IMG/VR virus record: IMGVR_UViG_3300037882_003690
Location: 1-24,103 of that record
Reading direction: 5' to 3' (one strand)
Source: a virus
DNA: 24,103 bases
Shown: piece by piece, positions 1 to 24,103 of the stretch
Layout: every line of letters begins with the position of its first letter
Numbering within the stretch: position 1 is the stretch's first letter
Notes under the pieces: generated by a model
What the model saw: the letters and a program-made list of their open reading frames with translations, nothing else
What the model was told of the DNA's origin: nothing
Database searches by the model: none
Position numbers and translations under genes: made by a program

Positions 1-150
1 GCCGCAGCCGCAGCCGCAGTCCAATGGCCCACGCATACTGCTGAGAAAGCCCGCAAGCGCCGCGCCCGCAAACACTTTTACACCGTAGCATTCTTCGGCT
101 TCGCTTCCGCATTCCTAACCGCAGCCCTTGTCTTAACAGTCACAAATTAA
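1..150 (+). CDS. C-terminal end of a small membrane protein (partial)
   Basis: Frame 1 is open from the first base to the TAA at 148-150, so this is the 3' end of a gene that begins before the window. The 49 visible residues start with an alanine run encoded by a GCCGCA repeat, then a strongly basic stretch (KARKRRARKH), then about 24 hydrophobic residues ending in LTVTN. A basic segment followed by one hydrophobic helix at the extreme C terminus suggests a single-pass or tail-anchored inner-membrane protein with the basic side in the cytoplasm. It lies 81 nt upstream of the helicase gene in the same direction. The gap (151-231) is C-rich and includes nine consecutive C at 157-165. Function is not recognisable. 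Confidence 0.6.
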   Translation, partial: AAAAAAVQWPTHTAEKARKRRARKHFYTVAFFGFASAFLTAALVLTVTN

Positions 151-231
151 CCACCACCCCCCCCCTTCCCCTGCCAACAATCTGCCACCAGTCCTACCCA
201 AAACCTCACTTAAAACTTAAAGGAAAACCTT

Positions 232-1890
232 ATGACAACACCTCCACCCACACGCGAACAGCTTGCAATCTATGGCGCAGTCGCCAACACCTCTGCCCAC
301 CTTGTAATAAACGCAGGCGCTGGCACTGGTAAAACCTCCACCCTAATCGGCCTACTCCCCAAGCTAACCGGCAGCACCCTAATCCTAGCTTTCAACAAAA
401 GCATCGCAACCGAGCTCGCAACCCGCATTCCGCGCAGCCTCACCGCCGTGCGCACGTCCACAGTCCACAGCGCGGGCCTTGCCGCATTGCGCAAGCAGAC
501 TGGCAAGCGTTCGGAAATCGTCACTAGCAAAACCTCTAAACTTATTTCCAAAACCCTATCGGCGGGCCAGCTATCCCGCCTTACAGGCGAAAACCCCAAG
601 CTAAACGCAAAGTCAATTCTTAGGCAGCTAATCTCAGCGGCAAAGTCCGCCGGATTTGGCATATCAGAAGAAGCAGGCAATAACCCTTTCGCTCCCCTAA
701 CCTTTCCTTCCCTTACCGATCTTGCCGCATGGGAAACCATTGCCAGCACTCAGGAAATCGACACCCACTTCGCCGCCATTGACTGCAAAATGCCCTGGGA
801 AGAATTCCTAACCCTAGCAGTCAAATTACTAACCGCAAGCAACATTGACACAGCCACAGTCGACTTCGACGATATGATCTACCTCCCCCTACTTTCCCCT
901 GCCCCCCTTCCCACCTACAGCAACGTAGCAATTGACGAGGCCCAAGATATATCCCGAACCCGCAGACTATTTGCCTATCGCAGCCTAGTCCCCACTGGCC
1001 GCCTAATCGCAGTCGGCGACAAGCACCAAGCCATTTACGGCTTCACAGGCGCCGATCATACCAGCCTCGCCTCTATCGCAACCGAAACAGCTGCCACCGA
1101 GTTGCCGCTAAGCACATGCTGGCGCTGTTCGGCAACCGTCATAACCGCCGCCCAAGAGTTTGCGCCCAGCCTTCGCGCCCGACCAAACGCACCCGCTGGC
1201 AGCATAACAACAGCCGGCATTGACGAGCTGCTGGCGGCAACTGACGGCCAACCAGCTATTGCAATCGGCGACGCAATAATCTGCCGACTAAACCGCCCAC
1301 TAGCAGCACTTGCGCTTGAGCTAACCTCCCGTGGCTTGCCTGCTCGCATCGAGGGCCGAGACATTGGCCGCAACTTGCTTAAAATGCTGAAAGAAAGCAC
1401 CACCCACATTTTCCGTGATAGAATAACAAAAGACAACCTGTTGCAGACAATAACGAACCATGTAAGAGAAAAGATAGAGCTGCTAAAGGCTGCCGATAAA
1501 TTCTTCAGCGCATCCTTACTCGCAGACAACCTTGCCGCCCTTATTGCAGTCGGCAACAGCATACCTTCCACCTCCAACCAACCTTATCACGAAATCGAGC
1601 TAACCATCCAATCCTTATTCGTGGACGACATACCGCGCAGCCAGTTTATCACCCTAACCTCAATCCACAAGGCTAAAGGCCGCGAGTGGCCGCGCGTTTT
1701 CGGCCTGGGCTGTAACGAGTATCTCCCACACCGGCTTGCCACCAGTCCAGACCAGCTGCAACAAGAGGAAAACCTGCACTACGTTTTACTAACCCGCGCC
1801 CAGACTGACTTTATCTATGTAACAGGCGTTAACGCTTGGCTAGAAGAAAAGAAGGCAGAAGCGAAAGAGAATGCTCGACACAAGAATTGA
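232..1890 (+). CDS. UvrD/Rep-family SF1 DNA helicase
   Basis: 552 residues carrying the SF1A helicase motifs in order: Gln of the Q motif (REQ, residue 10), Walker A AGAGTGKTS (28-36), Walker B DEAQD (235-239), motif III GDKHQAIYGFTGA (262-274), motif V TSIHKAKGREW (476-486) and motif VI with YVLLTRAQ (517-524). Proteins of this family unwind DNA 3'-5' using ATP and act in repair, recombination and replication restart. At 552 residues it is shorter than cellular UvrD (about 720), as usual for phage versions with reduced 1B/2B domains. The ATG is preceded by AAAGGA. It is separated from the next gene by a promoter/operator region, so it may be the last gene of an upstream unit. The function is confident; whether it serves replication or recombination is inference, although the downstream nuclease, annealase and SSB set favours recombination. 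Confidence 0.93.
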   Translation: MTTPPPTREQLAIYGAVANTSAHLVINAGAGTGKTSTLIGLLPKLTGSTLILAFNKSIATELATRIPRSLTAVRTSTVHSAGLAALRKQTGKRSEIVTSKTSKLISKTLSAGQLSRLTGENPKLNAKSILRQLISAAKSAGFGISEEAGNNPFAPLTFPSLTDLAAWETIASTQEIDTHFAAIDCKMPWEEFLTLAVKLLTASNIDTATVDFDDMIYLPLLSPAPLPTYSNVAIDEAQDISRTRRLFAYRSLVPTGRLIAVGDKHQAIYGFTGADHTSLASIATETAATELPLSTCWRCSATVITAAQEFAPSLRARPNAPAGSITTAGIDELLAATDGQPAIAIGDAIICRLNRPLAALALELTSRGLPARIEGRDIGRNLLKMLKESTTHIFRDRITKDNLLQTITNHVREKIELLKAADKFFSASLLADNLAALIAVGNSIPSTSNQPYHEIELTIQSLFVDDIPRSQFITLTSIHKAKGREWPRVFGLGCNEYLPHRLATSPDQLQQEENLHYVLLTRAQTDFIYVTGVNAWLEEKKAEAKENARHKN

Positions 1891-1914
1891 CAATACCGCC
1901 CCATGTGTTACATT
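1887..1914 (+). promoter_or_regulatory. sigma70-like promoter for the small-gene cluster
   Basis: A perfect -35 TTGACA (1887-1892) overlaps the stop codon of the helicase gene and is followed after 16 nt by TACATT (1909-1914), a 4/6 match to the -10 consensus. It would drive the rightward genes from 1970. The -10 lies inside the left arm of the dyad at 1905-1935, which suggests the promoter is controlled by a DNA-binding protein. The start point has not been measured. Confidence 0.55.
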
Positions 1915-1935
1915 CTAACCTATGGATTGTAACAC
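1905..1935. promoter_or_regulatory. inverted-repeat operator-like element, copy 1
   Basis: GTGTTACA (1905-1912) and its exact reverse complement TGTAACAC (1928-1935) are separated by 15 nt. The arms sit about two helical turns apart and cover the -10 of the promoter at 1887-1914, the geometry expected for a dimeric repressor. A very similar element in inverted orientation occurs at 14520-14552; both contain TATGGATTGTAA next to the arm. Candidate binders encoded nearby are the XRE-like protein (3121-3390), the ribbon-helix-helix protein (5496-5714) and the ParB-domain protein (8876-10312). Assignment to any of them is speculation. Confidence 0.55.
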
Positions 1936-1969
1936 CACCTCACCACCCCCTAACTTTTAAGGAACTCTT

Positions 1970-2281
1970 ATGACAACCTCACCAAACAACAACTCGACCC
2001 GAACATCAGCCTACCCGCGCCACTTCCTACTCGACATCTACAACAAAGCCCTAACCACAGGTAACTGCAGTGTCTATCCCGTAACCCGCGAAGAGGCCTC
2101 AAAAATCGTCGCCAGCTTCTACCGACTTCGCCGCAGATCCACAAGCAGCAACGCATCTTTCATCACTCCTGAGATGCATCTTGTATCCGCAGCTGAGTGG
2201 CACCCGCACAACGGCGGCACGCAAAGTTTTATCTTTAACAAACAACCTGACCACTTGGCAGCTTTGCCAAACGTAACCTAA
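1970..2281 (+). CDS. small phage protein of unknown function
   Basis: 103 residues, first gene after the promoter/operator, with a good Shine-Dalgarno (AAGGA, about 8 nt upstream of ATG). The N-terminal 15 residues are Ser/Thr/Asn-rich and look disordered. The middle has a basic helix-like segment (residues about 40-57, with FYRLRRR), and the C-terminal part contains several His and aromatic residues (AAEWHPHNGG). No cysteine cluster, signal peptide or membrane segment is visible. The basic helix could contact nucleic acid or protein, but I recognise no family. As the first gene behind a regulated promoter it is an early-gene candidate. Confidence 0.6.
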   Translation: MTTSPNNNSTRTSAYPRHFLLDIYNKALTTGNCSVYPVTREEASKIVASFYRLRRRSTSSNASFITPEMHLVSAAEWHPHNGGTQSFIFNKQPDHLAALPNVT

Positions 2282-2292
2282 GGAGAAAATCA

Positions 2293-2589
2293 ATGCAATT
2301 ACGCGAACAAATAGAAAAAAGCCACCACCAAGCTACACCCGCCAGCACAGACCTTATTGCAGAACGTGGAAAAACGCACGGAGATTTTGCTGCAAACGCG
2401 GCCTTCGTAATCCCGCTATTCCGCAAAGTTTTGGACAAAGGCGCATCCGACACCATGACCCTCGGACTTCTTATGGTCATCCTAAAGCTTTCGCGCATTG
2501 TCGAAGGCGACGAGCTGCACGAAGATCACTACGTCGATATTGCCAATTACGCTCAGCTAATCCTCAACAACCAGTGGAAAGACCAATAG
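2293..2589 (+). CDS. DUF6378-like phage protein
   Basis: 98 residues, with AAGGAG just upstream of the ATG. After a hydrophilic lead of about 20 residues comes ERGKTHGDF (24-32), then a helical segment, KLSRIV (65-70) and EDHYVDIANYAQLI (77-90). This combination of a (R)G-x-x-x-G-D-F motif, a K-x-x-R helix and D-x-x-x-D-x-A-x-Y is what I recall for the phage family DUF6378. The spacing of acidic residues on helices recalls all-alpha NTP pyrophosphohydrolases (MazG-like), but the canonical MazG EExxE motif is not obvious, so an enzymatic role is only a guess. It sits in a compact run of small genes, 11 nt after the previous stop and 3 nt before the next start. Confidence 0.65.
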   Translation: MQLREQIEKSHHQATPASTDLIAERGKTHGDFAANAAFVIPLFRKVLDKGASDTMTLGLLMVILKLSRIVEGDELHEDHYVDIANYAQLILNNQWKDQ

Positions 2590-2592
2590 CAC

Positions 2593-2895
2593 ATGGCCAA
2601 GCAAGCTCCAGCCTACTTCGACGAGAAAGGCAACTACCACAACACCTTGATCGAGGCAACAATCAGCGACCTCTCCGCAATACTTGGCAAAACAGGCGAA
2701 GGGCAATATGACAGCCTTGCACCAGGTCTTGCCAAAGTAATTCTGGAAAAAGAGGAAGAAATCTTTCGCATCTTAACCGAGCACAAGCGGCTTACAAATG
2801 CCGGTGTCGTGGTTGACGAGCACGACACCGGCAAACCGCGTAATCCAAAAAACTCCATCAGCAAAGGACGCCACAATATCCGAGCTATACGGTAA
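2593..2895 (+). CDS. small hypothetical protein, 3' end overlapped by the next frame
   Basis: 100 residues. It starts 3 nt after the preceding stop with a GGAAAG-type Shine-Dalgarno inside the previous gene. The first about 70 residues are acidic and helical (KVILEKEEEIFRIL), and the last about 30 are basic and glycine/asparagine-rich. The reading frame of the next gene opens at 2798, so the last 98 nt are read in two frames, and a perfect 12-bp hairpin lies at 2800-2832 within the overlap. The basic tail may be a read-out of sequence selected for the other frame, or the two frames may be joined by recoding. No family recognised. Confidence 0.55.
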   Translation: MAKQAPAYFDEKGNYHNTLIEATISDLSAILGKTGEGQYDSLAPGLAKVILEKEEEIFRILTEHKRLTNAGVVVDEHDTGKPRNPKNSISKGRHNIRAIR

Positions 2896-3124
2896 GCTAG
2901 TCACTTTGCAATTGTGGAAAACAGAGGCAATTGCAAAATATCCCGATCTAGGCATCGACCCCATGCTTCTCAAAGCGCGCAAAATTGTTGCCGCCAGCAC
3001 AACTGACAAAACTACAATCGAAGCGGTTTTATCAGGTCAACGCGACCATTCTCTTGCCGTAATGTCAACAATGACAGCTTTAGAAGAAGGATCTGCCACT
3101 GCAAACAACGGAGACAACCAATGA
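2798..3124 (+). CDS. small hypothetical protein, start uncertain
   Basis: 108 residues if the ATG at 2798 is used; the frame has a stop at 2774-2776, so it cannot begin much earlier. There is no good Shine-Dalgarno, and the G of this ATG is the first base of a perfect 12-bp hairpin (2800-2832), which would hinder initiation. The N-terminal 25 residues look atypical (Thr/Pro/Ser-rich), whereas from about residue 27 (ISELYGKL) onward it reads as a helical protein. The real product may therefore come from a +1 (or -2) shift out of the 2593 frame between 2776 and 2895, or from a non-ATG start near 2908. The TGA overlaps the next ATG (ATGA at 3121), showing translational coupling. Function unknown. 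Confidence 0.45.
   Translation: MPVSWLTSTTPANRVIQKTPSAKDATISELYGKLVTLQLWKTEAIAKYPDLGIDPMLLKARKIVAASTTDKTTIEAVLSGQRDHSLAVMSTMTALEEGSATANNGDNQ
2800..2832 (+). other. perfect 12-bp hairpin inside overlapping genes
   Basis: GCCGGTGTCGTG (2800-2811) and CACGACACCGGC (2821-2832) form a perfect stem around a 9-nt loop. It is GC-rich, lies inside coding sequence and has no following T run, so it is not a classical terminator. It begins at the start codon of the 2798 frame and ends just upstream of an A6 run (CCAAAAAAC, 2848-2856). It could block or time translation of the downstream gene, take part in recoding, or bind a protein. Confidence 0.6.
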
Positions 3125-3390
3125 CTGAACAAAATCTAATATTTGCCCATGAGGCCGCAATTGTGGACATGCAATGCTTACTAAACAAGGCGATCAAAGA
3201 CGCAGGTTTGACACGTAAAGAGTTTGAAAAGATTGTCGGAAAGCGCTTTTCGCGTAGCTTGTTTGCAGATGATTGCGTTGCTTCGCTAGGGAGCTTTGCT
3301 GTGGCTTTTGCGGCGCTTGGCAAGCAGCTAAACTTTAGTCTTGAAGGGTTGGAAAATGATGACAGATACTCAGGTATTTCCTATGACTGA
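3121..3390 (+). CDS. XRE-like helix-turn-helix protein
   Basis: 89 residues, with GGAG upstream and the ATG overlapping the previous TGA. Residues about 18-75 fit a lambda-repressor-like (XRE) fold: LNKAIKDAGLTRKEF (21-35) resembles helices 1-2, a Gly at 40 marks the turn, FSRSLFADD follows as the recognition-helix region, and FAVAFAALGKQLNFSL (59-74) matches the last helix and the typical ALG-K-L-x-F-x-L ending of antitoxin-like XRE proteins. Such proteins bind operator DNA as dimers, so it is a candidate for the dyads at 1905-1935 and 14520-14552. The helix-turn-helix core is somewhat divergent, so the assignment is moderate. Confidence 0.5.
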   Translation: MTEQNLIFAHEAAIVDMQCLLNKAIKDAGLTRKEFEKIVGKRFSRSLFADDCVASLGSFAVAFAALGKQLNFSLEGLENDDRYSGISYD

Positions 3391-3571
3391 ACAACCACCC
3401 ATCGGTCGATTTGCAGTGCGCAGGCTTACCAAAAAAAGAGCCAAAACTAATGTGCCTAAATATGCAGTCTTTCACTTGGGCAAACAAATTTCTCTGCCCA
3501 CATCTCACGCCGAAGCTGTCAAAGAATGCCAAAAACTACTTGGCCCAGTTGCGGAAAGTCCGTGCCCGTGA
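3356..3571 (+). CDS. small basic hypothetical protein
   Basis: 71 residues from the ATG at 3356, which has GAAGGG about 7 nt upstream. A second in-frame ATG at 3383 overlaps the end of the previous gene and is followed by ACTGAACAA exactly as at the start of the 3121 gene, so that start is possible too. The protein has a basic stretch (RRLTKKRAKTN, residues about 23-33) followed by YAVFHLGKQISL and a short C-terminal helix (AEAVKECQKLLG). The beta-like segment plus a helix resembles small phage DUFs but nothing I can name. It overlaps its neighbours on both sides (GTGA at 3568). Confidence 0.5.
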   Translation: MMTDTQVFPMTEQPPIGRFAVRRLTKKRAKTNVPKYAVFHLGKQISLPTSHAEAVKECQKLLGPVAESPCP

Positions 3572-4035
3572 CCCAGCTTATCGATCTAATAATGCCCAAC
3601 CTTCCAACAACCTACTTGCAAAAATCCATCCGCCGATTTGCACGCTTTTGTCAGCATTGCCCCTACACAGGTTGCGTTATATGGACTGGCACAACGGTTA
3701 ACGGCAGCGGCGGTTATGCATACTACGGGCGCTTCAGCTTCCACTCCCGTAAAATCCTTGCCCACAGGTTCGCAGCCGAGCACTTGTTAAACTTACCTTT
3801 AACCCCTGACCTCCAAGTTGACCACAAATGCGGCAACACACTTTGCCAGCATCACCTGCAAGTAATCACCCCCGCCCTTAACCGCGAGCTACAATGGGTG
3901 CGCGTGGCCAAAGGCCTTGACCGGCACCCCGACATTTTAACCCGCCAGCCTTCTCCCGTTCCCTTCTACCAAGTTCCTGACTGGCTTGCACCTTACCACC
4001 CACTTCACACCTGTTTATCTGAAACACCTTTTTGA
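3568..4035 (+). CDS. HNH endonuclease
   Basis: 155 residues from GTG at 3568, chosen because it overlaps the preceding TGA and has GGAAAG about 10 nt upstream; ATG at 3592 is the alternative. Numbering from the GTG: YTGCVIWTG (33-41), GGYAYYGRF (48-56), LAHRFAAE (64-71), VDHKCGN (84-90), CQHHL (93-97) and N105. This is the arrangement of phage HNH_3-type nucleases, with the catalytic His in VDH and the metal-binding Asn/His after it. Such proteins cut DNA and are often free-standing homing endonucleases or DNA-processing nucleases. There is no intron evidence around it, and its tight overlap with the upstream gene argues that it is a settled part of the operon. Confidence 0.8.
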   Translation: MTQLIDLIMPNLPTTYLQKSIRRFARFCQHCPYTGCVIWTGTTVNGSGGYAYYGRFSFHSRKILAHRFAAEHLLNLPLTPDLQVDHKCGNTLCQHHLQVITPALNRELQWVRVAKGLDRHPDILTRQPSPVPFYQVPDWLAPYHPLHTCLSETPF

Positions 4036-4060
4036 AAAACTTGCTTAACGGAGAGATTAC

Positions 4061-4408
4061 ATGCTAACTATTCCACCTGCCCTAATTGAGCGCGGAGTAA
4101 CAATCCAGCTGGAAAAACCAGCAAGCGATCGTTACACAGCCTTAGTCCGCATTGCAGGGGTCAACCAGCAATCTTACCAGTTCATGTTCAGAACCTATGC
4201 CAACTTATTCCTACTGCAAAATGCGGTAAACAGCTGGCTAATCACTGTGGAAGAAAACTTTGCCAAGTTGCCACCCTTACCGGAAAAACTAACTACAGAA
4301 GAAATCGCAAAGGCACTTTCCTACGCACCAGTGCCCGCACCTACGCTTAGTAAAGCTGAGCGCACCGCCGCCCTTTTATCTAAATTATCTTCACATAGCC
4401 TGAAATAA
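4061..4408 (+). CDS. hypothetical protein, 115 aa
   Basis: 115 residues with a clear GGAGAG Shine-Dalgarno before the ATG, 25 nt after the HNH gene. The N-terminal half reads as beta strands (VTIQLEKP, YTALVRIAG, YQFMFRTY), then a helix (LFLLQNAVNSWLITVEENF), then a Pro/Thr-rich linker and a C-terminal helix (KAERTAALLSKL). It looks like a small alpha/beta protein with a charged tail. I recognise no family. The next gene appears to have its own promoter-like sequence, so this could end a small subunit of the cluster. Confidence 0.6.
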   Translation: MLTIPPALIERGVTIQLEKPASDRYTALVRIAGVNQQSYQFMFRTYANLFLLQNAVNSWLITVEENFAKLPPLPEKLTTEEIAKALSYAPVPAPTLSKAERTAALLSKLSSHSLK

Positions 4409-4412
4409 AAGG

Positions 4413-4441
4413 TTGACGACACGTATCACTTGCACTACGTT
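4413..4441 (+). promoter_or_regulatory. possible sigma70-like promoter
   Basis: TTGACG (4413-4418) and TACGTT (4436-4441) are 17 nt apart in the 90-nt gap before the gene at 4499. The -35 matches 5/6 and the -10 only 3/6, so this is a weak candidate. Confidence 0.3.
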
Positions 4442-4498
4442 AAGAACGCAAAAGGCAATTCCGCCCAACGCACCCAAGACAGAAAGCACACCCCTACC

Positions 4499-5008
4499 AT
4501 GGAATTTACAATCGAAACCCCCCGCAAACAGCGCACTATTGGTGGCCACCTCTTATCCGTAATCCAGCCCTTCGCAGATGGCCAGACCTTAACCCCTGCC
4601 ACAGCGGCCATGCTAAACCAAACTTTGGCTGAAAACTTTAGCAATAACATGCGCAAAGCCGTCGACGGCAAAACACAAGACGAGGCACAAGCATTGCTTG
4701 AAACTTACATGTCTGAATACGAACCCGGCGTTCGAACATCAGGCACAGCTGTTGCCCGCACTATCGATCCAGTCGAGCGCGAAGCACGTAAGATTGCCCG
4801 CGAGGAAGCTGTTCGCTTTGTCAAAGCAAGCAACCTGAAAACAACCGATGTTGTAATGCCCGACATTATTGAGCAAGTCTATCTCAACAACATCGAGGCG
4901 CTACACAATCAGGCCAAGACGATTATCAAAGCCAAAACGAAAGCTGCCGAAGGTTCTGCCCTCGTCATGCCCGGTTTGGGACAAACGCCCGAACCAGCTG
5001 CCGCCTAA
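4499..5008 (+). CDS. hypothetical protein, 169 aa
   Basis: Starts at the ATG at 4499. The frame is open upstream to a TTG at 4430, but that extension is unlike the rest and lies in the promoter-like stretch. The protein (MEFTIETPRK...) has a beta-like first 10 residues, then helices with many charged residues, a central helix with EREARKIAREEAVRFVKAS, and an Ala/Pro-rich C terminus (TPEPAAA). No catalytic motif, metal site, signal peptide or membrane segment is visible. The abundance of charged helices suggests a multimeric or scaffold-like protein, but I recognise no family. It is followed by two tandem hairpins, the second a terminator, so it is probably the last gene of its subunit. Confidence 0.6.
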   Translation: MEFTIETPRKQRTIGGHLLSVIQPFADGQTLTPATAAMLNQTLAENFSNNMRKAVDGKTQDEAQALLETYMSEYEPGVRTSGTAVARTIDPVEREARKIAREEAVRFVKASNLKTTDVVMPDIIEQVYLNNIEALHNQAKTIIKAKTKAAEGSALVMPGLGQTPEPAAA

Positions 5009-5015
5009 ACCACAT

Positions 5016-5048
5016 TGGCCGCAGGTTTAATTCCTTTTCCTGCGGCCA
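5016..5048 (+). other. 10-bp hairpin downstream of the 4499 gene
   Basis: TGGCCGCAGG (5016-5025) and CCTGCGGCCA (5039-5048) are perfectly complementary around a 13-nt T-rich loop. It lies directly in front of the terminator at 5051-5095 and is not followed by a T run of its own. It may protect the 3' end of the upstream mRNA or help termination. Confidence 0.55.
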
Positions 5049-5050
5049 TA

Positions 5051-5095
5051 GGGGGTAAGTTTTACTGCAACGGGAAACTTGCCCCCACCTTTTTT
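5051..5095 (+). terminator. Rho-independent terminator
   Basis: GGGGGTAAGTTT (5051-5062) pairs with AAACTTGCCCCC (5075-5086), 12 bp with one G-T wobble, followed closely by six T (5090-5095). It separates the 4499-5008 gene from the operon that begins at 5106 and would end or attenuate transcription from the left. The Shine-Dalgarno of the next gene follows immediately. Confidence 0.7.
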
Positions 5096-5105
5096 AGGAT
5101 TTTTT

Positions 5106-5282
5106 ATGACAGACCCTTATGCTGCCAGAGAGAAACTCTTAGATAGCGTCCGTCAACGCATCCAAATAACACTAACGAAATTCCTGACTGAGCAGCGGCA
5201 CGAGTTAGACAAAATCGATACCACACCTACAGTAGCAAGCCTTATGCAAGAATTTGGAAAGCAGCTGATTGAAAATGACTAA
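5106..5282 (+). CDS. small hypothetical protein, 58 aa
   Basis: ATG at 5106 with AGGA about 7 nt upstream. An in-frame upstream start near 5079 would lie inside the terminator stem and is rejected. The 58 residues are mostly one long amphipathic helix with many Arg, Lys, Glu and Gln (AAREKLLDSVRQRIQITLTKFL), ending QLIEND. It could be a helical adaptor or inhibitor peptide. It overlaps the next gene by 8 nt. No family recognised. Confidence 0.5.
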   Translation: MTDPYAAREKLLDSVRQRIQITLTKFLTEQRHELDKIDTTPTVASLMQEFGKQLIEND

Positions 5283-5499
5283 ACAACCTGCCCAAACGCA
5301 TTTCGACATACAAGGTTTGCTAACCCTCGTAGCTGAAGCCGAGCTAGGCCTCCTTGTAAAGACGAATAACATTGCAGGTTTTAAGCGCATACTTTACAAG
5401 CATCTTAGCACAAACCCCTTAACCCCACGCATTTACATCTATAGTGACCGAACAGACCCCTCGCGTTTACTTCTTCTCAACAAGGAGAACACCCCATGA
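5275..5499 (+). CDS. small hypothetical protein, 74 aa
   Basis: ATG at 5275 overlaps the end of the previous gene by 8 nt, so it is probably translated by coupling (no strong Shine-Dalgarno). It has a helical N-terminal half (IQGLLTLVAEAELGLLV) and a C-terminal half with short strands and basic residues (RIYIYSDRTDPSRLLLL). The TGA overlaps the next ATG. No recognisable motif. Confidence 0.5.
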   Translation: MTKQPAQTHFDIQGLLTLVAEAELGLLVKTNNIAGFKRILYKHLSTNPLTPRIYIYSDRTDPSRLLLLNKENTP

Positions 5500-5714
5500 T
5501 TGATCAGCCACCCACCGTTTATCGCACTTATTCAGTCCGTTTACCAGAAGGCCTTCCTGAACAGCTTCGCCAGCTAACGGGCGTGCCCTTCTCCACCATG
5601 ATCCGGCAAATAGCTGTGCTTATGCTCGCCAAAGAGCTGAATCAAAATTCAGAAAACAAACTTCGCCAGTTGCCTGAAAAACTTAAAGCCGTTATTGACG
5701 AGAATTTGCTATGA
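5496..5714 (+). CDS. ribbon-helix-helix DNA-binding protein
   Basis: 72 residues, ATG overlapping the previous stop (ATGA) with AAGGAG upstream. Residues 9-16 (YRTYSVRL) form a plausible DNA-contacting beta ribbon with alternating side chains. They are followed by helix 1 (PEGLPEQLRQLTG, 17-29) and helix 2 starting at FSTMIRQIAVLMLA (32-45), with the usual Ser/Thr N-cap. This is the Arc/CopG-type layout; such proteins are dimers that bind palindromic operators and often repress their own operon. The C-terminal 25 residues are a charged helix. It is a second candidate regulator for this phage, after the XRE-like protein at 3121-3390. Confidence 0.6.
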   Translation: MIDQPPTVYRTYSVRLPEGLPEQLRQLTGVPFSTMIRQIAVLMLAKELNQNSENKLRQLPEKLKAVIDENLL

Positions 5715-5941
5715 CCTCCTCAGCTCTTCCAGTGGCCGATGCCTATGCATTGTTATCTCGCCCGATTCTAGAAATAACAGACGCCGAAGCCTTACTCATC
5801 ATCGCCGAGCTCCGCCGCAGACGTCTTTCTTTCCAGAACGGAGAGAAAGACCCTTCCGGCGCTAAGAAAAAGCCCGCAGCTTCTGCCAAGGATAAAAGCG
5901 AAGCGACGGCCTCTCTCTTACTAAACTTGCCAAAATTATGA
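5711..5941 (+). CDS. small hypothetical protein, 76 aa
   Basis: Overlaps the previous and next genes by ATGA on each side, so it is embedded in a translationally coupled run. The N-terminal 45 residues are helical with a hydrophobic core (DAEALLIIAELRRRRLSF). The rest is a Lys/Ala/Ser-rich, probably disordered stretch (GAKKKPAASAKDKSEA) ending in LLLNLPKL. The basic tail suggests nucleic-acid or protein contact. It could be an accessory factor for the nuclease encoded immediately after it; that is inference from position only. Confidence 0.5.
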   Translation: MTSSALPVADAYALLSRPILEITDAEALLIIAELRRRRLSFQNGEKDPSGAKKKPAASAKDKSEATASLLLNLPKL

Positions 5942-6927
5942 ATCCTCCCTCCTCCCCCTCCCCTTTCATCCCCGGAACTTCCCTTCAGTATGCATGGGAC
6001 TCGGTAAGCATCACAGCTGCCTTGCGCTGCTGGCGTGCATACCAGCTATCCATCTTACAGGGTTACGTTCTACGCAACGAGCAATACGCTATTGCCCTTC
6101 GCTTTGGAATTGCCTTCCACAGCGCCCTTGAGTTTTACCACAAGGAAAAAGCTACAGGCAAAACTCATGACGAGGCTTTGCTTACTCTTCTTACTACACG
6201 CCACACCTGCCCAGATTATTGTTCCTTGCCATACGAGCTGCCTTCCGATGCTGCCTTAGCAGAAGAAACTGACGAGGCGGACGACGGCATATCCAAACGC
6301 AATACCCGTGTGCGCACCCGCTACTTCCTAATCCGCGCAGTTGTTTGGTATCTCGAACACTATGCTAACGACCCTGCCAGCACAATAATCCTTGCTTCTG
6401 GCAAGCCCGCAGTCGAGTTATCCTTCCGTGTTGAGCTTCCCATCCCTGTAACAGCTTCCACAAACTTTATCTTAAGCGGGCACATCGACCGAGCAGTTTC
6501 TTTCCAAGACGACTACTGGGTCACGGACTATAAAACAACCAAGGGACTTTCCCGACAGTTTTTCGCAGACTTCCAACTGTCCCACCAGCTTACTGGCTAT
6601 ACTATCGGCGGCTCAGTAATCCTTGACAAGCCTGTAAAGGGCGCGATCATTGACGGGATTGCTCTTCAAGTTGGCGGCGCACAATTTGCCCGACAGCAAT
6701 CGCGGCGCAGCCCTTCACAAGTAAACGAATATATTCAAACTTTGCGCTATCTGACAGAAACAGCAAGGACCCTCGCCGATCGAGGCGGCGACTATCCCAT
6801 GAACACGTCCAGCTGCTACTTTTGCCAATATAAACAAGTTTGTGGACAGCCTCCTGAATTTAGGGCACAATACTTAAACATGGCATATGAAAGGAAAAAA
6901 GCATGGAACCCGCTACAGAGTCGCTAA
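5938..6927 (+). CDS. RecB/Cas4-like PD-(D/E)XK nuclease with Fe-S cysteines
   Basis: 329 residues. The nuclease core shows RFGIAFHSALEFYH (55-68; His61 matches the conserved RecB-family His), GHIDRA with Asp184, VTDYKTTKG with Asp197 and Lys199 (the D-x-K), and QLTGY (Gln217, Tyr221; the QxxxY motif of the RecB group). Four cysteines fit an iron-sulfur cluster as in AddB and Cas4: Cys31 near the N terminus and C-x2-C-x5-C at 293, 296 and 302. The family degrades DNA ends exonucleolytically, leaving single strands for annealing. It lies upstream of a RecA-fold ATPase and a probable SSB, consistent with a phage recombination module. No CRISPR array or other cas gene is in the window, so it should not be read as CRISPR adaptation. 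Confidence 0.88.
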   Translation: MNPPSSPSPFIPGTSLQYAWDSVSITAALRCWRAYQLSILQGYVLRNEQYAIALRFGIAFHSALEFYHKEKATGKTHDEALLTLLTTRHTCPDYCSLPYELPSDAALAEETDEADDGISKRNTRVRTRYFLIRAVVWYLEHYANDPASTIILASGKPAVELSFRVELPIPVTASTNFILSGHIDRAVSFQDDYWVTDYKTTKGLSRQFFADFQLSHQLTGYTIGGSVILDKPVKGAIIDGIALQVGGAQFARQQSRRSPSQVNEYIQTLRYLTETARTLADRGGDYPMNTSSCYFCQYKQVCGQPPEFRAQYLNMAYERKKAWNPLQSR

Positions 6928-7358
6928 ATGCATACTACGCCCGTTGCGCCGAATACGAACATGATCTAGGTGTTGACCGCTTAGAGCATCGACGTGATCT
7001 AATCCAAGAAGAAAACGATTTTCTAAACAGCTTTTCACCCTCAAAGCGCAAAGCCTACTTGAAAGATCGGGAAATTCGACGGAAAACGCAGCTAAGGCAC
7101 GAACAAGCTGTTTACGACTTAGACAGAGATCTTAAAAAATACCAACCACAGCCTTACGCTTTACACCACCCTTGCGGCCAGTTGCTTCACAGCATCATTG
7201 CCCACAGCATCGGCCTTGCAAACTTCCTGCCAGAATACCGCAAGCAGTTTGTGCCCTTAACTGATGAAAATTGCAATGCTTGGGGCATAACCACAGCCAC
7301 TGCAAGAAACTATTGCAGACAGCAAACACTCCCTTTAACCTTTTACAACATTTGCTAG
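6903..7358 (+). CDS. hypothetical charged helical protein, 151 aa
   Basis: ATG at 6903 overlaps the nuclease gene by 25 nt and has AAAGGAAAAAAG upstream. Residues about 1-80 are rich in Arg, Glu, Asp, Lys and Tyr and look like long helices, possibly coiled coil (RLEHRRDLIQEENDF, KDREIRRKTQLRHEQ). Residues about 85-151 are less charged, contain His and Cys and end in YNIC, with a short segment (NAWGITTATARNYCRQQ) that could be a helix-turn-helix. The position between nuclease and recombinase suggests an accessory recombination or DNA-binding role, but no family is recognised. Confidence 0.55.
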   Translation: MEPATESLNAYYARCAEYEHDLGVDRLEHRRDLIQEENDFLNSFSPSKRKAYLKDREIRRKTQLRHEQAVYDLDRDLKKYQPQPYALHHPCGQLLHSIIAHSIGLANFLPEYRKQFVPLTDENCNAWGITTATARNYCRQQTLPLTFYNIC

Positions 7359-7366
7359 GAACCTTT

Positions 7367-8161
7367 ATGCCCGCATTTTCTGCCCACGAGTCCACTTCTG
7401 TTGTCAAATTACTTCTCGCATCCGACAGCGGCACAGGCAAAACTGGCGCACTATCTTCGCTTATCGATGCTGGTTACAACTTGCGCATCCTAGATTTTGA
7501 TAACGGCCTTAGCGTTCTTAAAGGTTTTGTTAAAGACAAGGCAAAGCTGGATAACGTAACGTATGCCAGCTTGCGTGACGAGTTAAAACTATCCGGCGGG
7601 AAATTCACCATCCACAGGGCAAAGGCTTTCGAGCGGGCTATGGAAATCTTGGACAAAGGCGGCGCAACATGGGGCGCTGGTTGCGAAAACATTCCGCCCC
7701 TAACAAGCTGGACACCTAAAGACATCTTAGTCGTTGATACCCTTAGCATGATGAGCCGCAGTTGCCTGTTCATGGTAATGGCGCTTAACAACGCAACAAC
7801 TAAATCTCCTGAGCTGCAACACTATGGCATGGCAATGGAAAATATTGAACGGCTGGTCAGCCAGCTTACCTCCGAAGCCGTCAATTGTAACGTGATAATT
7901 AACACACACCTTTACACCTCGCGCGATGGCCTAAAGCAATATCCAGAAGCATTGGGCGACAAGCTTGGGCCAAAACTTGGCCGCTACTTTGACAACCTTA
8001 TTACTCTTAGCCTCACCGCAGGTGCGCGCAATTTCAAAACCAAGAAAGACGGGCTAATGGCGTGCAAAACCGCAATACCCCTTTCAGACACTTATCCCAT
8101 AGCGACAGGCTTTGCTGATATATTCAAAGCGTTGCTGTCTGCCCCCGTGGGCGCAACTTAA
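7367..8161 (+). CDS. RecA-fold ATPase, Sak4-like recombinase
   Basis: 264 residues from the ATG at 7367 (CTAGGA upstream); an earlier in-frame start at 7271 would overlap the previous gene and is not needed. Walker A is SDSGTGKT (19-26) with Ser in place of the first Gly. Walker B is ILVVDTLS, with Asp123 as the acidic end. After the Walker A helix comes LRILDFDNGL, typical of the AAA_24/Sak4 group, and NVIINTHLY may act as a sensor strand. Sak4-type proteins are RecA relatives that anneal single strands, stimulated by a cognate SSB. A probable SSB is the next gene and a resecting nuclease lies two genes upstream. The specific Sak4 label is moderate; the P-loop ATPase call is strong. Confidence 0.78.
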   Translation: MPAFSAHESTSVVKLLLASDSGTGKTGALSSLIDAGYNLRILDFDNGLSVLKGFVKDKAKLDNVTYASLRDELKLSGGKFTIHRAKAFERAMEILDKGGATWGAGCENIPPLTSWTPKDILVVDTLSMMSRSCLFMVMALNNATTKSPELQHYGMAMENIERLVSQLTSEAVNCNVIINTHLYTSRDGLKQYPEALGDKLGPKLGRYFDNLITLSLTAGARNFKTKKDGLMACKTAIPLSDTYPIATGFADIFKALLSAPVGAT

Positions 8162-8170
8162 CCCTATTGC

Positions 8171-8326
8171 TTTCCAAGCTGGTAATTGCAAGGCCCTCCT
8201 TTCGCAAGACCTTGCAGGTCTATGCAGAAATCTTGGAAAACCGATCCGCGCTGGCATATCGCGGGAAGCAGTCCCTAAAAGCTGCTTCGCTATATGCCAT
8301 CCACCCACCAGTGGCAACTCTGCCAC
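8171..8326 (+). ncRNA. candidate structured RNA (or structured DNA) leader of the SSB gene
   Basis: The 184 nt between the RecA-like stop (8161) and the SSB-like ATG (8346) contain no credible gene but several strong inverted repeats. P1: TTTCCAAG (8171-8178) with CTTGGAAA (8232-8239), 8 bp; optionally CTG (8179-8181) with CAG (8225-8227) continues it. P2 nested inside: TGCAAGG (8187-8193) with CCTTGCA (8210-8216), 7 bp. P3: 8252-8259 pairs with 8292-8299, then after one C/T mismatch 8261-8262 with 8289-8290, then after a 2-nt bulge GAAGCAG (8265-8271) with CTGCTTC (8282-8288), 17 bp in all around a 10-nt loop. P4: GTGGCA (8311-8316) with TGCCAC (8321-8326), 4-nt loop. P4 ends just before the Shine-Dalgarno-like AAGAAAG. 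It could be a cis-acting leader, a separate small RNA or a single-strand replication origin. Confidence 0.55.
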
Positions 8327-8345
8327 AAGTTAAGAAAGACTTTTT

Positions 8346-8801
8346 ATGTCAAACTCAATGTTCGCCGATCTGGCAAGTGCAAAAACAAACCAAGTGGAAA
8401 AACCACAGCCGATTCCAGTTGGTCACTACACCGCCCGCTTTGCCGGACCGTTTACGCGGCGCGATGCAAACACAGGCAACTACGCCATGCGCTTTCCAAT
8501 TTCTCTAACCGAGGCCCATGACGATGTGGATAGCGAAAAGCTGGCTAAAGCAAAAAAATGGAACGAGCGCAAAATTAACATCGACTTCTGGATGAATGTT
8601 GAAGCGCAATATCGCTTTACAGAGTTTGCCCAAGCCTTAGGCCTTGATACTACGTCCGACGAGGCCACCATCCTAAGCATCGCAGAACAGCTGATCGAAA
8701 ATATGCCTGAATTCATGGTGGAAATCGGACACCGTGCTGACGACAAAGACCCGTCAGTCCTCTACACCGAAGTGCTAAATTACACCGCACTTCCAGCATA
8801 A
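8346..8801 (+). CDS. probable single-stranded DNA-binding protein (DUF669-like)
   Basis: 151 residues. After a polar lead, VGHYTARFAGPFTRRDANTG (25-44) and NYAMRFPISL look like the first strands of an OB fold. Next come a charged helix-loop (SEKLAKAKKW), another strand pair (INIDFWMN), a helical part with FAQALGLDTT, and a last pair of strands with FMVEIGHRA (about 124-132) and YTEVLNYTAL. This order resembles DUF669/phage SSB-like proteins encoded beside annealases. I do not see the acidic C-terminal tip of bacterial SSBs; the protein ends in YTALPA. It follows the Sak4-like gene, which fits the known cooperation of Sak4 with its SSB. It is preceded by the structured element at 8171-8326, which may control its translation. 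Confidence 0.55.
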   Translation: MSNSMFADLASAKTNQVEKPQPIPVGHYTARFAGPFTRRDANTGNYAMRFPISLTEAHDDVDSEKLAKAKKWNERKINIDFWMNVEAQYRFTEFAQALGLDTTSDEATILSIAEQLIENMPEFMVEIGHRADDKDPSVLYTEVLNYTALPA

Positions 8802-8807
8802 CTTTGA

Positions 8808-8843
8808 CAAGGCGGGGGTAGGCAAAAACCTATTCCTGCCTTG
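8808..8843 (+). other. 15-bp RNA hairpin upstream of the ParB-methyltransferase gene
   Basis: 8808-8822 (CAAGGCGGGGGTAGG) pairs with 8829-8843 (CCTATTCCTGCCTTG) along 15 bp with three G-U wobbles and a 6-nt A-rich loop. The wobbles pair only in plus-strand RNA (they are A/C mismatches in the opposite strand), which suggests function as rightward transcript. No T run follows, so it is not a standard terminator. It may separate or regulate expression of the SSB-like and methyltransferase genes. Confidence 0.6.
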
Positions 8844-8875
8844 CAATGTCTGCCACTTGCCGCTAGGAAACCTCC

Positions 8876-10312
8876 ATGCAAATTCAGCTAAACGATTCGT
8901 CCCCTATCGTAAACTTCCCTATTGCAGATATAAAAATAACACCAGAACGCCAACGCAAACAAGCAGCGCCTGACGACATGCTAATCGAAAGCATCCGCAC
9001 ATCAGGTCTTCTCCAGCCTATAATCATAAAAGAAGATGGCACGCTGATCGCAGGCGAGCGCCGATACCTCGCTCACCGTCAGCTTGGCCGCGAAACAATT
9101 CTTGCTCGGATATTCGAGAAACTTTCTCCAGTAAACGCTTTCCTTGTCGAGCTCCATGAAAACCTTGCCCGCAAGCAGCTGACTTGGCAGGAAGAAACAA
9201 AAGCGGTAGGCAGCTTTCACAACTTGCAAGCTGTTGCTAAAAAAGGCTGGCTGATAAAAGAAACAGCTGAACTTATTGGTTTGTCCCAGACAAAAACTGG
9301 ACAATATCTTGCCATCCACAAAGAGGCTCAGATTGACGAAGAAATCTATCGTTGCGGCACAATGCAAGCCGCAGTTAACTACCTTGAAAACAAAGCCTTG
9401 CGCAATATTGCTGCAGCTACGTCTCGCGGCCTGCTTGCTGAAAAAGTAATTCGGGCGGTTCATGGTGATCCCAGCCTCACCACCGCTGCCCTGCTATCTA
9501 GCATACAAAACAAGACCTTGGCACAACTTGGCGACGAAACTATGCCAAGCATTCTTGAGCAGGGAAAACTCGCCGAGACCTTGCTGCAAAATGCAAAGAA
9601 AGAGCAGCAGCCTGTAACTAACTTGGGAAAAAACGAAGCTATCTGTGCGAATTTTACCGACTGGGCAGCTGGCTACACCGGCCCTTCTTTTGACGTGATC
9701 CACTGCGACTTTCCCTACGGCAAAAACTACACCGGATCAAATACCAGCCCCGCAGCCATCTTACAAAAGAACGAAGTATATGCGGACACTGCCGACATCT
9801 TCAAAAACTTGCTTTTTGCTTTCCTCTTACAGCAAGACCGCTTTGTCGCACCTATTGCTCATTGCCTCTTCTGGTTTGACATGTCCTACTACTCCTACAC
9901 TATAGCGCAATTCGAAGCTGCGGGCTGGACAACCGTTCAACCCTTCCCACTTATCTGGACAAAAGGTTATAGCGGAGTAGCTGCCGACACCAAGCGCCGT
10001 CCGCGCCATTGCTACGAGACTGCTTTGCTTTTTTCACGAGGGGATAGAAAGATTGTCAAACTAACCAATGACCATTTCTCTTGCAATTCTAAGGAAGAAA
10101 ACCTGCACACAAGTCAAAAACCTGTCCCTATGCTCGAACACTTTTTGCAGCTCCTTATCGACGAGCACACCAATTTTCTTGATCCCACTTGTGGCAGCGG
10201 AAGCTCCCTAGTCGCCGCCCGCAAGCTAAACGCGGCCAGCTTTCTCGGCATTGAGCTGGAACAAACAAATGCAGACATTGCTAATTTCCTCCTGCAGAAA
10301 AAAGCCGCATAA
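8876..10312 (+). CDS. ParB-domain / DNA methyltransferase fusion
   Basis: 478 residues, AGGAAA upstream of the ATG. N-terminal ParB/Srx-like domain: SGLLQPIIIKEDGTLIAGER begins at 43 and runs into RYLAHRQLG, then ELHENLARKQLTWQEE (92-107) and a helix-turn-helix-like segment (IKETAELIGLSQTKTGQYL, 127-145). From about 255 a beta-class amino-methyltransferase follows: motif IV HCDFPYG (276-282), QKPVPMLEH (414-422) and the AdoMet-binding FLDPTCGSGS (434-443). Motif IV reads DFPY rather than DPPY. Such enzymes methylate adenine N6 or cytosine N4 using AdoMet. The ParB part probably gives DNA targeting, or NTP-dependent clamping as in some ParB proteins. A likely role is marking phage DNA against host restriction or for regulation. 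No matching restriction enzyme lies beside it. Confidence 0.85.
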   Translation: MQIQLNDSSPIVNFPIADIKITPERQRKQAAPDDMLIESIRTSGLLQPIIIKEDGTLIAGERRYLAHRQLGRETILARIFEKLSPVNAFLVELHENLARKQLTWQEETKAVGSFHNLQAVAKKGWLIKETAELIGLSQTKTGQYLAIHKEAQIDEEIYRCGTMQAAVNYLENKALRNIAAATSRGLLAEKVIRAVHGDPSLTTAALLSSIQNKTLAQLGDETMPSILEQGKLAETLLQNAKKEQQPVTNLGKNEAICANFTDWAAGYTGPSFDVIHCDFPYGKNYTGSNTSPAAILQKNEVYADTADIFKNLLFAFLLQQDRFVAPIAHCLFWFDMSYYSYTIAQFEAAGWTTVQPFPLIWTKGYSGVAADTKRRPRHCYETALLFSRGDRKIVKLTNDHFSCNSKEENLHTSQKPVPMLEHFLQLLIDEHTNFLDPTCGSGSSLVAARKLNAASFLGIELEQTNADIANFLLQKKAA

Positions 10313-10314
10313 CT

Positions 10315-11370
10315 ATGTTTTGCGAACCAGAACAACCCCGCAAAGACGGGCAGAAAGTTTTGCTATTATCTGACGCCCCGACTGACACCGACTTAGTTGA
10401 AAACAGGCTGCACTCAGACCACGCGGGGCATTTGCTAAAGCATGAGATAATACTTGCAAAAGATTTTGACATATCCAGCTGCTACTATGGAAGCATCCTA
10501 TCCCAGCCGCTGCCTTACGGGGGCCTCACCTCTTGCACCGTTACAAAGACGGAAATGAAAAAGCTAGGCCACGAACTTCTTGGCAACCCTATAAACAAAC
10601 GCTATTTACTGCCAGCTTATCGGCAGGACGTGGCCGCAGCTCTTGCCGCTATTCAAAAACTTGCCCCGAACCTTATCATCGCACTTGGCAGCCTACCCTT
10701 ATGGGCAATCACAGGCGAAAGCCGCATAACCATGTTTCGCGGCAACTTTATGGAAACTGCTTATGGAATGGCAATAGCCACTCACGCACCATTATCTGTC
10801 CATAAAGAGTATAACCTGCGCCCCTTTGTCTGGGCCGATCTTGCAAAGGCTGAAAAATACCTGAACAAAACTCTGCCTCCAAACGTCGCCCGCAGAGCCT
10901 ACATAAATCCTACATGGGCCGAGCTTCAGGCAGTTTACACCCACTTTCTTGCAAACCCGACAGCCCTACTCGGCGTCGATATTGAAACCGCACCTAGCAT
11001 TGGTCAGATAACTTGTATCGGATTTGCAACAGAAAGTCTAGGTATTTGCCTACCCTTTTGGAACAAGGCAAACGGCAAGCCTTTTAACCCAACACCTGAG
11101 GCAGAGCTGCGCATGTGGCGCTGGGCCGAAAAGTTTGCCAACCTTCCGAACCCTAAAGTAATGCAAAACGGATTATACGATATGCAATACTTGCTGGACG
11201 CCCCTATTCCCATCCGTTGCCGCAACGTAACTGATGACACCGCAATTCTCCAGCACGCTCTCCAACCGGAAATGCTAAAGAGCCTCGGCACTCTTTCCAG
11301 CTTCTACCTTAACGAGCCAAGCTGGAAGCAAATGCGCGAGTCCGACAAAGAAAGCAAAAAGGACGATTAA
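10315..11370 (+). CDS. N-terminal part of a split family A DNA polymerase: UDG-like plus 3'-5' exonuclease (Exo I-II)
   Basis: 351 residues. Residues about 14-180 resemble a uracil-DNA-glycosylase-fold domain found at the N terminus of SPO1-type phage polymerases: VLLLSDAPTDTD (15-26), PNLIIALGSLPLWAITG (118-134), FRGNF (141-145) and THAPLSVHK (156-164). From about 215 comes a DEDD exonuclease: Exo I LLGVDIETA (Asp222, Glu224) and Exo II VMQNGLYDMQYL (Asp289), followed by LKSLGTLSSFYL. It then ends in a lysine/aspartate-rich tail. The third exonuclease motif (Y-x3-D) and the whole polymerase domain are in the next gene, one base downstream. Whether the UDG-like domain keeps glycosylase activity cannot be judged; the catalytic region looks diverged. 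Start: ATG 3 nt after the methyltransferase stop, required to include the first UDG motif. Confidence 0.82.
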   Translation: MFCEPEQPRKDGQKVLLLSDAPTDTDLVENRLHSDHAGHLLKHEIILAKDFDISSCYYGSILSQPLPYGGLTSCTVTKTEMKKLGHELLGNPINKRYLLPAYRQDVAAALAAIQKLAPNLIIALGSLPLWAITGESRITMFRGNFMETAYGMAIATHAPLSVHKEYNLRPFVWADLAKAEKYLNKTLPPNVARRAYINPTWAELQAVYTHFLANPTALLGVDIETAPSIGQITCIGFATESLGICLPFWNKANGKPFNPTPEAELRMWRWAEKFANLPNPKVMQNGLYDMQYLLDAPIPIRCRNVTDDTAILQHALQPEMLKSLGTLSSFYLNEPSWKQMRESDKESKKDD

Positions 11371-11371
11371 C

Positions 11372-12856
11372 ATGCCTTACATAGATTTTACAGGGGAAGC
11401 CCCCGCCCGCCCCGATCCGTTTGAAACTTACCAGCTATACAACTTGCTGGACTGCTTCATAACTGCGCAACTTGTGCCACCAATGCGCAGCCAGCTTGAC
11501 GAAAGCACAGCCGCAGTCTATCAGAGGGAAATGCGTGTCCAGCAACTTTGCCTTGAAATGTCCTCAACAGGGTTTCCAATAAACAAAGAAGCCGTTGCCG
11601 AATTAACCTTCTCCCTTACCAAGAACATCAACAAGGCCACCAATCGCCTTACGCAATGGTGCGAAGCCGTCGGCTATCCCGCGCTCAACGAGAACTCGCC
11701 TAAGCAGGTTGCCGACTTTTTCTACAGCTTTCTAAAACTACCTCCCATTAACAAATGGGATTTCGCTACTCGCAGCCGCAAGATTGTAACCGATGCAAAA
11801 GCCCTTGAGTCTCTTGCCTCCAGCTATATAATCGCCGCACCCTTTGTCAACGCTATTCTAAGCATTCGAGAAAGCCGAAAGATGCTTTCCGTGTTTAACC
11901 GAGGACTGGAACCAAACGGCAACCTGCGTTGCACATTCAGCCCTTCTGGCACAGATACCGGGAGGCTTAGCTCGCAATCCAACCCTTACAAACGCGGGAC
12001 AAACGCGCAAAACATTACCGACTACCTCCGCCATGTTATTGAAGCCCCTCCAGGTTTCCTAATCCTAAACTTTGATCTTAAAACAGCCGAAAGTATCGCA
12101 GTCGGCTTTCTATCCCAAAGTCCCAAATACATCGATGCCTGCTATTCAGGTGATATCCACACCTACGCTGCAAAGGAAGTCTGGCCGAAACAGCCTTGGA
12201 CTGGAGACTTGCGCCTAGACAAAGCAATAGCAGAAAATCCCTGCTATCGCCATTTCTCTTTTCGCGACCTCGCCAAAAGGGGCGGGCATGGCACCAACTA
12301 CTATGGCAAGCCTCCTAATGTTGCAAAGCACCTTGGCGTGCCGACACCTCTTGTTGCCGACTTTCAAGCCAGCTATTTTGCAGCTTTTCCTGAAATACCA
12401 ACTTGGCACTTGCGCGTAATAGCTGAAATCCAAACAACAGGTCAGCTAACCACACCGCTTGCCCGCAAGCGCACTTTCTGGGGCCGATCTGGCGATGCCA
12501 GCACCCACCGCAAAGCTATTGCGTTTGGGCCACAATCCCTTGTCGCAGACACTTGGAACGAGGCGCTATACATTGCGCAAATGTGGCTGGTTGCCAACTA
12601 CCCTTCTATCCGTCTCTTAGCACAAGTCCACGACTCAGGCGTGTTTCTATTCCCAAAGCAACTCGTCCACAGCGTAGTTCCACTTTTACAAAAGCAATTA
12701 GAATACCCTATTGACTTTGGAAAACTAGGGGTTATGACCATCCCTACTGACGTCACCATAGGCCGCACTTGGAACAAGCTCCCAAAAGGCAATGCACCAA
12801 AACACCTCGCAGGTGGACAACGCCCTTACATTGCTGGAATGGATCTTAATTTGTGA
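11372..12856 (+). CDS. C-terminal part of a split family A DNA polymerase: Exo III motif plus polymerase domain
   Basis: 494 residues in a frame +1 to the preceding gene. The Exo III motif is YNLLDCFIT (Tyr23, Asp27), matching YAAED of E. coli Pol I. Polymerase motif A is NFDLKTAE (Asp235, Glu240). Motif B is RDLAKRGGHGTNYYG (Arg298, Lys302, Tyr310), with His306 where Pol I has Phe762. Motif C is QVHDS (His420, Asp421). Both catalytic aspartates are present, so it should be an active polymerase. A strong Shine-Dalgarno AAGGA (11359-11363) lies 8 nt before the ATG, inside the end of the previous gene, with only 1 nt between TAA and ATG. That supports separate, coupled translation and a two-subunit enzyme over a sequencing error. 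Substrate: template-directed dNTP addition for phage genome replication. Confidence 0.92.
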   Translation: MPYIDFTGEAPARPDPFETYQLYNLLDCFITAQLVPPMRSQLDESTAAVYQREMRVQQLCLEMSSTGFPINKEAVAELTFSLTKNINKATNRLTQWCEAVGYPALNENSPKQVADFFYSFLKLPPINKWDFATRSRKIVTDAKALESLASSYIIAAPFVNAILSIRESRKMLSVFNRGLEPNGNLRCTFSPSGTDTGRLSSQSNPYKRGTNAQNITDYLRHVIEAPPGFLILNFDLKTAESIAVGFLSQSPKYIDACYSGDIHTYAAKEVWPKQPWTGDLRLDKAIAENPCYRHFSFRDLAKRGGHGTNYYGKPPNVAKHLGVPTPLVADFQASYFAAFPEIPTWHLRVIAEIQTTGQLTTPLARKRTFWGRSGDASTHRKAIAFGPQSLVADTWNEALYIAQMWLVANYPSIRLLAQVHDSGVFLFPKQLVHSVVPLLQKQLEYPIDFGKLGVMTIPTDVTIGRTWNKLPKGNAPKHLAGGQRPYIAGMDLNL

Positions 12857-14061
12857 CAAGACAGCTGCCTGACTTTATTTCAGCGTTTAGCGAATACGCC
12901 CAGTCTTACAACGCCCCTCCCCGCTTTTCCGAATGGGCGGGGATTTTTGCGCTAAGTCTTGCCGCAGGTCGCAACATAGGATTTGCAAGTCGCGGCGGGA
13001 TAACCTATGCCAACTTATACCTGCAACTTATTGGCCCGCCCGCGACTGGTAAAAGTCGCAGCCTCCTCGCCCTACGTAAAATCATTGGAAAGGCGACGGA
13101 CTACCTTCCAATGCCTGCCCACCTTACGCGAGCATACTTAGAAGATTACATGAAAGAGAACACCGTAATGCGTAAAACCATTGACGGCCTCGACAAGTTG
13201 AGCAGCGAATGTATAGGCATGGCAGAGGAGCTGCAAGGCATCTTACCCGACCAAGACTTGACCCACCTTACCATGTATAACCTGCTTTACGACCTGCCGG
13301 ACAACCACGTTACAGGCACACGCAGTCACGGCAAAATAGAGCTGCACAACACTTTCTGCGCCTTGCTTACAGGCGCCCAACCCAGCTTTCTCTCAACAGT
13401 TATGCCAGAGCAATCTTGGGGCATGGGATTTATGTCGCGCACTATCATGATCTGGGACACGCCCGTCGAACGGCGCTCAATGTTTGGTGCGGATCAACAG
13501 CCGCTGACACATTTGGAAACAGCCCTTGTCCATGACTTGCAACAAGTCTTTGCGCTTTATGGTCACATGCATTGGTCTGCGCCCGCTATAGCCCTTTACG
13601 AGGCTTGGTGGATTGAAGGGGGCGGCGAACCCGAACCCCAGCACAAACGCCTAAAACTTGGGTATAACGGAAGGCGCGAGCTACAGGTTACCAAAATCGC
13701 CGTGCTAAACAGCCTTAGCGAAAGTAACGACCTCATCGTGGAAGAGCGCCACATAGCCCGTGCTATCGACCAGCTACTGGCGGCAGAAAGCCAAATGCAA
13801 TACATCTTTAACGAGATGGCTTCTGCGGGCAGCATGATGGCAATCGAGGACGTAATTGATAGGGTTAGGGCTGTAACTGCTGAAGGTTCCGCCTTGCACG
13901 AGGCAGAGCTTATTCAAATGCTTATGCAGCGTTTTCCATCGACACAAGTGCACGCACTGGTGGAAAACTTAATAAACAGCCAAGTCATCCACGCAGCTGG
14001 CGGGAACAACATGCGCGGATTTCGCAAATTTGTATCAGGTAAGAAAATGGCAGGAGTATAA
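12853..14061 (+). CDS. DUF3987-like P-loop ATPase, candidate replicative helicase
   Basis: 402 residues from GTG at 12853, which overlaps the polymerase TGA (GTGA). Walker A is GPPATGKS (61-68). IGMAEELQGIL (121-131) fits the Walker B-like acidic strand of DUF3987 proteins, which often keep E-E at this place. The later segment with GFMSRTIMIW may carry the arginine finger. After residue about 300 come helices and a winged-helix-like C terminus (HEAELIQMLMQRF, ALVENLINSQVIHAAG). DUF3987 proteins are RecA/AAA-type ATPases seen in phages and plasmids beside primase or polymerase genes. Because no DnaB-like or other replicative helicase is seen in the window, this is the best candidate for the fork helicase. 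That role is inference from family and from overlap with the polymerase gene. Confidence 0.7.
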   Translation: MTRQLPDFISAFSEYAQSYNAPPRFSEWAGIFALSLAAGRNIGFASRGGITYANLYLQLIGPPATGKSRSLLALRKIIGKATDYLPMPAHLTRAYLEDYMKENTVMRKTIDGLDKLSSECIGMAEELQGILPDQDLTHLTMYNLLYDLPDNHVTGTRSHGKIELHNTFCALLTGAQPSFLSTVMPEQSWGMGFMSRTIMIWDTPVERRSMFGADQQPLTHLETALVHDLQQVFALYGHMHWSAPAIALYEAWWIEGGGEPEPQHKRLKLGYNGRRELQVTKIAVLNSLSESNDLIVEERHIARAIDQLLAAESQMQYIFNEMASAGSMMAIEDVIDRVRAVTAEGSALHEAELIQMLMQRFPSTQVHALVENLINSQVIHAAGGNNMRGFRKFVSGKKMAGV

Positions 14062-14064
14062 ACC

Positions 14065-14478
14065 ATGCAGGAAAAAAGATTGGCAATTATAGAAAGCCCC
14101 TACGCAGGGGACGTGAAAAGGAACATAGCCTATGCAAAGCGAGCAATGCACGCCGCCTTGAACGAGGGCTATGCGCCAATCGCCTCGCACTTACTTTACA
14201 CCCTGCCGGGCATGCTTGACGATACAAATCCTGATGAGCGGGCGCTTGGCATTGAAGCGGGGTTAAGTTGGTATGCTGTTGCCGAAATTTGCCTAGTTTA
14301 CAGAGATTTAGGAATAACGCCCGGCATGCAAATGGGCATCGAACGAGCAAAGAAATGCGGCGTTCCCTGCCTATTTATTGGGATAGGGGCTTGTGCCAAA
14401 ACACACGTCAAACCCAGTAAGAAAATGGCCGGACGGGGGCATGAAAAAACCGCTAGGGGGGTAGGATCAAAAGACTAA
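14065..14478 (+). CDS. DUF7768-like protein (nucleoside 2-deoxyribosyltransferase fold)
   Basis: 137 residues; AGGAG 8 nt before the ATG. The sequence follows the phage DUF7768 (formerly DUF4406-type) pattern: AIIESPYAGDVKRNIAYAK (7-25), ALNEGYAPIASHLLYTLPGM (31-50), DERALGIEAGLSWY (57-70), VYRDLGITPGMQMGIERA (78-95), then a strand with CGVPCLF. This fold is related to nucleoside 2-deoxyribosyltransferases; some members act on nucleotides or sense them, so a role in nucleotide processing is possible but unproven. The last about 27 residues are basic and glycine-rich, and their codons lie in the bidirectional terminator stem (14450-14494), so the C-terminal tail is probably shaped by RNA structure. 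It is the last rightward gene. Confidence 0.72.
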   Translation: MQEKRLAIIESPYAGDVKRNIAYAKRAMHAALNEGYAPIASHLLYTLPGMLDDTNPDERALGIEAGLSWYAVAEICLVYRDLGITPGMQMGIERAKKCGVPCLFIGIGACAKTHVKPSKKMAGRGHEKTARGVGSKD

Positions 14479-14494
14479 TCCCACACCCTAGCGG
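14450..14494. terminator. bidirectional Rho-independent terminator between convergent units
   Basis: CCGCTAGGG (14450-14458) pairs with CCCTAGCGG (14486-14494), and an inner GGAT/ATCC (14464-14467 with 14478-14481) extends the stem. On the minus strand the stem is followed by GGTTTTTTC (from six A at 14444-14449), and on the plus strand by CCAATTTT. It therefore serves both the rightward replication genes and the leftward structural/lysis genes. Its left arm is inside the last codons of the 14065-14478 gene. Confidence 0.8.
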
Positions 14495-14519
14495 CCAATT
14501 TTAACCCATGGATTGGGCC

Positions 14520-14552
14520 GTGTATTACAATCCATAATCCAAATTGTAACAC
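14520..14552. promoter_or_regulatory. inverted-repeat operator-like element, copy 2 (inverted)
   Basis: GTGTATTACAAT (14520-14531) and ATTGTAACAC (14543-14552) form an imperfect dyad with one or two extra bases in the left arm. Read on the minus strand it starts GTGTTACAAT and ends TATGGATTGTAATACAC, closely matching the plus-strand element at 1905-1935 (GTGTTACATT...TATGGATTGTAACAC). It lies between the last leftward gene and the bidirectional terminator. TACAAT, a 5/6 match to a -10 box, occurs once on each strand inside it, but I see no good -35 on either side. It could be an operator, a protein-loaded boundary or a recombination site. Confidence 0.5.
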
Positions 14553-14570
14553 GCAACCCTTCCTCCAGCA

Positions 14571-14975
14571 TTACCCTTTTGCCGCGCACCTCCGCTTTAC
14601 TTCGCCCGCGAGCATCCCGCCACCACCATTGTCCCACTTCGCTACATAAGTCGCGGACCCAGCGGTCAGCTGGCTGCAGGACAAATTAACCCCGCTACTG
14701 TTGTAAACAATTGCAACTTGCCTTTGAAAGAAGTCTGTAACCAGTGGCACATACCGGACCGGCCCTGTCCCTACTTGCTGCCTAAGAGTCTCTTTCGACT
14801 TTCGCCATTCTTCTATCGTGCATACTCGCTTGTGCTTTCGACAATATGCTGGCTTATCCGGCGCTTCAATGCCAGACAGCCGTAACCTTGTTCCATCGCC
14901 GCACCTGATTGAGTCACCATCCGTAACTTGCGGATTAGCGCATAACAGCATAACAGCTTGTAACATAACTTGCAT
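14571..14975 (-). CDS. exported thermonuclease (SNase)-like protein
   Basis: 134 residues, TAAGGAG 8-9 nt before the ATG. The first about 15 residues (VMLQAVMLLCANP) are a short hydrophobic leader, possibly a signal peptide. Then come VTDGDSIRC (17-25), TRLRLSGIEAPD (29-40) and FFQRQVAIVYNSSGVNL (82-98), the order of the staphylococcal-nuclease/TNase OB fold. Compared with SNase, Arg32 and Arg85 correspond to the two catalytic arginines (Arg35, Arg87), Asp21 to the Ca ligand, but the Asp40/Glu43 pair is swapped in character (Glu37, Asp40). Activity may be reduced or altered. The many cysteines suggest disulfides and a periplasmic location. It is the last gene of the late operon, directly after the spanins; it might digest host or competing DNA during lysis or entry. 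That role is inference. Confidence 0.75.
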   Translation of the reverse strand: MQVMLQAVMLLCANPQVTDGDSIRCGDGTRLRLSGIEAPDKPAYCRKHKRVCTIEEWRKSKETLRQQVGTGPVRYVPLVTDFFQRQVAIVYNSSGVNLSCSQLTAGSATYVAKWDNGGGGMLAGEVKRRCAAKG

Positions 14976-14980
14976 AACTT

Positions 14981-15307
14981 CTACTCCTTACACGGCGCGT
15001 CAGGCATTCCAAGCGTTTTTGCCCATAAGCACAGTCTGCCTACTTGCATCCAACCCTGCTCGCCCCACGCTTCCACTTCCAACTCATACCTTTGCGCTGC
15101 AACACTACTTGTCAGCACGTCCGCTGTCACTTGCGGCTTTTTCCTTTGTGTCAAATCCACTGCACTGGGGAAAGTCGCTTGTATCGAAACCCTGGGCGCG
15201 CAACCGCTCGCAGCTAATAGCAAGACTGGCAGCAGAAGGCTTTTCGTCCACAGCGCCTTGCAACGTCCGCTCTCGGCTTGCTTTTCTCTTTTCAAGCTCC
15301 CAACCAT
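14981..15307 (-). CDS. Rz1: Rz1-like outer-membrane spanin lipoprotein
   Basis: 108 residues from the ATG at 15307, chosen because it places a basic n-region, a hydrophobic core (SLLLPVLLLAASG) and a lipobox cysteine (Cys36 in AASGC) in proper order; the open frame extends further upstream but without need. After cleavage the lipoprotein would have about 73 residues and be anchored in the outer membrane. It starts inside the Rz gene (15105-15506) in another reading frame and overlaps it by 203 nt, the typical arrangement of Rz/Rz1. With Rz it forms the spanin complex that fuses inner and outer membranes in the last step of lysis. The C terminus contains W and C residues (VGRLCLWAKTLGMPDAPC). 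The stop lies at the Shine-Dalgarno of the nuclease gene. Confidence 0.8.
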   Translation of the reverse strand: MVGSLKREKQAESGRCKALWTKSLLLPVLLLAASGCAPRVSIQATFPSAVDLTQRKKPQVTADVLTSSVAAQRYELEVEAWGEQGWMQVGRLCLWAKTLGMPDAPCKE

Positions 15308-15506
15308 CCACTTCCCGTTGAATTTCTGCGGAGCTACGGGCCACCCCGCCTTTTCTAAGTATTTCATTACTATCAGCCTTTCTACTATTTTCAACAGCTT
15401 TATCCACAATGCTGCATTTTACGAACAGCACACTGGTAAATGCCGCAACTAAAATAACCAGCATTTTAACAGAGCGCTTAGCAAACCAGCTTTTAATCTG
15501 CAACAT
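15105..15506 (-). CDS. Rz: Rz-like inner-membrane spanin
   Basis: 133 residues from the ATG at 15506, 8 nt after AAGGAG; the GTG three codons upstream is less likely because it lies in the preceding gene's end. It has a basic N terminus (KSWFAKRSVK), one membrane segment (MLVILVAAFTSVLFV, residues about 15-29), then a charged, probably coiled-coil periplasmic stretch (EIQREVDGWELEKRKASRER). A C-terminal part with two cysteines (ISCERLRAQGFDTSDFPQC) is typical of i-spanins. It acts from the inner membrane, spanning the periplasm to bind Rz1. It follows the 1426-residue virion protein gene closely; the holin and endolysin are not in the window, so lysis genes are not all together. Confidence 0.8.
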   Translation of the reverse strand: MLQIKSWFAKRSVKMLVILVAAFTSVLFVKCSIVDKAVENSRKADSNEILRKGGVARSSAEIQREVDGWELEKRKASRERTLQGAVDEKPSAASLAISCERLRAQGFDTSDFPQCSGFDTKEKAASDSGRADK

Positions 15507-15511
15507 AACAA

Positions 15512-18500
15512 TCACTCCTTAATAAAATCAGTATATTTTCTAACCAAATCATCTGGGTATTTATCAAAGTTATCACCTCCTTCTCTACGACTACGAGTAA
15601 GGCCGCTTTGTATAACAGCGGCGGGATCAATGCCTAACATGGTAGCCTTTTTCAAAACGTCAGTTGTATGCTGCCAATCCTGCGCGATTTGAGCTTGCGA
15701 ATATTCCATGCCCAAACCTTGCAATGTTTCTTTACGCTTATCCACTTGCACTTGCAACTCCCTTTGCGCAACTAAATTCCTTTCAATATCCACAGGGTTA
15801 AAACCTAAACCATAAAGCAGCCGATTTGCAGCACTTACATCTTGCACCGAGGCATACCCCGTTCGCATGCTCTTAATATACTGCCCTTCGGCACTGCTTA
15901 CAGCTCTTGCAATGGCCCTTGGTGCCAGCGCCGCAATTGCCTGATCGCGCAGGTTTTGGTTACTCATCGCCGCCATTCCAGTTGCATCACGATAAGCCTC
16001 TGCATCGTTCACCAGCTTTCCAATTTGCTTAGCTCTTTCCCAAAAGACAAAACTGCTGAGCTGTCTTACATCGTTTGCCACGTTAGTTCCTGGCAGTGTG
16101 GATGACCCTTGCAAGCTGGCGCCAAAAAACGCAGGCAGGCCAAAGTATGCAATATCAGCAGCCTTATTCCCGCTAACAGGGTCATCAACTCCTGCCAGAC
16201 TTTCATGCAGCCATTGAAAGGCCGTCGGCGACTCAGTTAAGTTACGGGCAAATCCGTCAGCAATGGGACGAATTGCTGTAGCGCCCAATCCGCCGAGCGC
16301 AGTGGCAGACAAGGTTTGCCAAAGCAGCGGGCCCCAGACACCTTCCTCCTTGCCCAGTTTAGCATACCGCACCATATTGCCCATAAAATGCATTTGCCAA
16401 TTCTTAAACAGGCCAAACTGGCTGCCAATCGGCCCCGTCATTATTCGTGCTCGATCACCTGTCGCATAGCCATAGTTTGTAACCTCAATGCTGCGTTTAA
16501 CAAAGCGAAAGAGCTGCTCATCCTTCAGCTTCAAATAACTTTCGCCAAGTTCAAACGCCATGTTTGCACTAACCATTCGCGCATACTGATCACTTTTCTC
16601 TGTCATAAAGGTTGACAGATGCGCAACAAACCTTAACGGCCCTTTGCTACGATACACCTCGGCCAAACTATCACCCACGTTCGCACTACTGCCAGCCCAA
16701 TCTTCATAAAGCTGCGGGTTCAAACTTCCATCTTGCGTCAGGCGCTTCAGCACTTCCGTATGTGAGGCACTTCGCTTTTCCACATGCATTTGTGAGAAGC
16801 CTTTGCCTAGCAACTTAAAATGATCGATAACTCCTACGCTGCCGCGAGCAAGCCCATCCGCACCCATTTTAGGAGTGAATTGCAAAATGCTGGCAAGGCG
16901 AGCGTCCGACGCGCCGCTTACTAAGGAAATAAACGGTAACATATTTTGCACAGGTGTGAGAATATTGAGCAGCGCATGCACTGGGTTTACAATGCCCAAC
17001 GTCCACAAGTGCAACGTAGCATTAGCAGTTCCGGCGATCTTGCTTGCAGCTCGCGGTCCTAAAGCGCCACCCAGCAACGGGGAAATTGTCTTATTCAGCC
17101 AGCTTGTCAATTCACCTTCCAGCCCTAAAGTCAGCCCCGCCTTCCTTACCAAATCGTCATACGCAGTCGGGTTGCTACCTTTTAACAGCAATGCCTCTTG
17201 TCCGAACCTGCTTTTCCACGTAACAAAACTGCTAAGCCGTAGCATTTGCTTGTAGTGATTACCTGTAGCTTCCATAACTTCTGCAAGAGAATACGCTGTG
17301 TTATCCGGCGATCCTGCCACACCTGTGCGCGCTTTTGCAAATCCAGGCCTGGACGTAGGAAGCCCCGCCGCACTTGTTGAAGCTAGCCTTCGCCTTTCAA
17401 TTTTGACAAGTGCGCTTTTAACCACATCTTGCTCGCTTTTATTGTTTGTCATATACTCGGTAAGCATCTCGCTAATTTCATCCATAGTGGTGGCGTTTTT
17501 ATCGCCCAGCTTACTTTTAATCCCAAAACTTTCTACCGGGCCTACTTTCCAGCTAAGCCCTGTATCCTTACCCACAGTCTCCACAATCTCTCTTGCCTGA
17601 TCTTGCGCGGACTTTCCAGTAACACCAGATGCCAAATACTTCAAATTTCCAGCAGCATCTTCTACCCGTGCTTGAAAACTTCCTTTGAACAATCTGGGCA
17701 TGATATACCCATCCAGCCACTGGAACTCGTCTGTAAGCCCTGCAGCTTCTAACGAAGGCTTTACATACTTTTCCATAACTCTTGCGTTTATGGCTTGCAA
17801 CCCTTTGACAGCTTCTTTCACCGTATCGCCAATTTCAGCACTTCCAAGCAGCTTGCCTAAATCTTCTGCAGGTGTTTGCGTCTGCGCCGCAAGTGCAACC
17901 ATTTGCCTATCCGCATCGCCCAGACTTTCCCACAAGTTTTTAACACTATCGAGTTCGTCAATACCTTTGCCCCGAACAACGCCTTTTCCCACGATAGTTC
18001 CACCCAACGGGCCAATGCTATCGATTTTCCCATACATCAGCTCTTGGGCCAACTCATCAGCTTTACTCATGCCCGCTTTCAGCAACGCATGCATGCGGCC
18101 AAATCCAATATCAGCACTTTCCTTAAATTGAGTTGGCTTTAACACATCGGCCATGCTATCAGCCATTCGAGCAAGCACTTCGCTATCCACTCCACCTATC
18201 GTTGTCTTAAACCGCTCTGCAAGTTTGCCTGCAACCATTTCCTTCATTTGAGCTTTGTTATACTTGCGGCTAGTATGCCAATCTATTGGGTTAAACACAG
18301 CTTGCACTTCATCATAAAGCTGATTAAAGACATCGCCCGAACCCAGCTTTCGCAATGGTTCCCTCAGTTTTGCCCACTGTTCCACATTCGCCGAATATAG
18401 TTTTTCTGCTTCGGGTGCCAGCTTTTTCAAATTATCTGTCTTGCCAATAACCCACAAATCCTTGTTGCCTATAGCTGCTTCCCCATACTTGCGTGTTTTG

Positions 18501-19792
18501 GGCGCAGCACTCAACCTCTTTAAGAAAACCAACAGACCGTCTTTTTCCTGCCCAACTAGCAGCCCCGGCGCTACTTGCTTAAAAGCATCGCCGCTGCCTT
18601 CTAGCGTTTTAGCAAAATCTGCGGCAAAGCGTGGGGACTTGAGTTGAATTGCACGCGCATACACCACGTTAGAAAGCATCTCATCCGCAGTATCAAACCC
18701 AAGCATATTGGCAAATTGTGCTTGCTGGCCAGCATTAACAGTGCGCAAGTCAGTTTCCGCGCCTTCCGTCAGCAGCTTTATTTCACGAGCTGCCGCGCCT
18801 TTGCCGCCTTTAGGCGTAGGCCGAAACAAGCTATTTAACAGGTTGTCTAACTTTGGAGTGGCATTTTCCACAGGCTGGACAAAGCGGTTAATAACTGCGC
18901 CGCCGAGACGCTGCTTCATACCGGGTAAACCTTCCAGAGCCTCTTTGCGCAATCCATCTAAATAAACCGCTTTGTCCATGTTACCGACAAATACAGCTTC
19001 TGGTGCCAACGCGGCGCGCAGCTTAAAAGAAGGCAGTAAGCCAAACTCTTCCCCGATAACTCCGCCCCAGCTAGTTTTTGTCACCTGCCCACTGCTGCGA
19101 AAAAACCCACCTATCGCTCCGCCTACGCCCGCTATTGTGGTATTCACTGCCACATCGCTCAGCAGGTTTCCAAAATTTTCTGGATAGAGTGTATAGCCTG
19201 TTCCTAAACGCGCAGCTTCCAGCGGCGAATACCGCAAAATCTCTTTAACAAACTGCGTGCGAATAGGCGCAGTTGCGGCAGACTCTGCTCCAAGCATTCC
19301 AGCAATGCGCGCTGTCCCGGCCTCAAGCACAGTCGCAGCTTTTGCCATTCTGCTGACCTTAAACGCCGCCCCGTAAACGCCGCCCGGTCCGAGCAACTGG
19401 CTGGCTAGTCCCAAGTCAGGACGAGCTGCTCGAAAAGCCGCGACGTTGGGAGACACCGACGCGCCAAACAGCTCTGTTATTGAGGAACCAGTGCTGCCAA
19501 TGAATTGCGCAACTGGGTTATCGAACGCACTCCGCCAGCCAAAGGGGTCCGCCGTTATGGCCTCCGCCTGTGCTTTTTGAGCCATTTCAATTTGGCCCAT
19601 TAAAGTAGAGCCGGTTGCGACGTCGAGAGAAGAGGGCAAGGGTTGCGGCTGTTGCTGAGGTTGCTGCTGCTGCGGTCGGCCTGTGCGCAACTCCTCTTTC
19701 AGCCGCTGCGGATCAAATTCAGACTGCTTGCTTTGAATTTCTGCACGCAGTCTGGCTGGATCAAAGCCGCCAAATGCCCTAGTTTTCTCCAT
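15512..19792 (-). CDS. large internal virion / DNA-ejection protein (gp16-like), 1426 aa
   Basis: 1426 residues, ATG with GGAAAG upstream, 2 nt after the transglycosylase gene. The N terminus has repeated basic/acidic helices and a Gln/Pro-rich stretch (about 38-54). The rest is mostly helical and Ala/Leu/Lys-rich. Two hydrophobic stretches stand out: around 930-960 (IVNPVHALLNILTPVQNMLPF) broken by prolines, and around 1150-1180 (LLWQTLSATALGGLGATAI). Between them, around 1060-1120, are MTEKSDQYARMVSANMAF and IGSQFGLFKNWQMHF, features I associate with very large podovirus internal proteins. By size and position after gp13-, gp14- and transglycosylase-like genes it corresponds to T7 gp16, which enters the host envelope with the DNA. 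I see no enzymatic domain in it; the lytic domain is in the neighbour. Confidence 0.7.
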   Translation of the reverse strand: MEKTRAFGGFDPARLRAEIQSKQSEFDPQRLKEELRTGRPQQQQPQQQPQPLPSSLDVATGSTLMGQIEMAQKAQAEAITADPFGWRSAFDNPVAQFIGSTGSSITELFGASVSPNVAAFRAARPDLGLASQLLGPGGVYGAAFKVSRMAKAATVLEAGTARIAGMLGAESAATAPIRTQFVKEILRYSPLEAARLGTGYTLYPENFGNLLSDVAVNTTIAGVGGAIGGFFRSSGQVTKTSWGGVIGEEFGLLPSFKLRAALAPEAVFVGNMDKAVYLDGLRKEALEGLPGMKQRLGGAVINRFVQPVENATPKLDNLLNSLFRPTPKGGKGAAAREIKLLTEGAETDLRTVNAGQQAQFANMLGFDTADEMLSNVVYARAIQLKSPRFAADFAKTLEGSGDAFKQVAPGLLVGQEKDGLLVFLKRLSAAPKTRKYGEAAIGNKDLWVIGKTDNLKKLAPEAEKLYSANVEQWAKLREPLRKLGSGDVFNQLYDEVQAVFNPIDWHTSRKYNKAQMKEMVAGKLAERFKTTIGGVDSEVLARMADSMADVLKPTQFKESADIGFGRMHALLKAGMSKADELAQELMYGKIDSIGPLGGTIVGKGVVRGKGIDELDSVKNLWESLGDADRQMVALAAQTQTPAEDLGKLLGSAEIGDTVKEAVKGLQAINARVMEKYVKPSLEAAGLTDEFQWLDGYIMPRLFKGSFQARVEDAAGNLKYLASGVTGKSAQDQAREIVETVGKDTGLSWKVGPVESFGIKSKLGDKNATTMDEISEMLTEYMTNNKSEQDVVKSALVKIERRRLASTSAAGLPTSRPGFAKARTGVAGSPDNTAYSLAEVMEATGNHYKQMLRLSSFVTWKSRFGQEALLLKGSNPTAYDDLVRKAGLTLGLEGELTSWLNKTISPLLGGALGPRAASKIAGTANATLHLWTLGIVNPVHALLNILTPVQNMLPFISLVSGASDARLASILQFTPKMGADGLARGSVGVIDHFKLLGKGFSQMHVEKRSASHTEVLKRLTQDGSLNPQLYEDWAGSSANVGDSLAEVYRSKGPLRFVAHLSTFMTEKSDQYARMVSANMAFELGESYLKLKDEQLFRFVKRSIEVTNYGYATGDRARIMTGPIGSQFGLFKNWQMHFMGNMVRYAKLGKEEGVWGPLLWQTLSATALGGLGATAIRPIADGFARNLTESPTAFQWLHESLAGVDDPVSGNKAADIAYFGLPAFFGASLQGSSTLPGTNVANDVRQLSSFVFWERAKQIGKLVNDAEAYRDATGMAAMSNQNLRDQAIAALAPRAIARAVSSAEGQYIKSMRTGYASVQDVSAANRLLYGLGFNPVDIERNLVAQRELQVQVDKRKETLQGLGMEYSQAQIAQDWQHTTDVLKKATMLGIDPAAVIQSGLTRSRREGGDNFDKYPDDLVRKYTDFIKE

Positions 19793-19794
19793 AA

Positions 19795-21645
19795 CTATTG
19801 TCTTTCCGTAACCGTAGTATCGCCTGACCGCGTTTTAGTGCTGGTGGTTTTGCCGTTAAACCTATCTGCTTGATGCATGGCTTGCAGCGTTTCCTTATAC
19901 GCATCAAGCCGTTTGTTCGCCTCTTCTGCATTTGGCTTGCTAAGTTCTTCTAGCGCCACCAGTGTCAGCTTACTTTGCACAGCACTACTATACTCTTTCG
20001 AACCCATCGTATGCCCAAGCTTCTGCGCTTCGGTGGAGGCAAGACTTACTGCAGCATCGTAACGCTCTTGTCCTAAAATTGCAGGTAGAGCTCCTTTCTG
20101 CACTGCTTCGCCTACTTGCCACACGCGGCTGGCCGTTACTGCTTCTACCTGCGCGCCCTCAGCCATAGAATTTTCACCAGCAGCTGCCGCTACAAACTGC
20201 GCCCGCACTACCTCGTTTGCCATGTTAGTAACCTGACCCGCTGATTGGAATTGCGCAGAGGCTTTAGTCCCTTCTACCTGCGCTTGTTGCATTGCTATTT
20301 GCGCATCAATCAGCGGGTTAAGTGGCGTAAATTTAGTGGCCAGCTTGCCGTCAACTTCGGAAGTAGTAACCATATAATTACCTTGCACAGACTGACTGTT
20401 GTTCTTAATAAAACGCTGATACTTTTGCGCAAATGTCTTATCGTTATATGCGGCCAACTGGCCAGCTTCTGCATTCGCTTCTGCAAAAGCCTGCTCGGCC
20501 TTGGCCTCTTCATTTTGCATAAGGGCTACTTTATACTGAGCCATTTTGGCATCGTAGGCATCAAGCCGTGCTTGCACTTCCTGCGAGCCTGCCGCTTTCC
20601 CTGCCAGCATTCCCGCACCTACCTGTGCAAGGACAGTGCCCAGACCTGCGCCCTCAGGTATGCGGGCAAGTCCTGCAGCAATACCTTGGAAAAGCGCCGC
20701 TCGTTCCACACGTTGTCCGGTAAAGGCGTCCAGCTCTTCCGGTGCAAGCTCTTGCAGCATTGCATCGGTTTTGCTAAAATCACGTTTGGGCAACGCAACA
20801 GGTGCAGGAAGCACCGGTTCATCCGCTAGTGGTGACGACACTGTAAACGGCGTTTTCATAGCCTTGCCAGCAGCAGCAATCGCTTGCTCTTGCCCTTGCC
20901 AAAAGTTGGCATCGTAAGGCGCAGCAAACTGCGGTGTGCCGTCCGGGTTGTTGACTCCCCCAGGTTTTAGTCCTAAGTAGGCTTTAACACGAGCGACATA
21001 GGCTCTTGTGTCAGGTCCGCGCTTACCATTGGTCCCTGCAATATACTGGGCAATAGCTTCAGTCGGGTCGCCGGGTGTTTGTTTCATTCCAGGCATAAGG
21101 TGAATAAGTGCCGCCTTGGCTGCACTCACAGGATCAGCATAAGCGTCCACTCCATGCTGTTGCATGAAAGTGGCGCGAGTAGAAGGAATAAACTGATACG
21201 GAGTGTAAGCTCCGGCAGAGCTTCGCAACCCGTGATTGCTTCTCTCTCCCGCCAGTCTAATTCCGCGCACAACGGCGATATAGTCCTGACCCAGACCTAG
21301 CTGCCGCGCAGCAATCTGCTCAGCCTGATCATAAACAGGATCGGCGTAGCTTTTTGCCCATTGCAGCTTGCTGCCGCCAACAGCCTGTCCATCGGCAAGA
21401 CTTTTCTCATACAGCGGGTTGGTTCTAGGTTGCGGAGCCTGCCGATCATCAACAAAAGGCACTACAGACTTTTTCTTAGCTTGTGGTTTGAAAAGCTGCT
21501 CCACTGTTTGCGGTTCCATTTCCACGCGGCCCGGCATCTGAAACGGCGCAGCAGTCTGGGGAGGATTTTTAAGCAGCAGCGAACCCGGCTGCCCACTATT
21601 TGCTGCCTGCAATCTTGCCAGCATTTCTTCGAAAGGATTGTTCAT
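19795..21645 (-). CDS. internal virion protein with lytic transglycosylase domain (gp15/gp16-like)
   Basis: 616 residues, strong Shine-Dalgarno (TGGAGGT) before the ATG. Residues about 105-230 form a soluble lytic transglycosylase (goose-lysozyme-like) domain: GIRLAGERSNHG with Glu134 as catalytic acid, SSAGAYTPYQFIPSTRATF (142-160), and AIAQYIAGTNGKRGPDTRAY for the later helices. The N-terminal 100 residues are Pro/Gln-rich. After about 300 the protein is Ala/Gln/Glu-rich and helical, as expected for a subunit of an internal core or ejection tube. The domain cleaves peptidoglycan glycan strands so that the ejection machinery can cross the cell wall at infection. In T7 this activity is in gp16, the last and largest protein; here it is in the middle one. 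Stop and next ATG are 2 nt apart. Confidence 0.85.
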   Translation of the reverse strand: MNNPFEEMLARLQAANSGQPGSLLLKNPPQTAAPFQMPGRVEMEPQTVEQLFKPQAKKKSVVPFVDDRQAPQPRTNPLYEKSLADGQAVGGSKLQWAKSYADPVYDQAEQIAARQLGLGQDYIAVVRGIRLAGERSNHGLRSSAGAYTPYQFIPSTRATFMQQHGVDAYADPVSAAKAALIHLMPGMKQTPGDPTEAIAQYIAGTNGKRGPDTRAYVARVKAYLGLKPGGVNNPDGTPQFAAPYDANFWQGQEQAIAAAGKAMKTPFTVSSPLADEPVLPAPVALPKRDFSKTDAMLQELAPEELDAFTGQRVERAALFQGIAAGLARIPEGAGLGTVLAQVGAGMLAGKAAGSQEVQARLDAYDAKMAQYKVALMQNEEAKAEQAFAEANAEAGQLAAYNDKTFAQKYQRFIKNNSQSVQGNYMVTTSEVDGKLATKFTPLNPLIDAQIAMQQAQVEGTKASAQFQSAGQVTNMANEVVRAQFVAAAAGENSMAEGAQVEAVTASRVWQVGEAVQKGALPAILGQERYDAAVSLASTEAQKLGHTMGSKEYSSAVQSKLTLVALEELSKPNAEEANKRLDAYKETLQAMHQADRFNGKTTSTKTRSGDTTVTERQ

Positions 21646-21647
21646 GA

Positions 21648-22736
21648 TTAACCTCCAGGTCGCTTAAAGTTAGCAAAGATATTTGCCGCGCCAGCTCCTA
21701 GCCCTCCAGCAGCTGCTCCGCCGCTAGTAACGGCCCCCGGCACTGCGCCGCCAATGCCTCCAAACAAACCGGCACCAGCTGCCATGCTTGCAAGCCCTAA
21801 CGCCCCTTGCACTACAGAACCAAGCCCGCCAGTTCTTTCGACTGTGCGGCTGGTGCCATTGCTATCCGTTGTGCCATAACCTTGTGACAACCTTGTCAGA
21901 ATATTTGCCGCAGTGTCTAGTCCTCTAAACGGTTGCTGCGCATTATACTCATCCCGTGCCATGGCGTTGTTTAAGCCACCTTGCCTGTTGCCCATTTCCG
22001 CTTCCATTAGCATTTTCAACAAATCACTCTCGCCGCCGCGCATTTGCATGGCCGATCCATACATATCAGGCAGCATACTATTTCTGCGCGTTTGCAGCTC
22101 CCCTGCGCCAAGGGTTCGTTGCGTATCTTGATCGTAGCTGCGCAACAGCTGATCTTGATAGCTGTTTAACCCAGCAAGCTGTCGACCTTCCTCTTGCTGG
22201 AAACCGTCATAGGCAAGACCTGCTGCTACACGGTTGCCGCTTTCCATGGCGTCAGAAATTGCTTCAGCTGGCAGCACTCGCATTGCCCGATCACTGCTAT
22301 ACGCCCCGCTATCAAGCGCACTGCTGCGAATACCCGGCAAAATGTTCTCTTGCAATTGCTGCACAATTGGATTAAAACTTGCACGAATGGCCGCATCCAG
22401 CCTACCGCCACCATTATCCCCTTGGAACTGCCGTAGAGCTGGCGCTTGCGTTTGCTGGAAACTAATAGGTTCGGCCAATCGCTCAGCCACAGTATCAATC
22501 TTTCGCCCATACCCGGCTGCATCTGCTGCATTTCGACCATAGCTTGCCAGCAGATTGTCAAGCTGGTTTGCGCCCGCTGTTGCGACGAAATCTCCAGCAT
22601 AACCGGCGGTAGGCACCTGCTGCAAAGCTGCATTTGTGCGATCAGCAATTTGCTGAAAACCTGGCATTACCATGTCTAAAGGTTTTGCGGCTTGCGTTTG
22701 CTGCGTCGTGTTTGTGGTGATTTTCTTACTACCCAT
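21648..22736 (-). CDS. internal virion protein, gp14-like, 362 aa
   Basis: 362 residues, ATG overlapping the end of the gp13-like gene by 8 nt. The N terminus is Thr/Lys/Gln-rich (GSKKITTNTTQQTQAAKP), and the middle consists of helical, Gln/Asn/Ala-rich segments (FQQIADRTNAALQQV, QLQENILPGIRSS). The C-terminal about 60 residues are a Gly/Ala-rich hydrophobic stretch (ALGLASMAAGAGLFGGIGG) that could insert in a membrane, ending NIFANFKRPGG. This layout and gene order match the smaller T7 ejection protein gp14, which reaches the outer membrane during DNA injection. Sequence similarity to T7 gp14 itself is not obvious to me; the call rests on composition, position and length. Confidence 0.6.
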   Translation of the reverse strand: MGSKKITTNTTQQTQAAKPLDMVMPGFQQIADRTNAALQQVPTAGYAGDFVATAGANQLDNLLASYGRNAADAAGYGRKIDTVAERLAEPISFQQTQAPALRQFQGDNGGGRLDAAIRASFNPIVQQLQENILPGIRSSALDSGAYSSDRAMRVLPAEAISDAMESGNRVAAGLAYDGFQQEEGRQLAGLNSYQDQLLRSYDQDTQRTLGAGELQTRRNSMLPDMYGSAMQMRGGESDLLKMLMEAEMGNRQGGLNNAMARDEYNAQQPFRGLDTAANILTRLSQGYGTTDSNGTSRTVERTGGLGSVVQGALGLASMAAGAGLFGGIGGAVPGAVTSGGAAAGGLGAGAANIFANFKRPGG

Positions 22737-23145
22737 GATGTTTGCTCACTGCTAAGGTTAGTGTATAACTTTCAATTTCTGCGCCGATTGTTTGCAGCGC
22801 CTTCGCAAATCTAGGCGTAAAGCAGTCTGTCTGGATGATGGCGCAGTTCCATGCCACTGCCAGCTTTTGCAATTCTTTTGCAAATTTGCGAAGGCGAAAG
22901 CCAGCAGCCGGTGCGTAAAAACCTGCAACAACGAGCCTGTGGTCGCTGCCTGCATTGCTTGCGCGAAAGGCAAGTAACACGCCCGGCTCTAAGTCAAACG
23001 CAACCAGCTTAACTTCCTGCAAGCTTTTCAGCACTTCCTCCAAGGTTTGCTGAAAATGCAAAGGGGAAGCTGATTGTGCAAGCAGCAAATCAGCTTCCCA
23101 GCTTGCTTCTGCAATTTCGTTATAGGACAGCTGGCGAATTGTCAC
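22729..23145 (-). CDS. gp13-like virion assembly protein, GNAT fold
   Basis: 138 residues from GTG at 23145; TTG at 23157 is an alternative, but GTG gives VTIRQL, the usual start of these proteins, and the same length as T7 gp13. Visible GNAT-like features are a first strand TIRQL, central strands VLLAFRAS and HRLVVAGFYAP, a basic helix (FRLRKFAKELQKLA) and a C-terminal RFAKALQTIGAEIESYTLTL resembling the end of gp13 (a helix then TIGA and a last strand). The AcCoA-binding loop (Q/R-x-x-G-x-G/A) is not convincing, so it is probably a structural or assembly factor rather than an acetyltransferase. It sits first of the 13-14-15-16-like series and overlaps both neighbours. Confidence 0.65.
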   Translation of the reverse strand: MTIRQLSYNEIAEASWEADLLLAQSASPLHFQQTLEEVLKSLQEVKLVAFDLEPGVLLAFRASNAGSDHRLVVAGFYAPAAGFRLRKFAKELQKLAVAWNCAIIQTDCFTPRFAKALQTIGAEIESYTLTLAVSKHHG

Positions 23146-23410
23146 TAACCTTAGCAAGAGTAGCAGTCACAGATTTTAAGTAGCTAATTGCATGTTCAAA
23201 ATTCATGAAAGCGCCACGAGCTTGTGATCCTGCCATTGTATCTTCGCTAAGCTTTGCTACTGCTGCAAAAAGAGTAACAGCACTCTCGCTTTCTAAAACT
23301 TCTGTTAATTTCTCCAACGCTGTAATTTCGAGTGCCTGCAGTTGGCTGCCAATTTCGGAGTATTGTTGCCGCAATCTGGCAGTATTTTCATCTTGTGTTT
23401 CTTTAGTCAT
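23120..23410 (-). CDS. small helical protein, 96 aa
   Basis: 96 residues from the ATG at 23410, which has AAGGAG 6 nt upstream; a TTG five codons earlier is less likely. It is almost entirely helical, with heptad-like spacing in ARLRQQYSEIGSQLQALE and in ALEKLTEVLESE, then FMNFEHAISYLKSVTATLAKV. No hydrophobic membrane segment. It could be a small virion chaperone or tail accessory, but I recognise no family. The 3' end overlaps the start of the gp13-like gene by about 26 nt. Confidence 0.55.
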   Translation of the reverse strand: MTKETQDENTARLRQQYSEIGSQLQALEITALEKLTEVLESESAVTLFAAVAKLSEDTMAGSQARGAFMNFEHAISYLKSVTATLAKVSDNSPAVL

Positions 23411-23421
23411 GTCAAGCTCCT

Positions 23422-24103
23422 TCAAATTTTTAGATAACTTTTTCCTTGGTTAATTGCCCCAGGACTTCCTGTAAAGGTGATAAGGCATTGGACGTCATAC
23501 CGCGTGTCCAGGATGACGCTATTGGCAATAACTCCTGTTATTATCCCAGCACTCAGCTGATCGCCCGGCCCGCCAAATTCCGCATCGTTAGCCCCTACGT
23601 TGATCCAAGCACCTGCACCAGCTTCTCTATATTGCAATTGTATAGTTACAGAGCTGCTGCCAGCCCCTGCAGCTGTATTTAGAAAAGCTACTGCCGTTTT
23701 GCTTTGCCCGGCAGGAATTAAGACCTGCATAACGCTGTTAACAGGGCCGTCCTTCGTAGCAACAGCGTTAACAGGCAAATCACTACCTCCCATGCGCGGC
23801 GCATCAATTGCGATGTAAAAGAAAGCATTTGCCCGAGAGCAATTTGCAAATGCAACCGAGGGCGGGCCAATCCACCAGAGCATTTTATTGTCAGTGCCAA
23901 ACGGAGCGCCCCATGCCATAACGCTGCGAATTGTGGCCAATGTCGTCGTCAGCGTGTCCGTCGCATCATCAAATACCGTGTTATCGCCAAACAATATCTG
24001 CTGCGCACCAAGCCGCAAAAAACTTGTGGCACCTGTGGCAGAGAACATTTCAAGCACTGCGGGATTGCCGCCCGATGCCGCAACCGCAATCCGCAACCGT
24101 GCC
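23422..24103 (-). CDS. partial structural protein (start outside window)
   Basis: The minus frame is open to the window edge, so the N terminus is missing; 226 residues are visible and end at the TGA at 23422. The sequence is beta-rich with many Gly, Ala, Ser, Thr and Asn (AGAGSSSVTIQLQYREAGAG, TRYDVQCLITFTGSPG) and few charged helices, the style of tail fibre, tubular or decoration proteins. It lies upstream of the ejection-protein genes, where T7-like phages place tail-tube and nozzle genes, so a tail component is most likely. I cannot name it. Confidence 0.55.
   Translation of the reverse strand, partial: ARLRIAVAASGGNPAVLEMFSATGATSFLRLGAQQILFGDNTVFDDATDTLTTTLATIRSVMAWGAPFGTDNKMLWWIGPPSVAFANCSRANAFFYIAIDAPRMGGSDLPVNAVATKDGPVNSVMQVLIPAGQSKTAVAFLNTAAGAGSSSVTIQLQYREAGAGAWINVGANDAEFGGPGDQLSAGIITGVIANSVILDTRYDVQCLITFTGSPGAINQGKSYLKI

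Follow-up and report, generated by a model that had tools for sequence, protein, structure and literature searches.

The THF-II riboswitch consists of two stems, P1 and P2, with a conserved asymmetric internal loop; the right shoulder of its P1 contains the ribosome site (PMC6800512). In phage T4, the operator of gene 43 is an 18-nt hairpin with a conserved UAAC loop, and that of gene 32 combines A+U-rich repeats with a pseudoknot, which lies some 67 nt before the start (PMC3014915). The STAXI motif, a tandemly repeated pseudoknot, is found near ssb and DNA-handling genes (PMC2864571). At the level of genes, Sak4 adjoining a DUF669-type single-strand binding protein (SSB) is a known pair, as exemplified by phage HK620 (PMC5928155).

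The gap analysed here is flanked by the same gene pair as that of HK620 Sak4 and its cognate SSB, the description of which in PMC5928155 deals with the proteins. It occupies positions 8162-8345 (184 nt) of virus record IMGVR_UViG_3300037882_003690, which is apparently a fragment of a virus genome and whose whole length of 24,103 bases is referred to below as the window. The features bordering the gap are:

7367-8161, + strand: upstream gene (sak4), Sak4-like single-strand annealing protein (PHROG 124, E 1e-15)
8346-8801, + strand: downstream gene (ssb), DUF669-like single-strand binding protein with an OB-fold-like model
8804-8846, + strand: hairpin directly after ssb, separate from the conserved motif (z -3.3)

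The ssb product gave a confident fold from a 60-sequence alignment (pLDDT 94), and the best solved matches of this model were PrgE, PriB and SsbA, which are OB-fold single-strand binders; its match to Pfam DUF669 (E 0.006) was below the cut-off. A ParB-methyltransferase fusion and then a DNA polymerase follow 3' of ssb. The fusion is a single open reading frame (ORF; 8876-10312) with a ParB N-terminal domain and a DNA methyltransferase, and is conserved family-wide. DNA polymerase A is encoded in two adjacent ORFs (10315-11370 and 11372-12856), both matching PHROG 17, and in several relatives the matches to its two parts lie at separate places.

Searches with Sak4, SSB or one polymerase half as the sole query gave no relatives; these were recovered by a helicase search and later by multi-sequence alignments. 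The helicase search, together with Caulobacter phage Kuura as one named phage, supplied nine loci that share the gene order, and further relatives came from Sak4 and ParB alignments. The length of the sak4-ssb gap in the relatives varies from an overlap to more than 1,000 nt, and small ORFs are often present inside it, which marks the gap as a variable spot.

The four stems that the earlier note had read from this gap were all confirmed, coordinates included:

8171-8178, + strand: 5' strand of P1 (P1a), UUUCCAAG, paired with 8232-8239
8187-8193, + strand: 5' strand of P2, UGCAAGG, paired with 8210-8216
8210-8216, + strand: 3' strand of P2, CCUUGCA, paired with 8187-8193
8232-8239, + strand: 3' strand of P1 (P1a), CUUGGAAA, paired with 8171-8178
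8252-8299, + strand: P3, a long irregular hairpin outside the conserved motif (pair probability about 1.0)
8311-8326, + strand: P4, a 6-bp hairpin GUGGCA-ACUC-UGCCAC ending 19 nt before the ssb start (pair probability about 1.0)

The gap also proved to be devoid of a credible gene, as had been proposed: its ORFs had no match in Pfam, and the one tested had none in PHROG. A decayed small gene was rejected, there being no translated similarity to relatives, and no tRNA was found in the gap. The folding energy of the gap was -58.0 kcal/mol, as compared with a mean of -45.3 for dinucleotide shuffles (z -3.42), none of which (0/200) was as stable; the fold statistics of the minus strand were similar (z -3.20). 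When 399 positions of the window were scanned with segments of 184 nt, positions 8161 and 8221 were among the 12 most structured ones, and higher scores were obtained for the ssb-parB gap (8761, z -5.6) and for a gap near 4981 (z -4.9). The gap is thus more structured than shuffled sequences, but hairpin-bearing gaps are not unique in the window. The most structured gap tested was that at 5009-5106 (z -6.6), which contains two strong hairpins and, behind the second of them, a run of T.

The low folding energy of the sak4-ssb gap is due to P3 and P4, since positions 8241-8345 alone gave a z of -4.07, whereas positions 8162-8240 alone gave -0.93, which is not significant. Both hairpins are stable and lie outside the conserved motif. 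On energy alone, neither P1 (pair probability about 0.15-0.4) nor P2 (about 0.05-0.1) is the preferred fold; that they are real is indicated by the comparison with other phages, not by energy. Most of the last 19 nt ahead of the ssb start is unpaired, and this stretch is rich in A and U. P4-like stems were seen at the same place in 4/5 close relatives, each with a chance of 0.11-0.20 and noticed after the fact. A hairpin 18-20 nt before ssb was rejected as a family-wide feature, being present in 18% of 72 other relatives versus 12% expected; there was no excess of pairing at that position in the family, nor any general structure upstream of ssb across it, and within the clade of the window itself (5/6) such a hairpin is a weak pattern, noticed after the fact.

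When the gap was compared with all loci by short words, L330, L331 and L324 proved to share 17-22 nt with it. An exact 17-nt core, AGGUCWAUGCAGAAAUC, is shared by the window and these three loci, and a second block, UGGUAAUU, stands upstream of it at a similar distance in all four; the core of the window (AGGUCUAUGCAGAAAUC) is letter-for-letter identical to that of L331. Further copies were found in L374 and L318 by relaxed searches, and in L386 and L363 by the covariance model. The parts of the motif in the window are:

8171-8239 (69 nt), + strand: whole motif, P1 - internal loop - P2; eight copies of this conserved RNA are known
8179-8181, + strand: 5' strand of P1b, CUG, paired with CAG at 8225-8227
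8182-8186, + strand: 5' side of the internal loop, GUAAU, invariant except for GGAAU in L363
8217-8224, + strand: 3' side of the internal loop, GGUCUAUG, facing GUAAU, conserved
8225-8227, + strand: 3' strand of P1b, CAG, paired with 8179-8181
8228-8231, + strand: AAAU bulge separating P1b from P1a, found in 5/8 copies (AAAA in L374)

The window motif starts 9 nt after the sak4 stop, and its P1a is 8 bp long. The core of the asymmetric internal loop, UG-GUAAU / GGUCWAUG-CA, is nearly invariant, the 3' side reading GGUCWAUG in six copies and GGUUG in L386 and L363. Around it, the outermost P1b pair is C-G in the window, A-U in L374 and G-C in L318, and the first variable P2 pair is G-C or A-U. 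We also observed that GCAUA in P3 (8254-8258) is complementary to UAUGC of the core (8221-8225), a pairing that would exclude both the loop and P3; as an alternative structure this five-pair match is speculative and is no evidence by itself.

When checked for covariation across phages, as the earlier note had suggested, both P1 and P2 passed. When six copies were aligned with plain MAFFT, 92% of the cells were paired and 12/16 pairs had changed on both sides. The covariation score of these copies was 0.700, versus 0.187 for shuffled ones and at most 0.150 for slid controls, and no measure was reached by more than 1/500 shuffles. With all eight copies aligned to the model, an alignment that leans towards structure, 95.9% of the cells were paired. 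P1a itself had changes on both sides in 7/8 pairs across phages. With no more than eight copies known, and with shuffle tests inflated by the relatedness of the sequences, the firmest single result is that of the leave-one-out search: model R3, made from five copies with the window left out, found the window copy with 58.8 bits and an E of 3.5e-15, and also found L386 (E 1.4e-10) and, weakly, L363 (E 0.006), all of these E-values being rough.

The lengths of the copies (58-80 nt) differ by amounts that are not divisible by three, and the motif is therefore not coding. Read as + strand RNA, its pairs comprise 113 Watson-Crick, 5 G-U and 1 A-C pair; the excess of G-U over A-C pairs (5 vs 1, a small count) favours RNA of the + strand. 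A partial match to the core (AGGUCAAUGCAGACAUC; E 0.008-0.04) is located on the minus strand of L317 (929-968), within an apparent coding region and without the 5' loop; it may be a chance match or a fragment.

A search of Rfam 15 gave no match above the gathering cut-off, only matches far below it, and region 8100-8900 of the window had none at E 5. With no Rfam match and with stems that covary across phages, the description of the gap as an undescribed structured element is supported. Judging from the sequence comparisons, the motif at 8171-8239 is a real structured RNA that is absent from Rfam.

In the seven other phages, all of them uncultured, the motif is located 3' of ssb and starts within about 100 nt of the ssb stop. 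The gene after it is a small 'YLYS...GW...TYTSD' gene just before parB in five phages, a 57-aa cysteine-rich ORF in L374, and a 94-aa ORF in L318. Small YLYS...GW...TYTSD proteins encoded between ssb and parB have 19 members, including those of L318, L324, L330, L331, L361, L374 and L386, and no match to this small gene was found in isolated phages. P1 is longer in the seven phages, and its 3' strand continues into the Shine-Dalgarno sequence of the next gene, which it covers fully in L324, L330, L331 and L386, and partially in L318, L363 and L374. The distance from the motif end to the AUG is 15-38 nt in these relatives, and the mean probability of their Shine-Dalgarno sequences being unpaired is 0.03-0.47 (about 0.46 in L318 and L374), versus 0.80 in the window. 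There, P3 and P4 stand between the motif and ssb, and the short P1 has no contact with the ribosome site:

8332-8338, + strand: Shine-Dalgarno-like AAGAAAG of the window ssb, not masked by the motif (mean probability unpaired 0.80)

The window phage and the other bearers of the motif are far apart in the ParB tree. Close relatives of the window (L083, L313-L315) have ssb, and the motif is absent from their whole records. As the same core is present in otherwise very different phages, the motif appears either to be mobile between genomes or to be very strongly constrained.

The motif came to light when the comparison was extended from one phage gap to its relatives, and the covariance model together with the eight sequences makes it searchable. 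In phage sets drawn by similarity of the flanking genes, no further secure copy was found in the family loci (by the model), in all 397 loci (by the pattern), or in about 120 whole virus records. The motif was not found by the model in 385 alphaproteobacterial genomes or as an exact pattern in 398 + 396 genomes of two phyla (794), and searches of isolated phages and plasmids by DNA similarity gave chance-level matches or none.

The likeness of the motif to the THF-II riboswitch (folE motif, RF02977) lies in the two stems, the asymmetric conserved loop and the small size. A ribosome site within the right shoulder of P1, as in THF-II, is present in 7/8 copies, but not in that of the window. However, the RF02977 model gave no match at E 10 in the records of L331, L324, L374, L318, L386 and L363, and THF-II is located upstream of folE in Rhizobiales chromosomes, whereas the phage motif precedes small ORFs or ssb. 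By analogy, the phage motif might at most work in a THF-II-like manner; it would not be a member of the THF-II class. With the operators of T4 genes 32 and 43 it shares the position of a structured leader before a phage DNA-replication gene, but it is composed of two stems and an internal loop, and mostly precedes small genes of unknown function. STAXI resembles it as a structured element near ssb and DNA-handling genes; this candidate was rejected, as there are no repeats in the gap and no Rfam match.

Taken together, the 8171-8239 RNA is probably a structured cis-acting leader of phages. Its fixed internal loop would recognise a ligand or a protein, and the forming or opening of P1 would switch translation of the following gene off or on. 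The window copy presumably would act on the sak4-ssb message via P3/P4 or message stability, or may have lost its output; that it masks no ribosome site speaks against the leader function. The P1 of the relatives is very long, beyond the need of most switches, and may be always closed or be opened by processing. Among the roles suggested in the earlier note, that of a cis-acting leader is the best supported, but the regulation by SSB of its own translation is not supported: seven phages have the RNA 3' of ssb, with P1 reaching into the next gene's ribosome site, and the closest relatives of the window carry ssb without the motif.

Two special cases of such a leader differ in what the loop would bind. 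It could be a phage protein (the polymerase, the ParB-methyltransferase, SSB or the small downstream product) that represses translation, and we consider a translational operator of this kind rather unlikely. Operators of this sort are known for phage replication proteins, T4 gp32 and gp43 acting on their own messages (PMC3014915), and phages of the family encode such proteins; however, most of them have the same proteins and no such RNA, and the motif is not tied to one downstream gene. Alternatively, the loop of an orphan riboswitch would bind a small molecule such as a nucleotide or a modified base, and stabilise P1. The same layout in THF-II (PMC6800512) and the conservation of the core among phages widely separated in the ParB tree are in line with this. 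A metabolic gene downstream is absent, though, and to be unseen in the searched bacterial genomes is unusual for a riboswitch, which leaves this second case with a low likelihood as well. The genes downstream of the motif differ (YLYS-type, cysteine-rich ORF, 94-aa ORF, ssb) and give no clue to the ligand. A new phage-borne class of orphan riboswitches, in which the loop would sense a small molecule made or depleted in infection and gate genes of the replication module, including that of SSB, is possible but doubtful. Loops of this kind usually bind something specific, so that the trigger would reveal a signal sensed by the phage or the protein with which it times genes of the replication region.

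Outside the leader reading, P3 and P4 would fit well with generic intercistronic hairpins, which would act without specific recognition as processing or stability barriers setting unequal levels of Sak4 and SSB. Such hairpins are common in gaps of these phages, and two covarying ones precede ssb in another clade, but they leave the nearly invariant internal loop of distant phages unexplained, and we regard them as an unlikely explanation. It is similarly improbable that the window copy is a relic or a passenger that was captured with neighbouring DNA and cut off from a ribosome site. Its gap differs from that of all other copies, its P1 is short and L083 and L313-L315 lack it, whereas its identity to the L331 core and its two intact stems indicate that it is under selection or was recently acquired. 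Least probable, and in our view very unlikely, are a self-cleaving ribozyme, a trans-acting small RNA and a single-strand origin acting at the DNA level, even though fixed internal loops between two stems are known in ribozymes and a DNA hairpin is possible in principle. No Rfam ribozyme was matched; no sigma-70-like promoter site, the one type searched for, was found in region 7300-9000; the G-U pairs fit + strand RNA rather than the origin that the earlier note had listed; and the overlap with a ribosome site in 7/8 copies points to a leader.

Structure is also present elsewhere around these genes. On the + strand of region 7300-9000, no terminator-like site (a G+C-rich hairpin with a U run) was found. 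In 126 relatives, the 80 nt after ssb had a mean z of -2.23, versus about -0.2 to -0.5 in coding controls (p about 3e-26), and the hairpin after ssb in other family members is often terminator-like. Both the sak4-ssb gene pair and the hairpin after ssb are ordinary features of the region. In L102, L107, L097, L134 and about 20 more loci, two tandem hairpins occupy the last 60 nt before ssb, the first overlapping the sak4 stop codon and the second usually having a UCAC loop. With 8 pairs changed on both sides and 0/500 shuffles reaching this, they form a covarying leader element; its identity with the window element was rejected, as model R1 had no match in the window. Finally, two similar palindromes, at 1905-1935 (GTGTTACA...TGTAACAC) and 14522-14552 (GTATTACA...TGTAACAC), are located close to either end of the block of + strand genes and are operator-like.

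What the first reader, a model, noticed from the sequence alone, without database searches (positions are those of the whole stretch)
10315..12856. Family A DNA polymerase split inside its exonuclease domain
Exo I (Asp222/Glu224) and Exo II (Asp289) are in one gene, while Exo III (Tyr23-x3-Asp27) and polymerase motifs A, B and C are in the next. The exonuclease active site would have to be assembled from two polypeptides, or proofreading is lost. The second gene has its own strong Shine-Dalgarno 8 nt before its ATG and only 1 nt after the previous stop, and the first ends in a charged tail, so this looks settled. In E. coli Pol I all three motifs are in one chain. A two-subunit proofreading polymerase split at this point would be unusual.
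Basis: partly seen in the sequence, partly recalled or inferred. Interest (0 to 1): 0.7.

Follow-up and report, generated by a model that had tools for sequence, protein, structure and literature searches.

The report
Phage polymerase with split proofreading site
This phage makes its DNA polymerase as two proteins, and the cut falls inside the error-correcting (proofreading) active site; the same cut is kept in more than 150 related phage sequences with every catalytic residue intact, so the two proteins very probably join to rebuild one proofreading enzyme.

Summary
Gene 1 (10315-11370) encodes a uracil-glycosylase-like domain plus the exonuclease domain with Exo I and Exo II. Gene 2 (11372-12856) begins with the Exo III helix (Tyr23/Asp27) and holds the whole family A polymerase. 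It is not a sequencing error. I found the same break in 157 non-identical loci (uncultivated phage contigs, a few bacterial MAG contigs, one isolate, Caulobacter phage Kuura), and no fused gene inside that clade. In 142 of them 100-2793 nt, mostly holding unrelated genes, lie between the halves, so frameshifting, introns and split inteins do not explain it. The exonuclease residues D, E, D (gene 1) and Y, D (gene 2) are present in 137 of 137 paired proteins, while the attached glycosylase site decays. On the tree, 68 of 69 split representatives form one clade nested among fused polymerases. An AlphaFold model of a relative's two parts, joined by six residues, matches the E. coli Klenow fragment across both parts (Z 32). 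The window's gene-1 model matches Klenow only up to residue 494, just before Tyr497/Asp501. Best reading: a two-subunit polymerase whose proofreading site is completed in trans. Association and activity are untested. I found no published description of this split.

The parts
10315..11370 (+). Gene 1: UDG-like + 3'-5' exonuclease subunit (Exo I and Exo II only), 351 aa
   Evidence: ORF; phrog_17 positions 476-796; AlphaFold pLDDT 91.5
10315..10872 (+). UDG-like domain (aa 1-186); active-site motifs degenerate here (SDAPT for GEAPG, HAP for HP)
   Evidence: fold match to family 4 UDG 1ui1 Z 18.8; no Pfam UDG hit for the window though 44 of 47 members of the alignment hit it; motif columns
10894..11367 (+). 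exonuclease domain without its Exo III helix (aa 194-351)
   Evidence: aligns to Klenow 329-494
10978..10986 (+). Exo I: D222, E224
11179..11181 (+). Exo II: D289
11338..11367 (+). charged C-terminal tail (ESDKESKKDD), disordered at its end in the model
   Evidence: residues 347-351 pLDDT <50; conserved K-x-D/E-D/E ends in relatives
11359..11363 (+). Shine-Dalgarno-like AAGGA, 8 nt before the ATG of gene 2
   Evidence: sequence
11372..12856 (+). Gene 2: Exo III helix + family A polymerase subunit, 494 aa
   Evidence: Pfam DNA_pol_A 4.3e-31
11438..11452 (+). Exo III: Y23-x3-D27
   Evidence: helix in the model of the relative
12074..12076 (+). motif A Asp (D235)
12263..12301 (+). motif B (R298, K302, H306, Y310)
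12629..12634 (+). motif C (H420, D421)

Best explanation
The two genes encode the two subunits of one family A (Pol I type) replicative polymerase. Subunit 1 carries an N-terminal UDG-like domain and the RNase H-like core of the 3'-5' exonuclease with Exo I (D222, E224) and Exo II (D289). Subunit 2 starts with a short strand and the Exo III helix (Y23, D27), followed by thumb, palm and fingers. The Exo III helix of subunit 2 docks into subunit 1, completes the metal site and at the same time holds the exonuclease domain beside the polymerase domain. Break position and residue retention are shown; a shared fold is predicted; physical association and proofreading activity are inferred. The split happened once at the base of a large phage clade, in the loop between the last exonuclease-core helices and Exo III, and has been kept since.
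For: Same break in 157 non-identical loci, no fused gene inside the clade; 68 of 69 split representatives form one clade, SH-aLRT 100, nested among fused polymerases. Junction -4 to 2793 nt, 142 of 157 at least 100 nt, 221 inserted ORFs in 115 sequence clusters. All five exonuclease residues 137/137; by contrast UDG site columns are G 104/137 and H 100/137. AlphaFold of relative L006's exo and pol joined by 6 residues: pLDDT 87.1, pTM 0.84, junction disordered, Exo III helix confident; matches Klenow 1kfs over model 200-869, Z 32.1, 558 residues, Foldseek 1.3e-27. Window subunit 1 alone aligns to Klenow 329-494. Inter-chain covariation is enriched, weakly, between the pol N-terminus and the exonuclease domain. 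Gene order MTase - polymerase - DUF3987 is the same around a fused polymerase gene in Microcystis phage Mel-JY34 and around the split pair in the window and L005.
Against: No experiment. The model was made on a tethered chain of a relative, so docking is partly imposed; no coordinates were available to measure site distances. Covariation is modest, some of it was examined after the fact, and Neff is about 90. Long intervening genes in relatives mean the halves need not be made at a fixed ratio.
Confidence: 0.85

Rival explanations
1. Sequencing or assembly indel in a single-gene polymerase.
For: The frame of gene 2 is open for about 90 nt upstream of its ATG, so one indel could fuse the frames; the gap is only 1 nt.
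Against: The same break recurs in 157 loci with different gaps and intervening genes; both sides carry conserved sequence absent from fused relatives (charged tail; new N-terminus).
Confidence: 0.01
2. The two frames are joined during expression: programmed frameshift, readthrough, group I intron or split intein.
For: Intron-interrupted or intein-linked splits have been proposed or shown for phage and archaeal polymerases (PMC10580990, PMC4104785); in L006 the frames are in phase across one TAG.
Against: Frame relation differs among relatives and other genes sit between the halves; 1 nt leaves no room for an intron; only about 14 aa follow the last conserved WK and about 22 aa precede the Exo III Tyr, too little for a split intein. 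No candidate slippery site is shared.
Confidence: 0.03
3. Proofreading is lost: the polymerase subunit works alone without an exonuclease, and the UDG-exo protein has another job or is decaying.
For: A detached domain can lose function; the UDG domain in the window has lost its motifs.
Against: D, E, D, Y, D invariant in 137/137 pairs spread over both genes while the UDG motifs vary; Exo III residues would have no reason to stay in the polymerase gene.
Confidence: 0.08

Closest known systems
E. coli DNA polymerase I, Klenow fragment (1kfs)
   Same: Fold, exonuclease and polymerase motifs; joined model aligns over 558 residues, Z 32
   Different: One chain; here the chain is cut between Klenow 494 and Tyr497
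Fused exo-pol polymerases of ctMlz233, Microcystis phage Mel-JY34, Desulfofustis phage LS06
   Same: Same domain order; similar gene neighbourhood; ctMlz233 and Mel-JY34 lie in the sister group
   Different: One gene; short loop (WKDEGK..YN in several) in place of the tail plus new N-terminus
Caulobacter phage Kuura (OQ067476)
   Same: Only isolate found with this split (exo Kuura_029, pol Kuura_026)
   Different: Two small genes between; exo gene annotated 'hypothetical protein', and the paper's main text does not mention an exonuclease (PMC9959647)
OM43 phages MEP401/MEP402 split DNAP (PMC10580990); also Vibrio phage VS-ABTNL-3 and L046
   Same: Family A phage polymerase in two ORFs
   Different: Break is inside the polymerase domain, the exonuclease is in the first ORF
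T4-like split family B gp43A/gp43B of Aeromonas phages 25 and 44RR (PMC2988022)
   Same: Split phage replicative polymerase; phage 25 halves co-purify and are active
   Different: Family B; separated by an untranslated insert or a homing endonuclease gene
Split PolB3 of Methanobacteriales (PMC4104785, citing Kelman 1999)
   Same: Replicative polymerase encoded by a split gene
   Different: Archaeal family B, thought to derive from intein excision
ExnV1 (7r0t), metagenomic stand-alone exonuclease (PMC9629493)
   Same: Pol I type exonuclease without polymerase
   Different: Has residues matching Klenow Asp355, Asp424, Asp501 and Tyr497 in one chain; thought by its authors to be a truncated gene
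Bacillus phage Pol I domains divided among ORFs by endonucleases (PMC10684548; compare Goe26)
   Same: Family A polymerase divided among ORFs
   Different: Tied to endonuclease insertions; break point not shown to be this one

Membership tests
DNA polymerase family A | motif A Asp, motif B R/K/Y, motif C Asp in the palm/fingers | tested here: met
   Pfam PF00476 4.3e-31
DNA polymerase family A | Klenow-like fold of polymerase and exonuclease domains | tested here: met
   joined model of relative L006 vs 1kfs Z 32.1; tethered chain, not the window's own
Single-chain proofreading Pol I | Exo I, II and III in one polypeptide | tested here: not met
   Exo III lies in the next gene
DEDDy 3'-5' exonuclease | D, E, D, Y-x3-D present when both chains are counted | tested here: met
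   137/137 pairs
DEDDy 3'-5' exonuclease | nuclease activity | not testable with these tools
   needs protein
Active family 4 uracil-DNA glycosylase | UDG fold | tested here: met
   Z 18.8 to 1ui1
Active family 4 uracil-DNA glycosylase | GEAPG and HP motifs | tested here: not met
   window has SDAPT and HAP; kept in close relatives L005-L007
MEP401-type split polymerase | break inside the polymerase domain | tested here: not met
   whole polymerase domain is in gene 2
Split-intein (trans-spliced) polymerase | intein halves at the break | tested here: not met
   no room for them at either end
Intron-interrupted polymerase gene | intron between the halves | tested here: not met
   1-nt gap in the window

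The most novel reading that the evidence does not exclude
Proofreading in this clade is a separable module: the polymerase subunit can replicate without the UDG-exo subunit, and docking of the shared Exo III helix switches proofreading on, so that fidelity is set by the ratio of the two subunits (often made from non-adjacent genes).
Probability: 0.25. Interest if true: 0.8.

Novelty: new variant of a known kind. Interest (0 to 1): 0.62.

Why it matters
A proofreading active site completed by two separately encoded proteins, kept over deep divergence in a widespread phage clade, would be a natural test of how exonuclease and polymerase are coupled, and offers a ready two-part enzyme in which proofreading might be added or left out. 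It also means the exonuclease half is missed by standard annotation: it is 'hypothetical' in Kuura, and the window protein has no Pfam or NCBIfam hit.

Tried and rejected
A first mixed alignment (A5) misaligned exo rows against pol rows and was dropped; joined reading frames of relatives were used instead (A6). A +1 frameshift at the TAA was considered: the AAGGA upstream serves gene 2 and nothing similar is shared by relatives. Single-protein scans of viral contigs found few relatives; alignment scans found many, the last two limited to 80 loci each. Covariation gave only a suggestive signal. Literature searches for the same split found only other kinds; the library is open-access only. No search was made for a dedicated interaction motif in the charged tail.

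Full report
What is there. Two ORFs lie head to tail: 10315-11370 (351 aa) and 11372-12856 (494 aa), with one base between the TAA and the next ATG; the second frame is +1 relative to the first. A Shine-Dalgarno-like AAGGA (11359-11363) sits 8 nt before the second ATG. The record is a virus record of 24,103 bases. The two proteins hit one PHROG family (phrog_17, DNA polymerase) in adjoining stretches, profile positions 476-796 and 802-1235, and the second hits Pfam DNA_pol_A at 4.3e-31. Neighbours are a ParB/DNA methyltransferase gene upstream and a DUF3987 (primase/helicase-like) gene downstream.

Where the break falls. Alignment with fused phage polymerases puts Exo I (D222, E224) and Exo II (D289) in gene 1 and Exo III (Y23, D27) and motifs A, B, C in gene 2.

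It is not an error or a lone mutation. The closest relatives found in IMG/VR, 43-57% identical to the window's proteins, have the same break with gaps of -4, 10, 15, 31, 202, 283 (a 90-aa ORF in L005) and 313 nt. Caulobacter phage Kuura, an isolate, has the exo gene, two small genes, then the polymerase gene; its exo gene is annotated as hypothetical and the main text of its paper mentions no exonuclease. Wider profile scans gave 187 loci with the split, 157 after removing identical ones; the few fused loci all lie outside the clade. Five of the loci come from bacterial MAG contigs. The gap runs from -4 to 2793 nt, median 491; 142 of 157 are at least 100 nt, with 221 ORFs in 115 clusters inside them, among them, judged by eye, nucleoside-deoxyribosyltransferase-like, DUF3310-like and HNH-like proteins; eleven of these gaps yielded no ORF of 40 aa by the rule used. 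No intron, frameshift or intein scheme fits all these.

History. A maximum-likelihood tree of the polymerase part (87 rows; quick method, SH-aLRT) places 68 of the 69 split representatives in one clade with support 100, next to a group of fused polymerases (ctMlz233, Mel-JY34, L045) and of polymerases split elsewhere (VS-ABTNL-3, L046); long branches limit how far deeper nodes can be trusted. One locus, L057, looks like an independent split near the same place. Fused relatives have a short loop here (WKDEGK...YN in several); split ones have a charged C-terminal tail, most often ending K-x-D/E-D/E, and a new N-terminus (M-P/R/K-x-I-x-T in many).

Function is retained as far as sequence can tell. 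In 137 paired loci with good coverage, D, E, D of gene 1 and Y, D of gene 2 are present 137 times out of 137, as is the motif A Asp. The attached UDG domain is an internal contrast: its first motif Gly is kept in 104 and its second-motif His in 100 of 137, and in the window both motifs are gone. A domain that had lost its job would be expected to look like the UDG domain, not like the exonuclease.

Assembly. In relative L006 the two genes happen to be in phase across one TAG, so reading it as Gln gives the two proteins joined by QEHRGH. AlphaFold with 31 rows, most of them similar joined frames of other loci with stops read as Gln, gave pLDDT 87.1 and pTM 0.84, with the joint itself disordered and the Exo III helix confident. 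Against the PDB the best match is Klenow (Foldseek 1.3e-27; VIA-align Z 32.1, 558 residues, model 200-869 to Klenow 329-928). The tether helps the docking, so this shows compatibility, not proof of association. Covariation between the chains, per usable column, is highest or nearly highest for the N-terminal 45 positions of the polymerase against the exonuclease domain, and four of the top 100 pairs join the first 12 pol positions to exo positions 190-215, against about 0.2 expected; this is suggestive only.

Judgement. The best explanation (0.85) is a two-subunit family A polymerase with the proofreading site completed in trans. Split phage polymerases are known (family B gp43A/B, PMC2988022; family A MEP401, PMC10580990; Bacillus phages, PMC10684548), but none that I could read about is described as broken here, so this is a new variant of a known kind, ancestral to a large and almost entirely uncultivated phage clade.

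Noticed in passing
window 10315-10872: The UDG-like domain has lost both active-site motifs (SDAPT, HAP) although close relatives keep GEAPG and HP; probably a dead glycosylase kept for structure.
   Followed up: partly
L016:6485-8743: Polymerase gene of the same clade carries a ~300-aa insertion with a LAGLIDADG-like domain (Pfam PF14528, 1.4e-05), probably an intein or homing endonuclease inside the polymerase domain.
   Followed up: partly
L119:5237-7672: Another polymerase of the clade is 812 aa with a large insertion and no Pfam hit in the insert; possible intein.
   Followed up: no
L057 5698-8635: A Pseudomonadota MAG contig has a split near the same place but groups with fused L014/L050: an apparently independent second origin.
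   Followed up: partly
L209 1727-4364: MW202554 (ctLwi270) has two ORFs both annotated DNA polymerase, the first about 420 aa; break point not worked out.
   Followed up: no
window 14065-14478: DUF7768 (nucleoside deoxyribosyltransferase-like) gene downstream; similar-looking proteins sit between the two polymerase genes in several relatives.
   Followed up: partly
window 15512-21645: Very long minus-strand ORFs: 1426 aa without Pfam hit and 616 aa with an SLT-like transglycosylase domain, possibly internal virion proteins.
   Followed up: no
window 8876-10312: ParB N-terminal domain fused to a DNA methyltransferase; a similar gene precedes the polymerase in split and some fused relatives.
   Followed up: no
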